A stretch of DNA of 64,000 nucleotides from Serinicoccus hydrothermalis (GTDB lineage: Bacteria > Actinomycetota > Actinomycetes > Actinomycetales > Dermatophilaceae), in the NCBI RefSeq assembly GCF_001685415.1, contig NZ_CP014989.1:1860001-1924000 (forward strand), given 5' to 3'. Positions 1 through 64,000 of the stretch are shown here, one piece after another; the stretch's first letter is position 1; the number at the start of each line of letters is the position of its first letter. The position numbers and the translations under genes are program-made. Below the pieces are notes generated by a model, which was given only the letters and a program-made list of their open reading frames with translations, ran no database searches and was not told where the DNA came from.

Positions 1-31
1 CCGACGGGGCCGCGCGGACGTCAGGATGCCG

Positions 32-556
32 TTACGTCAACCGTCGCAGCTCGCGCATCGTCTCCCGCACCGTCGGACCCAGCTCGGCGTGGTCCACCGG
101 ACGCCCGTCGTGGCTCCACGAGAGGACGCGGTCGAGCGTCGGCATACCTCGGCATCGGGTGCAGACCAGCACCCTGGTCGGGCGGCGGTGCCGCTGCACC
201 ACGTGCCCGGCCGAGCAGCGCCCCTGCCACCGGCCGGCCACGACGGGCACGTCCGCGACGTAGCACCGGTCCCCGGTCGACCCGATCTGCCGCGCGCGGG
301 CCCGCCACACCGCGTCGTGCCCGTGCGCCGGACCCACCAGGGCGTGCGCGATCTCGTGCAGCAGCGTCTCCCGCACCTGCGCCACCTCGTGCGCGGCGGT
401 GATCTGCCGGCTCAGCGTGATCCGCCGGTCCTGCCAGTGGCAGGCCCCCGCGCGCACCTTCGCCCGGTCGAAGCCGAAGGCCCAGTCACGCAGCCCGTGC
501 TCCCCCATCAACCTCCGGGCCAGCCGGCCCGCCTCCTCCAGATCCACACCCCGCAT
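32..556 (-). CDS. SprT-like zinc metallopeptidase domain protein
   Basis: A 174-aa SprT-like protein. The zinc-protease motif HEIAH lies at residues 67-71, with further histidines in GPAHGH (about 75-80). A C-terminal zinc-ribbon-like set of cysteines (C98, C114, C132, C135) follows. This layout is that of SprT/Spartan-like domains, which in other organisms cleave proteins cross-linked to DNA; the substrate here is unknown. I chose the ATG at 554-556 because the conserved domain begins right after it; the reading frame stays open upstream but there overlaps the divergent membrane-protein gene. There is no signal peptide, so it should be cytoplasmic. The family call is solid and the biological role is inferred. 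Confidence 0.85.
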   Translation of the reverse strand: MRGVDLEEAGRLARRLMGEHGLRDWAFGFDRAKVRAGACHWQDRRITLSRQITAAHEVAQVRETLLHEIAHALVGPAHGHDAVWRARARQIGSTGDRCYVADVPVVAGRWQGRCSAGHVVQRHRRPTRVLVCTRCRGMPTLDRVLSWSHDGRPVDHAELGPTVRETMRELRRLT

Positions 557-601
557 CCTAGGAAGCAGCGCCGACAGACCTGCGGCGTTATCGTCGGTGG
601 T

Positions 602-988
602 GTGAATCTTGAGAAAGTCGTCTTCGGCTTCTTCGTGCTGCTCGCCGCGACCCTGAACTTCGGCTACGTCATCGGGGACATCGACAACCCGAAGCTGCAC
701 AACGTCTACGAGCTGTATGCCGCCGTCGTGGTCAACATCATCGCCACGATCCTCAAGTTCGGCGACCGCACCCAGATCGGCGCGGTGCACCTCGCGACCT
801 CCCTCGTGGCCAGCATCCAGCTCATCGTCGCCGCCCTGGTCTGGATCTGGGCCCGGCACGTCGACCCGGGCGGCCTCACCGGCCAGCACATGAGCAGCGT
901 GGTCTCCATCGCCGCCGGCGCGCTGCTGGCCAACATCGTCTCGATCATCCTGCTCGTCGTCGAGACCGTCTCCTACCGCCGCCGCTGA
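602..988 (+). CDS. Small multi-pass membrane protein (DUF6394-like)
   Basis: A 128-aa hydrophobic protein starting at GTG 602 (MNLEKVVFGFF). It has about four membrane segments: one at the N-terminus, one near residues 40-55, one in the middle (a Val/Ala/Ile-rich stretch) and one before the C-terminal YRRR. It resembles actinobacterial proteins annotated DUF6394, recognised from memory of the conserved opening and the KFGDRTQIGAVHLATSL segment. No catalytic motif is visible. It ends 18 nt before the potassium-channel gene on the same strand, so the two are probably co-transcribed and the protein may work with the channel (inference). A longer open frame upstream is antisense to the SprT-like gene and I consider it non-coding. 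Confidence 0.75.
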   Translation: MNLEKVVFGFFVLLAATLNFGYVIGDIDNPKLHNVYELYAAVVVNIIATILKFGDRTQIGAVHLATSLVASIQLIVAALVWIWARHVDPGGLTGQHMSSVVSIAAGALLANIVSIILLVVETVSYRRR

Positions 989-1006
989 CCGGCATACCCG
1001 CCGCCC

Positions 1007-2788
1007 ATGGCCAACCTCCTGCAGCTCCTCGGTCGCGGCAAACCCGCGCGCCCGCGCCCGGACTCGCTGCGCCGCTACCGCGTCGACGTGCCGGCCGACC
1101 TGCCGACGACGGACGCGGTCTTCCTCGTCCTGCGCCGTATGCGCGCGCCGCTCGTCGTCATCGTCAGCGTCTTCGCGATCATGACCTTCGGGCTGAGCAC
1201 GATGCCCGGAACGGAGGAGAACCCGGACCGGCTGACGGTCTTCGACAGCTTCTACGTCATCAGCTACACCGGCCTGACCATCGGCTACGGCGAGGTGCCG
1301 CACGAGTTCAGCTACGCCCAACGGCTCTGGGTGACCCTGACGATCTACGCCTCGGTGGTCGCGTGGTCCTACAGCATCGGTGCCCTGCTCTCGATCTCCC
1401 AGGAGCAGACCTTCCGCCAGGCGCTGCGGCTGCAGCGCTTCGGCCGCAAGGTGCGCAGCATGCAGACCCCCTTCGTCCTCATCGTCGGCTACGGCCAGGC
1501 CGGCGAGGCGGTATGCCGCGCGCTGGAGGACCAGGGGCGCGACTTCGTGGTGCTCGACGAGGATCCGGACCGGATCCAGCAGCTCGCCCTAGACGGATAC
1601 CTCACCGACCATCCCGGCTTCGCCGCCAGCGGACGTGATCCCCGCATGCTCGGCATCGCCGGGCTCGCGCACGACCACTGCGAGGCCGTGCTGGCGCTCA
1701 CCAACAGCGACGAGACCAACCTCTCGGTCGTCATGTCCGTCAACCTGCTGCGTCCCGAGCTCATGGTCATCGCCCGGTGCAGCGACCGTGAGCACGCCCA
1801 GCAGATGCACGACTTCGCGGCCGACGTCATCATCAACCCCTTCGACCGCTACGGCGCCTACCTGGTGATGGCGCTGCGCCGCCCGGCCGGCTTCCGGCTG
1901 GCCTCCTGGCTCATGAGCAGGCGGGGATCGGTGCTGCCGCACCGGCTGCACCACCTCACCGAGGGGCAGTGGGTGGTCTGCGCCGACGGCACCTTCGGCT
2001 TCGAGGTCACCCGCGACCTGGAGAGCGCCGGGCTCGACGTCATCCTGCTGGACCCGGCCGACGGCCGGCCGGACGTGTCGGACGCCGTCGGCTTCATCGC
2101 CGGCGCCGAGTCCGACATCGTCAACATGGCGAACGCCGCGCACGCGCGCATCGAGAACGACCAGCTCTTCATCGCCGTGCGGCAGAACTCCGCGGTCAAC
2201 TCCGCCCCGCTGCAGGCCTTCGACGCCGACTCGGTCTTCATCCCGACCGAGCTGCTGGCCCGGGAGGCGGTCGCCCGGATCACCTCGCCCAACTACTGGA
2301 GCTTCATCGACCACGTCCTGCACGAGGACGACGAGTGGGACCGGCGGGTCATGGACGAGATCGTCGCCGTGGTCGGCGACGAGACCCCGATCTCCACCCG
2401 GCTCGACCTCGACTTCGCCAGCGCCCCCGCGGTGGTCCGCTGGCTCACGGAGCACGAGCTCACCATCGGCGACCTCCTGCGCGACCCGGACGAGCGCGAC
2501 GTCCGCCTCGCGGTCTACCCCGCGGTGCTGGTGCGGGCCGGGCGCCGGATCTTCACCCCGGGCATGGACCAGAAGCTCAAGGAGGGCGACACCCTCCTGC
2601 TCCTGGGGCGCGAGCTGGACCTGGCGGTGGTCCGGTCCACGATCTTCCACGACTCGGCGGTGGAGTACGTCACCACGGGCCGTGAGGTCGCCACCTCCTG
2701 GGTCATGCGGCGCGTCCAGAAGCTCGCCGGCCGCCCCCGCGACCCCGCACCGCGCTCACCGGTCCCCCCGCCGGAGGAGGAGGGCTGA
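1007..2788 (+). CDS. Potassium channel with TrkA-N/RCK regulatory domains
   Basis: A 593-aa K+ channel subunit. Two membrane helices (about residues 48-65 and 107-130) flank a pore loop carrying the selectivity filter TIGYGE at 91-96. A Rossmann TrkA-N domain begins near residue 156 with the nucleotide loop GYGQAGEA at 161-168. A second Rossmann-like half and a C-terminal RCK_C-type domain follow (LLLLGRELDL near the end). Such channels gate K+ flow across the plasma membrane in response to nucleotides bound by the RCK domains. The tail is proline-rich. The ATG at 1007 follows the membrane gene by 18 nt, suggesting an operon. The function call is strong; the ligand is not predictable. Confidence 0.92.
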   Translation: MANLLQLLGRGKPARPRPDSLRRYRVDVPADLPTTDAVFLVLRRMRAPLVVIVSVFAIMTFGLSTMPGTEENPDRLTVFDSFYVISYTGLTIGYGEVPHEFSYAQRLWVTLTIYASVVAWSYSIGALLSISQEQTFRQALRLQRFGRKVRSMQTPFVLIVGYGQAGEAVCRALEDQGRDFVVLDEDPDRIQQLALDGYLTDHPGFAASGRDPRMLGIAGLAHDHCEAVLALTNSDETNLSVVMSVNLLRPELMVIARCSDREHAQQMHDFAADVIINPFDRYGAYLVMALRRPAGFRLASWLMSRRGSVLPHRLHHLTEGQWVVCADGTFGFEVTRDLESAGLDVILLDPADGRPDVSDAVGFIAGAESDIVNMANAAHARIENDQLFIAVRQNSAVNSAPLQAFDADSVFIPTELLAREAVARITSPNYWSFIDHVLHEDDEWDRRVMDEIVAVVGDETPISTRLDLDFASAPAVVRWLTEHELTIGDLLRDPDERDVRLAVYPAVLVRAGRRIFTPGMDQKLKEGDTLLLLGRELDLAVVRSTIFHDSAVEYVTTGREVATSWVMRRVQKLAGRPRDPAPRSPVPPPEEEG

Positions 2789-2791
2789 CGA

Positions 2792-2814
2792 GCCGCTCCC
2801 CCGCGCGGAGCGGC
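2792..2814. terminator. Hairpin between convergent genes
   Basis: Perfect 8-bp arms GCCGCTCC and GGAGCGGC enclose a 7-nt loop. The hairpin sits in the 34-nt gap between the 3' ends of the channel gene and the convergent DUF3806-like gene, so it could end transcripts from both sides. There is no U-tract, as is usual in high-GC actinobacteria. Confidence 0.6.
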
Positions 2815-2822
2815 GTGGGGCG

Positions 2823-3350
2823 TCAGCGGCTGCGCACCTCGACGATGTGCCCGACGACCTTCGGCACCCAGCCGGACTCGCGCCGCATCCACCGCACGGC
2901 GACGAGGTTGGACGGCACCACGACGAAGTCGCCGGCGCAGACGGCCAGGTCGGTGCCGAAGACGTCGGTCACCACCTCCCAGGCCAGGTCGGTCCGGCGG
3001 TGCAGGTGCTCTCCGACGGCCATGGCATACCGCTCGACGATCTCGTCGTGACCCCCGTCGCGCTCCTGCAGCCAGCCCGCCAGCGCCCGGTCGAGACCGT
3101 CCCCGATCGAGTCGAGGTCCTCGACGTCGACGCCCTCGGCCTGCACGGCGGCGACACCGGCGTCGATCCGGGCCCGCTCGTCCTCGTCGATGCGGCGTGA
3201 CTCCGGCGTCAGCGGCAGCGCCTCGACGCTGCTCTCCCCCGGGTCGGGCAGCGCCCGCACCCGCGGCTCGTCCTGCCCGGCCCGGGAGCGGCCGAACAGC
3301 TCCCGCACCCGGCCCAGCCGGGCCGCGACACGACGCTCTCGCTCACCCAT
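2823..3350 (-). CDS. DUF3806-like cytoplasmic protein
   Basis: A 175-aa soluble protein with no signal peptide or membrane segment. Its C-terminal two thirds (IDAGVAAVQAEGV onward to VVGHIVEVRSR) resembles DUF3806-type actinobacterial proteins, with a conserved block FVVVPSNLVAVRWM. The molecular function of that family is not known to me. The start at 3350 is supported by a TACCCT -10 box six nt upstream, which would give a leaderless mRNA. The frame stays open upstream, but that part is antisense to the acyltransferase gene. The N-terminal 50 residues are Arg-rich and variable. Confidence 0.7.
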   Translation of the reverse strand: MGERERRVAARLGRVRELFGRSRAGQDEPRVRALPDPGESSVEALPLTPESRRIDEDERARIDAGVAAVQAEGVDVEDLDSIGDGLDRALAGWLQERDGGHDEIVERYAMAVGEHLHRRTDLAWEVVTDVFGTDLAVCAGDFVVVPSNLVAVRWMRRESGWVPKVVGHIVEVRSR

Positions 3351-3356
3351 TCGGCC

Positions 3357-3362
3357 AGGGTA
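3357..3362 (-). promoter_or_regulatory. Candidate -10 box (TACCCT), leaderless start
   Basis: On the minus strand TACCCT ends 6 nt before the ATG at 3350. This spacing is typical of actinobacterial leaderless promoters (TANNNT followed by the start codon at +1). No Shine-Dalgarno sequence can fit. The same arrangement recurs at several other genes in this window. Confidence 0.5.
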
Positions 3363-3414
3363 GCCGCTGCCCGTAGGATGCGCGCTGACGAAGGAGAGGC
3401 GGGGCACCTTCCCC

Positions 3415-5397
3415 ATGCGCGCAGACATCCAGACGCTCCGGGCGGTCGCGGTCGTGCTGGTGCTGCTGTGGCACGCGGGCGTGCCGGGACTGCGCGGGGG
3501 GTATGTCGGGGTCGACGTCTTCCTCGTCGTGTCGGGCTTCCTCATGACCCAGATCCTCCTCACCGAGGTGCAGGAGCGGGGGCGGCTGGACCTGCCCCGC
3601 TTCTACCTGCGCCGCGCGCGGCGGCTGCTGCCCGCCGCCGCCGTCACGGTCGTCGGGGTCGCGCTCATCACCGTCGCGCTGCTGCCGCTCACGCGGTGGC
3701 GCGAGGTCGCCGGGGACATCGTGGCCAGCGCGTTCTACGTCGTGAACTGGCGACTGGCGGCCCGCTCGGTCGACTACCTCGCCGCCGACGCCCCGCCCTC
3801 GCCGCTGCAGCACTTCTGGTCGCTGGCCGTCGAGGAGCAGTTCTACCTCGTGTGGCCGGTCCTGCTCGCGCTCGTCGTGGTGCTCCCGGGCCGAGGTCGC
3901 GGCACGGCGTCGAGGGTGGCGCTGCTGGCGGGGGTGCTCGGCGCGCTCTCGCTCGCCTGGTCGGCCTGGCTCTCCCAGGTCGACCCCGGCCGGGCCTACT
4001 TCGTCACGACGACGCGCGTGTGGGAGCTGGCCCTCGGTGCCGTCCTGGCGGCGCTGTGGCCGTGGTGGGTGGCGCGCGCACCGGGCTCTCGCGTCGCGCT
4101 GGCCCTGGTGGGGGCGGGCCTGGGCGCGGTGCTCGCCTCGGCGCTGCTGCTCGACGAGGCGACCGCCTTCCCGGGGACCGCGGCCCTGCTCCCGACCCTG
4201 GGCACCGTGGCGGTCCTGCTCGGCGGGCCCTTCGTGTCCGGGGCCCCGCGCGCGGCCCTCGCCTGGTCGCCGGCGCAGCGCACGGGCGACATCTCCTACT
4301 CGCTCTACCTCTGGCACTGGCCACTTCTCGTGGCGGCGGGGGCGCTGACCGGCGCCACCGAGCCCACCTGGGCGGTCGGGCTGCTCGTGGTCGCGCTGTC
4401 CTTCCCCGTGGCGTGGCTGTCCTACCGCTTCGTCGAGGAGCCCTTCCGCGGACGGATCCCCCGCACAACGGTCCGGGTCACCACCCGGCGCCTCTTCCGC
4501 TGGGCCGGGGGGTATGCCCTCGGCTGCGTCGTGTGCGCGGCCGCGGTGGTGGCGTCGGTGACCGTGCTCGGGCCGGGTGGACCGCTGTCGCGCGCCGTGG
4601 CGGTGGAGCCGAGCCCGGACCGCGCCGGGGACGACGTCTACACGCCGTTCTACGACGGCTGTGAGCTGCTGCCCGGTGCCGAGCACGCGACCCGGTGCGT
4701 CGACGGCGACACCGAGGGCACCACCCGGGTGGTGCTCGTCGGGGACTCGCACGCCGTCATGTGGATGCCGGCGCTGGCCGCCGCGGGCGCCGAGCGCGGC
4801 TGGCGGGTGGAGCTCCTGGCGCACACCGGCTGCCCGGCGGCCGAGGTCATACCGATGACCGGTGATCGACCGAAGTGGATCTGCCGCGCCTGGCTCGAGG
4901 AGGTGACCGCGGCCGTCGCCGAGGACCCGCCCGACGTGGTCCTCACCGCCCAGGTGCCGGTCCCGCGGCTGTGGATCGACGAGCAGGTGGTCCCCTCCGC
5001 CGAGGTGGGCGGACCGATGGCGGCCGGGATCGAGCGGGCCTGGGAGGAGCTCGGGGCCGGCGGGTCGGCGGTGGCGACGATCATGCCCACGCCCCGCTTC
5101 GAGGTCGACGTCCCGGAGTGCGTGGCCGAGCACCCGATCGAGGTCGAGGCCTGCGGCCGTGACGCCGCGCAGGCGCTGGCCCCGGTGTCCGGGCCGGTCG
5201 AGCAGGCGCTCGCGCAGGACCCCGAGGTCGTCCCCGTCGACCTCACCGGGCAGCTCTGCCCGCAGGGCTGGTGCCCGGCCGTCGACGACGGCGTGCTCGT
5301 GTGGACCGACAGCAACCACCTGAGCCGCACCCGGTCGCTGCAGCTGGCCGGGCCGCTCGGCGAGGCGCTCGCCGCGGTCGCCGGGACCCGCCGCTGA
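3415..5397 (+). CDS. Membrane O-acyltransferase with C-terminal SGNH domain (OafA/YrhL type)
   Basis: A 660-aa acyltransferase-3 family protein. The catalytic-type His is at residue 20 (LLWH), followed by GVDVFLVVSGF at 32-42 and about ten membrane helices up to residue 380. A periplasmic SGNH-hydrolase-like domain follows: the GDSH motif is near residue 444 (VVLVGDSHAVMW) and the second catalytic block, D-x-x-H type, is near 630 (WTDSNHLS). Such proteins transfer acetyl or other acyl groups to surface glycans or peptidoglycan; the acceptor is unknown. The ATG at 3415 is preceded by AAGGAGAGG. A candidate -10 TAGGAT lies about 35 nt upstream. Confidence 0.9.
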   Translation: MRADIQTLRAVAVVLVLLWHAGVPGLRGGYVGVDVFLVVSGFLMTQILLTEVQERGRLDLPRFYLRRARRLLPAAAVTVVGVALITVALLPLTRWREVAGDIVASAFYVVNWRLAARSVDYLAADAPPSPLQHFWSLAVEEQFYLVWPVLLALVVVLPGRGRGTASRVALLAGVLGALSLAWSAWLSQVDPGRAYFVTTTRVWELALGAVLAALWPWWVARAPGSRVALALVGAGLGAVLASALLLDEATAFPGTAALLPTLGTVAVLLGGPFVSGAPRAALAWSPAQRTGDISYSLYLWHWPLLVAAGALTGATEPTWAVGLLVVALSFPVAWLSYRFVEEPFRGRIPRTTVRVTTRRLFRWAGGYALGCVVCAAAVVASVTVLGPGGPLSRAVAVEPSPDRAGDDVYTPFYDGCELLPGAEHATRCVDGDTEGTTRVVLVGDSHAVMWMPALAAAGAERGWRVELLAHTGCPAAEVIPMTGDRPKWICRAWLEEVTAAVAEDPPDVVLTAQVPVPRLWIDEQVVPSAEVGGPMAAGIERAWEELGAGGSAVATIMPTPRFEVDVPECVAEHPIEVEACGRDAAQALAPVSGPVEQALAQDPEVVPVDLTGQLCPQGWCPAVDDGVLVWTDSNHLSRTRSLQLAGPLGEALAAVAGTRR

Positions 5398-5434
5398 GCC
5401 GTGCGTCGGTTGGGCAGGGGCGGGCATACCCCCC

Positions 5435-5440
5435 TATGGT
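5435..5440 (+). promoter_or_regulatory. Candidate -10 box (TATGGT), leaderless start
   Basis: TATGGT ends 6 nt before the ATG at 5447, with no purine-rich ribosome site except GGGT touching the start codon. The arrangement fits a leaderless transcript of the DUF427 gene. Confidence 0.45.
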
Positions 5441-5446
5441 CAGGGT

Positions 5447-5950
5447 ATGTCTGCACCGACCGAGTCCGTCTGGGACTACCCGCGACCGCCCGCGCTCGAC
5501 ACGAGCGGCGGCGAGCACGTCGTGATCCGGGTCGGCGGGCAGACGATCGCCGAGACGGTGGCGGCGATCCGGGTGCTGGAGACCTCGCACCCGCCGACCT
5601 ACTACCTCCCCCTCGGCGCCTTCGTCACCGGGACGCTGCAGCCGGCGCGGGACAACCGGCGCACGACGTGCGAGTTCAAGGGGTCGGCCACCTACTTCGA
5701 CCTCGTCGTCGACGGGCAGCGGCTGAGCCGGGCGGCCTGGACCTATCCCGACCCGGCCCCGGGCTTCGAGGAGATCGCCGACTACGCCGCGGTCACCCCG
5801 GCGGTCGTGGACGGCGCGACCGGCCCGGAGGACGGCTGCTTCGTCGACGGTGAGCGCGTCGTGCCGCAGGAGGGCGACTTCTACGGCGGCTGGATCACCT
5901 CTCGGGTGAAGGGACCGTTCAAGGGCGGCGAGGGCACCGCGGGCTGGTGA
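5447..5950 (+). CDS. DUF427 domain protein
   Basis: A 167-aa cytoplasmic protein that reads along its whole length as a DUF427 protein. Recognisable pieces are the repeated beta-rich units around VIRVGGQTIAET, the segment PPTYYLP, the block TTCEFKGSATYFDL and AAWTYPDPAPGFEEI. The family is widespread in actinobacteria and its biochemical role is not established. It is probably monocistronic: the acyltransferase ends 49 nt upstream and a hairpin lies downstream. The start is fixed by the TATGGT box six nt upstream. Confidence 0.88.
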   Translation: MSAPTESVWDYPRPPALDTSGGEHVVIRVGGQTIAETVAAIRVLETSHPPTYYLPLGAFVTGTLQPARDNRRTTCEFKGSATYFDLVVDGQRLSRAAWTYPDPAPGFEEIADYAAVTPAVVDGATGPEDGCFVDGERVVPQEGDFYGGWITSRVKGPFKGGEGTAGW

Positions 5951-6028
5951 GCACCCCGGCCGCACGGGTCGGCGGCGGTGGGGGAGAATGGATCCTTCGC
6001 TCCGGCTCCCTGTGACCCGCCGGGGCGT

Positions 6029-6054
6029 CTCCCTGCCGCCCACGGCGGCGGGAG
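6029..6054 (+). terminator. Weak hairpin downstream of DUF427 gene / upstream of lipoprotein
   Basis: Arms CTCCC-T-GCCGCC and GGCGGC-GGGAG pair around a CAC loop with one bulged base. It lies 79 nt after the DUF427 stop codon and 27 nt before the lipoprotein start. It could be a terminator or a leader hairpin of the lipoprotein mRNA. There is no T-tract. Confidence 0.35.
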
Positions 6055-6081
6055 CCCGGACCCACGAGGAGGAATGAACCG

Positions 6082-6573
6082 ATGCGACGTGCCCTGACCA
6101 TGGCCACCGTGATGAGCCTGGCGGTCCTCACCGCCTGCTCGGCCCAGGACGAGGACGCGAGCAGCAGCGAGACCAGCGCCGAGCAAGGCATGGAGGGCAC
6201 GACCGCGAGCGAGGACGCCGCGGCGGAGCGCGAGGTCGCGGACGACCCGGTGTGCCAGGGCTTCCTGGCCGGCCAGGGCACCCCGCTGGACGAGCGCGCC
6301 ACGACCCAGCTCGAGGTCGTCTCCGCCGGTGACGACCTCGACTCGGTCTCCTTCTCCGAGCTGACCCTGCTGTCCGGCCGGCTGTCGACGCTCGCCGAGC
6401 AGGGCGGTGACCACGCCGCGCTGGTGGAGCGCGTCAACGCTCCGCTGGAGCAGGTCAACGACGCCGTCGTCGAGGCGGGCACCCGCACCGAGGACGTCAT
6501 CGACATCCCCGACGTCGACACCGAGGACGCGCAGGCGGCTCTCGAGGAGCTCGTGGGCGCCTGCACCGCCTGA
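6082..6573 (+). CDS. Small secreted lipoprotein of unknown function
   Basis: A 163-aa protein with a signal peptide ending in a lipobox (LTAC, Cys at about residue 19), so it should be lipid-anchored outside the membrane. An acidic Ser/Glu-rich linker (about 20-55) follows, then a small helical-looking domain with two cysteines (VCQGF and the GACTA terminus) that may form a disulfide. I do not recognise the family. AGGAGG lies nine nt before the ATG at 6082; another ATG at 6074 is in a different frame and leads nowhere. Two large hairpins downstream separate it from the convergent rpf-like gene. Confidence 0.75.
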   Translation: MRRALTMATVMSLAVLTACSAQDEDASSSETSAEQGMEGTTASEDAAAEREVADDPVCQGFLAGQGTPLDERATTQLEVVSAGDDLDSVSFSELTLLSGRLSTLAEQGGDHAALVERVNAPLEQVNDAVVEAGTRTEDVIDIPDVDTEDAQAALEELVGACTA

Positions 6574-6598
6574 GCCACGGCCGAGGCCACCCCGGTAT

Positions 6599-6661
6599 GC
6601 CGATGGCCCGGTCCCGCGACCACCGTGCGCAGAGCACGGGGTGCGGGGCCGGGCCATCGGC
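6599..6661. terminator. Long two-step hairpin between convergent genes
   Basis: Arms of 19 nt (6599-6617 and 6643-6661) pair with a single G-U or mismatch position. An inner stem CCGTGC/GCACGG forms inside the loop. The structure lies just after the lipoprotein gene and before the end of the convergent rpf-like gene, and is a good bidirectional terminator candidate. Confidence 0.6.
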
Positions 6662-6677
6662 AGTTCCGGGCCAGGCA

Positions 6678-6731
6678 CGAATTCGACCTCTCGAATCGTC
6701 GCCATGGCGACGTTTCGAGAGGTCGAATTCG
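6678..6731. repeat. 54-bp near-perfect palindrome
   Basis: The segment is symmetric about 6704/6705. The inner 16 bp (CGTCGCCATGGCGACG) is a perfect palindrome, the outer 18-nt arms are exact, and only one base pair (T opposite T) breaks the symmetry. It carries EcoRI-type GAATTC at both ends. It lies 35 nt from the 3' end of the rpf-like gene and 16 nt from the preceding hairpin. It is far longer than a terminator needs, so it may be a dispersed palindromic element or a protein-binding site. Confidence 0.7.
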
Positions 6732-6765
6732 AGGGATGTCGCCCGGGGCGCGGGCGGCACGATCC

Positions 6766-7909
<1,144 letters not shown>

Positions 7910-8479
7910 ATGGCACAGGTACTGCTCTACCACCACATCCAGGGCCTGACCCCCGGTGTCCAGGCCTTCGCCGACGAGCTGCGGGCGGACGGGCATACCG
8001 TACACACGCCCGACCTCTTCGAGGGGCACACGTTCGGCAGCATCGAGGAGGGCTTCGCCTTCGCCCGGGAGACCGGCTTCGACGTCCTCCGCGAGCGCGG
8101 CGTGGCCGTCGCGAGCGAGCTGGAGGGAGGGCTGGTGTATGCCGGTCTGTCCTTCGGCGTCACCATCGCCCAGGCGCTCGCGCAGACGGAGCCCTCGGCG
8201 CAGGGCGCGCTGCTGCTCCACTCCTGCCTGCCGCTCTCGGAGTTCGGGTCGGCGTGGCCGGAGGGTGTCCCGGTGCAGATCCACGGCATGGAGGGCGACG
8301 AGTTCTTCGACGAGGACCTCCCCGCGGCCCGCGAGCTGGCCGAGTCCACGCCGGCCGCCGAGCTCTTCGTCTACCCGGGCGACCAGCACCTCTTCACGGA
8401 CAGCTCGCTGCCGGCCTACGACGCCGAGGCCACCGCGCTGCTCCTGGACCGGGTGAGGGAGTTCCTCGCCGCCCGCTGA
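7910..8479 (+). CDS. Dienelactone hydrolase family protein
   Basis: A 189-aa alpha/beta hydrolase of the dienelactone-hydrolase family. The nucleophile elbow is GLSFG, giving Ser81 rather than the Cys of classical dienelactone hydrolases. Asp130 (HGMEGDEFF) and His160 (PGDQHLF) complete a plausible triad at the usual positions. The opening VLLYHHIQGLTPG and HTPDLFEG are characteristic of small actinobacterial members. It is cytoplasmic and its substrate is unknown; an ester or lactone is inferred from the family. The ATG at 7910 follows CAGGAGACAGCG. It is convergent with the peptidase E-like gene, only three nt apart. Confidence 0.87.
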   Translation: MAQVLLYHHIQGLTPGVQAFADELRADGHTVHTPDLFEGHTFGSIEEGFAFARETGFDVLRERGVAVASELEGGLVYAGLSFGVTIAQALAQTEPSAQGALLLHSCLPLSEFGSAWPEGVPVQIHGMEGDEFFDEDLPAARELAESTPAAELFVYPGDQHLFTDSSLPAYDAEATALLLDRVREFLAAR

Positions 8480-8482
8480 GGA

Positions 8483-9145
8483 CTACCTGCTGACGAGCGG
8501 CAGGTGCCGCCACGTGCCCTCCGAGACCACCGTGGTCTCGCCGTCGACCACCGCGATGGCGCTCTGGTCGTCCAGGGCATACGCCTCGACGCCGAGCGGT
8601 GCCGCCCAGCGGTCCGCCCCCTCCATCGGGTTCATCCCGACGTGGGGGTAGATCGAGAAGTCGACGACCCCGAGCGTCTCGTCGCTCCAGCCCTCGGGGC
8701 GCCAGCTGACAAAGGGCTCGCCGATGCGCGGCGTCATGACCATGCTGCCGGCGCTGAGCCCGACCCACACGGTGTCCGTCAGGCCCGGCAGCAGGTCGGC
8801 GAGACCGGACTCGCGCATCCAGTGCGCCAGGTAGGTCGCGTCCCCGCCGTCGACCAGCAGGGCGTCGGCCTGCTCCACCCAGGGCACCCAGCGCTCCCGG
8901 TCCATGCTCGGCAGCGCGGTGAGCTCGAGGACACCGATGGAGGCCCACCCCAGGTCGCACATCGGGGCCGGGGACTCACCGGCGAGGAAGCGCCAGGCGT
9001 TTCCGGGGTCGCACATCTGGTGGCCGTAGGTCGCGGTCGGGATCGCCAGCGCGCTCGACTCCGCGACCGGCTTGCCCAGCATCTCGACCAGCGCGGCCTC
9101 GATGCTGGCGTTGGTCACCCCGCCCGAGGTGAGCAGCAGCTTCAT
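8483..9145 (-). CDS. Peptidase E-like protein (S51 family)
   Basis: A 220-aa class-I-glutamine-amidotransferase-fold peptidase. The nucleophile is Ser131 in VGLSAGSMVM, the upstream block DALLVDGGDATYL is at 95-105, and His168 (DFSIYPHVG) completes the site. Family members cleave N-terminal Asp-Xaa dipeptides or, in related proteins, cyanophycin or other isoaspartyl bonds; the substrate here is not known. AGGAGG precedes the ATG at 9145. An 18-bp perfect palindrome sits about 100 nt upstream and may be an operator. It is convergent with the hydrolase gene. Confidence 0.88.
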   Translation of the reverse strand: MKLLLTSGGVTNASIEAALVEMLGKPVAESSALAIPTATYGHQMCDPGNAWRFLAGESPAPMCDLGWASIGVLELTALPSMDRERWVPWVEQADALLVDGGDATYLAHWMRESGLADLLPGLTDTVWVGLSAGSMVMTPRIGEPFVSWRPEGWSDETLGVVDFSIYPHVGMNPMEGADRWAAPLGVEAYALDDQSAIAVVDGETTVVSEGTWRHLPLVSR

Positions 9146-9240
9146 CGGCGTCCTCCTGTCCACGTCGAGCACATGGTATGCCTCCGCGTCCGCCCTGGAG
9201 CGCACCTCGTCCCGGCGCCACGCCCGCCGAGAACGGCTGC

Positions 9241-9258
9241 AGCGTTCACGTGAACGCT
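9241..9258. promoter_or_regulatory. 18-bp perfect palindrome, possible operator
   Basis: AGCGTTCACGTGAACGCT reads the same on both strands. It lies between the peptidase E-like gene (start 9145, minus) and the end of the AAA ATPase gene (9303). An operator for a dimeric repressor or a simple terminator hairpin are both possible; the perfect symmetry with no loop favours a protein-binding site. Confidence 0.45.
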
Positions 9259-9302
9259 GGGGCCGGTCCAGAGCGGCGTGTCGACGGCACGGCTGCCGAT
9301 GC

Positions 9303-10511
9303 TCAGGTGTGCTCGCGCAGGTAGCGCCCGAAGTGCGGCACCGTGAAGGCGATCCGGCCCCGCTCGCCGGAGTAGATGAGGCCCTTCTTGAGCAGCGCGT
9401 CGCGCGCCGGCGACAGGGACTGCGGCTTGCGGCCCAGGTGCGTCGCGATGTCGGAGGTCGCGACCGACTCGATCTCGTCGACCTCCTCGCCCGTCTCCGC
9501 GCGCTCGGCGGCGAGGTCGGCCATGGCCCGGAGGTACTCCCGCTCCCCCGGCGTGGCCCGCTCGTAGCGGCTCCCGAAGAAGCCGACGGCGAGCTCGGCC
9601 TCCGCCTCGGGCCCGGCGACCCGCACGTCCTCGGGGCTGATCGGCGACTCCGGCGCGAGGTCCCAGACCTCCTTGCCGTAGGCCTGGAGGAAGTAGGGGT
9701 AGCCGCCGGTCGCGGCATACATCGCTTCCAGCGCGTCCGGCGACCAGGCGGCGTCCTCGTCCTCCGCCGGTAGCTGCAGCGCCCGCTCCGCCTGCTCCCG
9801 GGAGAGCCGGTCGATCCGGGTGTAGCGGAAGAGGCGCTCGGAGTAGGACTTGCTCGCCGAGAGCACCGCCGGCAGGTGCGGCAGCCCGGCGCCGACGACG
9901 ATGACCGGCAGCGCCGACTGGCTCAGCTCGTGGCAGGCCGCGCAGATCGCCGAGACGTCGTCGGGCTGCAGGTCCTGCATCTCGTCGATGAAGACCGCGA
10001 CCCCCTTGCCGACGTCGGCCGCGAGGCCGCCCACGTCGGAGAGGAGCTCGACCAGGTCGATCTCGATGTCGCCGGAGTCGGCCCGCCCCGTGACCGCCGC
10101 GACCTCGATGCCCGGGTTCCACCGGTCGCGCAGCTTGGCGCCGGGCTGGTCCTTCTGTGCGAAGGCCTTGATGACGCCGAGCACGTGGTCGACCTCGTCA
10201 CCCTGCGGGTGCCCCAGCTCGCGCACCGCGACGTGCAGCGCGGCGGCCATGGGTCGACGCATCCCTTGCTCGGGCCGCGCCTCGTACTTCCCCGTCCCCC
10301 AGCGGCTGCGCACCGCCGTGCCCCGCAGCGCGTTGAGCAGCACCGTCTTGCCGACCCCGCGCAGGCCGGTGAGCACCATCGAGCGCTCCGGCCGTCCGCG
10401 AGCGATGCGCTCCAGCACGACCCGGAAGCGCTCCAGCTGCTCGTCGCGGCCGGCGAGCTCGGGCGGGCGCTGGCCGGCGCCGGGGGCGTACGGGTTTCTG
10501 ATCGGATCCAC
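9303..10511 (-). CDS. AAA/ORC-type ATPase with C-terminal winged-helix region
   Basis: A 402-aa stand-alone STAND/ORC-like ATPase. Walker A is GLRGVGKTVLL near residue 50, a Walker B-like FIDEMQDL lies near 180, and a sensor segment VVGAGLPHLP follows. The C-terminal quarter looks like a winged helix (ATSDIATHLGRKPQSLSPARDALLKKGL) used for DNA or partner binding. Related proteins are often annotated simply as ATP-binding proteins. The GTG start at 10511 is supported by a TACGGT -10 box 6 nt upstream, compatible with leaderless translation. The neighbouring WXG100 gene ends in a strong terminator, so this gene is probably transcribed alone. The cellular role is unknown. Confidence 0.82.
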   Translation of the reverse strand: MDPIRNPYAPGAGQRPPELAGRDEQLERFRVVLERIARGRPERSMVLTGLRGVGKTVLLNALRGTAVRSRWGTGKYEARPEQGMRRPMAAALHVAVRELGHPQGDEVDHVLGVIKAFAQKDQPGAKLRDRWNPGIEVAAVTGRADSGDIEIDLVELLSDVGGLAADVGKGVAVFIDEMQDLQPDDVSAICAACHELSQSALPVIVVGAGLPHLPAVLSASKSYSERLFRYTRIDRLSREQAERALQLPAEDEDAAWSPDALEAMYAATGGYPYFLQAYGKEVWDLAPESPISPEDVRVAGPEAEAELAVGFFGSRYERATPGEREYLRAMADLAAERAETGEEVDEIESVATSDIATHLGRKPQSLSPARDALLKKGLIYSGERGRIAFTVPHFGRYLREHT

Positions 10512-10517
10512 GATGGC

Positions 10518-10523
10518 ACCGTA
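10518..10523 (-). promoter_or_regulatory. Candidate -10 box (TACGGT), leaderless GTG start
   Basis: On the minus strand TACGGT ends 6 nt before the GTG at 10511, matching the leaderless pattern seen at other genes here. Confidence 0.45.
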
Positions 10524-10599
10524 TGCGCTTCTCTAGCGGATCCGGCAGAGACACGCAGACGGGGGCATCGGGCAGGACCCCGCACCGACCCGGACACGA

Positions 10600-10638
10600 C
10601 GAGGGGCCGGGGAGCGCGATGCGCTCCCCGGCCCCTCG
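10600..10638 (-). terminator. Strong terminator after WXG100 gene
   Basis: Two perfect 18-nt arms (10600-10617 and 10621-10638) pair around a GAT loop, 11 nt beyond the stop codon of the WXG100 gene. This is the clearest terminator of the secretion block. Confidence 0.8.
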
Positions 10639-10649
10639 GTGCGGATGGC

Positions 10650-10925
10650 TCAGATGCGGTCCGACTCGCCGGTGGCGGCGGCCAGGTTGTTGTGCTGCAT
10701 CTTGATGTCTTCCTTGGCCTCGTTCATCGCCTCGACCAGCTTCGGCGTCAGCGTCGGCTTGAAGGTCTGCCAGGCGTCGCGGAACTTCTCCGCGTTGGTG
10801 CCGGTCCACACCGTGCTCTGGACCGACTTGTCGACGTCGCCGGAGACCTTCTCGATCTCCTGGGCGGACGTGTCGAGCGTCTTGTGCAGGTCTCGCAGGG
10901 TCGCGAGTTCACCACCAACGGCCAT
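10650..10925 (-). CDS. WXG100 family (ESAT-6-like) protein
   Basis: A 91-aa helical-hairpin protein with the hallmark W-x-G turn (VWTGTNAEKF, about residues 40-49) between two amphipathic helices. Length and composition are typical of WXG100 substrates of type VII secretion (T7SS): no signal peptide and no cysteines. GGGGAG precedes the ATG at 10925. It lies downstream of the giant FtsK/SpoIIIE ATPase gene, on the same strand, with a 172-nt gap that may carry its own promoter. It is probably exported by, or allosterically activates, that ATPase (known for the family, inferred here). It ends at a strong terminator. Confidence 0.92.
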   Translation of the reverse strand: MAVGGELATLRDLHKTLDTSAQEIEKVSGDVDKSVQSTVWTGTNAEKFRDAWQTFKPTLTPKLVEAMNEAKEDIKMQHNNLAAATGESDRI

Positions 10926-11097
10926 GATTTTTCTCCCCTTCGTCCGGGTTCGTGTGACTGGTCACGATCGCCCCCCATGATCACCCTCGGGTGTGCGATC
11001 TGACGTCACACTAGGCAGAGCGACGACGTGGTGTCCACCCTCAGGGCGTCCACTTCCAGCCAAACGGCCAGATCGGCACCTACCTGCCAGCGGCCGC
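10926..11097. other. Leader region of the WXG100 gene
   Basis: 172 nt between the FtsK-type gene and the WXG100 gene. It contains the perfect 8-bp palindrome TGACGTCA at 11001-11008 and an imperfect GTGAC/GTCAC pair near 10952-10963. Either may be an operator if the WXG100 gene is expressed separately from the ATPase. No coding frame is evident. Confidence 0.35.
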
Positions 11098-14000
11098 TCA
11101 CCCCTCCCAGATCACCTGGACCCGCTCGGGCTGACCGGCCACGAGCAGGTAGCCCCCGCCCGGGGGCAGCGACTGCCCGAAGGCGGAGCGGTTGAGGCGC
11201 GCCCCGAACAGGTCGGCGTCGGCGCTGGACTGCGGGTTGAGCAGGATGCCGTTGCCGGACTTCTTGAGCACCGCCGAGGGACCCCGGTAGTGGCTCTGCA
11301 TGTCGCCGGCCGTGCCGGCCCCGACGAGCATCTTGCCCGAGTCCCGCATCTTCTCCATGGCCGCGACCAGGGCCTCGGCCAGCCACCCGTCGGAGCCCAC
11401 GAGCTCGGTGTCGTCGACGAGGATCACCAGGGGCTCCTCCCCCTCGACGAGCGCGGTCAGCTGCTCGGTCACCTCGTCCTTGTCGCTGGTGAGGTCCCAA
11501 GGACCATGCACACCGGTGGCACCCTCGAGGTCCCGCAGCGGGCTCTTGCGCGGGGTGACGACCGCCACCTGCCAGCTGCGGCGCAGCGCCTCGGCGGCGA
11601 TCTGCCGCAGCACGCTGGAGCGGCCGCTGCGCCTCGGGCCGGTCACGAGCACCGCGGGGCCGTGGTCGACGGCGTCCAGGTGCCGCAGCCCCAGGGTGTC
11701 GCCGCCGACGGCCACCGCGAGCGAGGTCTCGGGGACGGTGATGCCCTGCGACTCCTCCTGGGTCCGCAGCTCGGCCGCCTGCTCGGCGGTGAACCGCACC
11801 GGCAGGACGTCGACGTGGAACGGTCGGCGCGAGCGCGGCAGCTCGGCATACCGCTGCGTCGCCGCCTTGCCGAGCTCCTGCAGCGCCCGCACCTGCGCCG
11901 TGCCGGCGGGGTCGTCCGCGAGCAGCGCGAACTGGACCTCGCGCAGCCCCTCGGCCCGGAAGCCGCGCCCCTCGACCATGGTCTCGGGGACCTTCTTGGT
12001 CTGCATGCCGATGTTGGAGAAGTCGCTCTTGTCGGTCATGCGCAGCATGATCTTGTCGTCCAGCAGGGTGCCCATGCGCCCCGAGACCAGGGTGCGGTCG
12101 CCGGTCACGACCATCCGCACCCCGACGGCGGCGCCCTCCTGCAGGATCTGCTGGAAGGCGGTGACGAGCTTGCCGCCGTCCAGGGCGTCGTAGGCCTGGA
12201 AGAAGCCCTCCCACCGGTCGAAGAGGATGAGGACGTAGGGCAGCCGCTCCCCCGGCGCGGCCCCGGCCCGCTGCTCGGCGACGTCGGCGAAGCCGGCCTG
12301 CGCGAGCTGCTGCTGCCGGTCGCTGATGAGCGCCCGCAGCCGGGTGACCAGGCGGTCCATGCGGTCGGTCTGGTCACGGGCGACGACCGCACCGACGTGC
12401 GGGAGCGCCATGAGCGGGAGCAGCGCGTTGTTGCCGCAGTCGACGCCGAAGATGTGGACGTCCTCCGGCGAGAGGTCACGCGCCACGGCGCCCGCGACGG
12501 CCCGCAGCGCGGTGGAGCGCCCGGTGCGCGCCGCGCCGACGATCGCCAGGTGGGCACCGGTGTCCAGGTCGTATGCCGCCACGTCGCGCCGCTGCTCGGC
12601 CGGGAGGTCCACCAGCCCCAGCGGCAGCCGGAGGCGGTCGACGTCCGGCGTCGCCGAGGGGAACTGCTCGAGCACCTGCTCCAGGGTGACGACGTCACCG
12701 AGGGCGGGCAGCCACGGGCTCGGCGGGGCACTGATCCCGGACTCGCTGCTGGCCTGCTGGCACGCCTCCACGAGCGCGGCCAGGTCGGTGGGGATGGTGA
12801 CGTCCTCCTCGGCCACCTCCGGGCGCGGCGGGGCCACGCCGAGCTCGGCGAAGGGCATACCCCGCAGCTCGATGTCGGCCGCCCTGCCCTCGGGGCGGGG
12901 CCGACCCCCCACCCGGGAGGACTGGAACGGGATGAGGCTGGAGTGCCCGAGCCGGGCGTAGCCACGCCCGGGGGTGGCCTTGGAGATCTGGGCCGCCTCC
13001 CGCGCCTCGATGACGTCCTGGCTGTCGTTGGTGTCGGTGACGCGCAGCGCGATCCGCAGGTTGGTGTTGGACTTGATCTCGGCGCTCACCACGCCGGCGG
13101 GCCGCTGCGTCGCGAGGATGAGGTGCACGCCCAGCGACCGCCCCCGGCGGGCGATGTCGACCAGCCCGGTGACGAAGTCCGGCAGCTCGGCCACGAGCGC
13201 CGCGAACTCGTCGATGACGATGAGCAGCCGCGGCATGGGCTCGTCCTCCGGCCCCTTGGTCGCGAGGTAGTCCTCGATGTCCTTGGCGTCGGCGCCGGCG
13301 AGCTGGTGCTCGCGGCGGCGCAGCTCGGCACCCAGCGACTCCAGGGCGCGCCCCGTGAGGTGACCGTCCAGGTCGGTGACCATGCCGACCGTGTGCGGCA
13401 ACCGGTTGCAGTCCTTGAAGGCGGCACCGCCCTTGTAGTCCACGAGGACGAAGGTCATCTCGTCCGGCCGGTTGTGCACCGCCAGGGAGGCGATGATCGT
13501 CTGCAGCAGCTCGGACTTGCCCGAGCCGGTGGTGCCCGCGACCAGCCCGTGCGGGCCGTCCTTGACCATGTCGATGGCGAAAGCGCCCTCGGTGCCCTCG
13601 CCGATGACCGCCTGCGTGGTGCGCCCGACCGAGACCCAGCGCTCCTGCACCGCCGGGCTCGTCGGGGGGTCCAGTCGCAGCACGTCGAGCAGCCGGCTGG
13701 AGGTCGGGATCGTCGCCGCGGCGTCCTCGGCGGAGACATCCCGCACCGGGGCGACGGCGCGCGCGACCCGCTCGGCCCAGGCCGCGCTGACCAGGTCGGG
13801 CCGGACCCCCTCGGTCACCCACTTCTCGCTCACCGTGACCCGCATGAGCGGCTCGTCCGCCTGCACCACGGCGTGGCACTCCTCGGGCAGCAGCCGCTCG
13901 TCCTCATCGAGGCAGAGGAAGGTGATGCCCACCGACGGGCCCCGCTGCAGCAGGGGGACCATGCCGGGGAGCAGCCGGAGCCGGCGGGAGCCGTCCAGGA

Positions 14001-15789
14001 CGACGAGCAGCGGGGGGAAGGTCACGCCCTTGCTGGCGAAGGAGCCCTGGTCGGTCATGTCGATGCGCCGCTCGAGCTCGGTGACGAGCTCGCCGATCCG
14101 CCGCGCCGTGGTCTGCTCGTCCACCCCCACCTGGGCCAGCTCCGGGTCGCCCTCGTCGGAGCGCAGGTGGGGCAGCCAGCGGGCCCAGTGCCAGTCGGCC
14201 TCGCCCTCGGACGAGGTGAGCAGCGTCATGTCCAGGTCGACCGGCGAGTGCAGCACCGCGAGCTGGGCGAGGACCCACCGGCCCACGTCCCGGCGCCGGG
14301 GCCCGGCCAGCCCCGTGACCCCGGCCTCCAGCAGGCTCACGGTCACCGGGACGTCCGGCGCGGTCCAGGCGAGGTCGCCCTCGTGCTCCTCGCGGGCGTT
14401 GGACTTCACCGTCACCGAGGACACCTGGTCGGCCGTGCCGAACCGGGCGAGCAGCCAGTCCGGGTCGCTGCGTCGCCGCTCCCAGAGCCGGCGTCGCGGA
14501 CCGATCGCCGTCATGAGGATCTCACCGGGGTCGGCGAAGTCCCGTCGACGGGCGGAGCGCTCGTCGGCCAGGCCCGCCAGCGCGCTCTGCTGGACCTTGC
14601 GCGTCCGCGTCGTGAACTCCGCGAAGTCGCTGCGGTAGCGCTTGCGCTCCTGGGTGCGGCCGGTGACCCAGTTGGACAGCGCCATGAGCGGGGTGAGGGC
14701 GATGAAGATGAGGGTGTAGAGCCGGCCGGTGATGAGGTACATCGCCAGTCCGGCGACGGCGGGCAGGAAGATGAAGGCCCACGGGATCTGCTGGCCGAGG
14801 GGCCGCTTCGGCTCGTGGGGCAGGGTGAACTCGGTCTGCCGCGGCGCCGGCAGGAGCCGCGGGGGGCGGTTGTAGTCCAGCGTGGAGCCCTGCGGGCTGA
14901 GCGAGAGCGAGGCGTCCGGCGCCGAGGGGATCGTCAGCTCGAGCAGGCACGGACCGACGACGAGGGCCTGACCGGGCTCCCACACCTGACCGGGCTCGAC
15001 CTCCTCGCGGTCCACGTGGAGCAGCGGGGTGGGGGCGTCCGAGCTGATCACCCGGGTGCCGGGCGGCAGCTCGCTGTAGGTGCTCTCGCCCGCCTCCCGC
15101 TGCTGGATCTCGGCGTCGGCGTCCAGCACGATCGGCCCGGGCAGCGGGCGACGGCGCCAGATCGGCTGCTGCAGCACGCCGGTCAGCTCCGGCTCCGGGT
15201 CGAGCTGCACCGAGCCGTCCGGCAGCACGCGCAGCGTGAGGCAGACCTCGGGCAGGCCGACGGGCGGCAGCGCGACGGAGGCGTGCGGCGAGGTCCCCAC
15301 GACGTGGTCCCCGGTGCTGAGCCGGGCCACCGTCCCCGCGCCCGGGCCCGAGGAGATGCGGACCTCGACGCTGCCCAGGGGCTCGGCCAGCAGGTCACCG
15401 ACCGGCTGTCCCACCCCGACGACGGAGCCGTGCCGGACGGGGCTGTCGGCCAGCGGCATACCCGGGTCCAGGCGCCGGTCACCGACGTAGAGCGGGGGTG
15501 CCTGCGCGGGATCCGCGGGCTCGACCTCGAGCTGCCCGGCCCCGGCCTCCCCCTCGGGCCGGACCACCCGCAGCTGGGGTGCGGCGGTCTCGCCCCCGCT
15601 GCCGGCGGCGGCCCCGACCGCGGCCAGCGGGGCGGTGCGCTGCTGCGCGGCGAGCCGACGGCCGAGGGCCACGGCCAGGTCGCCGACCGTGGCGTCGTCC
15701 TCGGTGTCGACGACCAGGTCGTGCGGGGTGGCGCTGCCGCCCGCCCGCGCGACCTCCCCGGCCGCGATCGCCGTGATCAGCAGCCGCAC
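11098..15789 (-). CDS. FHA-FtsK/SpoIIIE type VII secretion ATPase (EccC/EssC-like)
   Basis: A 1,563-aa membrane-anchored secretion ATPase. The N-terminal about 300 residues include FHA-like beta-rich regions (VARLSTGDHVVGTSPHASV near 105-125), closer to EssC than to mycobacterial EccC. Two membrane helices lie near 335-380. Three FtsK/SpoIIIE ATPase modules follow. The first has an intact Walker A (GTTGSGKSELL, about 748). The second (GAARTGRSTAL, about 1083) and third (GPRRSGRSSVL, about 1383) have Arg in place of the catalytic Lys, as is common for the regulatory modules of this family. The GTG start at 15789 lies 4 nt after the preceding stop, so translation is coupled. No EccB, EccD, EccE or mycosin gene is nearby. 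Confidence 0.92.
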   Translation of the reverse strand: MRLLITAIAAGEVARAGGSATPHDLVVDTEDDATVGDLAVALGRRLAAQQRTAPLAAVGAAAGSGGETAAPQLRVVRPEGEAGAGQLEVEPADPAQAPPLYVGDRRLDPGMPLADSPVRHGSVVGVGQPVGDLLAEPLGSVEVRISSGPGAGTVARLSTGDHVVGTSPHASVALPPVGLPEVCLTLRVLPDGSVQLDPEPELTGVLQQPIWRRRPLPGPIVLDADAEIQQREAGESTYSELPPGTRVISSDAPTPLLHVDREEVEPGQVWEPGQALVVGPCLLELTIPSAPDASLSLSPQGSTLDYNRPPRLLPAPRQTEFTLPHEPKRPLGQQIPWAFIFLPAVAGLAMYLITGRLYTLIFIALTPLMALSNWVTGRTQERKRYRSDFAEFTTRTRKVQQSALAGLADERSARRRDFADPGEILMTAIGPRRRLWERRRSDPDWLLARFGTADQVSSVTVKSNAREEHEGDLAWTAPDVPVTVSLLEAGVTGLAGPRRRDVGRWVLAQLAVLHSPVDLDMTLLTSSEGEADWHWARWLPHLRSDEGDPELAQVGVDEQTTARRIGELVTELERRIDMTDQGSFASKGVTFPPLLVVLDGSRRLRLLPGMVPLLQRGPSVGITFLCLDEDERLLPEECHAVVQADEPLMRVTVSEKWVTEGVRPDLVSAAWAERVARAVAPVRDVSAEDAAATIPTSSRLLDVLRLDPPTSPAVQERWVSVGRTTQAVIGEGTEGAFAIDMVKDGPHGLVAGTTGSGKSELLQTIIASLAVHNRPDEMTFVLVDYKGGAAFKDCNRLPHTVGMVTDLDGHLTGRALESLGAELRRREHQLAGADAKDIEDYLATKGPEDEPMPRLLIVIDEFAALVAELPDFVTGLVDIARRGRSLGVHLILATQRPAGVVSAEIKSNTNLRIALRVTDTNDSQDVIEAREAAQISKATPGRGYARLGHSSLIPFQSSRVGGRPRPEGRAADIELRGMPFAELGVAPPRPEVAEEDVTIPTDLAALVEACQQASSESGISAPPSPWLPALGDVVTLEQVLEQFPSATPDVDRLRLPLGLVDLPAEQRRDVAAYDLDTGAHLAIVGAARTGRSTALRAVAGAVARDLSPEDVHIFGVDCGNNALLPLMALPHVGAVVARDQTDRMDRLVTRLRALISDRQQQLAQAGFADVAEQRAGAAPGERLPYVLILFDRWEGFFQAYDALDGGKLVTAFQQILQEGAAVGVRMVVTGDRTLVSGRMGTLLDDKIMLRMTDKSDFSNIGMQTKKVPETMVEGRGFRAEGLREVQFALLADDPAGTAQVRALQELGKAATQRYAELPRSRRPFHVDVLPVRFTAEQAAELRTQEESQGITVPETSLAVAVGGDTLGLRHLDAVDHGPAVLVTGPRRSGRSSVLRQIAAEALRRSWQVAVVTPRKSPLRDLEGATGVHGPWDLTSDKDEVTEQLTALVEGEEPLVILVDDTELVGSDGWLAEALVAAMEKMRDSGKMLVGAGTAGDMQSHYRGPSAVLKKSGNGILLNPQSSADADLFGARLNRSAFGQSLPPGGGYLLVAGQPERVQVIWEG

Positions 15790-15793
15790 GTGC

Positions 15794-18721
15794 TCACCCC
15801 AGCTCGCGCAGGTCCGGGCTCAGGTGCGAAGCGAGGGCGGCCGTCTCCGGCTCCAGCGGCTCCTCGCCGAGGACCGTGCGCATCTCGCCGACGAGGCGGG
15901 CGGCCTGGTCCGGGTCCGAGCCGCCGAGCAGGCGCAGCAGGTCGCGCCACAGCGACTGGGCCCGCGGGACCAGGGTCAGGCCGTCGCGCAGCACCCGCTG
16001 GGCGGCCGCGGCGTCGCCGGCCGAGGCGAGCGCCCCGGCGCAGTGGCGGGCCACGGCGGTGACGACGACGCGGGCGTCCCGGGCGGCCTGGTGGAAGGCC
16101 AGCCAGCTGTAGCGCGTGCTCGGGGTCGCCGAGAAGGCCTCGCCGCGGGCCTGCGCGAGCACGCCGGCCAGCCGCTGCGGCTCCTGCCCGCGCCGTCCCG
16201 CGAGGGAGGCGAGCTCCAGCCAGTCGACGTGCACCTCGGGTCCGAGCCGCCAGCGGCCGCCGGCGTCCCGGTCGAGCAGCGGCTCGCCGTCGCTCCCGGT
16301 GCCCAGCCACTGCGTGGCCGAGGCCAGCGTCGCCTCGACGACGTCGTCCTCGACGCCGCGCGGCCACAGCGAGATCCGGAGCACCGCGTCGTGGACGCCC
16401 TCCGGGTGCAGGGCCACCAGGGTCACCAGCTCGGTGAGCAGCTCCTCGCGGGCCGGGTTGACCTCACCCGGCGCGTGGACGACGACCGGACCGAGCAGAC
16501 CCACATGCGCCAGCGCCTCCTGGCGCTCGGGCATGGACGTGGCGGCCTCGACGTGGGCCCGGCCCTCGCGGGGCAGGGTCGAGACGGCGTCGACCGGTCC
16601 GAGCGCGGCGGCCCGGGAGGCGGCCTGGGCGCCGTCCTCGGCGCTCTGCCGCACCCAGCCGGCCACCCGGTCGAGGTCGCCGTGGCGCAGCCGGCGCGCC
16701 GTGCCGTTCATGCCGAGCACCCCCAGGTCGAGCTGACCGGAGGCGTCGACGGCGAAGCGCCAGCGGGCGGCCACGGTCTGGCCCACGCACAGCACGGAGA
16801 CGCCGGTGCGGCCGGAGGAGAGCAGCTCGGTGAGCTGGTGGGCCTCCTGGGGGCCGGGCGTGCCGGACAGCACGACGAGGTGCGGCCGCAGGTCGCTGCC
16901 CGCGCCGGCCGAGCGACCGGCGAGGACGCCGTCGACCCCCAGCCCGCGCAGCAGGGAGCGGTGCGCGTCGGTGTCGCGACGGCCGAGCGCGATGGCCTCC
17001 TCGATGGAGCGCACCTGCTCGATCCGGCCCGGGGCGAGGTCGGCGAGCGCCGACGTCGCGCTGTCGGCGAAGCCGACGAGGGTGACCCGGGCACCGTCGG
17101 ACCAGGGGTGGGTCACGAGGTCGACCACCGTGGACAGCGCCACCTCGCGGGCCACCTCCGGATCGCCGCCGATGCTCACCAGACCGGGCGCGTACTCGAG
17201 GTCGACGAGCAGGTCGAAGCCGTGCGAGGACGCGACGTTGACCAGGGCCGGCCACGGCGCCGGGCCGTCGACGGGGTAGCCGTCGAGGTCCGCCGACCGC
17301 AGCACCCACACGCCGCCCTCCTCGGTCACCTGCCAGGGTGCCGGCGGGGCCGGGTGGTCCGCGCCCTGCCCGGCGAGGTGGACGATGACCTGGTCGTCGC
17401 CGACGTAGACGGCGGCGGCGTCCGGCAGCGCCAGACCCTGCTGCCGTCGGCCCGCGGCGAGCAGCCGCAGCCCGCGGTCGAGCAGGTCGGCCCGGCCACC
17501 GTTGGCGGCCAGCCGCAGCGCCTGCTCCGGCGCCGCCGGGTCGCCGTAGGGGCCACGCCGGCTCGACAGGGCCAGCGCGAGACCGGCCAGCACCATGCCG
17601 CCGCCCAGGGCCAGGTCGCCGAGGGGGACCCGCTCCGCCTCGGGGGCCTCGGTCACTCCCTCGGCAGCCGCGCCGGCGGCTCCGTCCACGCCCGAGGTCT
17701 GCAGGTCCGCGGCGCCCGCGACCGCCCCGGCGGCACCGGACCCGGCCGCCGACGCGGCCTCCCCGGCCGTGTCACCGGTGCGCTGCGCGACGTCGTCGAG
17801 CTGGGCCTGCGCCTGAGCGGCGCTGGCCGTCGGGGTCTGGGTCGCCGGCACGTGCGCCCGCACCGAGGTGATGTCCCGGCCGGACGCGTCCGCCGGCATG
17901 ACCAGCTGCCAGCCGGACTGGATGAGGTCGGCGTCCTGCAGCTTGCGGCCGTCCGGCTGCACCCGGTCCTTGTTGAGCTGGTAGATCTCCTTGTAGCGGA
18001 AGGGGTCGCCCATCGTCCGGTCGGCGATGTCCCAGAGGGTGTCGTGGTTGCGCCCCGCGGGCGGCTTCACCTCGTAGAACTTCGTCACCTTGACGCTCGC
18101 CCCCGCCTCGGCGTCGACCCGGTCCTGCTCGTCGGCGCCCGTGCCCGGGCTCTGGTCCCCGGTGCCCTCCGAGCCCAGCGCCAGGCCACCCTGCGAGCCC
18201 TGCTGCGCCGAGTCGCCGGCCGGCGCGGTGCTCACCACGGAGGCCACCGGCGCACCGGACTGCCCCGGGGCCTGGCCGGTCATGGTCGCGGTGCCCGCCA
18301 GGAGCAGCACCCCGGCGATCAGACGCCGCGCCACCAGCTGCGAGCCGCCACCGGCCGGCACCATGCCGGGGAGCCGGCCCGCGCGCACCGCGCGCCACTC
18401 GGCGAGGAGGCAGACCACGAAGTGCGCCCACACCAGCCAGACGAGGACGGCCACGATGTCGATGAGTGCCTGCGCCGTCACCGGGGCGGTCAGCCACTCC
18501 ATGGTCGGGGCCGAGGTCGGCAGCGGGTTGCCCACCCACAGGACCAGACCCACCGGCACGCCCACGACGAGGACGAGCAGGCCCAGCAGCGCCGCGACCC
18601 CCTTGCCGACCGAGCGCTCGGTGCGCTCGGGCCGGGGCAGGTGGTCGGCGGCGGTCCGTGGACGGAAACCGGACTGGCGCTGCGACGCTCCGCCCGGTCG
18701 CTTGGGTGTGGTCGTGCTCAT
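15794..18721 (-). CDS. LysM-domain multi-pass membrane protein with BTAD-like C-terminus
   Basis: A 975-aa protein. Two membrane helices near residues 39-62 and 80-110 and another near 128-145 precede an extracytoplasmic-looking region. A LysM-like module lies at about 220-285 (HDTLWDIADRTMGDP to GWQLVMPAD). A further helix follows near 390, then a large C-terminal part ending in TPR/BTAD-like helices (GDAAAAQRVLRDGLTLVP). Proteins with this LysM-TM-BTAD plan occur next to FtsK-type secretion ATPases and Tad genes in actinobacteria; no biochemical role is assigned. GGAGGGGAG precedes the ATG at 18721. It is translationally coupled to the ATPase and may form the envelope-spanning part of that machine (inference). 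Confidence 0.82.
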   Translation of the reverse strand: MSTTTPKRPGGASQRQSGFRPRTAADHLPRPERTERSVGKGVAALLGLLVLVVGVPVGLVLWVGNPLPTSAPTMEWLTAPVTAQALIDIVAVLVWLVWAHFVVCLLAEWRAVRAGRLPGMVPAGGGSQLVARRLIAGVLLLAGTATMTGQAPGQSGAPVASVVSTAPAGDSAQQGSQGGLALGSEGTGDQSPGTGADEQDRVDAEAGASVKVTKFYEVKPPAGRNHDTLWDIADRTMGDPFRYKEIYQLNKDRVQPDGRKLQDADLIQSGWQLVMPADASGRDITSVRAHVPATQTPTASAAQAQAQLDDVAQRTGDTAGEAASAAGSGAAGAVAGAADLQTSGVDGAAGAAAEGVTEAPEAERVPLGDLALGGGMVLAGLALALSSRRGPYGDPAAPEQALRLAANGGRADLLDRGLRLLAAGRRQQGLALPDAAAVYVGDDQVIVHLAGQGADHPAPPAPWQVTEEGGVWVLRSADLDGYPVDGPAPWPALVNVASSHGFDLLVDLEYAPGLVSIGGDPEVAREVALSTVVDLVTHPWSDGARVTLVGFADSATSALADLAPGRIEQVRSIEEAIALGRRDTDAHRSLLRGLGVDGVLAGRSAGAGSDLRPHLVVLSGTPGPQEAHQLTELLSSGRTGVSVLCVGQTVAARWRFAVDASGQLDLGVLGMNGTARRLRHGDLDRVAGWVRQSAEDGAQAASRAAALGPVDAVSTLPREGRAHVEAATSMPERQEALAHVGLLGPVVVHAPGEVNPAREELLTELVTLVALHPEGVHDAVLRISLWPRGVEDDVVEATLASATQWLGTGSDGEPLLDRDAGGRWRLGPEVHVDWLELASLAGRRGQEPQRLAGVLAQARGEAFSATPSTRYSWLAFHQAARDARVVVTAVARHCAGALASAGDAAAAQRVLRDGLTLVPRAQSLWRDLLRLLGGSDPDQAARLVGEMRTVLGEEPLEPETAALASHLSPDLRELG

Positions 18722-18752
18722 CGTGCTGCTCCCCTCCTGGTGGGGCCCTCGG

Positions 18753-19721
18753 TCACGGACGGACCAGGGCCTGCACCTCGTTGACCTGGATGACCCCTTC
18801 GGAGCTCTTGACGAAGGAGTGGAACGGCTGCCACTCGCCGTTGATGCGGGCGTCGATCTGCCACTGCGCGTGGATCTCGCCCTCGTAGGCGTCGTCCGGC
18901 TGGGTGTGGCTGGACTGCTCGAAGGCGTGCCAGCACGCGTCGGGCACGGTCTTCGGGGTGTCCTTCGTCGTGACCTCCTTGCCGGACCCGGGGCACTTGA
19001 CCGCGGGGCCGTCGCGACCCTCGGGGTAGACGAGCAGCTCGGTGACCCGGCCGCGCATCTCGACGCCCGGGATGGACAGGTCGACGTGGATCTCGTCGTC
19101 ACCGGCGTTGTAGAAGGCGACGTCGTCGTTGACCCAGGGCACCGGGCTCGGCGAGGACAGCATGAGCGGCACCGGGACGTTGCCGTTGCGGACGAAGCGG
19201 TTGATGAACTCCCGCTGGTTGGGCGTCAGCTCCACGAGCTCGGGGTCGTCCGGCTCGTAGATCCAGATGCCAACCGCGAAGAAGAGGCCCTCGGGCTCGA
19301 TCTCGTAGGTCTTGCGGTCGATCCCGCGCAGGCAGCGGTGCCAGTAGTAGTGGGTGCCGTCGGTGAGCGGGTCCAGCCCGATGTTCTCCAGCTCGTCGGC
19401 GTCCAGCCGCTGGTGCCAGCAGTCCGGCAGGTCGTCGCCCTTGAGCACCTCACGGATCGTCGGTCCGTCGAAGGCCCGCGCCGACAGGCATACCCCGCCC
19501 ACGGAGTTGGGCGAGGCGATGAGCGAGCACGCCGAGCCGCCGCCGGTCTGGTAGGTCTTGATCCGGGTGCGGTTCTCCGAGGGCCACTGGATCGGCTGCC
19601 CCGGGCGCGGCGGCACGTCGATGGCCTGCGCCGACTGCACCGGCGCGAGGGTCAGCGTCAGCCCCACCGTCAGCAGGGCGGCAAGGATCGCGCGCACGCG
19701 CCCGGTCATCGTCCTGGCCAT
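18753..19721 (-). CDS. Secreted protein of unknown function in Tad/T7SS block
   Basis: A 322-aa protein with a Sec signal peptide (about residues 1-34, cleavage after QAIDV or SAQA). The mature part has several cysteines (SACSL, GVCLS, DCWHQR, HRCLRG, VKCPG, DACWH) that could form disulfides outside the cell. It has no catalytic motif that I recognise and resembles uncharacterised secreted actinobacterial proteins found beside Tad genes. The ATG at 19721 lies inside the end of the preceding lipoprotein gene (16-nt overlap), so the two are translationally coupled. It is probably a surface component of the pilus or secretion assembly (inference). Confidence 0.75.
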   Translation of the reverse strand: MARTMTGRVRAILAALLTVGLTLTLAPVQSAQAIDVPPRPGQPIQWPSENRTRIKTYQTGGGSACSLIASPNSVGGVCLSARAFDGPTIREVLKGDDLPDCWHQRLDADELENIGLDPLTDGTHYYWHRCLRGIDRKTYEIEPEGLFFAVGIWIYEPDDPELVELTPNQREFINRFVRNGNVPVPLMLSSPSPVPWVNDDVAFYNAGDDEIHVDLSIPGVEMRGRVTELLVYPEGRDGPAVKCPGSGKEVTTKDTPKTVPDACWHAFEQSSHTQPDDAYEGEIHAQWQIDARINGEWQPFHSFVKSSEGVIQVNEVQALVRP

Positions 19722-20458
19722 GAGTCCGTCTCCACCTCGGTCGTCGAGCAGTTGAGCAGTCCGGCATAGAGGGCCTGGACGAGGTATGCCCCCTCGTCAC
19801 CCGGGTCCTCGATCAGCTCGTACTCGACCGAGGACACCTCCAGACCGGTCACGCCGTCCCCGGAGCCGGCGGATTCCACGGAGAACCCGTCCGTCACCAT
19901 ACAGCCCTGGACCGACCAGGTTCCATCCTCGAGCTCGGAGACGGACAACGGGGTGTAGGGCAGCGGGCCCGGGTAGGAGCGCCCGAACTCCTCGCCGAGG
20001 ATCTCCATGATCCCGTCGTAGCCGCCCTCGTCCATCGTGGCGAGCCACTCCTCGTCCTGCGGCGCGTCCGCGCTCGCGGCCCGGGCGAAGGTCTCGTTGA
20101 ACCGCCGCAGCGCCTCCACGCGGGGGTCGCCCTCCAGCTCCTCGGTGTCGACGTCGACCGGCGGCGGCTCGGCGGTGAACGTCGCCCAGGTGTCGGGCTG
20201 GTCGGTGGATCCCTCGGTCCCGGCGTCGGCGTCCTCGTCGTCGTCCTCGGAGGCCGCGGTCTCCTCCGGCTCCTCCCCCGTGGGTTCCGGCTCCTGCGTG
20301 GTCGGCGCCGCGGTCGCCTGAGGCCCGTCGTCGGAGGCCATCGCGGTCGGCGAGCTCTCCGGGAGGTCGTCGGAGCCGCCGCACGCGGCCAGGGCCAGCG
20401 GCAGGGCGGCCACCAGCAGCGCGGGGCGCCAGCGGGACAGGACGGTGGTCTGGGTCAT
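19706..20458 (-). CDS. Lipoprotein in Tad operon
   Basis: A 250-aa lipoprotein. The signal peptide ends in the lipobox LAAC (Cys at about residue 23), followed by a 75-residue acidic Pro/Glu/Asp/Thr-rich linker and a compact C-terminal domain with two cysteines (QGCMV, LLNCS). The fold resembles small NTF2-like accessory domains, but I would not insist on it. It starts one nt after the TadG-like gene and overlaps the secreted-protein gene, so it is embedded in the operon. It is likely an accessory lipoprotein of the Tad or secretion apparatus (inference). Confidence 0.75.
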   Translation of the reverse strand: MTQTTVLSRWRPALLVAALPLALAACGGSDDLPESSPTAMASDDGPQATAAPTTQEPEPTGEEPEETAASEDDDEDADAGTEGSTDQPDTWATFTAEPPPVDVDTEELEGDPRVEALRRFNETFARAASADAPQDEEWLATMDEGGYDGIMEILGEEFGRSYPGPLPYTPLSVSELEDGTWSVQGCMVTDGFSVESAGSGDGVTGLEVSSVEYELIEDPGDEGAYLVQALYAGLLNCSTTEVETDSWPGR

Positions 20459-20459
20459 C

Positions 20460-21032
20460 TCACGGCTCCGGGATCGGCCCGGGCTCCGGGTCGGGGTCGG
20501 GGTCAGGTTCGGGCCCGGGGTCAGGTCCCGGGTCGGGGTCGGGACCAGGGTCCTCGCCGGGGTCCGGCTCTGGTGCTGGCTCAAGCAACTCTCCTGCCAC
20601 GGGTTCGGCGCGCCCCACCCCGGAGGCGCTCAGGCTGCGCAGCCCCACCATCCCGAGCAGCGTGGTCGGGATCTCGGTGTCGACCCGCACCACCATGGTG
20701 TAGGGCCGCGGGCTGTCGTCGGCGGGCTCGATGTCTGAGACGCCGCAGCTGGTCACGGCGTTCCGCTGCAGGACGCGGGCGCAGTAGTCGGCGACGTTCT
20801 GCCGCGCCTGGCGCTCGTCCAGGGTGGCCGGCGGTTCCGGCTCGACCGCCTGGGCGCCGGCGCGGGCCGCCTCCTCGGCGTAGGCCACCGCCTGGCTGCG
20901 CGCGTTGAGCTGCCGCGAGGCGTCGATGACCAGGCCGGCGATCATGAGCAGCGCCAGGGCGAGCACCGGGATGAGCGGCAGGATCGACCCGCGCTCGGCG
21001 TCGGTGCGCAGCCGCTGCACGAGGCGGTTCAC
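20460..21032 (-). CDS. tadG: TadG-like pilus-associated membrane protein
   Basis: A 190-aa protein with a pseudopilin-type N-terminus: a charged start with RGSILPLIPVLALALLMIAGLVIDASRQL, a single helix after the RGS motif. This is followed by a soluble domain with a cysteine pair (DYCARV, TSCGV). The C-terminal 40 residues are a Pro/Asp/Glu/Gly repeat that probably crosses or binds the wall. The GTG start at 21032 overlaps the TadE stop codon by 4 nt (GTGA). TadE/F/G minor pilins prime or anchor Flp fibres in other bacteria. Confidence 0.85.
   Translation of the reverse strand: MNRLVQRLRTDAERGSILPLIPVLALALLMIAGLVIDASRQLNARSQAVAYAEEAARAGAQAVEPEPPATLDERQARQNVADYCARVLQRNAVTSCGVSDIEPADDSPRPYTMVVRVDTEIPTTLLGMVGLRSLSASGVGRAEPVAGELLEPAPEPDPGEDPGPDPDPGPDPGPEPDPDPDPEPGPIPEP
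20463..20578. repeat. Proline/aspartate-coding repeat at the end of tadG
   Basis: Degenerate 6-12 bp units (GGGTCC, GGGTCGGGGTC on the plus strand) encode alternating Pro-Asp/Glu-Pro-Gly residues. Length variation here would change only the flexible C-terminal tail. Confidence 0.6.
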
Positions 21033-21451
21033 GGGGTCAGCCCCCGGTGCTGGTCCACCACGGAGGCGAAGGAGGAGGAGGGCGAGACGCGCCCGGGTGC
21101 GCCGGGCATACCGATGTCGGACAGGGAGTAGCTGCACGAGGCCTGGACGGTCAGCGTGGAGCCCGGCTCGAAGTCGCCGGAGATCTGGACGGCCAGGCTG
21201 GCGGGGCACCCCTGCACGGCCTGGGTGTTCTCCCGCAGCACCGCGAGGGCGCTGCTCTGCGCCTCCTGCATGGACCGCGCCTGGGTGGCGACGCGGGCGG
21301 CGTCGCGGGTGCCCGCCTCGAGGTGACCGTTGGCCCAGGCGACGCGGCCGAAGGTCCAGGCCAGGGCGAGCAGGAGCAGCACGACGGGCGCGGCGAAGGC
21401 GAACTCGAGCGCGATCGAGCCACGCTCGCGCTGCACGCGGGTCCGCGGCAT
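21029..21451 (-). CDS. tadE: TadE-like minor pilin
   Basis: A 140-aa protein with a TadE signature: RERGSIALEFAFAAPVVLLLLALAW, where Gly-Ser then Glu at +5 marks prepilin-like processing by a TadV/CpaA-type peptidase, followed by the transmembrane helix. The soluble part has two cysteines (QGCPAS, ASCSYS). The stop codon overlaps the GTG of tadG. The ATG at 21451 is 39 nt downstream of the previous TadE gene. Confidence 0.87.
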   Translation of the reverse strand: MPRTRVQRERGSIALEFAFAAPVVLLLLALAWTFGRVAWANGHLEAGTRDAARVATQARSMQEAQSSALAVLRENTQAVQGCPASLAVQISGDFEPGSTLTVQASCSYSLSDIGMPGAPGRVSPSSSFASVVDQHRGLTP

Positions 21452-21489
21452 CGGCTGCTCCTCCTCTCGGTATGTCGGTGGTCGGGCGC

Positions 21490-21945
21490 TCAGGGCGCCG
21501 GCTCGGGCTCGAGGAACCGCTCGACGGTCCCGGAGGCGTCGGCGGTGGCGGTGAGGTTCAGCCCCGGCACGAGCGTGATCACCCGTCCGCTGACGGTGAC
21601 CGTCACCCGGGCGGTGCCGTCGCCCTCCTCGACGTAGGTGCTCGTCGCCTCCGCGTCGGTCAGCCCGGGGCCGCCGACGTTGGAGGCGAAGCGGGTCGTC
21701 CGCGCCATCGCGTCGGGACGCAGGGCGGCGTACTGCTGCTGGTCCTCGGCCAGGCGGAGCAGCGAGACACCCTCGCGGGCGGCGTGCGTGGCGGCGGCAC
21801 GGCCGTAGAAGAAGAAGGCGGCCTGCAGGCTGAAGAAGATCAGCGACAGCAGGACGGGGGCGACGATCGCGAGCTCCAGGGCCGAGGTCCCGGCATCGCG
21901 GGCCGGCCGGTGGACCCGCCGCTGGCCGCGGCGGGACGCGGGCAT
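21490..21945 (-). CDS. tadE: TadE-like minor pilin (second copy)
   Basis: A 151-aa paralogue of the next gene. It has an Arg-rich N-terminus, the processing motif DAGTSALELAIVAPVLLSL with Glu at +5 and one transmembrane helix. The mature part has no cysteines and ends in a Pro/Glu-rich tail. Its ATG at 21945 shares one base with the flp stop codon (TGATG), so it is co-translated with flp. Two TadE-type minor pilins plus TadG are usual for actinobacterial Tad loci. Confidence 0.85.
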   Translation of the reverse strand: MPASRRGQRRVHRPARDAGTSALELAIVAPVLLSLIFFSLQAAFFFYGRAAATHAAREGVSLLRLAEDQQQYAALRPDAMARTTRFASNVGGPGLTDAEATSTYVEEGDGTARVTVTVSGRVITLVPGLNLTATADASGTVERFLEPEPAP

Positions 21946-22154
21946 CAGCAGGTGCCGCCGGGTCCCACGTTGCCGCACTGCTCGACCTGGGCGGCCCGGG
22001 TCTGGATGACGTTGTAGACCGCGGCGCCGATGAGCGCTGCGGCGACGACGACGACAGCCGCGATCAGGGCCCACTCGAGCGCGGAGGCTCCGCGATCCTT
22101 GTGGGCGAGCAGGTCGCGCCGCACACGCAGCGCATAGGCTCTCATCGACTTCAT
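21945..22154 (-). CDS. flp: Flp-type major pilin
   Basis: A 69-aa prepilin. A positively charged leader (MKSMRAYALRVRRDLLAHKDRGAS) is followed by ALEWALIAAVVVVAAALIG, a hydrophobic helix with the Glu that marks Flp pilins. A short tail with two cysteines (EQCGNVGPGGTC) ends the protein. It should be cleaved by a prepilin peptidase, but no TadV/CpaA gene is in the window. AAGGGG precedes the ATG at 22154. The 122-nt gap upstream, with a hairpin, is the only sizeable gap in the pilus operon and suggests separate control of the abundant pilin. Confidence 0.9.
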   Translation of the reverse strand: MKSMRAYALRVRRDLLAHKDRGASALEWALIAAVVVVAAALIGAAVYNVIQTRAAQVEQCGNVGPGGTC

Positions 22155-22179
22155 GGGCACCCCTTGGTCATGGTGAACG

Positions 22180-22197
22180 GTCTGGGCGGCCCCAGAC
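22180..22197 (-). promoter_or_regulatory. Hairpin in the flp leader
   Basis: Perfect 7-bp arms GTCTGGG and CCCAGAC surround a 4-nt loop, 26 nt upstream of flp. It could protect a processed flp mRNA or attenuate read-through from tadC. Confidence 0.45.
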
Positions 22198-22276
22198 ACG
22201 CATCGTGCGTATGTTTGCACACCGGGACAGACGATGCCAGTCCACGACCGGTTCCCGGTAAGCGCTTCCGCGACGC

Positions 22277-23221
22277 TCAGATCGCCTGCTCGGTCATGAG
22301 CGCGGTGAGTGCGGGGTAGGCGAGGTAGACGAGGAAGGCCACGACGAGCAGCATCTGCGCGATGAGCATGGACTGCGAGCGCTCTCCCTCGTCGCCCTCG
22401 GCCTCGGAGAGCGCCTTGCGGCGCATCGTCGTGGCCCGGGCCGCCAGGGACTGGCGGATCTTGGCGCCGTCGTCGGCGGCGAGCACGAGCGCGCCGGACA
22501 GACTCTCCAGCTCCTCCAGGCCGATCTCCTTGCCCAGCTGACCGAGGGCCTCCCACGGGGTGGTCCCGAAGAGCCGGGCGTTGGCAAGGGTCTGCCGGAT
22601 CCGGACCACGGACCAGTGGTCGCTCACCGAGGACGCGGCGAGCAGCGCCTCCGGGAGGCCGCGGCCACCGGCGAGGTTCATCGACACCAGGTCCAGGAAG
22701 ATGCCGACCGTGCGGCGGAACTCGCGGCGGCGCTGGTCCGCCTCGGCGCGCAGCGAGAGGTCGGGCAGGAAGAAGCCGAGCAGCCCCAGGAGGAGGCCCA
22801 GCCCCAGCGGCATCGCGGGTCCCAGCTCGAGGCCGCCGAGGCGCAGGGCACCCCAGACCAGGGGCCCCACCAGCAGCATGATGGTGCCGCTCACCACCTT
22901 GAGCGCGAGCATGGCCCCGACGCTGCGGTTGAGGATGGTGAGGTCGGCCCGGTGCCGGCTCATCTGCCAGCCCCGCTGCGCCGCGAGCACCTCGAAGCGG
23001 TCCGCCAGCGCGGTCATCACGGTGCGCCCGCGACGGCTCATGTCGGCGAAGGAGGAGTCGTACTCCGACAGGGTGTGCGTCTTCATCGACCGCGAGCCGG
23101 CGTCGATGCGGGCCACCAGCGCGGCGACGCCTGGGCGGGGGCGCAGCAGCATCCGGACGAAGACGTAGACGCCGAGGCCCACGAGGCCTCCGGTGAGCAT
23201 CGGCCAGACCATCGCGCTCAT
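22277..23221 (-). CDS. tadC: TadC-like pilus assembly membrane protein
   Basis: A 314-aa type II secretion system F domain protein: an N-terminal helix, a central pair of helices near residues 110-160 and a C-terminal helix (MLLVVAFLVYLAYPALTAL). The cytoplasmic F domain lies between (GIFLDLVSMNLAGGRGLPEALL). TadC with TadB forms the inner-membrane platform that couples the TadA motor to pilus growth. The ATG at 23221 overlaps the tadB stop by 4 nt. Confidence 0.9.
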   Translation of the reverse strand: MSAMVWPMLTGGLVGLGVYVFVRMLLRPRPGVAALVARIDAGSRSMKTHTLSEYDSSFADMSRRGRTVMTALADRFEVLAAQRGWQMSRHRADLTILNRSVGAMLALKVVSGTIMLLVGPLVWGALRLGGLELGPAMPLGLGLLLGLLGFFLPDLSLRAEADQRRREFRRTVGIFLDLVSMNLAGGRGLPEALLAASSVSDHWSVVRIRQTLANARLFGTTPWEALGQLGKEIGLEELESLSGALVLAADDGAKIRQSLAARATTMRRKALSEAEGDEGERSQSMLIAQMLLVVAFLVYLAYPALTALMTEQAI

Positions 23222-24156
23222 CGTCGGCCTCCCCGCCGGCCGCCGGTGCGGGCACCCTCGCGCACGTCGTCGAGCATCTCCTCCATGTCGCGGGCCCGGG
23301 CCTCGCGGTTGACGACGAGGAAGCGGCTGAGCTTCTGCGGCTCGGACAGGCGGCGCATCCACAGCAGCCCGCCGGCGAAGAGCGCGGCGACGACGAGCAG
23401 CACGGCCTGGCCGCCGAGGGTCTCGTAGGGCTCGACGTACTGCCGGTTGAAGACCGCCAGGCCCCCCATGACCGACAGGACGATGATGACGATGATCTTC
23501 ACCGACCGGCGGATGGAGCGACGCCCCGCCGAGATGCGGCGGCGCATGTCGAGCTCCTCACGGGTGGAGACCGCCAGCGCCCCGAGGACGTCGCGCAGGC
23601 CGGGGCCGCGCAGCCGCGCGTTGAGCACCAGCGCGGAGCAGATGACGTCGGCCGAGGGGTCGTCGAGGTCCTCGGCGAAGTGGATGAGCGCCTCGGACAG
23701 CGGCTCCCGGATCCGCAGCCGGTCCACGAGCAGGTTGAGCGAGGAGCGGATGGCCGGTCCGGCGTTGACGGCGGTCGCCGGGATCGCCTGCTCCAGGCCG
23801 ACCGCGCCGGCGATGGTGTCGCGCAGCGACTCGGTCCACGTCGCCAGCGCCTCCAGCTTGTTGATGCCGGCCGTCTCGGCCCGGGCGTCACCGGTGAGCT
23901 GGTCCCACAGTCCGGCGAGGAGGCCGACGCCGATCGCGGCCACGACCCAGCGGGTGAGGAGCAGGACGAGGACACCGACCGCGACACCCACGACGAGCCG
24001 TCGGCTGACGCCGGCGAGGCTGACGTTGGAGAAGCGACGGGGGGTCGAGGGGTCGCGCTCGGGCAGGCCCACGACGGCCAGCACCGCGACGTAGAGCCCG
24101 AGACCGACGACCGCTCCCGCGGCCATCGGCATGAGCAGGGTGTAGAGCTGGCCCAT
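23218..24156 (-). CDS. tadB: TadB-like pilus assembly membrane protein
   Basis: A 312-aa T2SF-domain membrane protein with helices near residues 8-30, 55-90 and two at the C-terminus. The cytoplasmic F domain contains ATWTESLRDTIAGAVGLEQAI and SALVLNARLRGPGLRDVLGAL. It is the partner of TadC. The ATG at 24156 shares one base with the tadA stop codon (TGATG), a sign of coupled translation. Confidence 0.9.
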   Translation of the reverse strand: MGQLYTLLMPMAAGAVVGLGLYVAVLAVVGLPERDPSTPRRFSNVSLAGVSRRLVVGVAVGVLVLLLTRWVVAAIGVGLLAGLWDQLTGDARAETAGINKLEALATWTESLRDTIAGAVGLEQAIPATAVNAGPAIRSSLNLLVDRLRIREPLSEALIHFAEDLDDPSADVICSALVLNARLRGPGLRDVLGALAVSTREELDMRRRISAGRRSIRRSVKIIVIIVLSVMGGLAVFNRQYVEPYETLGGQAVLLVVAALFAGGLLWMRRLSEPQKLSRFLVVNREARARDMEEMLDDVREGARTGGRRGGRR

Positions 24157-25511
24157 CAGTCCCACCGGGTGACCGGCGTCGGCGTGTAGCCGTAGGGCAC
24201 GAGCTCGTCGATGCACTCGATCGGGGCCTTGGCGCGCGCGACCCCGTCCGGCCCGGCCGCGAAGACCTCCGAGGAGAGGACCCGGCCGTCCACGCCGGTG
24301 ACCTCGCGGATGGACTGCACCCCGCGCAGCAGCCCACCACCGGTGGCGTGCTCGTTCTTCTTGCGCATGAAGACGACGAAGTTGATCGACCCCGCGATGA
24401 GCATGTGCGTGGCTTCGACCGGGAGGTTCTCCTCGGCCTGCAGGGCATACGTCGCGATGCGGTTGAAGACCTCCATCGAGGAGTTCGCGTGGATGGTCGA
24501 GAGCGAGCCGTCGTTGCCCTGGCTCATGGCGTTGAGCATCGTGACGATCTCGTCACCCAGGACCTCACCGACGATGACCCGCGAGGGGTTCATGCGCAGG
24601 CTGCGCCGCACCAGCTCGGCCATGGTCACCTGGCCGACGCCCTCGGAGTTGGGCAGCCGCTCCTCGAAGGCCACGACGTTGGGGTGCTGGTCCTCGAACT
24701 TGTCCAGCCCCAGCTCCAGGGCGCGCTCCACGGTGATGAGCCGCTCGTCCGCCGGGATCTCGGCGGCCATCGCCCGGAGCATCGTCGTCTTCCCCGAGTT
24801 GGTCGCCCCGGCGATCATGATGTTCTTGCGCGCCGCGACCGCCGCCTTGAGGAAGTTCATGACGTCCTCGCTGAAGGTGTTGGTCGCCATGAGGTCCTCC
24901 AGCGCGACCTGACCCAGCCGTGCGCGCCGGATCGACAGCGACGGACGCTGGCAGACGCCCATGACCGCCGAGAGGCGCGACCCGTCCGGCAGCCGGAGGT
25001 CCAGCTGCGGGTTGGCCGAGTCGAACGGGCGCGAGGTGAGGCCGACGTTGGCGGCGAGGATCTGGATGAGCTCGATCAGCTCCTCGTCGCTGTCCGCCAC
25101 CGGGGGCGCGGTCTCCTCCCGGCCGTCGGCATACCCGACGAAGACGCGGTCGCAGCCGTTGATGTCGATGTTCTCGACGTCGCGGTCCTCCAGGAGCGGC
25201 TGCAGGCGACCCACGCCGAAGAGCGCCGCGTGGATCGCGGAGGCGACCCGCTCCTCCTCCTCGGCGGTGGGCGGCACCCGGCCCTCGGTGATCATGAGGG
25301 TGGCGTGGTCCTCGAGCACCTGCACGATGAGGGAGCGGGCGAAGTGCCGCTCGTCCTCGCTGCTCATCGGGGATCGGCCGGCCACCTCGTCGCGGCGGCG
25401 CTGCTGGTTGAGCCGGTCGGCCACCTGCGAGCGCAGCGTCCGGACCAGCTGGTTCAGCTCGGCCTGCTGCTCCGGCGTCGCGCCGGAGAGCAGGCTCGTC
25501 GTGGTGGTCAT
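24156..25511 (-). CDS. tadA: TadA/CpaF-type pilus assembly ATPase
   Basis: A 451-aa secretion ATPase. The N-terminal helical part is followed by a PAS-like/NTD region and a RecA-type ATPase: Walker A GATNSGKTTMLRA near residue 235, an Asp box, a Walker B region (SRVIVGEVLGDEIVTML) and a His box (GSLSTIHANSS). It powers Flp pilus assembly at the cytoplasmic membrane. I prefer the ATG at 25511, which overlaps the tadZ stop by 4 nt, over an in-frame GTG 12 nt upstream. That GTG sits directly against the AGGAGG element. Confidence 0.93.
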   Translation of the reverse strand: MTTTTSLLSGATPEQQAELNQLVRTLRSQVADRLNQQRRRDEVAGRSPMSSEDERHFARSLIVQVLEDHATLMITEGRVPPTAEEEERVASAIHAALFGVGRLQPLLEDRDVENIDINGCDRVFVGYADGREETAPPVADSDEELIELIQILAANVGLTSRPFDSANPQLDLRLPDGSRLSAVMGVCQRPSLSIRRARLGQVALEDLMATNTFSEDVMNFLKAAVAARKNIMIAGATNSGKTTMLRAMAAEIPADERLITVERALELGLDKFEDQHPNVVAFEERLPNSEGVGQVTMAELVRRSLRMNPSRVIVGEVLGDEIVTMLNAMSQGNDGSLSTIHANSSMEVFNRIATYALQAEENLPVEATHMLIAGSINFVVFMRKKNEHATGGGLLRGVQSIREVTGVDGRVLSSEVFAAGPDGVARAKAPIECIDELVPYGYTPTPVTRWD

Positions 25512-26452
25512 CGCCGACCCCACCTCCTCTTCCTGGGCCGTTCCCGCAGCGCGGGGGTCTCACCGGCGTCCGGGGTCTCCTGCTCGGCGCCCTCGGGGGC
25601 CGGCGGCTGCGCGTCCTGGCCCTCGGCGGCGGCCTCGTCCTGCTCCTCGCCCGGCTGCGGGGGCTGATCCGGCGGCGCGGACGTCGCGATGCTCGGGCCG
25701 ACCGCGGCGACGAGCCGCTCGACGAGCGAGCGGCCGGAGCGCACGAGCATGGTCCGCTCGGGCCGCGCGACCGGCTCGCCGTGGAACATCCGCTCCGGGC
25801 GCGGGTCGAGCGCCACCTGGCCGAGGTCGAGGACGTCGGGCAGCTCGGTGCGCACCGTGGCGATCGCCGAGGACGCCTCGTCCTGCTGCTGGACCCCGGT
25901 GAGCGCGACGAGCCCGAGCCGGGGGGCGTCCGCGCCCAGGCCGGCGAAGGTCTGCTGCAGCACCGTCATCCGCTCCCGCATGTGCATGACGCTGGCCGGG
26001 TGGGCGCGGACCACGCCGACGACGAGGTCGCTGCGCTGCACCAGGGAGAGCTGGCCGGAGCGGGCGCCGAGCTGACCGGCGTCGACGACGACGTCGGTGC
26101 CCGGCACCTCGTGGAAGGCGCGGGCCAGGGTGGGCCACAGCGCGGAGGAGGCCTCGGCCTGCTCAGGGGTCTCCAGTCCCACCAGCACGCGCTGACCGCC
26201 CTGGGCCACCTGGGAGTGGTCCAGGACCACGCCGGATGACAGGCCGTGCCGCGCCAGCGGCAGCAGGGTCAGCAGACCGGGGTGCTGCGTCAGGGCCAGC
26301 CCGGAGTCCGAGGGCAGCCGCATGATGAGGTCGCCGCCGTTGCCGTCGCCGTCGACGAGGAGCGTGGGACGGGGCCACAGGGCCGCGACGAGCATGGACG
26401 TGCTCGTGACGCCCGGGGCACCCTTGGCGCTGAAGAAGGAGATCAGGGCCAT
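25508..26452 (-). CDS. tadZ: TadZ/CpaE-like MinD/ParA-family localisation ATPase
   Basis: A 314-aa protein with a deviant Walker A at the N-terminus (FFSAKGAPGVTSTSM; Lys is present but the loop is relaxed, as in CpaE/TadZ). A MinD-like core (LLVDGDGNGGDL, DVVVDAGQLG) follows. The C-terminal 60 residues are Glu/Gln/Pro-rich and probably disordered. TadZ-like proteins place the pilus machine at the pole in other bacteria. The ATG at 26452 follows cpaB by 7 nt. Confidence 0.85.
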   Translation of the reverse strand: MALISFFSAKGAPGVTSTSMLVAALWPRPTLLVDGDGNGGDLIMRLPSDSGLALTQHPGLLTLLPLARHGLSSGVVLDHSQVAQGGQRVLVGLETPEQAEASSALWPTLARAFHEVPGTDVVVDAGQLGARSGQLSLVQRSDLVVGVVRAHPASVMHMRERMTVLQQTFAGLGADAPRLGLVALTGVQQQDEASSAIATVRTELPDVLDLGQVALDPRPERMFHGEPVARPERTMLVRSGRSLVERLVAAVGPSIATSAPPDQPPQPGEEQDEAAAEGQDAQPPAPEGAEQETPDAGETPALRERPRKRRWGRR

Positions 26453-26459
26453 CGGCTGC

Positions 26460-27137
26460 TCACTTCGTGCGCCAGTCGACCACCGGCGCGGTGTCGGCCG
26501 GCAGCAGGGCGATCGCCGCGGTGCCCGTGGCGCTGGCCGTGACCACGGCGGGCGCGACGCCGTCCGGCACGAGCAGCGTGACGTGGACGGTGTCGCTGGT
26601 GTCGCTCTGCGGTCCCACGGAGACGACCTTGGCGGCGGCGACGAGCTCCTCGGCGTCCTCGGCCTCGGCGACGGCCGACTCGGCGGCGGTGGCGAAGACC
26701 CGCACGATGTCCCCCGCCCGCGGGGTGTCCGCCGGGCGGCCGGTCGAGGCGACGACGACACCCACCTGCTGGGCGCCGGCCGGCGCGAGCTGCGAGGCGG
26801 TGAACATCTGGCCGGAGACGAGGCTGCCCGCCGGGATCGAGCTCACCGCCTGGGAGCCGACGAACTGGTCGAGCGACGAGGCGCTCACCACCTCGGTGCC
26901 CTCCTCGAAGGCGATCTCGGCGGTGGTGAAGTCCTCCGCGGTCACCTGCTGCCCCTGACGGATCGTGTCCTGCGCCACGAGCACCTGCACCCGGTTACCG
27001 GTGCGGTAGACGAGGAGCGCGCTGCCCAGCGCGCCGACGAGCACGAGGAGCAGCGCGAGCAGGGCCAGGGCGGGGCGCTTGTCCCGGCTGCGGGCGGGTA
27101 GGCGCGACGGGCTGGCACCCGTGGAGGCGGTGGTCAT
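26460..27137 (-). CDS. cpaB: CpaB/RcpC-like SAF-domain pilus assembly protein
   Basis: A 225-aa protein with an N-terminal signal-anchor helix (residues about 22-45) and a SAF domain (VLVAQDTIRQGQQVTAEDF, IPAGSLVSGQMF). A RcpC-type beta domain (GRPADTPRAGDIVRVFA) follows. It acts outside the cytoplasmic membrane, probably in stabilising the pilus. It is the first gene of the Tad operon: the divergent rhodanese gene starts 150 nt away. A minus-strand TACAGT at 27220-27225 could be the operon's -10 box (weak). Confidence 0.87.
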   Translation of the reverse strand: MTTASTGASPSRLPARSRDKRPALALLALLLVLVGALGSALLVYRTGNRVQVLVAQDTIRQGQQVTAEDFTTAEIAFEEGTEVVSASSLDQFVGSQAVSSIPAGSLVSGQMFTASQLAPAGAQQVGVVVASTGRPADTPRAGDIVRVFATAAESAVAEAEDAEELVAAAKVVSVGPQSDTSDTVHVTLLVPDGVAPAVVTASATGTAAIALLPADTAPVVDWRTK

Positions 27138-27286
27138 GCGGTGATGTCCCCTTCCGGCACAGACCGGAGCATTCGATGGTTGGGCGGCGATCACCCGCGA
27201 CGGTGCTCAGCCGCCGACCACTGTAACCTGCGGCGCCTACCTGGCCCTAGCGACGGGCATACCTCGTCGGTGCCATAGTGAGGGGT

Positions 27287-27619
27287 ATGAGCGACATCCC
27301 CAGCATCGCCGTGACCGACCTGCCCGACGACGCCGTCCTCGTCGACGTCCGTGAGCCGGACGAGTGGGCCGCGGGCCACGCGCCCGGCGCCGTCCACCTA
27401 CCCCTGGGCGACCTCCCGGCCCGGATCGACGAGCTGCCCGAGACGCAGACCTCGCTGCCCGTGGTCTGCCGCAGCGGCGGCCGGTCCGGCCGCGCCGTGC
27501 AGTGGCTGGTCCAGCAGGGCTTCGACGTGGTCAACGTCGACGGCGGCATGCAGGCGTGGAACCGCGCCGGGAAGAGCATGGTCGGCGGCCCGGAGGGCCA
27601 GGACCCCACCGTCGCCTGA
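27287..27619 (+). CDS. Single-domain rhodanese-like protein
   Basis: A 110-aa rhodanese. The N-terminal CH2A-like block is VLVDVREPDEWAAGHAPGAVHLP, and the active-site loop is CRSGGRS with catalytic Cys61. It is a cytoplasmic sulfur-carrier or sulfurtransferase type; the partner is unknown. I start at the ATG at 27287 (GAGGGGT just upstream) instead of a GTG nine nt earlier. The HAD gene follows two nt after the stop. Confidence 0.9.
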   Translation: MSDIPSIAVTDLPDDAVLVDVREPDEWAAGHAPGAVHLPLGDLPARIDELPETQTSLPVVCRSGGRSGRAVQWLVQQGFDVVNVDGGMQAWNRAGKSMVGGPEGQDPTVA

Positions 27620-27621
27620 GC

Positions 27622-28473
27622 GTGGCCGACCGCGACGATCGCGCCGGCCGCCCCACGGACCGGCTGACCCTCGGCTCCCGGGTCGTCGTCCGCCACCTGA
27701 TCGAGGGCGGCGAGCGGGCCACGGACACCCTCGGGGTGCTGGTCCGGCTCGACCCGCAGACCCTCGTCGTGCGCTCCGACCGCGGTCAGGTGAGCATCGC
27801 CGCTGACGCGGTCGTCGCCGCCAAGCCGGTGCCGGAGCGGCCCTGGCGCCTCGCGTCCTTCCTGCGCCGGGCACGCGTCGCCGTCCTCGACCTCGACGGC
27901 GTGCTCCGCGACTTCGACGCGACCGGCGAGCGCGCCCGTAGCGAGCGCGAGCTGGGGCTGCCCGAGGCCGGGCTCCCCGACCTCGCCTACGCGCTGCCAC
28001 AGGCGCGGGCCATGGTCGTCGGCGAGGGGACGTATGCCGAGTGGGTCAGCGCGCTCCGGGAGCACCTGCTCGGGCTCGGCCACCCCGAGCCGCTCGTCGC
28101 GCAGGTGGTGCAGCGGTGGGAGCAGGACCGGGGCACGCCCGTGGCGGCGACCGTCGAGCTCCTCGACGAGGTGGTGGCCGACGGCATACCGGTCTTCGTC
28201 CTCACCAACGGCAGCGACCGCGTGCCCGAGGAGCTCGAGCGGATCGGGCTGGGCCGCCTCGTCCCTCGGCTGCTCAACTCCCACGGCCTGGGGGTCGCCA
28301 AGCCCGACCCCGCGGCGTATGCCGCCGCGCACGCCGAGATCGCCCGCCGCCTGGGACGGGAGGTCCCGCCCGACGAGGTGCGCTTCACCGACGACCGGCC
28401 GGACAACGTGGACGCGGCGCGGGCGTTCGGCTGGCAGGCCCAGGTCTTCCGGCCCCGACCGCAGGCCGGCTAG
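27622..28473 (+). CDS. HAD-family hydrolase with N-terminal SH3-like domain
   Basis: A 283-aa protein with two parts. Residues about 15-75 (LGSRVVVRHLIEG to DAVVAAKPVPERP) look like the small beta-barrel found at the N-terminus of Rv0428c-type GNAT acetyltransferases. Residues from about 85 form a HAD phosphatase: motif I DLDGVL, motif II VLTNGS, motif III KPDP, motif IV FTDDRPDNV. Substrate is unknown. The GTG start at 27622 is two nt after the rhodanese stop, so the genes are coupled. The fusion is unusual to me; in most proteins I recall the N-terminal domain precedes an acetyltransferase. Confidence 0.83.
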   Translation: MADRDDRAGRPTDRLTLGSRVVVRHLIEGGERATDTLGVLVRLDPQTLVVRSDRGQVSIAADAVVAAKPVPERPWRLASFLRRARVAVLDLDGVLRDFDATGERARSERELGLPEAGLPDLAYALPQARAMVVGEGTYAEWVSALREHLLGLGHPEPLVAQVVQRWEQDRGTPVAATVELLDEVVADGIPVFVLTNGSDRVPEELERIGLGRLVPRLLNSHGLGVAKPDPAAYAAAHAEIARRLGREVPPDEVRFTDDRPDNVDAARAFGWQAQVFRPRPQAG

Positions 28474-28561
28474 CCGGACAGAAGGGGTGTCCGGTCACCA
28501 GATGACGCGGACGGAAGGGGTGTCCGGTCGCGGGAGGCGCGGACGGAAGGGGTGTCCGGTC
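28474..28561. repeat. Three tandem hairpin repeats between convergent genes
   Basis: Three copies of a 23-nt unit start at 28474, 28507 and 28539 (spacings 33 and 32). Each contains GGAC, then GAAGGGGT, then GTCC and GGTC. The GGAC/GTCC arms make each unit a small stem-loop. The units fill the entire gap between the HAD stop codon and the convergent glycosylase stop codon. Confidence 0.85.
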
Positions 28562-28564
28562 GGG

Positions 28565-29425
28565 TCAGCGCAGGAGGCGGGACATGCGCCGGTCGGCGAG
28601 CGGCTTGCCGCCGGTCTGGCAGGTGGGGCAGTACTGCAGCGAGGAGTCGGCGAAGGACACCTCGCGCACCGTGTCGCCGCACACCCGGCAGGGCTCGCCG
28701 GTGCGGCCGTGGACGTTCATGCCGGCCCGCTTGGCCTCCTTCAGCTGGGCCGCGGGCTTGCCCTCGGCCGCCAGCACCGCGGCCTCCAGCGTGGTGCGCA
28801 GCGCGGTGTAGAGACCGCTCACCTGCTCGGGGGTCAGGGCGGACGCGAGCGCGAAGGGCGAGAGCCGGGCGGCGTGCAGGATCTCGTCGGAGTAGGCGTT
28901 GCCCACCCCCGCGAGGACCGACTGGTCCCGCAGCAACCCCTTGATCTGGGTCCGTCGTCCCCCGAGCAGGGCGGTGAAGGCGGCCTCGTCGAAGCCGTCC
29001 GCCAGGGGGTCCGGCCCCAGCGAGGCCACCCCCGGCACGTCCCCGGGGTCCTTGACGACGTAGGCGGCCAGGCCCTTCTTCGTGCCCGCCTCGGTGAGGT
29101 CGAAGCCGGCCCCGTCGTCGAGGCGCAACCGCAGCGCGATCGGGCTGCGGCCGGGGCGCACCTGGGTGCGCGGCATCTCGTCGTACCACCGCAGCCAGCC
29201 GGCGCGGGCCAGGTGGAAGACGAGGTGGGTCCCGTCGACGTCGACGTCCACGAACTTCCCGTGCCGCGCCACGGCGTCGACCGGCGCCCCCACGAGCGCG
29301 GTCGGCGGCGGGTCGAAGGTCTTGAGCACCGCGATGGAGCCCAGCTCGACGTCGGTGACGACCCGCCCGGTGAGCCGGTCGGCGAGGAAGTCCGTGAGGG
29401 CCTGGACCTCGGGCAGCTCGGGCAT
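28565..29425 (-). CDS. Fpg/Nei-type DNA glycosylase/AP lyase
   Basis: A 286-aa base-excision-repair enzyme. The mature N-terminus PELPEV supplies the catalytic Pro and Glu. HGKFVDV provides the conserved lysine loop, and the helix-2-turn-helix GVGNAYSDEILHAARLSP follows. A C-terminal zinc finger (CRVCG and CPTCQ) ends the protein. It removes oxidised bases and cuts the abasic site. The sequence resembles the actinobacterial Fpg/Nei subgroup more than classical MutM, so the exact lesion is uncertain. It shares one base with the App1 stop (TGATG). Confidence 0.93.
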   Translation of the reverse strand: MPELPEVQALTDFLADRLTGRVVTDVELGSIAVLKTFDPPPTALVGAPVDAVARHGKFVDVDVDGTHLVFHLARAGWLRWYDEMPRTQVRPGRSPIALRLRLDDGAGFDLTEAGTKKGLAAYVVKDPGDVPGVASLGPDPLADGFDEAAFTALLGGRRTQIKGLLRDQSVLAGVGNAYSDEILHAARLSPFALASALTPEQVSGLYTALRTTLEAAVLAAEGKPAAQLKEAKRAGMNVHGRTGEPCRVCGDTVREVSFADSSLQYCPTCQTGGKPLADRRMSRLLR

Positions 29426-30477
29426 CAGCCCTGCCTCCGCGCCCGGGCACCGACGAGCAGCTGGTGCAGGCCGAAGCCGTTGGCGGCCTTGAGCATCGGC
29501 ACCTGGACCCGCTTGCCGAGCAGCTCGTCGGTCGCCACCGGCAGACCGCTGGAGAGCACCTGCTCGGCCGGGGTCAGCTCGCGCAGGCAGATCGCCTCGA
29601 CCGCCTCCGGGTGCTCCTGCGCGAACTGGCCGTAGATGACCGGGTCGTGCTGGCCATCGTCGCCGACGAGGATCCAGCGCAGCCCCGGGAACTCCTCCCG
29701 GAGCCGGCGCAGCTCGAGCTCCTTGTGCTCCTGCCCGGAGCGGAACCAACCCGTGTTGGTCGGCCCCCAGTCGGTGAGCAGCATGGGACCGACGGGGTAC
29801 TCGTGCCGCCGCAGGAACCTCGTCAGCGCCGGGGCGGTGTTCCAGGCGCCGGTCGAGAGGTAGAAGACCGGCATGCCCGGGGTCTCGGCGCACAGCGCGC
29901 GGTACATCGAGCTCATGCCCGGCACCGCCTCCCGCACCTGCTCGGAGCGGACGAAGGTGTTCCAGCCGGCGATGAGGATACGGGGCAGGTGGGTGACCAT
30001 GACCGTGTCGTCGATGTCGCTGACCAGCCCCACGCCGACGTCGGGGTTCACGACGAACACCGAGACGGTGAGCGAGTCGCCGTTGCCGATCTCGAGGTAT
30101 GCCTCCTGCCACCCCGGACCCAGGCCGTGCCCGGCGAGCTCGACGTCGACATACCCGCCGCGGTCGGTGCGGGTGACGACCTCGGCCTCCCCGAGGCGCA
30201 CCCGCACGGGGACGTCCATGGCCGGTGCGGTGAGGAAGAGCCGCCAGCCCCGCTGGGCGATGTCGAGCAGCGAGTCCTGGGCGTGCGTGAGGGCGGTGCG
30301 GGCCTCCTCCGGCTCGTGCCGCGACAGCAGCACCCGGGCGAAGAGGCGGGCACCGGTGGGGCTGCCGTAGCCCGTGTAGCCGAAGACCCGCTCGTGCCAG
30401 CCGCGTCGGCGCAGCCCGGCGTCCAGACGACGTCGGACCGAGTCCTCGATGAGGGCGGCGATGTGGGGACGCGCCAT
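29425..30477 (-). CDS. App1-type phosphatidate phosphatase domain protein (DUF2183)
   Basis: A 350-aa protein with a HAD-like App1 domain. The catalytic motif is SDIDDTVMVT near residue 180; STGAWNT and TDWGPTNTGWFRSG follow, and GDDGQHDP near 285 supplies the last acidic pair. Eukaryotic App1 dephosphorylates phosphatidate; the bacterial substrate is unknown. No membrane helix is visible. The ATG at 30477 is fixed by a TAGGGT box 7 nt upstream, so the mRNA is probably leaderless. It is followed directly by the DNA glycosylase gene. Confidence 0.88.
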   Translation of the reverse strand: MARPHIAALIEDSVRRRLDAGLRRRGWHERVFGYTGYGSPTGARLFARVLLSRHEPEEARTALTHAQDSLLDIAQRGWRLFLTAPAMDVPVRVRLGEAEVVTRTDRGGYVDVELAGHGLGPGWQEAYLEIGNGDSLTVSVFVVNPDVGVGLVSDIDDTVMVTHLPRILIAGWNTFVRSEQVREAVPGMSSMYRALCAETPGMPVFYLSTGAWNTAPALTRFLRRHEYPVGPMLLTDWGPTNTGWFRSGQEHKELELRRLREEFPGLRWILVGDDGQHDPVIYGQFAQEHPEAVEAICLRELTPAEQVLSSGLPVATDELLGKRVQVPMLKAANGFGLHQLLVGARARRQG

Positions 30478-30484
30478 GCGGCAC

Positions 30485-30490
30485 ACCCTA
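30485..30490 (-). promoter_or_regulatory. Candidate -10 box (TAGGGT), leaderless start
   Basis: TAGGGT on the minus strand ends 7 nt before the ATG at 30477. It overlaps the stop codon of the upstream membrane-protein gene, so the App1-glycosylase pair has its own promoter. Confidence 0.5.
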
Positions 30491-31048
30491 TCCGGCGAGG
30501 CGAGCCCACGCCGCGCCCAGCAGCAGCACCGCGGCGAGCACGCTCCCGGCGCGCTCCAGGACCCGGGAGTGCCGCGCCAGGAAGTCCTGCCAGCCGGGTG
30601 CCCCCAGCCCGATCCAGACGAGGACCGCCCAGGAGCGGGAGAAGCCGAAGGCCGCGCCGAGGACCACCGCGGCCCACCAGGGCGGCACGACGAGCAGCAC
30701 GAAGACGGCGGCCAGCCAGGACGCGGCGGAGGGGACCAGGGTGCGCCAGCCGCAGCCGTACTCCAGGCCGAAGCGGAAGCCGCCCCGGGCGATCCCGCGG
30801 GCGAAGACCTCCTGCGGGATGAGGGCCGAGCGCTGCGGCAGCGGCAGCGCGGGCGTGAGCAGGTCGAGCAGGGTCAGCGCCACCACGGCGAGGACCAGCA
30901 GGACCATCCGCACGGGTGCGGGGATCGGGCTGACCAGGCCGGCCAGCACCCCGAGTGCGGCACCGGTGGCGGCACCCCCGAGGGTGGTCCCCACGGCGAA
31001 GGCTCCCCAGAGGAGCAGTTGGACATGTCGGCCCCGGACCGAGGCCAC
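30488..31048 (-). CDS. Membrane protein, probable C-terminal part of a gene split by a TGA
   Basis: A 186-aa open frame from GTG 31048 with four or more hydrophobic segments and no motif that I recognise. The same frame continues upstream, past one TGA at 31073-31075, into the 74-aa frame that follows the mau-like cluster. Read through, the two parts make a plausible 269-aa polytopic protein with evenly spaced helices. I think this is one gene broken by a single nonsense change, or a sequencing error. Separate translation from GTG 31048 would need reinitiation 24 nt after the stop. Function is unknown; the position suggests a role with the MauD/MauE genes. Confidence 0.6.
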   Translation of the reverse strand: MASVRGRHVQLLLWGAFAVGTTLGGAATGAALGVLAGLVSPIPAPVRMVLLVLAVVALTLLDLLTPALPLPQRSALIPQEVFARGIARGGFRFGLEYGCGWRTLVPSAASWLAAVFVLLVVPPWWAAVVLGAAFGFSRSWAVLVWIGLGAPGWQDFLARHSRVLERAGSVLAAVLLLGAAWARLAG

Positions 31049-31072
31049 CAGCGCCCACGCGCTGTTGACGCC

Positions 31073-31297
31073 TCAGGTGCTGCCGGACAGGGCCATCCCG
31101 GCCACGACCACGGCGAAGAGCGCCGGGACCAGCCAGAGCGCCCCCGCTCCCGGGAGGAGGGTGGCGGACACGGCGAGGCCGACGGCCCCGGTGAGGAGCA
31201 GCAGCGGCAGCGGGTCGGCCACCCACCGACGCCAGACCGGTATGCCGGTGGCCGCGTCCGCGACGACCGGCAGGTCGGGGTCCTCTAGATCGCCCAC
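31073..31297 (-). CDS. Short membrane protein, probable N-terminal part of the split gene
   Basis: A 74-aa frame from GTG 31297, overlapping the end of the Cys-rich Tat protein gene by 13 nt. It contains two hydrophobic segments (LPLLLLTGAVGLAVSATLL and ALWLVPALFAVVVAGMAL) and ends at TGA in the middle of what looks like a continuing membrane protein. See the downstream frame at 30488-31048 in the same phase. Confidence 0.55.
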   Translation of the reverse strand: MGDLEDPDLPVVADAATGIPVWRRWVADPLPLLLLTGAVGLAVSATLLPGAGALWLVPALFAVVVAGMALSGST

Positions 31298-31797
31298 GGG
31301 CAGATCGTCGCCATGCAGGAGCCGGAGCCGGAGCAGGTCCAGCCGTCCGAGCAGCGCCAGGTGCGGCCGTCGCTGAACTTCCAGTTCCACGAGTCGTAGA
31401 CGCCGCCCCAGCAGTCGTCCGGGCGGTGCGTGTAGTAGCGGTCGATCCCCGGGGCGTTCTTGTGCCAGGCCACGACGTTGCCGGCGCCGGAGCGGTACCT
31501 CCAGCAGCAGGCCTGGTCGGTGCACATCGGCGAGGGACCGCACTGGATGCCGTTCTCGGTGTGATCGCGGGCATACGTCGCGCAGGGGCCGGTGCTGGTG
31601 TCGGTGTAGTCGAGGAAGTAGGCGGCCTCGGCCTTGACCTTGGTGCCGCCCCGGTTGACCAGCGCGAGCGAGCCCACGCCCACGGCCGTCCCGGCACCCA
31701 GCACCCGCGCCAGGAAGCCGCGCCGGCTGGGGCGCTCGCGCAGCCGGTCCCGCAGCCGGCCGGTGTCGGCCTCCGGCAGGTCCTCGAACCGCATCAT
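31285..31797 (-). CDS. Tat-exported Cys/Trp-rich protein (MauA-like position)
   Basis: A 170-aa protein with a twin-arginine signal (RERPSRRGFLARVLG, then a hydrophobic AGTAVGVGSLALV). The mature part has ten cysteines and many tryptophans (ACCWRY, DDCWGG, SWNWKF, GWTCSGSGSC, ATICPWAI). Size, Tat export, Cys content and the adjacent MauD- and MauE-like genes recall the methylamine dehydrogenase light chain, which carries a tryptophan-derived quinone and six disulfides. However, I cannot align the quinone sites, and no MauB heavy chain or MauG is present. It may be a different disulfide-rich secreted enzyme or peptide. The first ATG (31797) overlaps the MauD-like stop by 4 nt. Confidence 0.7.
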   Translation of the reverse strand: MMRFEDLPEADTGRLRDRLRERPSRRGFLARVLGAGTAVGVGSLALVNRGGTKVKAEAAYFLDYTDTSTGPCATYARDHTENGIQCGPSPMCTDQACCWRYRSGAGNVVAWHKNAPGIDRYYTHRPDDCWGGVYDSWNWKFSDGRTWRCSDGWTCSGSGSCMATICPWAI

Positions 31798-32375
31798 GAG
31801 CTGCGCTCCTCCCTCATCGGCAGCGGGGTGGCGGCCTGACGGAGCCAGGCGCCCAGGTCGGTGTCCTCGTCCGGCAGCAGCGCCGCACGCAGCGTGCCCC
31901 CGTCGTCGAGCAGGGCGAGGTAGGGCGTCGCCGGCACCGCGAGCCGGTCCATGAGCCCGCGGCCCTGCGGCCGGCAGGTCAACCGGGCGGCGCCGTGGGC
32001 GTCGGCGAGCGCCGGCTCGCAGGAACCCGCCGAGACCACGCCGAGCGCGAGGGCGCCGTCGCGCACCGCCGGGTCCGCGGCCAGGGCCCGCAGGGTCAGC
32101 GAGCACGAGCTGCACCCCGGGGAGACGAAGGCGAGGACGGTATGCCCGGCGCCCGGGTCGAGCACCTGCGCGGCGAGGTCCTCGGGCAGCCGGAAACCGA
32201 CGAGCTCGCGCGTCGTCCGCGCCGCACCGGTGCCGGTGCCCGGGGACCCGGCGCCCGGCCCGCCCTCCAGCTGCCGGGTGAGCAGGGTCACCTGGCGCAG
32301 CAGGCCGGCCAGGCCGAGCGCCAGCAGGGCGATCGCGACGAAGGCGAGGACCAGCGCCGAGGTGGTGAAGCTCAT
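31794..32375 (-). CDS. MauD-like thioredoxin-fold membrane protein
   Basis: A 193-aa protein with one N-terminal membrane helix (ALVLAFVAIALLALGLAGLL) and a thioredoxin/TlpA-like extracytoplasmic domain with the redox motif CSSC (FVSPGCSSCSLTL). A cis-Pro segment (VPATPYLALL) follows. In methylamine dehydrogenase clusters MauD forms or isomerises the light-chain disulfides outside the cell. The ATG at 32375 overlaps the MauE stop by 4 nt. The substrate is most likely the Cys-rich Tat protein encoded next. Confidence 0.85.
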   Translation of the reverse strand: MSFTTSALVLAFVAIALLALGLAGLLRQVTLLTRQLEGGPGAGSPGTGTGAARTTRELVGFRLPEDLAAQVLDPGAGHTVLAFVSPGCSSCSLTLRALAADPAVRDGALALGVVSAGSCEPALADAHGAARLTCRPQGRGLMDRLAVPATPYLALLDDGGTLRAALLPDEDTDLGAWLRQAATPLPMREERSS

Positions 32376-32944
32376 CGCGGCACCCGCGCCAGCGTGGTGA
32401 GCTGCTCGGGGACGGCCCGGGCGGCCGGGAGGGCGGCCGTCGCGACGGCGAGGGCGCCACCGGCCAGGACCGCGACGGCGAGCTGGGCGCCGGCGGGGGC
32501 CCCGGGCGCGTCCTGCCAGCCGGTCACCGGGGCCAGGACCGCCAGCAGGGCGAGCGCGGCGAGCACACCGGCGCGCGCCACGGCCCAGGGGCCGACCGGG
32601 GTGGTGCCCAGGCCGCAGCCGCAGGGCACCGGCGCACCGGCCACGCGCCGCTGCACGACCCACAGGTAGGCCGCGAAGGCCAGGCACAGCGCGGTGCCGG
32701 CGAGCGCGAGCAGCCGGGCGGGGCCGGGCGGCAGCAGACCGGTCGCGGCGACCAGCAGACCCAGCCCCAGGCATACCTCCAGCGGACCGAGCGTGCGCGC
32801 GACCGGCCCGACGGAGCCCCCGGGCAGAACCCCGTGGGCCCGCAGCGCGCGCGCCGTGTCCCGCGGTCCGCGCAGGTGCCCGACCCCGGCGGCGAGCAGG
32901 ACGAGGCCGACCGCGAGCGCGCCGGCGCCGCCGAGCAGGCTCAC
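32372..32944 (-). CDS. MauE/DoxX-family redox-associated membrane protein
   Basis: A 190-aa protein with about five membrane helices and the motif VPCGCGLG between helices, typical of MauE-type proteins. MauE is thought to pass reducing or oxidising equivalents across the membrane to MauD. The GTG start at 32944 overlaps the preceding stop by 4 nt (GTGA). Confidence 0.85.
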   Translation of the reverse strand: MSLLGGAGALAVGLVLLAAGVGHLRGPRDTARALRAHGVLPGGSVGPVARTLGPLEVCLGLGLLVAATGLLPPGPARLLALAGTALCLAFAAYLWVVQRRVAGAPVPCGCGLGTTPVGPWAVARAGVLAALALLAVLAPVTGWQDAPGAPAGAQLAVAVLAGGALAVATAALPAARAVPEQLTTLARVPR

Positions 32945-33651
32945 GGGACCAGCTCCACGACGACCTCGGACAACGAGGAGACGACGGCGTCGACGATCTC
33001 CTCGGTGCCCGGCATGCCGTAGCTGACGAAGTCGCTGCTCTCGAGGACGGCATAGGGGTGCCGCTCGGTGTCCGAGGAGCGCGAGAGCCGGCCGCCGCGC
33101 ACGGCGGCCCCGCCGGAGCGACCGTCCTGCAGCTGCCCGGTGCGGGCCCGCCGCACGTCGAGCAGGTAGCCCGCCCCGCCGAGGCCGTCGCCGGCGCCCG
33201 ACAGCTCGACCACCTGGGCGACGGTCTGGGTGCGGTAGGGCGACCAGCCGGTGCGGCCGGAGGGGCTGAGCACCGGGCCGAGCGCGTCCTCCTGGACGTC
33301 CACGTCGGCGAGGAAGCCGGTGAGCGTCTCGAGGTCCATCGTGGGGACGGTGAAGCCGTAGACCTGGTGCTCCCCGACCGCGACCGCCCAGCCCAGCCCC
33401 TGCTGCGGGTCGCCGCCGAACCGGCCGTGGCGCAGGACCCGGCCGTCGCGCAGGCTCACCTCCCGGTCCAGGGTCGTGCCGGTGACCTCGAGGTAGAACG
33501 CCAGGTCGGCGTCCCGGCCGGAGGTCACCTCCAGCTGGCCCTGGCCCTCCAGGGCGAGCACGCCCAGCGCGGTCCCACCCGGCAGCGCGACCGCGTCCGG
33601 CACCTCGATCCGGACCGCCTCCCCGGACAGCAGTCGGTGCGTCGTCTCCAT
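32941..33651 (-). CDS. Unknown soluble protein heading the mau-like operon
   Basis: A 236-aa protein with no signal peptide, membrane helix or cysteine. It looks all-beta in the first 110 residues (short strands around LGVLALEGQGQLEVTSG and AFYLEVTGTTLDREVSL). I do not recognise it. Its stop overlaps the MauE-like start, so it is part of the operon. GGGAGG precedes the ATG at 33651. The CWB2-protein gene upstream ends 15 nt away on the same strand, so transcription may come from there. Confidence 0.72.
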   Translation of the reverse strand: METTHRLLSGEAVRIEVPDAVALPGGTALGVLALEGQGQLEVTSGRDADLAFYLEVTGTTLDREVSLRDGRVLRHGRFGGDPQQGLGWAVAVGEHQVYGFTVPTMDLETLTGFLADVDVQEDALGPVLSPSGRTGWSPYRTQTVAQVVELSGAGDGLGGAGYLLDVRRARTGQLQDGRSGGAAVRGGRLSRSSDTERHPYAVLESSDFVSYGMPGTEEIVDAVVSSLSEVVVELVP

Positions 33652-33665
33652 GCTGGCTCCCTCCC

Positions 33666-35165
33666 TCACCCGACGTGCGCGCCGACCTGGTCCATGACCA
33701 CCGAGCTCAGCGCGACCTGGCCGCCGAGCAGCACCCCGCGCAGGGGGTCCAGCGCCTGCAGCGCCGCGCGCCCGTCGGAGACCAGCTGGTCCTGGCGGGT
33801 CAGCACGACGGGCACGCCCTGGCTGCCGGCCCGCGCCGCGCCCACGAGGGCGTCCGGGAAGGCGGTCCCCGTCGCGACGTAGGCGCGCGCCGGGCGCCGG
33901 TCGAACTCCTGCGCGATCGCCGAGGCCACGGCATACCGGTTGCTGCCGGAGATGCGCGCCACGGTGCCCGAGGTATGCCGGCGCAGCTGGGTGAGGACGG
34001 TGTCCGAGACCGCGCCCGAGCCACCGACGACGACGATGCGGCCGGGGTCGAGCCGCGCCACCTGCTCCTCGACCGCCGGGTGCAGGCCGGCCTTCGGGGT
34101 GAGCAGCACGGGCGCGCCCTGGTGGCCGGCCAGCGCGCCGATCGAGAGCGCGTCGGGGAAGTCGTCGCCGCTGGCGACGTAGAGCACCGGGCCACCGGGC
34201 GAGTAGCCGCGCGCCACCCCGGCCGAGACGTCGTAGCGGGTGCGGCCGGTGATCCGGGTCGTGGAGTCGGCGTAGGCGCCCGCCTGGCGGGCCACGGTGT
34301 CGCTGACCGCCCCGGTGCCGCCCAGCACGACGAGCCGCTCGGGCGAGAGGCGTCGCAGCTGGGCCGCGGTGTCCGAGGGCAGCTGACCGGTGCGGGTGAG
34401 CAGGACCGGGGCGTCCTGGCGGCCGGCCAGCGCCGAAGCACCGATGGCGTCGGGGAAGTTCTCCCCGGTGGCGAGGTAGGCCACCTCCACCCCGGCCGGG
34501 TAGGTGGCGGCGATCCGGGCCGCCGAGGCATACCGGTCCGCGCCGGAGATCCGGGAGACCGGGGCGTCGCGGCAGGTGTAGATCTGCACGTTGTCGAGGT
34601 CCCACCGGGTGCTCGCGCCGTTCCGGCTGCGGTGCTCGAACCACGTGCCGAGGTGGCCGTTCTCGTCGTCGGTCGCCGCGGTGACGTCGTAGACCCGGCC
34701 GCCCCACGACTGCCCGGCGTAGACGCGCAGGTCCACCGAGTTGACCTGCGCCCGGGTGTAGGCGGAGTTGCCCTGGGTGCTCCTCGTGGAGAGGCCCAGC
34801 ATCGTGCGGCGGTCGACCGAGACCTTGACGTAGGGCAGGAAGAGGTGGTCGCTGGCGTCCGAGGAGGACACCGTGGCGCGGGCGGCGGAGCCGTCGCGCG
34901 AGGAGACCAGCCCCCACCCGTCGTTGAAGCGCGGCTGCGGCACGGAGGAGTCCATGCTGTGGCTGTCGACGCTCACCCGGCGGGTCATGCCCTCCGGACA
35001 GGGCGCCTGCCCCAGACCGCTCCAGTCCACCGCGGTCGACGTGGCCGCCTGGGTCTCCCCGAGGTCCGGGTCCTGCGGGCTCGCCACCGAGGCGGTGCCC
35101 AGGCCTAGGGCCGCGAGCGTCGCGAGCGCGAGGCCGGCCGCCCCCGCCTGTCGGATCCGCCTCAT
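33666..35165 (-). CDS. Secreted protein with CWB2 cell-wall-binding repeats
   Basis: A 499-aa protein. A Sec signal (about residues 1-30) is followed by a beta-rich N-terminal domain with two cysteines (QAPCPEG and YTCRDA). Three cell-wall-binding repeat 2 units then start near ISGADRYASAARIA, ITGRTRYDVSAGVA and ISGSNRYAVASAIA. Each carries the diagnostic FPDAL/FPDAI and VLGGTGAVSD-type blocks. CWB2 triplets anchor proteins non-covalently to wall polymers in clostridia. The N-terminal domain has no enzyme motif that I see. GAGGGG precedes the ATG at 35165. Confidence 0.88.
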   Translation of the reverse strand: MRRIRQAGAAGLALATLAALGLGTASVASPQDPDLGETQAATSTAVDWSGLGQAPCPEGMTRRVSVDSHSMDSSVPQPRFNDGWGLVSSRDGSAARATVSSSDASDHLFLPYVKVSVDRRTMLGLSTRSTQGNSAYTRAQVNSVDLRVYAGQSWGGRVYDVTAATDDENGHLGTWFEHRSRNGASTRWDLDNVQIYTCRDAPVSRISGADRYASAARIAATYPAGVEVAYLATGENFPDAIGASALAGRQDAPVLLTRTGQLPSDTAAQLRRLSPERLVVLGGTGAVSDTVARQAGAYADSTTRITGRTRYDVSAGVARGYSPGGPVLYVASGDDFPDALSIGALAGHQGAPVLLTPKAGLHPAVEEQVARLDPGRIVVVGGSGAVSDTVLTQLRRHTSGTVARISGSNRYAVASAIAQEFDRRPARAYVATGTAFPDALVGAARAGSQGVPVVLTRQDQLVSDGRAALQALDPLRGVLLGGQVALSSVVMDQVGAHVG

Positions 35166-35280
35166 CGCTGCACCCCTCGACTCGTTCGCTGCGCCGACCC
35201 TACGACGCGACGCCGCGTGGGCGACGTCGCCCCACCGGACCGCACGGGACCGGCGACTCGGGCGACCTCGCGCCCCGTCG

Positions 35281-37185
35281 TCAGCGGCCGGCGTCGGCGA
35301 CGGCGGCCTCGTGCCGTTCCTTCGCCGCCTGCGCCTCGGCGTCGGCCTTGGCCTTGGCCTCCTTGGCCGCCTGCTCCTTCTTCTCCTGCTCCTTCTCCTC
35401 GCGCTCGCGGGCCTTCGCCTCGCGGGCGCGCTGCGCCTCCAGCCCGGGCGGGCCGGCGACCCGCTCCTCGTCGATGGCGACCTCCTCGACCGCCACCCAG
35501 GTGGGTCCGTCGACGGCACCGGTGGGCTCCAGCCCGGCCGCCTCCTGCACCTCGGCGACCGCCTTCGCGGTGATCGGGCCGTAGCTGCCGTCGGCCTCCA
35601 CGCCCACGAGCTCCTGCAGCACCGCGACCGCCCCACCGGCGTAGGGGCTGTCGGCCCGGCCCGAGGTCGCGGCCTCGGCGGCGAGCTCGCCCTCGGGGTC
35701 GCCCTCGACGTCCCGGCTGCCCTCGGCCAGCTCGAGGTCGCGCAGCGCCATCGTCGGGTGCACGGCACGCTCCAGGAAGACCCAGGTCAGCGGCGTGATC
35801 GCGGCGGGCTCGTCACCGCGCCGGCGGGCCTGCTCGGCCAGCACCGGGATGCTCTCCTCGAACTCGGCGAGCGCCTCCGCGGTCTTCGGGCCGAAGTCGC
35901 CGTCCGGCTCGGCCCCCAGCGCCTCCTGGACGGCGACGACGGCCTTGCCGGTGTCGCCCTGGGTGAGGGTGGTCCGCTTGTAGGGGGTGAAGACCGACAC
36001 CTGCCAGTCCTCCGGGACGACCGCCTGGGCCGAGGCCGGCAGGTCCTCCACCTCGAGCCCCTGGGCGGCGGCATACGTCAGGGCGTCGGCGACGCCGGTC
36101 GCGGGGACGTCGTGCTCGGTCTGCCACTCGATGAGCGCCGCGCCCGTCGCGTCGTCCAGGACGCCGGTCGGGTCCAGCCCGAGCACGGTCTGCAGCATCG
36201 AGACGCCCGGGCCGGACCCGCCGGGACGCACGGCCGCGAGCTCGGAGGAGGGTGCGGCGACGGCCGGGTCGGAGCACGCCTCGAAACGCGGGAAGGTGTG
36301 GACGGCGGCGTACTGGTCGGAGACGACGGCGCACGGCCCGAGGTCGGGCTGGGTGACGGCCACCCCGGTCCACCACGAGGTCCGCATCGTCGCGCCGTCC
36401 CAGGTGAAGGTGAAGTGGACGTGGTCGGTGTGCGGGCTCTCACCGACGTAGTGCCGCCACTCGTTGTCGTCCTTCATGAAGACGAGACCGTTCCAGATGA
36501 TGTACTCGATCCCGAAGCGGCGCATCATCTCGCCGTCGTTCTCGGTGAGCCAGGCCACGGCGGCGTCGCCGATGCGACGGTCCTGCGGGTCGTTGGCGTC
36601 GAGGTTCCAGTCCAGGGCGCGCCCGTCGTGGTGCTGGCTCATGTAGTCGATGCAGGCGCGGGCCCCGCTCCAGGCCTCCCGGCCGTAGTGCTCGGAGAGC
36701 AGCATGGCGAAGGCGGTGACGCCGGGGCGGTCGTGCGGATCGCAGGACAGCTGGTCCTGGTAGCCGGTGTCCTCGTCGACCTGCTCCGGGAGGTTCTTGT
36801 TCTCCAGCGGCTCGGGCACGGGGTATGCCGGGTCCGCCGGCAGCGGGGCGAAGGTCGCCGGTCCGGCGGGGGTGCCGCCGTGGCTGAAGCCGGTGCCGCC
36901 GGAGGAGGGGGTGGTGGCGTCGCCGGACCCGTCCGTGCCGGCGCCCTGTCCCTGGTCCACCGTGCCCTGGTCGCCCTGGCCGCCGTCCGCACCGCCCTGG
37001 TCGCCCGCAGGGTCGACCGGTTCGCTGGCGGCTCCCGTCGACCCGGTCGCCGGGTCGGTGCCCTGGTCCTCGCCGTCGGCCAGCGCGGCGAGCGGGCCGG
37101 AGAGCACCAGCCCGCCGGTCAGCATCGAGGCGACCAGGAGCCGTGCCCCACCTCTACGTCGTGCTCCCCCACTGCCTGCCGCCAT
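35281..37185 (-). CDS. Secreted M15-like peptidase with peptidoglycan-binding domains
   Basis: A 634-aa secreted wall protein. A signal peptide (about residues 1-36) and a Gly/Asp/Thr-rich linker lead to a domain with M15-peptidase-like metal ligands: SQHHDGRALDW near 190 and SPHTDHVHF near 250. Peptidoglycan_binding_1-type helical repeats follow (GVSMLQTVLGLDPTGVLDD, VVAVQEALGAEPDGDFGPK, VAVLQELVGVEADGSYGP). The C-terminal 60 residues are a charged Glu/Lys/Ala coiled coil. It probably trims peptide stems or anchors to peptidoglycan; activity is inferred from the ligands only. The start at 37185 gives the clean signal peptide. Confidence 0.82.
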   Translation of the reverse strand: MAAGSGGARRRGGARLLVASMLTGGLVLSGPLAALADGEDQGTDPATGSTGAASEPVDPAGDQGGADGGQGDQGTVDQGQGAGTDGSGDATTPSSGGTGFSHGGTPAGPATFAPLPADPAYPVPEPLENKNLPEQVDEDTGYQDQLSCDPHDRPGVTAFAMLLSEHYGREAWSGARACIDYMSQHHDGRALDWNLDANDPQDRRIGDAAVAWLTENDGEMMRRFGIEYIIWNGLVFMKDDNEWRHYVGESPHTDHVHFTFTWDGATMRTSWWTGVAVTQPDLGPCAVVSDQYAAVHTFPRFEACSDPAVAAPSSELAAVRPGGSGPGVSMLQTVLGLDPTGVLDDATGAALIEWQTEHDVPATGVADALTYAAAQGLEVEDLPASAQAVVPEDWQVSVFTPYKRTTLTQGDTGKAVVAVQEALGAEPDGDFGPKTAEALAEFEESIPVLAEQARRRGDEPAAITPLTWVFLERAVHPTMALRDLELAEGSRDVEGDPEGELAAEAATSGRADSPYAGGAVAVLQELVGVEADGSYGPITAKAVAEVQEAAGLEPTGAVDGPTWVAVEEVAIDEERVAGPPGLEAQRAREAKAREREEKEQEKKEQAAKEAKAKADAEAQAAKERHEAAVADAGR

Positions 37186-37549
37186 GTGCCTGACAACCCC
37201 TTGTTCCACGACGCCGCTGCGTCTCGTCGACTGCCGACCCGCGAGCATCCGTCGTGGACGCCGCGCAGCGCCGAGCGACACCTCCATCAGGTCTCTCGAC
37301 GCTGGTGAGAAGCGTACGTCCAGCACGGGCCGTGCGGTAGCCCCACCTGCGTTTTCTTGACCAAGCCGAAACCTGGGACGTCACAGAAGTCACACGGGTC
37401 ACTCATTTCACACGGCGTCGACGGGCGGCCGTGCCCCGTCCACCCGGGGGTGGTCCGTTCGTCAGGTCCGGCCGCTGGGGTATGGGCTACGTTGCTGTCC
37501 TGGTGCTCACCGCCGAGCTCCGTCGAACCCCGTGAGGAGATCCGAACGC
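37186..37549. other. Divergent promoter region between two wall-protein genes
   Basis: 364 nt without a gene, separating the M15-like gene (minus) from the nucleotidase gene (plus). It contains four tandem TCAC-bearing 9-bp units at 37380-37415. A possible -35 TTGACC lies at 37357-37362. GAGGAG serves the nucleotidase. I see no coding frame. Confidence 0.6.
37380..37415. promoter_or_regulatory. Four tandem 9-bp repeats, MtrA-like response-regulator site
   Basis: The units GTCACAGAA, GTCACACGG, GTCACTCAT and TTCACACGG follow each other without spacing; TCAC is invariant. Direct 9-bp repeats with GTCACA are how I remember MtrA sites in mycobacteria, and MtrA controls wall-hydrolase genes in actinobacteria. 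Both flanking genes encode cell-wall proteins. Confidence 0.55.
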
Positions 37550-40264
37550 ATGTCCCACCGAACCCCTCCCGCACGACGCCGCCTCGTGGCGGTCGGTGCC
37601 GCGGTCGCGCTGGTGAGCGGAGGTGCCGCGGTCGCCACCAGCTCCGCCGCGGCGCCCGGCTCTCCGTTGAAGGCCGCCCCCGAGATCGAGGACCCGAGCG
37701 AGGCGCTCCGGATCTCGGGCACCGACCGCTACGGCACCGCGGCGGAGATCGCCCGCGCCTTCCCGGCCGACGCCACCGACACCGTGGTCGTCGCCTCCGG
37801 GCAGGTCTTCCCGGACGCCCTGAGCGCGCAGCTGCCCGCCTCCTCCGCCGCCGTCGCGGCCGGGCTGGCCAGCCCGGACGTCGACGGCGCCGGCCTCCCG
37901 GTGCCGATGCTCCTCACCAAGCAGGACCAGCTCCCCCAGGCCACCGCCTCCGCCCTGGAGGACCTCGCCCCGAGCCAGATCGTCCTTGTCGGCGGCGACG
38001 TCGCCGTGTCCGACGACGTGGAGGAGGCCCTGGAGGGCTTCGGCGCCGAGGTCACCCGGGTCGCCGGCGCCAACCGCTACGACACCTCCGCGGAGGTGGC
38101 GAGCCTCTTCCCGACCGGCCTGCCGGTGCTCTACCTCGCGACCGGCACCGACTACCCGGACGCGCTGACCGGCGGCGCCCGCGCCGGCCGGGACGGCGCG
38201 CCGATGCTGCTCACCGACCCGGCGCAGCTGCGGCCGAGCACGCTCGAGGCGATCCAGACCCTCCAGCCGGAGTCGGTGGTCGTGCTCGGCGGCTCCGGTG
38301 CCGTTTCCGACGACGTGGTCGAGGCCGTGACCGAGCTCGTCCCGGACACCACGCGGGTCTTCGGGTCCGACCGCTACGGCACCGCCGTGGCCCTCGCCTC
38401 GACCTACGAGTACGACTCCGTGGCCTATCTCGCGAGCGGGCAGGACTACCCCGACGCGCTGACCGGTGGCGCCTTCGCCGCCTACCACGAGGGCCCGCTC
38501 CTGCTCGGCAAGGCCGACGGGGTGCCGACGGCCACCGCGACCGCCCTGGACCAGCTCTCGCCGCAGGGCCTGGTGCTCTTCGGCGGCGAGGGAGCGCTGG
38601 AGAAGGCGCCGGTGGAGGACGCGCTCAACGCGGTGCTGCCCGTCTGGGTCGACGAGCTCGTCGTCCAGATGCTCTCGTTCAACGACTACCACGGGCACAT
38701 CGAGGAGGAGGACGGGACGCTCGACCCCGAGCAGGACCCCGACCAGAACCTCGTCGGGGGCGCCGTCAACCTCACCTCGACGCTCGAGGCGCTGCGCACC
38801 CGCTCCTTCGACGACCAGACCCTGACCGTCGCCGCGGGCGACCTCATCGGTGGCTCCACCTTCGTCTCCGGCCTCTTCCAGGACGAGCCGTCGGTCGAGA
38901 CGCTCGAGGTCGCCGGGCTGGACGTCTCCAGCGTCGGCAACCACGAGTTCGACGAGGGGGTCGAGGAGCTGCTGCGCATGCAGGAGGGCGGATGCCACCC
39001 CGAGCGCGGCTGCTTCGAGGACGAGCCCTACGACGGCGCCGACTTCCAGTGGCTCGCCGCCAACGTCGTGGACAAGGAGTCCGGCGAGTCGATCCTGCCC
39101 GGCACCGAGGTGCGGACCGTCGACGGCGTCGACGTGGGCTTCATCGGCATGACGCTCGAGGACACCCCGACCCTGGTCAGCCCCGGTGGCGTGTCCACCG
39201 TCGACTTCCTGGACGAGGTCGAGACGGCCAACGCCCAGGCGGCCCAGCTGCGCGAGCAGGGCGTCGAGTCGATCGTCGTGCTGCTGCACGAGGGTGGCTA
39301 CCAGACCGGTGGCTACGACGCCTGCGAGGGCATCTCCGGCCCGGTCGTGGAGATCGCGGAGAACCTCGACCCGGCCATCGACGCCGTGGTCACCGGGCAC
39401 ACCCACCAGCCCTACGTCTGCACCATCCCCGACCCGGACGGCGCCGACCGCCTCGTCACGAGCGCCAACCAGTACGGCCGCGTCGTGACCGAGACGGCAC
39501 TGACGATCTCCCGGGAGAGCGGCGACGTGACCCGGGACCGGGCCTACGCCCACAACAACCTGGTGCTGCAGTCGATCGCCGACGACCCGGAGACCGCGAG
39601 CGTCGTGGACAAGTGGGTCGCCCGGGCCGAGGTGCTCGCCGGCGAGGTGGTCGGCACGGTGGCCGAGGACATCACCGGCGACGCCGGCGGTGACCGTGGC
39701 ATCGAGACGCCGATGGCCGACCTCGTGGCCGACTCCATCCTCTGGGGCACCGACGGCGAGGACGAGGGCGGTGCGCAGATCTCGTTCATGAACGTCGGCG
39801 GCGTCCGCGCCAGCCTGCTGGTGGACCAGATCAGCAACGGCGAGGCGCCCGGCGAGGTCACCTACCAGGAGGCCTACAACGTCATGCCGTTCGGCAACCT
39901 CCTGGTGTCGATCGACATGACCGGCGAGCAGGTCAAGGCGGTGCTGGAGCAGCAGTACGTCCCGGACCGCGGGCGCCCCTACCTCGCGCTGGGTGTCTCC
40001 GAGGGCTTCACCTACACCTGGGACGACAGCCAGCCCGAGGGCAGCAAGGTCAGCGACATGCAGCTCGACGGTGTCCCGCTGGAGATGGACGAGACCTACC
40101 GGGTCTCGACCCTGAACTTCCTCCAGCAGGGTGGTGACAGCTTCACCGCGTTCACCGAGGGAACCAACCTGGTCGGCGGCCCCGAGGACCTGGCCAACCT
40201 CGTGGACTACCTCCGGGCCACCCCGGACCTCACCGCTCCCGAGGACCGCGTCGAGGGTCTCTGA
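37550..40264 (+). CDS. Wall-bound 5'-nucleotidase/metallophosphatase with CWB2 repeats
   Basis: A 904-aa secreted enzyme. A signal peptide (about residues 1-36) is followed by three CWB2 wall-binding repeats (about 55-345: ISGTDRYGTAAEIA, VAGANRYDTSAEVA, VFGSDRYGTAVALA). A calcineurin-like metallophosphatase has the ligands NDYHGH, GNHEFDEG and GHTHQPY. A 5'-nucleotidase C-terminal domain completes it (GNLLVSIDMTGEQVKAVLEQQY, NFLQQGGDSF). It should hydrolyse nucleotides or related phosphate esters at the cell surface. GAGGAG lies about ten nt before the ATG at 37550; a GTG 18 nt earlier is less likely. The gene ends in a very strong terminator. Confidence 0.93.
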   Translation: MSHRTPPARRRLVAVGAAVALVSGGAAVATSSAAAPGSPLKAAPEIEDPSEALRISGTDRYGTAAEIARAFPADATDTVVVASGQVFPDALSAQLPASSAAVAAGLASPDVDGAGLPVPMLLTKQDQLPQATASALEDLAPSQIVLVGGDVAVSDDVEEALEGFGAEVTRVAGANRYDTSAEVASLFPTGLPVLYLATGTDYPDALTGGARAGRDGAPMLLTDPAQLRPSTLEAIQTLQPESVVVLGGSGAVSDDVVEAVTELVPDTTRVFGSDRYGTAVALASTYEYDSVAYLASGQDYPDALTGGAFAAYHEGPLLLGKADGVPTATATALDQLSPQGLVLFGGEGALEKAPVEDALNAVLPVWVDELVVQMLSFNDYHGHIEEEDGTLDPEQDPDQNLVGGAVNLTSTLEALRTRSFDDQTLTVAAGDLIGGSTFVSGLFQDEPSVETLEVAGLDVSSVGNHEFDEGVEELLRMQEGGCHPERGCFEDEPYDGADFQWLAANVVDKESGESILPGTEVRTVDGVDVGFIGMTLEDTPTLVSPGGVSTVDFLDEVETANAQAAQLREQGVESIVVLLHEGGYQTGGYDACEGISGPVVEIAENLDPAIDAVVTGHTHQPYVCTIPDPDGADRLVTSANQYGRVVTETALTISRESGDVTRDRAYAHNNLVLQSIADDPETASVVDKWVARAEVLAGEVVGTVAEDITGDAGGDRGIETPMADLVADSILWGTDGEDEGGAQISFMNVGGVRASLLVDQISNGEAPGEVTYQEAYNVMPFGNLLVSIDMTGEQVKAVLEQQYVPDRGRPYLALGVSEGFTYTWDDSQPEGSKVSDMQLDGVPLEMDETYRVSTLNFLQQGGDSFTAFTEGTNLVGGPEDLANLVDYLRATPDLTAPEDRVEGL

Positions 40265-40273
40265 CCCCGGCAC

Positions 40274-40313
40274 GACGAAGGGCCGCCACCCGCACGGGTG
40301 GCGGCCCTTCGTC
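40274..40313 (+). terminator. Strong terminator after nucleotidase gene
   Basis: Perfect 19-nt arms (40274-40292 and 40295-40313) pair with almost no loop (practical loop GCAC). It lies 10 nt beyond the stop codon. The AAGGGCC arm opposite GGCCCTT makes it effective for the opposite direction too. Confidence 0.85.
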
Positions 40314-40330
40314 ATACCTGACCCCGGTGC

Positions 40331-40418
40331 GTCAGCCCTTCTCCGCGCCGGCATTGGCGCCCTGGGTGAAGTAGCGCTGGAAGAAGACGATCGCGGTCGG
40401 GATGGTCATGAGCAGGCC
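40331..40418 (-). pseudogene. Detached 3' end of an ABC sugar permease gene
   Basis: These 88 nt match the last 94 nt of the permease gene at 42776-43663. They differ by a 6-nt deletion and about two substitutions, and encode the same C-terminus (QRYFTQGAN, GAEKG, stop). Homology stops abruptly at 40418, where the AT-rich insertion begins. It is therefore the left remnant of an insertion-site duplication. Confidence 0.85.
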
Positions 40419-40569
40419 CGCCCTGAGTAACGGCACATTGCGGAGGCCGTCACCGGTTCAGAGATTACGCTGCTGCCCCAGTCTTCGCGTCCCTAACAGT
40501 CTTGCCCATGGCGCGGACAACTCAAACCAGATACCTTCTCTGTAAGACATCGCTACAGATCGGGGCCAT

Positions 40570-42168
40570 ATGGATTTCATCATTGAGCACGAGAGCGCCA
40601 TCCGCACTCTCAGTATCGTCGTTGGCGCCCTTGCTGCGATTGCCACACTCATATTCAATGCAGTGTCACTGCGCAACCTGACGACGGAACAAAAGCAATC
40701 CAGCGACTTGTTGCGCAAAGAACACGCTTCACTTATTTCAGTGTGGGTCATAAGTGGACCGCCACACACACTCGTAATCTCAAACAAGTCCAATGTCCCA
40801 GCAGCCCATGTGGCCTGCCGAACATACACGCCGAGCGGAACGCAGAGCTTTTATACTTACACTCGGTCTCTTCCTCCTGGTGAACACCAAATGCCAATCC
40901 GGGCTCAGGAACCACACAGTGTAGATATCTCGTACACCGATCATCGGGGTCAACGCTGGCGCCGCAATAGACATCAAGATCTTGAATTTTTCAACAAATC
41001 ATTCACACTGAGCAGTGGCGTGGACTTGGAGCCAGTTCTGAAGAAAGCCGCTAGGGAGTTCGAAGAAGACTTTGGAGTACGGGCGAGTTACAAGAGGCAC
41101 GATGGAGGCCGTCCGCTAAGGAGCCAGTTCTTGGCTAGCCGGCTCGAACCCGAAGCAGCACTTGACGCCATAGTTGGCGCTGATGACTGGCTCGGAGAAT
41201 TGAAGCAGCACGCCATGCTTAGACCCATATCGCCACCAAGGGCTATATCAGAAGGGGCACCGACCCACCGCTACTGGGAGCGTCTCGCTGCGGATGGCCT
41301 GTACTTCGGGGCACCGATTGCGCTAGACACGATGGTCGCCCATATCAATCGCGACATCGTCGGGGATGTTGAGCATCGGAGTTTGATCGACCTTTTCAAT
41401 TGCGATCACGCAGCCACACGACATAATCAGCCCCGGCGTCTGATCATTGGGGCATATTCAAAGAAAGGAAATCCGGAGCCATTTGTCTTCTGGCCCCTTC
41501 TTCAGAGTTTCGGCATCTCACTTTTTGCGAGAGACGACGCTACTCGGTCCTGGGTCCCTGATGAGAGCGTCTTCGATTCTCTTGCTTTAGAACCTCAGAG
41601 GTTGGCACGCTTCCGCTCTTGGGTTGCACGTACTCCGGAATTGAGCTCTTACAAGTTTGATCAGGATGAGGCGCGCAAAAGGTTTAAGTTTGGTGAATAC
41701 GCGATTCTCATAGATACTGTCTCTGCTCGCCGTCACTACACGCGCCTGCAGGACAACGTCGACATAATCCCGCTAAAGACTGGCTTTGGGGCCGAAACGG
41801 GGATCTTCATGTCTCATGTTTTTTACGCCTCAGAATTCGGTCCAAACAGAACCGTCGCTCAAGACTACTTGCCCCTGATGATGGATGACGAGACGATCTC
41901 CGACATGCTGGGTGACGAACTTCTCATGCCGGTTATTCGTGGAAATCAAGTTGTCATCACGAGTGACGTGGCGCGGGACGTGTGGAGCACGGCGGAGGCG
42001 GCTTCGGCCATGCCCAATGGTCCCTTTGCAGACAAGTTTTGGCAATGGGCGTCCCACTTTATTGCCAACATTATCCGCCAAGAAGAAGGGATTGAAGATG
42101 TCAGAAACAGTTCGAGAAGGGCCCTTGCCGCGTTGGTTCAAGCGGAAAAGGAGGCTTATTCAAAGTAG
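40570..42168 (+). CDS. Membrane-anchored protein with maltose-binding-protein-like domain
   Basis: A 532-aa protein. One membrane helix (residues about 13-33) is followed by a beta-sandwich-like segment (about 55-135: PHTLVISNKSNVPAAHV, SLPPGEHQMPI, SYTDHRGQRWRR). From about 150 to the end it follows the order of ABC solute-binding proteins such as MalE: AAREFEEDFGVRASYK, an ADDWLGELKQHAMLRPI block, FGAPIALDTMVAHINRDIV, FVFWPLLQSFG, FGEYAILIDTV, MPVIRGNQ and FWQWASHFIANII. It lacks a lipobox, so it is not an ordinary transporter subunit; the helix orientation is unclear. It overlaps the next gene by 71 nt. My reading is a tethered ligand sensor; this is inference. Confidence 0.8.
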   Translation: MDFIIEHESAIRTLSIVVGALAAIATLIFNAVSLRNLTTEQKQSSDLLRKEHASLISVWVISGPPHTLVISNKSNVPAAHVACRTYTPSGTQSFYTYTRSLPPGEHQMPIRAQEPHSVDISYTDHRGQRWRRNRHQDLEFFNKSFTLSSGVDLEPVLKKAAREFEEDFGVRASYKRHDGGRPLRSQFLASRLEPEAALDAIVGADDWLGELKQHAMLRPISPPRAISEGAPTHRYWERLAADGLYFGAPIALDTMVAHINRDIVGDVEHRSLIDLFNCDHAATRHNQPRRLIIGAYSKKGNPEPFVFWPLLQSFGISLFARDDATRSWVPDESVFDSLALEPQRLARFRSWVARTPELSSYKFDQDEARKRFKFGEYAILIDTVSARRHYTRLQDNVDIIPLKTGFGAETGIFMSHVFYASEFGPNRTVAQDYLPLMMDDETISDMLGDELLMPVIRGNQVVITSDVARDVWSTAEAASAMPNGPFADKFWQWASHFIANIIRQEEGIEDVRNSSRRALAALVQAEKEAYSK

Positions 42169-42703
42169 CGGAATGCAGCATGTGGATGAGAGGGCTTTCC
42201 AAGCGCGAGTAGCGGAATTCAACGCCTTGAGGGCTGAGATAACGCAGCGCTCGACCGCGCAGTTGACTTGCTTGACGGGAAGTTTGGCGACTGCCGCACT
42301 TGCATTTTCATCGCTGGGCGCTGGGTCTATCTCTACTGCATCTTTAATACCATCCATCATCAGCCCAGCATTCGGTCTGATGTGGGTCGATCATGCTGTG
42401 CAGATATCCAACATCGGGAAGTACATTCGCGAGGACTTGGGAGGGAAGGACGGACTCCCTCTGTCGTGGGAGAGCAGGTCCAATAGGTTTAGAGAGGTTC
42501 CAGGAAAAGTTCTCGAATACGGTCTTCCCGTTGCTTTCAGTTTCTTGCTACCGGCGATAGTATCCATCTTCCTGGGCGTTGGGCTAGTAGCGGAGGGAGG
42601 TGCTTGGTTTGATCGGATAATTGTGGGGCTTGGATTTGTTGCGTCTGGTTTATACACTTTTCTCATGGTAGGCGCAATCCGATCATTTCGAGGTGACACC
42701 TGA
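42098..42703 (+). CDS. Four-TM membrane protein, partner of the MalE-like sensor
   Basis: A 201-aa protein. A basic N-terminus and a helix with FNALRAEITQRSTAQ (41-55) lead into membrane helices at about 55-75, 80-97, 141-163 and 173-195. The loop between helices 2 and 3 contains IGKYIRED and LSWES. It resembles a loose class of small bacterial membrane proteins with N-A-L-R-x-E-I before the first helix and I-x-x-Y-I-R-E after the second, often orphan or next to sensor genes. GAAGAAGGG precedes the ATG at 42098; the in-frame ATG at 42173, just past the upstream stop, is the alternative. A channel or effector role is only a hypothesis. Confidence 0.75.
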   Translation: MSETVREGPLPRWFKRKRRLIQSSGMQHVDERAFQARVAEFNALRAEITQRSTAQLTCLTGSLATAALAFSSLGAGSISTASLIPSIISPAFGLMWVDHAVQISNIGKYIREDLGGKDGLPLSWESRSNRFREVPGKVLEYGLPVAFSFLLPAIVSIFLGVGLVAEGGAWFDRIIVGLGFVASGLYTFLMVGAIRSFRGDT

Positions 42704-42774
42704 TTGGTCGGCGTCAAGTAGGCTGGCCGATCTCCTCACTAGGAGGGCGGGAAGTGGCTCTCGGCCCTTCGAAT

Positions 42775-42868
42775 GTCAGCCCTTCTCCGCGCCGGTGTTG
42801 GCGCCCTGGGTGAAGTAGCGCTGGAAGAAGACGAAGACGATCGCGGTCGGGATGGTCATGAGCAGGCC
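42775..42868. repeat. Right copy of the permease 3'-end repeat
   Basis: The last 94 nt of the intact permease gene, matching 40331-40418 except for 6 extra nt and a few substitutions. Together the copies bracket the AT-rich insertion as imperfect direct repeats. Confidence 0.8.
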
Positions 42869-43663
42869 GGCCATCATCGTGATGGGGTACTGGTTGCCCG
42901 ACCCGAGACCGCCGCTGGTGAGGCTGGCCAGCCCGCGGGTCAGGGTGTAGAGCGAGGAGTCGTTGGTCGCGATGATGAAGTGGCCCAGCTCGTTCCACGA
43001 CCCCTGGAAGGACAGGATCGTCAGCGTGATGAGCGCCGGCCGCGCCATCGGGAGCACGACCGACCAGAACGTGCGGAACGGACCGGCGCCGTCGATCCGG
43101 GCGGCCTCCTCGATCGAGGGCGGGATCTGCTCGAAGAACTGCTTCATGATGAAGACGCCGGCCGCGTCCACCGCCAGCGGCAGGATGAGCGCCGGGTAGG
43201 AGTTGTAGATCCCCAGGTAGTTGATGACGAGGAACTTCGGGATGAGCAGCACGATCCCCGGCACCGCCATGAGCGCGAGCAGCACGGTGAAGACCGTGTC
43301 CCGGCCGAAGAACTTCAGCCGGGCCAGGGCATACCCCGCCATCGAGCAGAAGAGCACCCGCATCGCCGTGACGAAGAGGGTCACGACGACGGAGTTGGTG
43401 AACCACAGCGGGAACTGCGTCTCCAGCAACCGGTTCCAGGCGTCCAGGCTGAACGGGTCCGGGACGAGGGAGAGCGGGTTCTCCACCGCGTCGGAGTTGG
43501 TCTTGAAGGCGGTGACGAGCTGGATGACGAAGGGGTAGATGTAGATGATCGCGAAGGCGGCCAGCGCGGCATACACGAGCATCTTCTTCACCGAGGTGTC
43601 CCGCTCGCCGACGGCGCTCGTGCTCTCGGTCCTCGCCCTGGGCTCCTCCGTGGTCGTGCTCAT
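42776..43663 (-). CDS. ABC sugar permease (MalG type)
   Basis: A 295-aa inner-membrane permease with six helices and the EAA loop (SIEEAARIDGAGPFRTFWSVVLP) that contacts the ATPase. It is the second permease of a carbohydrate importer with the binding protein and MalF-type permease encoded upstream. No ATPase gene is present, as is usual for actinobacterial sugar importers that share MsiK. The ATG at 43663 overlaps the MalF-type stop by 4 nt. The intact 3' end here adjoins the foreign insertion. Confidence 0.92.
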   Translation of the reverse strand: MSTTTEEPRARTESTSAVGERDTSVKKMLVYAALAAFAIIYIYPFVIQLVTAFKTNSDAVENPLSLVPDPFSLDAWNRLLETQFPLWFTNSVVVTLFVTAMRVLFCSMAGYALARLKFFGRDTVFTVLLALMAVPGIVLLIPKFLVINYLGIYNSYPALILPLAVDAAGVFIMKQFFEQIPPSIEEAARIDGAGPFRTFWSVVLPMARPALITLTILSFQGSWNELGHFIIATNDSSLYTLTRGLASLTSGGLGSGNQYPITMMAGLLMTIPTAIVFVFFQRYFTQGANTGAEKG

Positions 43664-44766
43664 GCGGACACCTCCGTCGTGGATCGGGTGCGCGTCGTCC
43701 TCTGCTCGCGGCGCTGACGCCGCTCCGCCCGGCGCTGGCGCGCCTCGTCACGGTCGCGCAGGACGAAGCGCTGCAGCTGGGTCAGCGCGAAGATGAGCAG
43801 GAACAGCAGGAAGGCGATCGCGGCACCGCTGGGGAGGTCCAGGTTGGTGAACGCGGTCTGGAAGCTGAGGTATGCCGGGGTCAGGGTCGTCTTCGACGGT
43901 CCGCCGTCGGTCATGACGTAGACCTGGTCGAAGACCTGCCAGGTGCCGATGATCCCGAGCGTGACGACGAGCAGGATCGTGGGCCGCAGGTGCGGGACGG
44001 TGACGTTCATGAACCGCTGCCAGGTGTTGGCGCCGTCGACCATGGCGGCCTCGTCGACCTCGGTCGGCAGGTCCTGCAGCGCGGCGAGGAACATGAGCAT
44101 GAAGGTCCCGGCCGTGGTCCAGATGACCTGCAGCATGATCGCGCTCAGCGCCACCGAGGGCCCGGAGAGCCACTCCCACAGCGACAGGCTCAGCACGTCG
44201 GTGCCGGAGAGGAAGGCCGGTGGCGCGGACACGTCCCACACGCCCACCGCGTCACCGAGCACGTGCAGGACGCCGCGCGAGTCGGCGAACCAGTTGGGGC
44301 CGGAGATCCCGAAGAGACCGAGGAACTGGTTGACGGCGCCGGTGCCGGTGAAGAGGAAGAGGAAGACGAGCGAGATCGCCACCGAGCTGACCACGGACGG
44401 GAAGTAGAAGGCGGTGCGGAAGAAGGTGCGGCCGCGCAGGAACTTCTGGTTGACGATGACCGCCAGCGTCAGCGCCAGCACGGTCTGGGCGGGGACGACG
44501 CCGAGCACGTAGTAGAACGTGTTGCGCATCGAGGTCATGAAGTCCTGGCGCGACAGCCCGTCCTGCGCCAGCAGGTCCTGGTAGTTGCGCAGCCCGACGA
44601 AGTTGACCTCGGAGATGAAGGGGCTGCCGCGGCCGGTCCAGTCCGAGACCGAGACCCACAGCGCCATGACGATCGGCGCGGCGAGGAACAGCCCCAGGAT
44701 GACGAGCATCGGGGTGATGAACAACCACCCCGCGACCGGCTGACGCTGTGGGTCCCGGGAGCTCAC
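43660..44766 (-). CDS. ABC sugar permease (MalF type)
   Basis: A 368-aa permease with an N-terminal helix and five more, and the EAA loop EVDEAAMVDGANTWQRFMNVTVP. A long Arg-rich C-terminal tail (QRRAERRQRREQR) follows. It pairs with the MalG-type protein to form the pore. The GTG start at 44766 overlaps the binding-protein stop by 4 nt (GTGA). Confidence 0.92.
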   Translation of the reverse strand: MSSRDPQRQPVAGWLFITPMLVILGLFLAAPIVMALWVSVSDWTGRGSPFISEVNFVGLRNYQDLLAQDGLSRQDFMTSMRNTFYYVLGVVPAQTVLALTLAVIVNQKFLRGRTFFRTAFYFPSVVSSVAISLVFLFLFTGTGAVNQFLGLFGISGPNWFADSRGVLHVLGDAVGVWDVSAPPAFLSGTDVLSLSLWEWLSGPSVALSAIMLQVIWTTAGTFMLMFLAALQDLPTEVDEAAMVDGANTWQRFMNVTVPHLRPTILLVVTLGIIGTWQVFDQVYVMTDGGPSKTTLTPAYLSFQTAFTNLDLPSGAAIAFLLFLLIFALTQLQRFVLRDRDEARQRRAERRQRREQRTTRTRSTTEVSA

Positions 44767-46022
44767 TCGCCGAGCACCGCCTCGGCGTTGGTGTCGAAGG
44801 ACTGGACGACGGCCTCGAGGTCGGCGCTGCCGATGTCCTCCAGCTGGGAGTTGAGGTCCGCGACGACGTCGGCGATGCCCGGGACGTTGATCGGCCCGTG
44901 CCCGTAGTCGCCGCCGGCGATGAAGGCCGCATCCTCGGGGTAGGCCTCGGTGTAGTCCTCGGAGACCGACTGCCGGGAGGGCATGACGCCGAAGGCGTCG
45001 GCGAAGGCCATCTGCTGGTCGGCGCTGGTCAGGTGGTTGACCAGCTCGACCGCCTGGGCCTGGGCGTCGGACTGCGCCGCGACGCCCCAGCACTGGGTGA
45101 AGAGCAGCGTGCCCGGCCCGGCCGGCCCCTCGGGCAGCTCGGCGACGGTGTAGTCCACGTCGGGGTAGTCGTTGCTCATGGCGCCCTTGATCCAGTTGCC
45201 CTCGATCGTCATGGCCGCCCGGCCGGTGCCGAGGGCCTCGCCGCCCCAGCCGGTGTCGACCTGGCTGGACAGGGCCGCGGAGCCGGAGCTGATCATGTCC
45301 TGCACGACCTGGAGCCCGGCGATGACCTCCGGGGTGTCGGCGGTGGGCTCGGTGTTGTCCTCGTTCATCCACCAGCCGCCGCTGCCGACGACGAAGGCGC
45401 CGGCCCGGTCGATGCCGGGCGAGAGCACCAGGCCGGTGATGTCGTCGGTGGCGAGCGTCTCGGCGACCTGCGCCAGCTCGTCGTAGGTCTGCGGGATGTC
45501 GTCCTCGGTGAGCCCGGCCTCCTCCCACATGGTCTGGTTGATGACCAGGCCGAGGGTGGAGAAGTCCTTGGGCGCGCAGTACTGCTCGTCCTCGTAGGTG
45601 AAGGCCTCGCGCAGCGGCTCGTAGAAGTCGTCGTTGTCCTCCGCCTCGTAGGGGTAGAGGTTGCCGGCCTCGGCGTTGGTGGCGAAGGCGGCCGCGTCGA
45701 GGTAGAAGACGTCGGCCGGGGAGCCCCCGGCGAAGCCCTGGGCCAGCTCCTGGCCCATGTCGGAGGCCACGGTGACCTCGACCTCGTTGCCGCTCTCCTC
45801 CGCCCAGGCGGAGGCGGCCTCCTCGACGGCCTGGGTCTCGGCGTCGCCGGAGGAGGCGATGAGCATCTGCAGGGTCACCGGACCCTCGGCGGAGGCCGGG
45901 GCCTGCGCGTCCCCGCCCTCGCCGCCGCCGGTGTCCTCGAAGCCGCTGCCGCCGCAGGCGGACAGGGTGAGCGCCAGGGCGCCGCTCGTGGCGAACGCGA
46001 CGGTACGGGTGGTGTGCTTCAT
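44763..46022 (-). CDS. ABC sugar-binding lipoprotein
   Basis: A 419-aa extracellular solute-binding protein. The lipoprotein signal ends LSAC (Cys at about 23), followed by a Gly-rich linker and a MalE-family fold (SPADVFYLDAAAFATNAEAG, YCAPKDFSTLGLVINQTMW, GRAAMTIEGNW, FGVMPSRQSV). It delivers an oligosaccharide, perhaps maltodextrin-like given the nearby debranching-type glucosidase (inference). AGGAAGG lies upstream of the ATG at 46022. The LacI gene ends 32 nt upstream, so regulator and importer are likely one operon. Confidence 0.92.
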   Translation of the reverse strand: MKHTTRTVAFATSGALALTLSACGGSGFEDTGGGEGGDAQAPASAEGPVTLQMLIASSGDAETQAVEEAASAWAEESGNEVEVTVASDMGQELAQGFAGGSPADVFYLDAAAFATNAEAGNLYPYEAEDNDDFYEPLREAFTYEDEQYCAPKDFSTLGLVINQTMWEEAGLTEDDIPQTYDELAQVAETLATDDITGLVLSPGIDRAGAFVVGSGGWWMNEDNTEPTADTPEVIAGLQVVQDMISSGSAALSSQVDTGWGGEALGTGRAAMTIEGNWIKGAMSNDYPDVDYTVAELPEGPAGPGTLLFTQCWGVAAQSDAQAQAVELVNHLTSADQQMAFADAFGVMPSRQSVSEDYTEAYPEDAAFIAGGDYGHGPINVPGIADVVADLNSQLEDIGSADLEAVVQSFDTNAEAVLGE

Positions 46023-46054
46023 GTGTCGTGACCTTCCTCGTGGGTCGCCGGGGG

Positions 46055-47131
46055 TCACCGGCGGGAGCTCTGCTCGGGTGCGGTGATGGGTATGCCCGTC
46101 GTCGCCGACCGGTCCGTCGAGGGACCGGGGGTCAACGTCGGTTCCAGCAGCTGACCGGAGGGTGTCAGGGCACCTCCGGTCAGCTGGTCGGTGATGCCCC
46201 CCAGGAGTGCGGCGGCGATGAGGGCCAGCGGCTGCTCGACGGTGGTCAGGCCGTGGCGCGAGGCGATGAGGGAGCCGTCGAAGCCGACGACCCCGAGGTC
46301 GGGGCCGACCCGCCACCCCCGGGCGTAGGCGGCATACACGACCCCCAGGGCCAGCAGGTCCGAGGCGCAGACGACGGCGTCCCCCGGCTCCAGCGGCTCC
46401 AGCAGCGCGTCCGCCGCCCGGGTCGCGTCGGTGAGATCCTGCTCGCAGGTGCCCTCCGGGCCGGCGGTCCCCCGCGCGGACGCGGCGGTGCTCCAGCCCT
46501 CCCAGCGGGCCTCGGCCACGGCCGAGGCGGGCCGGTCGTGCGGCCACCCCAGGTAGGCGACCCGGCGGTACCCCCGGGCGTGCAGGTGCTCGACGGCCTG
46601 CGCCGTGCCGGAGGCGCCGTCCACGTCCGCCCAGCAGGTGAGCTCGGGCTGGTCGTAGAGGCGCCCGAAGGCGGCGAAAGGGATCCGGGTCTGCAGCAGC
46701 CACTCGGGGCGGGGGTCGCCGACGTGGGTGTCGGACAGGACGAAGGCGTCCACCAGCCGGCGCCGCACCATGTCCTGGTAGCCCTCCACCGCCGGGAAGG
46801 TGCTCTCGTGGGCGAAGGGCACGAGGTGCACGTCGAAGCGGGGCGCCGCGACGGTGAGCTCGGTGAGGAAGAGCTGGGCGACGTCGGAGCCGGCGCGCTG
46901 CACGGCGTTGAGCTCGATCCCGACGGCCCCCGCCCGCTGGCTGCGCATCCCCTGGGCGGCCTGGCTCGGCCGGTAGCCGAGCCGGTCGACCTCCTGGCGC
47001 ACCCGCTCCAGCGTCTCCGGACGCACGAGGTGCGGCTTGTTGAGGACGTTGGACACCGTCTGCCGCGAGACCGCTGCCGCGCGCGCCACGTCGTTGATCG
47101 TGGCGCGGCGGTGGGCGTCCTCTCGGCGCAT
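46055..47131 (-). CDS. LacI-family repressor of the sugar importer
   Basis: A 358-aa LacI/GalR regulator. The N-terminal HTH is ATINDVARAAAVSRQTVSNVLN and the hinge helix region RPSQAAQGMRSQ follows. A periplasmic-binding-protein-like effector domain (ADVDGASGTAQAVEHL, VVCASDLLALGVVYA, VVGFDGS) comes next. The ATG at 47131 has GGGAG at good distance. It is divergent from the glucosidase gene, with the likely operator 52 nt upstream of its own start. It probably represses both directions until a sugar binds. Confidence 0.92.
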   Translation of the reverse strand: MRREDAHRRATINDVARAAAVSRQTVSNVLNKPHLVRPETLERVRQEVDRLGYRPSQAAQGMRSQRAGAVGIELNAVQRAGSDVAQLFLTELTVAAPRFDVHLVPFAHESTFPAVEGYQDMVRRRLVDAFVLSDTHVGDPRPEWLLQTRIPFAAFGRLYDQPELTCWADVDGASGTAQAVEHLHARGYRRVAYLGWPHDRPASAVAEARWEGWSTAASARGTAGPEGTCEQDLTDATRAADALLEPLEPGDAVVCASDLLALGVVYAAYARGWRVGPDLGVVGFDGSLIASRHGLTTVEQPLALIAAALLGGITDQLTGGALTPSGQLLEPTLTPGPSTDRSATTGIPITAPEQSSRR

Positions 47132-47183
47132 CGAGCGTCTCCCTTGACGTCGGGCGTCCCGGCAGTGTTGGCTGGGCGCGTGA

Positions 47184-47197
47184 TTTGAACGTTCAAA
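47184..47197. promoter_or_regulatory. LacI-type operator palindrome
   Basis: TTTGAACGTTCAAA is a perfect 14-bp palindrome with the central CG typical of LacI/GalR operators. It lies midway between the divergent LacI gene and the glucosidase gene, so one repressor can control both. Confidence 0.75.
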
Positions 47198-47268
47198 CTT
47201 GCGTTTCCCCGAGCATGGACCCAAGACTCTCGGGTTGTCAAGGGTTCCCCCGACGTCAGGAGACACCG

Positions 47269-49263
47269 ATGGCGCAGCAGCCCTGGCTGCACGAGCTGGA
47301 GATCGCGGTCGACGGGCCCTCCACCCTGCTGAGCGACCGGGCCGGGGTGGTCCGCGCCCCGGGGACCGGCTGGTTCCTCGACGACCAGCGGGTGCTCTCC
47401 CTGCTCGAGCTCCGCGTGGCCGGGGAGGGCCCGGTGCCGGTCGCCGCGTCCTCGGCAGGAGCGCGCACCGAGCTGCTCGGGGTCGCCCGGGCCCTGGCCG
47501 GGCCGACCCCCGACCCCCTGGTGCAGGTCCACCGGCGGCGCCTGCTGCGGGACGCCGAGCTCGTCGAGGAGATCGAGTTCGTCTCCCGCGCCGAGGACGA
47601 GCTGCACCTCGACGTCGAGCTGGACTGCGGTGGGGACGGGGCGGCCCTCGCGCGGGTCAAGGGCGGCCTGGCCGACGACGACCGGCTCCTCGTGGCCGAG
47701 CCGGACGGTCCCGGGGCGAGCTGGGCCGACGAGCGGCACCGGACCACGCTGTCGGCGCAGCCGACACCCACCGCGGTCGAGCCGGTGGACGGTGGTGGGG
47801 TCCGGCTGCGGTGGGGCCTGTCGCTGCCGGCCCAGGGACGTACGACCCTGCGCGTGCTTCTCGCGGCAGAGCGCCTCGCGCGGACGACCTTCGACAGCCG
47901 GCCCGGGCGCTGCGACCTCTCCGCGGTGCGCCTCGACGCCGGCCCCCGGTGGGAGCTGGCGACCGGCACCAACCTCGCCGACCTGCGTCACCTCGCGCAG
48001 ATCGACCCCGAGCACCCGGAGGACAGCTTCATCGCGGCGGGCTCGCCGTGGTACCTCACGCTCTTCGGCCGGGACGCGGTCTGGGCCGCGCGCCTCCTGC
48101 TGCCCTTCGCCCCCGACCTGGCCCTGGGCACCGCCCGGACGCTGGCCCGGCGACAGGCGGTGGAGCACGACGCGAGCACCGGGGCCGAGCCGGGCAAGAT
48201 CCTGCACGAGGTCCGGCGCGAGTCCTTCCAGGACCACGAGCTCGACCTGCCGCCCGTCTACTTCGGGTCGGTGGACGCGACCGCGCTGTGGGTCTGCCTC
48301 GTCCACGACCTCTGGCGGTGGGGCACGCCGCCGGAGGACCTCGCACCCCTGGTCCCCCACGTGCGCGCCGCACTCGGCTGGATGCAGCACGCGGTCGCCG
48401 CGTCGCCGGACGGCTTCCTGCGCTACCTCGACGCCGCCGGCACCGGGCTGGCCAACCAGGGCTGGAAGGACTCCGGGGACTCGATGCGGCGGGCCGACGG
48501 GTCGATCGCCCCCGCCCCCATCGCGCTCCTCGAGGCGCAGGGGTATGCCGTGGAGGCCGCCCGCGGGGCCGCCGACCTGCTCGAGGCGCTCGACGCCGGC
48601 GACGGGCAGCCGCTGCGCGACTGGGCCGACGCCCTCTCGGGCCGGGTCCGCGAGCGGTTCTGGGTCGGGAGCGGGGACGAGGCATACCTCGCCATGGCGC
48701 TGGACCGGGACGGCGCGCCGGTGGACGGTGTCGGCTCCAACATGGGCCACGTCCTCGAGACCGGGATGCTCACGCCGCAGGAGGCCGACCGGGTCGTGCG
48801 CCGGCTCCTGCGCCCGGACCTGCTCACGTCCTTCGGGATCGCCACGCTCTCCTCCGACAACCCGGCGTACAACCCGCTCGGCTACCACACGGGGTCGGTC
48901 TGGACCCATGACACGGCGATCGCGCTGCGTGGTCTCGTGGCCACCGGGCACCGGGAGGCGGCGGACCAGGTCGTCGAGGGGCTGCTCCGGCTGGCCGAGG
49001 CCACCGGCGGCCGCTTCCCCGAGCTGCTCTCCGGGGAGGCGGTGGGACGGGCCGCCGCGCCCTACCCCGCCGCCTGCCGCCCGCAGGCCTGGTCGGCCGC
49101 CACGGCGGCGGCGATGATGACCGCGGCCGTCGGGCTCGGCGTCGACGGACCGGCCAGCGCGCCGAGGCTGCGCACCGACCCCTCCCCCGCCCTGCCCACG
49201 GGGTGGGCGCTGCACGGAGTGGTCCTCGCCGGAGAGCGCCGGACGGTCACCGCCCCCGGCTGA
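47269..49263 (+). CDS. Amylo-alpha-1,6-glucosidase-type glycogen-debranching protein
   Basis: A 664-aa protein with the N-terminal beta-sandwich of glycogen-debranching-type enzymes (FLDDQRVLSLLELRV). A (alpha/alpha)6 catalytic barrel follows: YLTLFGRDAVWAARLLLPF near 262-280, GKILHEVR near 306-313, LANQGWKDSGDSM near 397-409, and GYHTGSVWTHDTAIAL near 544-559. Such proteins hydrolyse alpha-1,6 branches or related oligosaccharides; there is no signal peptide, so it acts on imported sugar. CAGGAGA precedes the ATG at 47269. It is divergent from the LacI-ABC operon and shares its operator. Confidence 0.88.
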   Translation: MAQQPWLHELEIAVDGPSTLLSDRAGVVRAPGTGWFLDDQRVLSLLELRVAGEGPVPVAASSAGARTELLGVARALAGPTPDPLVQVHRRRLLRDAELVEEIEFVSRAEDELHLDVELDCGGDGAALARVKGGLADDDRLLVAEPDGPGASWADERHRTTLSAQPTPTAVEPVDGGGVRLRWGLSLPAQGRTTLRVLLAAERLARTTFDSRPGRCDLSAVRLDAGPRWELATGTNLADLRHLAQIDPEHPEDSFIAAGSPWYLTLFGRDAVWAARLLLPFAPDLALGTARTLARRQAVEHDASTGAEPGKILHEVRRESFQDHELDLPPVYFGSVDATALWVCLVHDLWRWGTPPEDLAPLVPHVRAALGWMQHAVAASPDGFLRYLDAAGTGLANQGWKDSGDSMRRADGSIAPAPIALLEAQGYAVEAARGAADLLEALDAGDGQPLRDWADALSGRVRERFWVGSGDEAYLAMALDRDGAPVDGVGSNMGHVLETGMLTPQEADRVVRRLLRPDLLTSFGIATLSSDNPAYNPLGYHTGSVWTHDTAIALRGLVATGHREAADQVVEGLLRLAEATGGRFPELLSGEAVGRAAAPYPAACRPQAWSAATAAAMMTAAVGLGVDGPASAPRLRTDPSPALPTGWALHGVVLAGERRTVTAPG

Positions 49264-49347
49264 TCCTCGGTCACCGCCTCCCCCAGGCGCTAGGCTTCCT
49301 GTCCAAGGACCGTCCTACCTTTGTCCGAGAACGTCAGGAGGCACCCG

Positions 49348-50238
49348 GTGCAGGGGGTGCGCTACACCGTGAAGCAGGTCGCCGAGGCGACCGGCATCCC
49401 GTCCGCGACGCTGCGAGCCTGGGAACGGCGTTACGCCGTGGTGGAGCCGCAGCGTTCCTCCTCCCACTACCGGCTCTACGACCAGGAGGACGTCCGGCGG
49501 CTGACCCACATGGCCGAGCTGGTGAGGCAGGGCACCCCTGCCTCACTCGCGGCGTCCCAGGTGCGCGACTCGCTCACGGCACCGATCGCGGCGCCCCCGG
49601 GTGCGGGACCGGTGGGCCACGGCCCGCCGGTGGCCGAGCTCATCCAGGCGGCGCAGCGCTACGACGAGACCCAGCTCAGCCAGGTGCTGGACCGGGCCCT
49701 GGCAGGGGTGTCCTTCGAGCAGGCGCTCGAGGGGTGGCTCCTGCCGGCGCTCTCCGCGCTGGGGCGCGCCTGGGAGCGCGGCGAGGTCGACATCTCCGGT
49801 GAGCACTTCGTCTCCGCCGCGGTGCAGCGGCGGCTGTCCACGGCCTTCGACGCGGCCGGCCCCAACGCGGGCGCCCCCGTCGCCCTGGTCGGGCTGCCGC
49901 CCGGGGCGCTGCACCTGCTCGGCACGATGGGCTTCGCCGTGTGCCTGCGCCGACAGGGCATCGACGTGCGCTTCCTCGGGGCGGACGTGCCGCACGAGAG
50001 CTGGGAGCACTCGGTGGCCGCCCTGCAGCCCGCCGGGGTCGTCATCAGCGTGCCGATGCCCCGCGACGGGGCGCCGGCAGCCCGGCTGATCGAGTCGCTG
50101 CAGTCGGCGCACCCGCAGATGCCGCTCTGGGTGGGAGGGCACGGTGCCGACGAGGCGAAGCTCGCCGGCTCCCGGCACCTGCCCGTCTCGGTCGTCGAGG
50201 CCGCCCGCACGGTGTCCCGCCGGCTGCACGCCGGCTGA
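49348..50238 (+). CDS. MerR-family regulator with cobalamin-binding-like domain (CarH/LitR-like)
   Basis: A 296-aa regulator. The MerR HTH (YTVKQVAEATGIPSATLRAWERRY) is followed by a four-helix bundle with the W-x(9)-EH motif (WERGEVDISGEHFVSAA). A Rossmann B12-binding-like domain follows (GALHLLGTMGFAVCLRRQGIDVRFLGADVP), keeping the His of the H-x-x-G lower-ligand position. CarH/LitR proteins are light-sensing repressors using adenosylcobalamin. Light control here is plausible but unproven. I chose the GTG at 49348 because AGGAGG lies six nt upstream; a TTG 27 nt earlier is weaker. Confidence 0.85.
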   Translation: MQGVRYTVKQVAEATGIPSATLRAWERRYAVVEPQRSSSHYRLYDQEDVRRLTHMAELVRQGTPASLAASQVRDSLTAPIAAPPGAGPVGHGPPVAELIQAAQRYDETQLSQVLDRALAGVSFEQALEGWLLPALSALGRAWERGEVDISGEHFVSAAVQRRLSTAFDAAGPNAGAPVALVGLPPGALHLLGTMGFAVCLRRQGIDVRFLGADVPHESWEHSVAALQPAGVVISVPMPRDGAPAARLIESLQSAHPQMPLWVGGHGADEAKLAGSRHLPVSVVEAARTVSRRLHAG

Positions 50239-50245
50239 GGTCCGC

Positions 50246-51175
50246 TCAGAGGTTGGCGTCGACGAACTCGCGGGCGACGTCGGCCGGGTCCTCGCCCTCG
50301 GTCTGGACCTGCACCATCATCGAGGTGAGGTTCTCGGTGTCGAGCGCGGCGGAGACCTCGTTCAGGGTCTCCTCGATCGTCGGGTTGACGGCGTCGGCGC
50401 GGATGAGGGGCACGACGTTCTGCGCGGCGAAGAGCGACTCCGGGTCCTCCAGGACGACGAAGTCGTTCTCCTCGATCGCCGGGTTGGTGGTGAAGATGTT
50501 GGCGACGTCCACCTGCCCGTTGGCCAGCGACTGCACCGTGAGGTTGGCCCCGGCGGCCAGCGAGCGGAAGCCGGCGAACTCCAGGCCGTAGACCTCCGCC
50601 AGGCCGTCGACGCCGTTGGGCCGGCTCTCGAACTCCGGCGGACCGCCGAGGGTCATGTCGCCGGCGTGGTCGGCGAGGTCGGCGATGGAGGTCAGCCCGA
50701 GCTCGTCGGCCGTCTCCCGGGTCACGACGAGGGAGTCCTTGTCCTGGGCCTCGCTGATCTCCAGGACCTCGAGGTCCTCGGGGAGGTTGTCCTGGAGGTC
50801 GGCGAGCACGTCCTCGGGCGAGGTGGCCGTGATCTCCGGGTTGAAGAAGGTCGCCAGCCCGCCGGTGTACTCCGGCAGGGCGTCGATGGAGCCGTCCTGG
50901 ATGCCGGCGATGTAGGCCTCGCGGCTGCCGATGTTGAGCTGCGTGTCCACGTCGACCCCGGCGTCGGACAGGGCCGCCGCGTAGATCTCCGCGAGCAGCT
51001 CGTTCTCGGGGAAGTTGGCGGACCCGACGGTGAGGCTGCCGGCCGACTCCGCCGACGCCTCGCCGCCCTCGGCCTCCTCACCTCCGCCGGTGTCCATGGG
51101 GTCGCCCCCGCCGCCGCAGGCGGCGAGGCCGAGGGTCGCGCTGAGGGCAAGGGTGATGAGGGTGCTACGTCGCAC
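50246..51175 (-). CDS. opuCC: Osmoprotectant/glycine-betaine-binding lipoprotein
   Basis: A 309-aa substrate-binding protein of the OpuAC/ProX type. The lipobox is LAAC, followed by an acidic linker. The binding fold contains SLTVGSANFPENELLAEIY, GSREAYIAGIQDG, LPEYTGG and QSLANGQVDVANIFTTNPAI. It delivers betaine, choline or carnitine-like solutes. The GTG at 51175 has GGAGG 8 nt upstream; an ATG 45 nt earlier adds charged residues that would spoil the signal peptide. Paired GTCAC half-sites lie in the 108-nt gap upstream. Confidence 0.9.
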   Translation of the reverse strand: MRRSTLITLALSATLGLAACGGGGDPMDTGGGEEAEGGEASAESAGSLTVGSANFPENELLAEIYAAALSDAGVDVDTQLNIGSREAYIAGIQDGSIDALPEYTGGLATFFNPEITATSPEDVLADLQDNLPEDLEVLEISEAQDKDSLVVTRETADELGLTSIADLADHAGDMTLGGPPEFESRPNGVDGLAEVYGLEFAGFRSLAAGANLTVQSLANGQVDVANIFTTNPAIEENDFVVLEDPESLFAAQNVVPLIRADAVNPTIEETLNEVSAALDTENLTSMMVQVQTEGEDPADVAREFVDANL

Positions 51176-51249
51176 GGTGGGTCCTCCCGATCGGGTGCGC
51201 TCTCTGGTCAGGTCGAACATCTCGCCCGCGACGGGTATGCCGCCCGCGG

Positions 51250-51265
51250 GTCACGATCTGGTCAC
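51250..51265. promoter_or_regulatory. Paired GTCAC half-sites upstream of opuCC-like gene
   Basis: GTCAC occurs at 51250-51254 and 51261-51265, start-to-start 11 nt, the spacing of OmpR-type regulators such as MtrA. The site is about 75-90 nt before the binding-protein start. Osmoprotectant uptake genes are known MtrAB targets in corynebacteria. Confidence 0.35.
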
Positions 51266-51283
51266 GGTCCGCATCGGGCCGGT

Positions 51284-51973
51284 TCATGTGGCGCTCGCCT
51301 CGACGAGCCCACGGGACACGACGAGGCGCTGGACCCCCGCCATCACCACGTCCACGAGGAGCGCGAGGGCGGCCACCACGATGGCGCCACCGGCCATGAC
51401 CTCGTACTGCCGCGAGGCCTGCCCGTCGATGAGGTAGCGCCCGAGCCCGCCGATCCCCACGATGGCGGCGATGGTGGCGGTCGCGATGATCTGGAGCATC
51501 GCCGAGCGCAGCCCGGAGATGAGCAGCGGCAGCGCGGCCGGGAACTCCACCTGCCACAGGATCTGGGACTCGGTCATGCCCACGCCGCGGGCCGCGTCGC
51601 GCGCTGCGGGGTCGACCGCCTCGACCCCGGCATACGTGCCGGAGAGCACCGGCGGGACGGCGAGCAGCACCAGCACGAGCACGACCGGCAGCTCGAAGGC
51701 GAGGTTGCCGCTGAGCCGGGGCAGCAGGAGCAGGGTGGCGACGAAGAGCACTCCGAGGGAGGGGATGGCGCGGAAGGCCCCGGCGAGGTTGATGGCGAGC
51801 CACCGGCCCCGCCCGGTGTGCCCGATGTAGAGCCCCACGGGCACCGCGACGAGGGCGGCGAGGATCAGCGCGATGACCGAGATCCGCAGGTGGGTGACGC
51901 TCTGCGCGAGGATCCCGCCCGGCCCGGTCCAGGTCTGCGGGTCGGTGAGCCACTGCCAGGTGAGCGAGATCAT
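51284..51973 (-). CDS. Osmoprotectant ABC permease (downstream copy)
   Basis: A 229-aa permease with about five or six helices and the EAA-like loop (AARDAARGVGMTESQILWQVEFP) of OpuB/OpuC permeases. ATATIAAIVGIGGLGRYLIDG is the characteristic C-terminal block. It forms the pore with the adjacent permease. The ATG at 51973 shares a base with the stop of the upstream permease. Confidence 0.9.
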   Translation of the reverse strand: MISLTWQWLTDPQTWTGPGGILAQSVTHLRISVIALILAALVAVPVGLYIGHTGRGRWLAINLAGAFRAIPSLGVLFVATLLLLPRLSGNLAFELPVVLVLVLLAVPPVLSGTYAGVEAVDPAARDAARGVGMTESQILWQVEFPAALPLLISGLRSAMLQIIATATIAAIVGIGGLGRYLIDGQASRQYEVMAGGAIVVAALALLVDVVMAGVQRLVVSRGLVEASAT

Positions 51974-52611
51974 CAGGCCGCCCCCGCCCGCAGCCAGGGG
52001 GTGAGCACCCGGGAGAGCAGCGCGATGCCCGCGTCGAGGACCAGCGCCAGCCCCACGCAGGCCCCGATGCCGACGAGGATCGGGCCCATGTCGTTGCGGT
52101 TGAAGCCCTCGGTGAACAGCTGCCCGAGCTGGCTCACCCCGATGAGGGCGGCCACCGAGACGATGGAGACGTTGCTCACCGCGGCGACCCGCAGGCCCGC
52201 GGTGATGACGGGCACGGCCAGCGGCAGGTCGACGACGAGGGTGCGCCGCAGCTCGCCGTAGCCCATCGCCGTCGCGGCCTGCCGGGTCGCGACCGGGACC
52301 GAGCCCAGGCCGTCGGCGACCGTGCGGGTGAGCAGGGCGATGGCATACAGCGTCATGGCGACGAGGACGTTGGCGTCGTCGAGCACCCGGGTGCCGAGCA
52401 GCAGCGGCAGCAGGATGAAGAGCGCGAGCGAGGGGATGGTGTAGAGCAGCCCGGTCCCGGCGATCATCGGCGGCGCCAGCCAGCGGTAGCGCGTGGCCAG
52501 CCAGCCCAGGGGCAGGCTGATGACGAGGCCTAGCAGCAGGGGCAGGCCGGCGAGGTAGAGGTGCCGCAGCAGGAGGTCACCGACGGTGGACCAGGCGACG
52601 CCCCCGATCAC
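51973..52611 (-). CDS. Osmoprotectant ABC permease (upstream copy)
   Basis: A 212-aa permease with the same plan: YTIPSLALFILLPLLLG, the EAA loop VATRQAATAMGYGELRRTLVVDLP, and SNVSIVSVAALIGVSQLGQLF. The GTG start at 52611 overlaps the ATPase stop by 4 nt. Two permease genes in tandem are usual for OpuC-type importers. Confidence 0.9.
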   Translation of the reverse strand: MIGGVAWSTVGDLLLRHLYLAGLPLLLGLVISLPLGWLATRYRWLAPPMIAGTGLLYTIPSLALFILLPLLLGTRVLDDANVLVAMTLYAIALLTRTVADGLGSVPVATRQAATAMGYGELRRTLVVDLPLAVPVITAGLRVAAVSNVSIVSVAALIGVSQLGQLFTEGFNRNDMGPILVGIGACVGLALVLDAGIALLSRVLTPWLRAGAA

Positions 52612-53669
52612 ACCTGCTCCAGGGAGTCGACGACCTGCTGCGCCGAGACCGTGCCGACGACCCGGCCCTCGGAGACGACCACCCCGCGACGGGAGGGTGC
52701 GGAGAGCGCCGCGTCGAGGAAGACCCGGGCGCTGTCGCCGACCTCGGCGAGCGCGCCCATACGGTGCAGCTCGTCCCGCTCGACCGGCCCGCCGGAGGTA
52801 TGCCGGTCCACCCAGCCGAGCGGCTCACCCCCCTCGCCGACGGCGAGCACCCAGCCCCGGCCCTCGGGGACGTCCTCACCGAGCGAGACCGTCTGCTCCG
52901 GGGAGGGCTCGAGGTGGGTGCCGGTGAACCCGAGCTTGCGGTAGCCGCGGTCCTTGCCGACGAAGCTGGCGACGAAGTCGTCGGCCGGCTCCCGCAGCAG
53001 CTCCCCCGGGCTCGCGAGCTGGGCGAGCTTGCCGCCCTGGCGCAGGACCGCGACGTGGTCACCCAGGACGATGGCCTCGTCGATGTCGTGGGTGACGAGG
53101 ACGACGGTGATCCCGAGCTCGCGCTGCAGCCGCTTGACCTCCGCCTGCAGGTCCATCCGCACGAGCGGGTCGACCGCGCTGAAGGGCTCGTCCATGAGGA
53201 CGACCTCGGGGTCGCTGGCCAGCGCCCGGGCGACGCCGACGCGCTGCTGCTGGCCGCCGGACAGCTGCGCCGGGTAGCGCTCGGCCTGGTTGGCGGTGAG
53301 CCCGACCTTCTCGATCGCCTCCATCGCCGCCGACCTGGCCCGTCCCGCGTCCCAGCCGATGAGCTTGGGGACGGTCATGACGTTCTTGAGCACCGTGCGG
53401 TGCGGGAACAGCCCGGCGTGCTGGATGACGTAGCCGATCGACCGGCGCAGCTGGGCCGGCTTGCGGTCCGCGACGTCCTGGTCGTTGATGAGGATCCGAC
53501 CCTCGGTCGGCTCCACCATCCGGTTGATCATGCGCAGGCTGGTGGTCTTGCCGCAGCCGGACGGGCCGACGAAGACCGTGATCCCGCCCTTGGGGACCTC
53601 CAGGGTCAGGTCGTCGACCGCCGTCACGCCGTCGGCATACCTCTTGGTCACGCCCTCGAAGCGGATCAT
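52608..53669 (-). CDS. opuCA: Osmoprotectant ABC ATPase with CBS region
   Basis: A 353-aa ATPase: Walker A GPSGCGKTT near residue 36, Q-loop VIQHAGLF, signature LSGGQQQRV, Walker B VVLMDEP, and H-loop VTHD. The C-terminal 90 residues form a CBS-like region (ARVFLDAALSAPSRRGVVVSEGRVVGTVS). In OpuA-type transporters CBS domains sense ionic strength. The ATG at 53669 has a TAGGGT box 7 nt upstream, suggesting a leaderless first gene of the operon ATPase-permease-permease-binding protein. Confidence 0.93.
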   Translation of the reverse strand: MIRFEGVTKRYADGVTAVDDLTLEVPKGGITVFVGPSGCGKTTSLRMINRMVEPTEGRILINDQDVADRKPAQLRRSIGYVIQHAGLFPHRTVLKNVMTVPKLIGWDAGRARSAAMEAIEKVGLTANQAERYPAQLSGGQQQRVGVARALASDPEVVLMDEPFSAVDPLVRMDLQAEVKRLQRELGITVVLVTHDIDEAIVLGDHVAVLRQGGKLAQLASPGELLREPADDFVASFVGKDRGYRKLGFTGTHLEPSPEQTVSLGEDVPEGRGWVLAVGEGGEPLGWVDRHTSGGPVERDELHRMGALAEVGDSARVFLDAALSAPSRRGVVVSEGRVVGTVSAQQVVDSLEQV

Positions 53670-53676
53670 TCGTCCG

Positions 53677-53682
53677 ACCCTA
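53677..53682 (-). promoter_or_regulatory. Candidate -10 box (TAGGGT) of the osmoprotectant operon
   Basis: TAGGGT on the minus strand ends 7 nt before the ATPase ATG, matching the leaderless pattern. Confidence 0.5.
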
Positions 53683-53774
53683 CGGGCTGGCACCGACAGG
53701 GGCACCTTCAAGGGCCCGCTGGAGGCAGGTCTGTGAACGGCGAGCGACCCGAGCACGCCACCACCTCCTGCACC

Positions 53775-53840
53775 GGCCGGCGTGCACACCCACCACGTTC
53801 CTGCGGGTATGCCGCCCTCAGGCCCCGATCTGCACGCCGG
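53775..53840. repeat. 66-bp imperfect direct repeat, copy A
   Basis: Shared blocks with copy B at identical offsets: GGCGTGCACA (53779), CCTGCGGGTATGCCGCC (53800) and GCACGCCGG (53832). The outer blocks are inverted relative to each other, so each copy can also fold as a long hairpin. Copy A runs into the last codons of the AbiEi/DUF559-type gene. Confidence 0.65.
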
Positions 53841-54735
53841 CCCGCACGGCGCGGGGCGGGTGCCCCACCGGCCGGCCCTCGTCGCGCGCCTCCCGCCACG
53901 AGCGCAGCGCCCAGAGCACCCGCTCGGGCCGGAGCATGACGTCCTCCCAGGAGAAACGGAGCACGGTCCAGCCGTGGACGCCGAGGTCGGTGTAGCGCTG
54001 CAGGTCCTTGCGGAAGCCCCGGCGGTGCGCGTGGTGGGTGAAGCTCTCGGCCTCGATCACCAGCCGCCTGCCCTCGTCGGCGAGGTCGACCTGCGCGAAG
54101 AGGCTCGGCCCGGTGATCTGGACCTGGGGCTCGACGTCCAGGCCCGCGAGGAGCGCGAGCGCCCGGAGACACGACTCGAAGGGGTTCGCCGCCGTGGCCC
54201 GGGCACGCAGCGCCACCTCCCGCGCCTGCCGGCAGCCGGGCCCGCGCAGCGCCGCGGCCGCCTCGCGCAGGTCCTGCGGGCTCACGTCGGTGCGCCGCAG
54301 GGCCGAGTCGGCGACCGCCAGCGCCTCGGGCAGGCTGAGGTCACGCGCGCAGTCCACGACGGTCCGGATCAGCCCCGTGGTGCCGGCCCGCAGCTCGGCG
54401 GGCTCGACCGGGCGCCACCGCACCGCCGCCCGTGCCTGCTGCCCGGGGTCGAGACGTCGGTTGCGGCGCACGACCACCTCCGGCAGCTCCGGAGCCGTCC
54501 CCACCTGGAGGCCGTGGTGCAGCGCGGCGCTGCGGTGCGACAGCGCCGCGGTGAGCGAGACGGCCACGTCCAGCTGGTCGGACAGTGCGGCGAGCCGGTA
54601 GTGGCCACGGCGGGTCCGGACCACGGTGCCGTCGTGCAGGGCCCGCGCCAGGGCGCGGCGCGGGACCCCGAGGGCGCGCAGCTCACCGGCGGTCGCCCTC
54701 CCGCCGGTGCGCCGCAACGCCTCCTCGACCCCCAT
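53818..54735 (-). CDS. AbiEi-like winged-helix / DUF559 (Vsr-like) endonuclease-type protein
   Basis: A 305-aa protein. The N-terminal part is a winged-helix antitoxin-like domain (EEALRRTGGRATAGELRALGVPRRALARALHDG, then RTRRGHYRLA), as in AbiEi-type antitoxins. The C-terminal part is a Vsr/DUF559 nuclease-like fold (ANPFESCLRALALLAGL, FAQVDLADEGRRLVIEAES, FRKDLQRYTDLGVHGWTVLRFSWEDV), with Asp and Glu at positions expected for the PD-(D/E)XK core. Actinobacterial genomes carry many such genes of unknown role. No AbiEii toxin is adjacent. Direct repeats flank it on both sides. Confidence 0.82.
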   Translation of the reverse strand: MGVEEALRRTGGRATAGELRALGVPRRALARALHDGTVVRTRRGHYRLAALSDQLDVAVSLTAALSHRSAALHHGLQVGTAPELPEVVVRRNRRLDPGQQARAAVRWRPVEPAELRAGTTGLIRTVVDCARDLSLPEALAVADSALRRTDVSPQDLREAAAALRGPGCRQAREVALRARATAANPFESCLRALALLAGLDVEPQVQITGPSLFAQVDLADEGRRLVIEAESFTHHAHRRGFRKDLQRYTDLGVHGWTVLRFSWEDVMLRPERVLWALRSWREARDEGRPVGHPPRAVRAGVQIGA

Positions 54736-54806
54736 GCGCCCAGCCTGCACGCTGCGGCGAGGCTCCGGGAGACTTGTCCACAGGCATACCCGGGGGTCGG
54801 CGTGCC

Positions 54807-54872
54807 GACCGGCGTGCACATCGGGGTCGCTCCTGCGGGTATGCCGCCGCCGCCGGCCGTCGTGCACGCCGG
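54807..54872. repeat. 66-bp imperfect direct repeat, copy B
   Basis: The same three blocks as copy A at offsets 0, 21 and 53 (54811, 54832, 54864). It lies in the 196-nt gap upstream of the AbiEi/DUF559-type gene. The intervening bases differ. Confidence 0.65.
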
Positions 54873-54931
54873 TCGGTACGCGTGGGCTCAGGAGGGAGTG
54901 GCCCGAGCGGGAAGGGCCTGGGAGAGAGGCG

Positions 54932-55912
54932 CTAGGCCATGGCCTTGCGGACGGCGTCGCGGTAGGACGTCGCGCCGCCCGGCGGTCGCCCGACCATCTC
55001 GGCGAGGTCGTCCTCCCCGCAGACCACCTCGTGCACGAGCGAGCCGACCAGCGGCTTGGCGACGCCGGTGTCCACCGGGGTGACCAGCCCGACCCACTGA
55101 CTGGCCAGCCACGGCGTGAGCACCGGCACGGTCACGACGAGGCGGTGGGAGAGCCCGGTCTCCTGCGCGAAGCCCTGCATCATCGCCTTGTAGGTGAGGA
55201 CGTCCGGGCCACCGATGTCGAAGGTGCGGTTGACGTCGGGGGGCAGGTCGCCGGCGGCCACGAGGTAGTGCAGCACGTCGTCGATGCCGATGGGCTGGAT
55301 CCGGTTCTTCAGCCACTTGGGGGCGACCATGACGGGCAGCCGCTTGGTGAGGTGGCGCAGCATCTCGAAGCTGGCCGACCCGGACCCGATGACGGTGGCC
55401 GCCTGGAGCACGGCGGTCGGGACGCCGCAGGCCATGAGGATCTCGCCCACCTCCACGCGGGAGGCCAGGTGCTTGGAGAGGTCCTCGTGGGGGATGTCGG
55501 GGTGAAGGCCGGAGAGGTAGACGATCCGGCCCACGCCCGCCTCGCGCGCGGCGCGCCCGAACTCGCGGGCGAGCCGGCGGTCCCGCATGACGAAGTCACC
55601 CGTGCCGTCCATCGAGTGGATGAAGTAGTAGGCGAGGTCCACCCCGTCCAGCGCCTGCTGCAGGTCGGAGCGCTCGCTGGCGTCGCCCTCGGTCACCTCG
55701 ACCCGGTCCGCCCACTCCTGCGGCAGCTTGTCGGCGGAGCGGGTGAGCACGCGGACGGTATGCCCCTGCTCCAGCAGGAGGGGCACCATGAGACCACCGA
55801 TGTAGCCGGTGGCCCCGGTCACCAGGGCGCGTCCACGCGCCCGGCCGGCGTCACGGGTGTCAGGGGTGCCGCGGTCGTCGTCGGTGCCGGGGTTGTCGGA
55901 GGGTTCTGTCAT
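54932..55912 (-). CDS. NmrA-like NAD(P)-binding SDR protein
   Basis: A 326-aa atypical short-chain dehydrogenase. The Rossmann loop is VTGATGYIGG near residues 31-40. YYFIHSMDG and RIVYLSGL follow. The C-terminal half (DIGGPDVLTYKAMMQGFA) is typical of actinobacterial NmrA/YwnB-like proteins annotated as NAD(P)H-binding. The catalytic Tyr-x-x-x-Lys is not evident, so it may sense redox state or act on an unusual substrate. It starts 3 nt after the CPBP gene. Confidence 0.85.
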   Translation of the reverse strand: MTEPSDNPGTDDDRGTPDTRDAGRARGRALVTGATGYIGGLMVPLLLEQGHTVRVLTRSADKLPQEWADRVEVTEGDASERSDLQQALDGVDLAYYFIHSMDGTGDFVMRDRRLAREFGRAAREAGVGRIVYLSGLHPDIPHEDLSKHLASRVEVGEILMACGVPTAVLQAATVIGSGSASFEMLRHLTKRLPVMVAPKWLKNRIQPIGIDDVLHYLVAAGDLPPDVNRTFDIGGPDVLTYKAMMQGFAQETGLSHRLVVTVPVLTPWLASQWVGLVTPVDTGVAKPLVGSLVHEVVCGEDDLAEMVGRPPGGATSYRDAVRKAMA

Positions 55913-55915
55913 CGT

Positions 55916-56635
55916 TCAGCTCACGATCTGGAGGAGGGGAGGAAGGAGGAGGAGCATCCCGGCGGACCAGGTGATGTGCGTGATGGCGGGGCCGAGGATG
56001 CCCCCGGTGACCCGCCGCTGCAGGCCGCAGACGAGGCCGAGCAGGACGGCGGCGAGGACGAGGAGCGGCACCCCGGAGCCGACGGTGACGACGGCGTAGA
56101 GCGCCGTCGTCGCGAGGACGGTCCAGCGCTGCGGGATCGCGGCGTAGAGCGCGCCGCGGAAGAAGATCTCCTCGGCGATGCCGTTCATCACGGTGATGAC
56201 GAGGACGATCGGGACCGAGGAGAAGCGGACGTGGTCGAGCAGCTCGTTCACCGGTCCCGCGAGCCACGGGATCTGGCCCACGAGCAGCCCACCGGCGAGG
56301 AAGACGACGAGCAGCAGCACGCCGAGCGCGAGCGACTGGACGACCGGGCGCGCATACGCCCCGGCCCGGGTATGCCCGCGGCCCAGGTAGAGCCGTCCGG
56401 AGAGGAAGGCACCGCCCACCCAGATGGCGGCCAGCGCCGTGGTCCAGGCGTAGAAGCGGGGATCACCGGGCGGGAGCCGCAGCGACCACCACAGCACCAC
56501 CCCGCCGACGACCAGCGTGGCGGCGGACGCCAGGCGCCGCCGACGCAGCACGGCCGCGGCGTCTCGGTGGTCCCGGGGCACCGGGGTGACCAGCGCGGCG
56601 CGCAGGAAGGCACGCAGCTCGGACAGCGGGTTCAT
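55916..56635 (-). CDS. CPBP-family intramembrane metalloprotease-like protein
   Basis: A 239-aa membrane protein with about seven helices and the CPBP motif AEEIFFRG near residue 160. The later conserved histidine is in AITHITWS. CPBP proteins are relatives of eukaryotic Rce1; many have no known substrate. It is followed at 3 nt by the NmrA-like gene. The ATG at 56635 is the first in-frame methionine before the conserved region. Confidence 0.87.
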   Translation of the reverse strand: MNPLSELRAFLRAALVTPVPRDHRDAAAVLRRRRLASAATLVVGGVVLWWSLRLPPGDPRFYAWTTALAAIWVGGAFLSGRLYLGRGHTRAGAYARPVVQSLALGVLLLVVFLAGGLLVGQIPWLAGPVNELLDHVRFSSVPIVLVITVMNGIAEEIFFRGALYAAIPQRWTVLATTALYAVVTVGSGVPLLVLAAVLLGLVCGLQRRVTGGILGPAITHITWSAGMLLLLPPLLQIVS

Positions 56636-56673
56636 CCCCGCCACTGTGCGCCCTCCCGCTCCGTCGCGCCTCC

Positions 56674-57918
56674 TCAACCGGCGGCGACCGGACCGCGCGG
56701 CGGGCGGTTGAGCACGATCTGGCCGACATCGATGGCCCCGGCGGAGAAGCCGGCCTGGCAGTAGGCGAGGTAGAACTCCCAGATCCGCCGGAAGCGGTCG
56801 TCGAAGCCCAGGTCCTCGATGGTGGGCCAGGACTCGAGGAAGGCCGTGCGCCACCGGCGCAGGGTCTCGGCGTAGTGCTGGCCGAAGGCGTGCACCGAGC
56901 GGACCCGCAGGTCGGTGTGCGCCGTGCAGGTGCGCTCGATGGCGTCCACGCTCGGCAGCGCGCCGCCGGGGAAGATGTACTTCTGGATCCAGCCGTAGGT
57001 GTTGCGCGTGGACAGGTGGCGGTCGTGCGGCAGCGTGATCGCCTGGACCACGGCGGTCCCTCCCGGTGCCAGCCGGTCGTCGATCGTGCCGAAGTAGGTG
57101 GGCCAGAACTCCTCGCCCACGGCCTCGACCATCTCGATCGACACGACGGCGTCGAAGTCACCCTCCACCTCGCGGTAGTCCTGCAGCCGCACCTCGACCC
57201 GCTCGGCGACGCCCGCCTCGGCCAGCCGCTTCTCCGCGAGCTGCGCCTGCTCCCGGGACAGGGTGATCGTCACCACCTCCGCGCCGCGCTGGGCCGCACG
57301 GATGGCGAGCGTGCCCCACCCGGTGCCGATCTCGAGCACCCGGGTGCCCTCGCCGACGCCCGCCCGATCCAGGGCCGCGTCGGTCTTGCGCAGCTGGGCG
57401 TCCTCGAGGGTCTGCTCCTCCCACGGCCGGTTCTCGTCGAAGAGCGCGCAGGAGTAGGAGAGGGAGTCGTCGAGGAAGGCGGCGAACATCTCGTTGGACA
57501 GGTCGTAGTGCGCCTCGATGTTGGCCCGCGAGCCGGACAGGGTGTTGCGCGTCGAGCGGGGCAGCGCCTGGTCGGCGAGGCGGCGCAGCTTGCGCAGCGG
57601 GCTCGGCATCCCGTCGGACAGCCGGTCGGCGAAGGGGCGCAGCACCGCGGCCAGGTCCTGGCCGGGGGCCGGGCTCCAGTCACCCTCGGTGTAGCCCTCG
57701 CCCACGGCGACCTTGTGCCAGGCCCCGAGCCGGGCGTAGAAGCTCTCCGGGTCGTGCATGACGATCGCCGGGCGGTCGGGCCCGGGCGTCGGGGTATGCG
57801 CGTCCAGCACCTCGACGTCGACGCGGCGCAGGACGGTGTCCATGACGCGGCGGGCGGCGGCCGCGCGGGCGCGGCCCAGGGCGTCGGTGCGGACGGGGAT
57901 CGGTGCCGGACCGTTCAT
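56674..57918 (-). CDS. cfa: Cyclopropane-fatty-acid-synthase-family methyltransferase
   Basis: A 414-aa SAM-dependent lipid methyltransferase. The N-terminal lipid-binding part is followed by HYDLSNEMFAAFLDDSLSYSCALF near 150-175 and the SAM loop VLEIGTGWGTLAIRAA near 205. FSAGAIDVGQIVLNRP lies near the end. It modifies unsaturated phospholipid chains. The gene order FAD protein-DUF1365-Cfa near SigK/RskA matches the M. tuberculosis Rv0449c-Rv0447c (ufaA1) arrangement. The ATG at 57918 overlaps the DUF1365 stop by 4 nt. Confidence 0.92.
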   Translation of the reverse strand: MNGPAPIPVRTDALGRARAAAARRVMDTVLRRVDVEVLDAHTPTPGPDRPAIVMHDPESFYARLGAWHKVAVGEGYTEGDWSPAPGQDLAAVLRPFADRLSDGMPSPLRKLRRLADQALPRSTRNTLSGSRANIEAHYDLSNEMFAAFLDDSLSYSCALFDENRPWEEQTLEDAQLRKTDAALDRAGVGEGTRVLEIGTGWGTLAIRAAQRGAEVVTITLSREQAQLAEKRLAEAGVAERVEVRLQDYREVEGDFDAVVSIEMVEAVGEEFWPTYFGTIDDRLAPGGTAVVQAITLPHDRHLSTRNTYGWIQKYIFPGGALPSVDAIERTCTAHTDLRVRSVHAFGQHYAETLRRWRTAFLESWPTIEDLGFDDRFRRIWEFYLAYCQAGFSAGAIDVGQIVLNRPPRGPVAAG

Positions 57919-58691
57919 CGCACGGCCTCCTTCGGGTGGGTGGGTCGGTCCTGGATCGGGAGCTTGCGCCACAGGCGGATGCCGTGCAGGCGGACGAGCA
58001 GGGTCACGAGCTGGGGCATGAGCGCGTGCCGCAGGGAGACCCGCCGCAGCGCGCGGGCGGTGGCCGGCTCCGGCACGCCGTCGGTGACGGCGGTGAGCAC
58101 GCGCCCGCCGTCCCGGTCCAGGCCCACCCCGACGGAGACCCGGCCTGGCGTGAGGCGCAGGGAGACGGCATACCGCCCGCGGGTGTCGTTGAACGGCGAG
58201 ACGTAGAACTCCTTGTCCATCGACCCCCGCCCGGTCCCATCCACGTCGAGCAGGTAGGCGTGCCGCTCGCCGTAGGTGTTGTGCACCTCGAAGACGACGG
58301 CGCGCAGCCGGTCCGAGGCGTCGAGGCACCAGAAGACGGTGAGCGGGTCGAAGACGTAGCCGAGCACCCGGGCGTTGGCCAGCATGAGCACCCGGTCGGA
58401 GGGTTGGAGCACGACCCCCCGGTGCGCCAGGAAGCGCTCCAGGTCGCCGCGGATGCCGTCGCCCAGGCGTCCCTCGTCGAGGTGGTCGGCCGCGTCGAAG
58501 CTGCTGAACCAGCGCAGCGGCCGCGGGTGCTGCGGCAGGTCGTCGATGTCGACGAGCCACTGGTAGGCGCGGTAGCGGAAGGAGTGGCGCACCGGACGGT
58601 GCCGGGTGTGGGCGACCGTCCCCACGACGAGCGAGGGCACCGGCGGCGGTTCCAGGGCGGCGCCGGTCGTGTCGGGGTCGGGCCTGCTCAT
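57915..58691 (-). CDS. DUF1365 protein
   Basis: A 258-aa protein with the DUF1365 hallmarks: HTRHRPVRHSFRYRAYQWLVD, LGYVFDPLTVFWC and MDKEFYVSPFND. It is an obligate neighbour of an FAD oxidoreductase and Cfa in many bacteria and is thought to take part in modifying membrane fatty acids; its reaction is unknown to me. It is coupled on both sides by 4-nt overlaps. Confidence 0.92.
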   Translation of the reverse strand: MSRPDPDTTGAALEPPPVPSLVVGTVAHTRHRPVRHSFRYRAYQWLVDIDDLPQHPRPLRWFSSFDAADHLDEGRLGDGIRGDLERFLAHRGVVLQPSDRVLMLANARVLGYVFDPLTVFWCLDASDRLRAVVFEVHNTYGERHAYLLDVDGTGRGSMDKEFYVSPFNDTRGRYAVSLRLTPGRVSVGVGLDRDGGRVLTAVTDGVPEPATARALRRVSLRHALMPQLVTLLVRLHGIRLWRKLPIQDRPTHPKEAVR

Positions 58692-60016
58692 GCCGCCCCG
58701 TCGAGCACGCGCCCGGAGGCGAGCCGCTCCACCGCCTGGAGCCCGGACCGCGCGCCGTCCTCGTGGAAGCCCCAGCCCAGGTGCGCGCCGGCGAAGGCCA
58801 GGCGGGGGCCGCCCGCCTCGCGCAGCCGTGCGGCCGCCTCGATCGCCTCGTGGCTGAAGATCGGGTGGGTGTACTCCCGCTCGGCCAGGACCTGGCCGGG
58901 GTCGACCCGGCCCACGTGGTTGAGGGTGACGACGTAGTCGGTGCCGTCGACGGCCTCGGCCGGAAGCCGGTGCAGGTTGTTCATCCAGTAGCTCACCAGC
59001 ACGCGGTCGTCGCGCGCCCCGCACCCGGTGAGCCGGTAGTTCCAGGAGGCGCGGGCCCGGCGGGCGGTCGGCAGGACCGTGTCGTCGGTATGCAGCACGG
59101 TCGGGTTGGTCGAGTAGCGGATGGCCCCGAGGTCCTCCCGCTCGGCGTCGGTGGCGTCTCCCAGCAGCCGCAGCGCGACGTCGGCGTGCGTGGCGAGCAC
59201 GACCTGGTCGACCGCCTCCACGCCCGGCCGCGCGCCGCCGACGGTGACGTCGACGCCGTCGGCGTGCCGCCGGACGTCGGTCACCGGTGCGCCGGTGCGC
59301 ACCTGCGCCCCGGCGGCGGCCAGGGCGTCGCGGATCCGCTGCACGTAGACCCGGCTCCCGCCCACGACCGTGCGCCAGGTCGGCGAGCCGCCGATCGTCA
59401 GCAGCCCGTGGTGGTCGAGGAACTCGAAGAGGTGGTGCGCCGGGTAGGCCGCGGCGTCGTCGTGCCCCGAGGACCACACGCAGGAGATGAGCGGGATGGC
59501 GTAGTGCTGGACGAAGTAGGGGTCGAAGGACTCACGCTCGAGGAACCCGCCCCAGGTGATCGGCTCCGCCTCGCCGCGCCGCGCCGAGGCGAGCTCGGCG
59601 ACGGCGGCGCGGTGGAAGCGCGGCACCTCGCGCAGCAGCCGCCGGTAGCGCCGGTCCAGGACCCGGGTGGGCTGGGCCAGCAGCCCGGACACACCCTTGG
59701 CCCCCGCGAAGGAGAGGCCGCACTCGTCGCAGGTGATCGACATCGACATCTCGGTCTCCTGCGTCGGGACGTCGAGCTCGGCGAAGATCTTCCGCAGCAC
59801 CGGGTAGGTCCGGTCGTTGTGGACGATGAAGCCGGAGTCGATGCTCAGCTCGTCCCCGCCCGCGGTCCGCACGTCGTGGGTGTCGGCATGGCCGCCGAGG
59901 CGCTCGTCGGCCTCCAGCAGCAGCACCCGGTGGGTGCGCCACAGGTGGTATGCCGCGCTCAGGCCGGCGATGCCGGCACCGATGACGGCGGCGGTGGGAC
60001 GCGGGTCGTGGTTCAT
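58688..60016 (-). CDS. FAD-dependent amine-oxidase-like protein (Rv0449c-like)
   Basis: A 442-aa flavoprotein. The dinucleotide loop is VIGAGIAGLSAAYHL near residue 12, and LLEADERLGGHADTH and IDSGFIVHN follow. Near the end FAGAHLGWGFHEDGARSG gives the second FAD contact. It is the first gene of the FAD-DUF1365-Cfa operon and probably supplies an oxidised lipid intermediate (inference). A SigK-type promoter lies 48 nt before its ATG. Confidence 0.92.
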   Translation of the reverse strand: MNHDPRPTAAVIGAGIAGLSAAYHLWRTHRVLLLEADERLGGHADTHDVRTAGGDELSIDSGFIVHNDRTYPVLRKIFAELDVPTQETEMSMSITCDECGLSFAGAKGVSGLLAQPTRVLDRRYRRLLREVPRFHRAAVAELASARRGEAEPITWGGFLERESFDPYFVQHYAIPLISCVWSSGHDDAAAYPAHHLFEFLDHHGLLTIGGSPTWRTVVGGSRVYVQRIRDALAAAGAQVRTGAPVTDVRRHADGVDVTVGGARPGVEAVDQVVLATHADVALRLLGDATDAEREDLGAIRYSTNPTVLHTDDTVLPTARRARASWNYRLTGCGARDDRVLVSYWMNNLHRLPAEAVDGTDYVVTLNHVGRVDPGQVLAEREYTHPIFSHEAIEAAARLREAGGPRLAFAGAHLGWGFHEDGARSGLQAVERLASGRVLDGAA

Positions 60017-60063
60017 GTTCCCTCTCGTGCGACGGGGCCTCGATGACAGATGTACCAGAGAAC

Positions 60064-60091
60064 ATTCGTGTGATGACCCACGTGCGGATTG
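60064..60091 (-). promoter_or_regulatory. SigK-like promoter of the FAD-DUF1365-Cfa operon
   Basis: On the minus strand CAATCC, a 16-nt spacer and ACGAAT match five of six bases at each element of the mycobacterial SigK consensus (CCATCC and CCGAAT, recalled from memory). The spacing and the distance to the FAD gene start are right. Confidence 0.6.
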
Positions 60092-60145
60092 CCTGTGTGT
60101 CCAGGACGCGCCCGTCGCCCGCGGGACGAGGCGGGCCGGACGACC

Positions 60146-60940
60146 CTACCGGGCCGGGGCGGGGACCCTGCGGCGAGCGACGGCGTGCACGCCGAGACCG
60201 GCGACGGCCACGGCCACGATGGCGGCGGCCACCCCGACGACGTCGGACCGCGGCTCGCCGGTGAGGCGACCGGCGGAGACCCAGGCGGTGCCCCAGACCA
60301 CGGCCGCGGCCAGCCCGAGCTGGAAGGGCCGCTGGTCGGTGCGGGACAGCAGCCAGGCGGCGATGGCCGTCACGACGGCCAGCACCGCCACCGTGATCCA
60401 GGTGGACAGCGTGCTGTCCGAGTCCACCCCGAGCCCCACTAGCCAGGACGCGATGTTGGCGCAGGTGGCCACGCAGACCCAGCCGAGGTAGAGGCCGAAG
60501 GTCGCCGAGACCCAGACGTCGGCGCCCCACCCCTGCCGGGGCAGGCCGCTGGTGCTGCGCAGCACCAGGCCGAGGGAGAGCACGATGCTGAGGATGACGA
60601 CCACCGAGAGCCACACCCAGCCGGCGAAGACCACGAGCAGCCACAGCCCGTTGAGGGCGATGGCCGCGGCGGCGGGCATCCGGGTGGCCCGGGCCCAGCG
60701 CGACTCCGCCACCTGCGGGAGCCACTGCCAGACGACATACCCCGCGAGGCCGACGTAGACGACCGACCAGATCGAGAAGGCCGGGCCCTTGGGCGCGATG
60801 AGCGTGGCGCTGTCCGAGAAGAGCCCGCCGCCCTGCGACGCGACACCGCCACCGGCGATCGCGCCGGTGCCGAGGAGCGTCCCGACGACCCAGAGGACGG
60901 CGGCGACGCTGACGAGGACCTGCTGGGCCCGGGTCGTCAT
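60146..60940 (-). CDS. TspO/MBR-like tryptophan-rich membrane protein
   Basis: A 264-aa membrane protein with about seven helices and the TspO-like block PKGPAFSIWSVVYVGLAGYVVWQWLP, plus further Trp-rich helices (NGLWLLVVFAGWVWLS). TspO proteins bind porphyrins and respond to light or oxygen stress. The length is greater than classical five-helix TspO, as in actinobacterial relatives. It is coupled to the DUF2177 gene by a 4-nt overlap. Confidence 0.85.
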   Translation of the reverse strand: MTTRAQQVLVSVAAVLWVVGTLLGTGAIAGGGVASQGGGLFSDSATLIAPKGPAFSIWSVVYVGLAGYVVWQWLPQVAESRWARATRMPAAAAIALNGLWLLVVFAGWVWLSVVVILSIVLSLGLVLRSTSGLPRQGWGADVWVSATFGLYLGWVCVATCANIASWLVGLGVDSDSTLSTWITVAVLAVVTAIAAWLLSRTDQRPFQLGLAAAVVWGTAWVSAGRLTGEPRSDVVGVAAAIVAVAVAGLGVHAVARRRVPAPAR

Positions 60941-61377
60941 CGACGTCCCCGGCGGCGGACCACCGCGGTCGCGACGGCCGCGGCCGCGGCGCTGGCCAGG
61001 CTGCCCCAGGCGAGGTCGAGCGGCACGACGTCGGCCGGGAAGCCGTCGATGACGGCCAGGCTGGTCAGGTCGTAGGCGGCATAGGCGACCAGCCCGAGCG
61101 CGGCGCCCTGGCCGGCCGCGCGCCCGATGCTGCCGGCGGCCACCGCGGGCGCGGTGGCGAAGTGGGTCAGGCCCACGGTGTAGATCCCGTAGAAGGCCGC
61201 CGCCGCCGGGACGTTGACCGGGTCGGCCATGAGCGAGCCGAAGCTGGAGGCGTACTTGTCCTTGGCGAGCACGCCCAGCCACAGCGCGTCGAGGGCGCCG
61301 AAAGCCACCCCCGTGGCGGCCAGCGACGCCAGCCACCGACCCGCGCCGAGGCGGGAGGGAGGACCGGCGTCGCTCAC
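60937..61377 (-). CDS. DUF2177 membrane protein
   Basis: A 146-aa protein with four helices and typical DUF2177 segments (ALDALWLGVLAKDKY, AYAAYDLTSLAVIDGFP). DUF2177 genes often sit near Cfa/DUF1365/SigK-type loci; function is unknown. The GTG start at 61377 overlaps the upstream oxidoreductase stop by 4 nt. Confidence 0.88.
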   Translation of the reverse strand: MSDAGPPSRLGAGRWLASLAATGVAFGALDALWLGVLAKDKYASSFGSLMADPVNVPAAAAFYGIYTVGLTHFATAPAVAAGSIGRAAGQGAALGLVAYAAYDLTSLAVIDGFPADVVPLDLAWGSLASAAAAAVATAVVRRRGRR

Positions 61378-61910
61378 GGCAGCTCGACGACGGTGGGGCC
61401 CGCGTCCTTCTGGTCGCCCCGCCCGGTGACCGTCTTGAGCGTGTCGATGGCGGTGCCGACGAGCGACTCGCCACCCCAGTACATGACGGTGTCGCCGCTC
61501 ACCTTGAGCACGACGTTGTCCTCGTTCTCCGGGCCGCCCTCCATGAAGGCGTCGGCGCCCGTGGTCCAGAGCGACTCGACCAGGTCGCGGTCCTCGACGA
61601 CCTGCGCCGTGCCCGCCAGGGACACCCAGGCCTTCATCGAGGAGTAGGCGACGTTGACGTGCGGGTTGGCGCGCACGTCGTCCGCCACCGCGCTGCTGGA
61701 GCGCACGAGGAACAGGACGTCACCGTCCTCCTCGTGCACCTGGGTGGTCAGCGGCCGGCTGGTGAGCCGCCCCTCGCCCGAGCTGGAGTCGAGCGTGGTG
61801 AGCATGGCGATGTCCATGGTGGACATCACCTCGTGGGCCTTCGCGACCGCGTCCGGGTCGGAGGTGACGGTGGCGGGGTCGGAGGGGCTGGAGTCGTGCT
61901 GCTCGGTCAT
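61374..61910 (-). CDS. Pyridoxamine-5'-phosphate-oxidase-like (general stress FMN/F420 type) protein
   Basis: A 178-aa split-barrel flavin-binding-type protein: IAMLTTLDSSSGEGRLTSRPL, DVLFLVRSSSAVADDV, VNVAYSSMKAWVSLAGTAQVVED. It resembles general stress protein 26-like oxidoreductases; the cofactor (FMN, F420 or heme) cannot be read from sequence. AGGA precedes the ATG at 61910. It lies 52 nt downstream of rskA, which fits a stress operon. Confidence 0.87.
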   Translation of the reverse strand: MTEQHDSSPSDPATVTSDPDAVAKAHEVMSTMDIAMLTTLDSSSGEGRLTSRPLTTQVHEEDGDVLFLVRSSSAVADDVRANPHVNVAYSSMKAWVSLAGTAQVVEDRDLVESLWTTGADAFMEGGPENEDNVVLKVSGDTVMYWGGESLVGTAIDTLKTVTGRGDQKDAGPTVVELP

Positions 61911-61962
61911 GAGCCGTCCTTTCGTGGAGGTCCTGGCGTCCAAGGTCGTGCACAATGTTTGT

Positions 61963-62628
61963 TCAGTCTAGGGAGGGGCTCCCGGCCTGTCCTGCGGAGG
62001 CCGGGCGCAGCTCCCCACGCACCACGCTCTCACCACCGTGCGTCGGATTCCCGTCCAGCTGTTCCCGCGAGATGTCGACGACGGGGTAGTCCGCCACGTC
62101 GACCCCGTCGGGCAGGGTGAACTCTCCCTCGCTGCCGGAGATGACGCCCAGGGTGACCATGCCGCTGACGTCGGGGCGCAGCAGCCAGACCTCGAGGTAG
62201 CCGTCCCCCGCGTCCGGCCGCTCGTCCAGCTGCACGCGGAGCCGCTGCACCCCGTCGACCGCGACGACCTCGGCGCCGCCCTCGACGGCACCGCCGGCGT
62301 CCGGGAGGTCCTCGAGGGTGGTGTCCGCCACGACCACCCGGTCGTCGTCGGCACCGTCGCCGCCCAGCACCGCCGTGCCCAGCCAGGCCACGAGGGCACC
62401 GACCGCCGCGGCGGCCAGCAGGGGCCAGCGGGCCGGTGCCGGGGTGTGTCGACGGCGAGAGGGCCACGGCGTGGCGCCGGGCGGGGGCTCCGCCTCCTCG
62501 ACGTCGGCGCGGATCCGGTCCCACACGCCGGGCGAGGGCGTGCTCTCGACCGCGCCGGCGCGGCGCAGCAGCGCCTCCGCGCGGTCGTCGTCGGTATGCC
62601 GGGGGTCGCGCGGCCGGTCAGCGTTCAT
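61963..62628 (-). CDS. rskA: RskA-like anti-sigma factor
   Basis: A 221-aa membrane-anchored anti-sigma factor. A cytoplasmic N-terminal domain is followed by one helix (LLAAAAVGALVAWLGTAVL, about 70-90). The C-terminal domain is the RskA type (YLEVWLLRPDVSGMVTLGVIS, PVVDISREQLDGNPTHGGESVVRGEL). RskA holds SigK at the membrane until regulated proteolysis. Its ATG at 62628 overlaps the sigma-factor stop by 4 nt. Confidence 0.9.
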   Translation of the reverse strand: MNADRPRDPRHTDDDRAEALLRRAGAVESTPSPGVWDRIRADVEEAEPPPGATPWPSRRRHTPAPARWPLLAAAAVGALVAWLGTAVLGGDGADDDRVVVADTTLEDLPDAGGAVEGGAEVVAVDGVQRLRVQLDERPDAGDGYLEVWLLRPDVSGMVTLGVISGSEGEFTLPDGVDVADYPVVDISREQLDGNPTHGGESVVRGELRPASAGQAGSPSLD

Positions 62629-63164
62629 CCTGCACCTCCGAGAAGAGTTCGGAGCCGGGCCAGGGTCCGGTTGGTATGGGTCTTGACGGTGCCGAGCGGC
62701 AGCTCCAGCCGCTCGGCGATCTCCCGCTGGGTGAGGTCCTCCACGTAGGCGAGCAGGATGATCCGGCGCTGCGGGTCCCCGATGCGCTCCAGCTCCTCGT
62801 AGATCGTGAGCAGGTCGGCGGTGTCCGCCTGGGACCAGCCGGCCCCGTCGGCCCCGTCGTGCGGGAGCCCCGTGGGGACCGGCTGCCTTCGCCGCACCCG
62901 GAGGTGGTCGGCGATGCGTCGGCGGGTGATGCCGACGAGCCAGGCACCCAGGGAGCCGGCCTGCGGGTCGAAGGTGGTCCGGCCGCGCCAGGCCGACACG
63001 AAGACCGCCTGGGTGACGTCGTCCGCGTCGTCCGGGCCCACCGCACGTCGGGAGAGGCCGTGCACGAGGCCGGACCAGCGCCGGTAGGCCCGCTCGAGCG
63101 CGTCCTGCTCGCCCCGCACCCAGCCCGCGACGATCCCGTCGTCGTCACCGGCACCGGCACTCAT
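62625..63164 (-). CDS. sigK: ECF sigma factor, SigK-like
   Basis: A 179-aa sigma-70 region 2/4 factor: DADDVTQAVFVSAWRG in region 2 and LTQREIAERLELPLGTVKTHTNRTLARLR in region 4. Pairing with RskA and the Cfa-DUF1365-FAD cluster supports SigK. The ATG at 63164 has a TAGGGT box 6 nt upstream, so it has a leaderless promoter. The gene is divergent from the second Cfa-type gene. Confidence 0.9.
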   Translation of the reverse strand: MSAGAGDDDGIVAGWVRGEQDALERAYRRWSGLVHGLSRRAVGPDDADDVTQAVFVSAWRGRTTFDPQAGSLGAWLVGITRRRIADHLRVRRRQPVPTGLPHDGADGAGWSQADTADLLTIYEELERIGDPQRRIILLAYVEDLTQREIAERLELPLGTVKTHTNRTLARLRTLLGGAG

Positions 63165-63170
63165 GCCGCA

Positions 63171-63176
63171 ACCCTA
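63171..63176 (-). promoter_or_regulatory. Candidate -10 box (TAGGGT) of sigK
   Basis: TAGGGT on the minus strand ends 6 nt before the sigK ATG. Confidence 0.5.
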
Positions 63177-63210
63177 GGCGACCCCGCGCGCCCGGGCAGC
63201 CCCGTGTCGT

Positions 63211-63216
63211 TAGGGT
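63211..63216 (+). promoter_or_regulatory. Candidate -10 box (TAGGGT) of the second Cfa gene
   Basis: TAGGGT ends 7 nt before the ATG at 63224. Two such boxes face apart within the 59-nt divergent gap. Confidence 0.5.
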
Positions 63217-63223
63217 CGGCGGC

Positions 63224-64000
63224 ATGCCGACCCCCGTCGCCCCGCGCCTGCACGACCTGCTCCTGCCCCTCGCCGGAGGCCCGCTCCCGGTGCACCTCGT
63301 CGCCTGGGACGGCTCGTCCGCGGGCGCCGACCCCGCGACCGCCCCCACCGTGCGCCTCACCTCGCCGCAGGCGCTGCGCCGGCTGCTGTGGTCCCCGGGC
63401 GAGCTCGGGGCCGCGCAGGCCTTCGTCACCGGCGAGATCGAGGTCGAGGGTGATCTGGGCGACGCCCTCGGTCAGGTCCGGGACGAGCTGGTGCGACGCT
63501 CGCCGAGCCCCAGCGCGGCCGACCGGGCCAAGGCGGTGGCCGGGCTCGGCCTGCTCGCCAAGGACCTCGACCTGCTGGGGGCGCGGCCGGCCCCGCCGAC
63601 GTCCCAGGCCGTGGTCAAGGGACGCCTGCACAGCCTGGGCCGCGACCGCGCCGCGATCAGCCACCACTACGACCTGTCCAACGCCTTCTACGAGCTCATC
63701 CTCGACGAGCAGATGGCCTACTCCTGCGCCTACGTGACCGAGCCGGGGGCGGACCTCACCACCGGTCGGGAGAGCGCGGCATACACGCTGGAGCAGGCGC
63801 AGTTCGACAAGCTCGAGCTGGTCTGCACCAAGCTGGGCCTGGACGCCCGGCCGGACCAGCGCTTCGTCGACGTCGGCTGCGGCTGGGGGTCGCTGACCCT
63901 GCACGCCGCCCGGGAGCACGGCGCCCGGGTCGTCGCCGTCACCATCAGCCAGGAGCAGCAGGCCTTCGTGCAGCAGCGCGCACAGGAGCAGGGCGTCGCG
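63224..64000 (+). CDS. Second Cfa-family methyltransferase (partial, cut by the window end)
   Basis: The first 259 codons of a SAM-dependent lipid methyltransferase. HYDLSNAFYELILDEQMAYSCAYV lies near 148-171, and the SAM loop VDVGCGWGSLTLHAA near 214-228. It is a paralogue of the Cfa-type protein at 56674-57918, and its own N-terminal lipid domain (LRRLLWSPGELGAAQAFVTGE) marks it as a separate subtype. It continues past the window. The leaderless TAGGGT start fixes the ATG. Confidence 0.9.
   Translation, partial: MPTPVAPRLHDLLLPLAGGPLPVHLVAWDGSSAGADPATAPTVRLTSPQALRRLLWSPGELGAAQAFVTGEIEVEGDLGDALGQVRDELVRRSPSPSAADRAKAVAGLGLLAKDLDLLGARPAPPTSQAVVKGRLHSLGRDRAAISHHYDLSNAFYELILDEQMAYSCAYVTEPGADLTTGRESAAYTLEQAQFDKLELVCTKLGLDARPDQRFVDVGCGWGSLTLHAAREHGARVVAVTISQEQQAFVQQRAQEQGVA

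Follow-up and report, generated by a model that had tools for sequence, protein, structure and literature searches.

Two genes on the plus strand formed a low-GC islet at positions 40423-42774 of the window (the whole 64-kb stretch of DNA analyzed), flanked by genes for a 5'-nucleotidase and for a malG-type ABC permease. The first gene, P0001 (40570..42168), encoded 532 amino acids and the second, P0002 (42098..42703), encoded 201 amino acids. A non-coding part on the left (40423..40569), which did not align to five relatives, and another on the right (42704..42774), read from the sequence, completed the islet. The sharp drop in G+C noticed in the initial annotation was recovered, with 54-59% in the three 1-kb bins covering both open reading frames vs 67-75% in the surrounding bins. 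Codon use was foreign, as had also been noticed: GC at the three codon positions was 0.58/0.44/0.56 for P0001 and 0.54/0.50/0.53 for P0002, compared with a third-position GC of at least 0.80 in 37 of the 43 other frames of the window, these frames having been picked by a script that favors high third-position GC. Both frames described earlier as overlapping genes were present, but the overlap depended on the start chosen for P0002 (71 nt from the start at 42098, none from a possible alternative ATG at 42173). The conserved domain of P0002 began at about 42179.

The islet was bordered on both sides by an imperfect direct repeat of about 92/97 bp, corresponding to the last ~97 bp of the malG-type gene. 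The right copy (42775..42872) was the present 3' end of malG (42776..43663, minus strand; PF00528, 1.2e-18), with its outer edge one base past the malG stop codon, and malG, both host gene and insertion target, was complete despite the insertion at its end. The left copy (40331..40422) was a displaced duplicate of this 3' end (91% identity over query positions 1-95, E 5.9e-31), which had drifted and displayed a 6-nt gap relative to the right copy and to five relatives. One base common to both copies differed in all five relatives, which points to a duplicate derived from this lineage or from one very close to it.

Long matches to malG (at least 80%) were obtained in 5 of 30 other genomes of the genus, and the islet was absent from the malG site in all five. 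Of these relatives, whose malG is orthologous, three (L068, L069 and L072) harbored an uninterrupted single-copy site, where the left flank continued directly into malG through one copy of the segment; the other two (L070 and L071) harbored malG without the islet, but their left neighborhood was different. The repeat and the empty sites bore out the earlier claim of a foreign cassette, and their pattern is that left by an element recombining into a gene end and regenerating the gene. Neither the flanking repeat, which is the strongest evidence of insertion, nor the membership of the neighboring gene in a maltose-type ABC operon was part of the initial annotation. Compared with site-specific islets, the direct repeat at a gene end and the empty sites were found and an integrase of its own was not, only P0001 and P0002 filling the space between the repeats; the islet may have been mobilized in trans, or its integrase may have been lost. 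A target duplication of transposon type was rejected because of the position of the repeat edge one base past the malG stop codon and of the repeat length, ~97 bp being far too long for such a duplication.

A strong hairpin (40269-40318) separated the 5'-nucleotidase gene from the displaced malG end, and a stretch resembling it by eye occupied the same place in L068, L069 and L072. The 5'-nucleotidase-type protein (37532-40264) displayed three CWB2 cell-wall-binding matches.

Hydropathy of P0001 indicated one clear transmembrane (TM) helix at residues 14-32, in agreement with the single helix first described, and a second, marginal hydrophobic stretch at residues 53-71 (hydropathy 1.26), which was taken for a strand and not for a TM segment. 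The beta-sandwich announced for the same protein was not established: its sole source was an AlphaFold model built from the single sequence (pLDDT 35, too weak for a fold search), and a beta domain at residues ~56-134 is possible. The full-length MalE-like domain, in turn, held up (residues ~143-513). The NCBIfam MalE model NF007011 matched residues 157-513 at E 7.3e-9, with 34.9 bits for an equivalog cut-off of 291, and SBP_bac_8, the only Pfam family found in P0001 and P0002 at E up to 10, scored 18.7 bits on P0001, below its cut-off of 27. Maltose-binding proteins from the PDB matched at 1.7e-9 for the best one (residues 155-268) and at 1e-5 and weaker for the full-length ones. An hhalign comparison with three true binding proteins gave E 9.4e-15 over residues 143-504, and upheld the solute-binding fold that the initial annotation had proposed to check. 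Among the 61 columns invariant in these three proteins, P0001 kept 26 and lost 35; the kept ones include the D in HD(W/R) and the W in MP.IP....W, and the lost ones the GPW motif. Judged on these alignments, the assignment of a complete MalE-like solute-binding domain to P0001 is solid.

P0001 resembled the MalE/SBP_bac_8 solute-binding proteins (maltose/cyclodextrin-type) by its full-length domain match and differed from them by an added TM helix and linker, a perhaps cytoplasmic location, the lack of a lipobox and scores below the curated cut-offs. Neither a lipobox nor a typical signal peptide was seen by eye in its N-terminus, and no transporter or permease gene was found inside the islet, as reported earlier; the neighboring malG belongs to the maltose-type operon of the host, whose permease genes have their own binding protein. 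P0001 therefore lacked both the export signal or lipobox and the ABC permease partner of its own that characterize MalE-type proteins. One K/R and three D/E preceded the helix, and four K/R and three D/E were counted in the loop after it, a charge bias leaning weakly to a C-in orientation with the MalE-like domain in the cytoplasm. This orientation would be reversed if the 53-71 stretch crossed the membrane.

The four TM segments announced for P0002 were consistent with the four long helices of a low-confidence single-sequence AlphaFold model (pLDDT 56.5, too weak for a fold search) and with its kinship to a four-TM (4-TM) family, although hydropathy separated three TM stretches. No match to P0002 was found in Pfam, NCBIfam, PADLOC or PHROG. 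Its first link to the 4-TM family was a weak match (E 0.025) in a phylum sample to a locus of the same class, L018. The relative encoded there, used as query, retrieved nine matches, spread over 8 of the 60 genomes searched in its order (the source genome of this relative among them), as well as six plasmid records, four of which were fetched. A combined profile including P0002 found members in 6 of 216 genomes of the class, one of them being the source genome of the window. The family alignment encompassed 13 sequences, namely eight of the nine order matches, one class member from the combined profile and four plasmid proteins.

The family profile recovered P0002 with 13.5 bits (E 0.0033), for a best score of 4.9 bits among 500 shuffles. 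With hhalign, P0002 scored 46.7 (E 8e-7) against the 13-sequence alignment, while 100 shuffles and 46 frames of the window reached 20.5 at most. P0002 shared 19-29% identity with the family members compared and retained their helical layout and ten invariant columns (E40, E47, L63, L83, G93, I103, G107, Y109, L114 and W124), but the family motifs RIGFRDNL and NDEKI and a nearby phosphorylase gene were absent. These comparisons place P0002, as a divergent member, in an uncurated 4-TM family; given this divergence and the two missing motifs, the role of P0002 may differ from that of its relatives.

The 4-TM family was hosted by the Streptomyces plasmid pLBRS, three cyanobacterial plasmids and nine actinobacterial genomes. 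Of 13 loci, 12 (L083-L086 and L109-L116) carried a PNP-type phosphorylase gene no more than about 2.5 kb away from the 4-TM gene, as detected by tblastn with four phosphorylase proteins on stretches of 8-16 kb; the exception, L073, had no PNP gene in 16.5 kb. Pfam family PF01048 was present in all seven family loci tested. NB-ARC domains above the Pfam cut-off adjoined in L109 and L110, an nSTAND match below the cut-off was obtained in L113, and L115 displayed NB-ARC similarity by tblastn (8e-18). The best outside match of P0002 confirmed by the family profile, L087, which is not among the 13 loci counted, yielded no phosphorylase by the same tblastn test, which left its 4-TM gene undetected as well. 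The 4-TM-like frame of L087 (5830-6447, minus strand) contained an in-frame stop before the would-be last two helices, and its neighbors resembled, by eye, a peptidoglycan-binding membrane protein and an Hcp-like protein. The 64-kb window gave no tblastn match to phosphorylase; in the islet, the enzyme was absent and the 4-TM protein was partnered by the MalE-like P0001.

Among the building blocks of predicted bacterial conflict systems, Kaur et al. (2020, PMC7159879) and Kaur et al. (2021, PMC8195603) include STAND ATPases, PNPase domains and membrane components; the 4-TM family goes unnamed in the conflict-system passages of both papers. By analogy, the neighborhood of the 4-TM family has the layout of such predicted systems. 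No paper was recognized, among the matches listed, as describing the family or the P0001-P0002 pair. The initial interpretation was partly supported, its small 4-TM protein belonging to a family found mostly beside PNP-type genes, and in part beside NB-ARC/STAND genes.

The pair itself had been expected to be conserved, and no second instance was found in any genome, plasmid, phage or viral set sampled, nor in pattern scans, so that co-evolution of P0001 and P0002 is not demonstrable and every functional claim made below is limited. Genome samples overlapped, and their strict cut-offs, which kept out ordinary binding proteins, may also have hidden true relatives with weak scores. No pair was obtained from 248 genomes of the order searched at 0.001 with P0002 and with the N-terminus of P0001 (each query had a single further match, G117 and G055, both judged spurious from their loci), from 396 genomes of the phylum searched with P0001 at 1e-20 and P0002 at 0.1, or from 149 genomes of the family searched with P0001 at 1e-15, a sample covering 8 of the 30 other genus members among the matches listed. 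P0002 matched 37 other genomes of the phylum at E up to 0.1, of which 29 provided a locus. Seven of these loci were read on one strand, with L009 and L017 on the opposite strand, and a profile search of both strands of these two loci gave a score for L009 but none for L017. A motif screen of the P0002 loci (six left out) was discarded as too narrow, having missed L009 and L018. The P0001 N-terminus had 15 other matches at 0.02 in 246 genomes of the phylum, and the P0001 architecture was found in none of the six looked at (L098 being a short frame only).

Scans of viral_contigs with P0001, P0002 and the P0002 motif, of phages with P0001 only, and of genome_contigs with P0001 octapeptides and the P0002 motif, all of which see close relatives only, gave no pair; as a control, the P0002 motif matched the window itself. 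Nothing was confirmed in viral scans for MalE relatives and the 4-TM family. Plasmid scans, which likewise see close relatives only, gave no pair either: P0001 matched six records (malE genes of Salinivibrio in four, plus one record each from Aeromonas and Arthrobacter, the latter an ordinary transporter lipoprotein), and P0002 none at 0.01 and two at E 3 or worse. Such relatives of P0002 as were found occurred with a phosphorylase and not with a solute-binding protein, which comes partway to the situation that the initial annotation regarded as fatal to its proposal, homologs occurring singly and never as a pair.

Neither protein had a PADLOC match at E up to 1. Ten neighboring proteins formed no defense island and displayed generic ABC/MerR-type PADLOC matches only, so the anticipated enrichment near defense genes was not seen; their mad/AriA matches were set aside as generic ABC and MerR similarity. 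In antiphage systems made of two genes, such as Kiwa and Hailong, one product is a small multi-TM protein. The islet is comparable to them by analogy only, through a small membrane protein and its partner, and it differs from them by the lack of PADLOC matches. The antiphage role proposed for the pair is hypothetical, and the islet draws more interest from its insertion signature and from the genes that accompany the P0002 family than from that role. EACC1 is described as a two-gene membrane-associated conflict system, prevalent in actinobacteria, in which TM helices followed by an extracellular PBP domain are a variable part behind a caspase (passages of Kaur et al. 2020, PMC7159879). The islet also consists of two genes, and is membrane-associated, actinobacterial and provided with a TM plus PBP-type domain, but it contains no recognizable caspase or cyclase gene (Pfam, E up to 10) and was therefore not assigned to EACC1. 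By analogy, the remark on TM-PBP proteins in these passages offers a precedent for the layout of P0001.

The insertion signature, the fold of P0001, the family membership of P0002 and the phosphorylase context of that family (in part with NB-ARC/STAND) are best accommodated, with a probability of about 0.4, by a rare, horizontally acquired sensor-effector module, probably of conflict type, in which a binding-protein fold takes the place of the usual enzyme. A non-autonomous insert would have recombined into the 3' end of the malG-type gene, regenerating that end and bringing in a membrane module of two genes. P0001, anchored by its one N-terminal helix, would act as the ligand sensor through its MalE-like clamshell, which would face the cytoplasm more likely than the outside, and P0002 would be the membrane effector. 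The clamshell would close on the binding or loss of a ligand, perhaps saccharide- or nucleotide-like, that appears or changes during infection or stress, and closure, transmitted through the linker region by a putative physical coupling, would lead P0002 to open or assemble, possibly as a pore, the cell being depolarized or arrested for a presumably defensive purpose. A more specific version is doubtful, namely a new two-component immune-type switch, brought to the end of a sugar-permease gene by a minimal islet without integrase. In it, a membrane-tethered MalE clamshell in the cytoplasm would stand in for the nucleotide-processing enzyme and gate a 4-TM effector directly. The adjacency of P0001 and P0002 could also be accidental.

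The fold of P0001, its partly kept sugar-binding pocket and the vicinity of a maltose-type ABC operon would suit a non-defensive sensor of sugar or of the cell envelope, with P0001 as the saccharide-binding part and P0002 as a non-killing regulator of transport or envelope stress. Such a sensor is nevertheless rather unlikely, since the location of the islet is accounted for by the repeat, kin of P0002 adjoin phosphorylases, and P0001 had no phmmer match to the binding protein of the adjoining operon, while a binding protein elsewhere in the genome matched it (1.4e-13). An outside-facing MalE-like surface receptor, as suggested for EACC1 TM-PBP proteins in the passages of PMC7159879, with P0002 relaying the signal inward, appears unlikely: the missing lipobox or typical signal peptide and the weak charge bias for C-in argue against it, and the islet lacks a caspase gene, SBP_bac_8 being its only Pfam family. 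On its side stand the export of true MalE relatives, the extracellular position given to PBP domains in the same passages and the possibility of a second hydrophobic stretch in P0001.

It is quite improbable that the islet is inert or decaying passenger DNA, left over from a larger element that has lost its remaining genes, the integrase included. The presence of only two genes of note between the repeats, the drifted left repeat with its 6 missing nucleotides and the absence of the islet from this site in all five relatives whose malG is orthologous are consistent with such a remnant, but both frames are open and domain-complete, which is unlikely for long-decayed genes.

Should a MalE-like clamshell indeed gate P0002 in the sensor-effector module, the 4-TM partners of phosphorylase conflict modules could be wired to small-molecule binding proteins, and a transport-type binding protein triggering a membrane effector would represent an unusual route from nutrient uptake to immunity. 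The 4-TM family and its phosphorylase likely constitute, by analogy with predicted systems, an under-described conflict module of Streptomyces and cyanobacterial plasmids and of actinobacterial genomes, which is directly testable independently of the islet.

A protein of ~660 amino acids was also encoded between the phosphorylase and the 4-TM gene in several of these loci. It had no Pfam match in the three copies tested (L083, L112 and L115), and was located at L112:5615-7600, L115:3047-5023, L083:1923-3893 and L116:5668-7587, the L116 copy displaying 27% identity.
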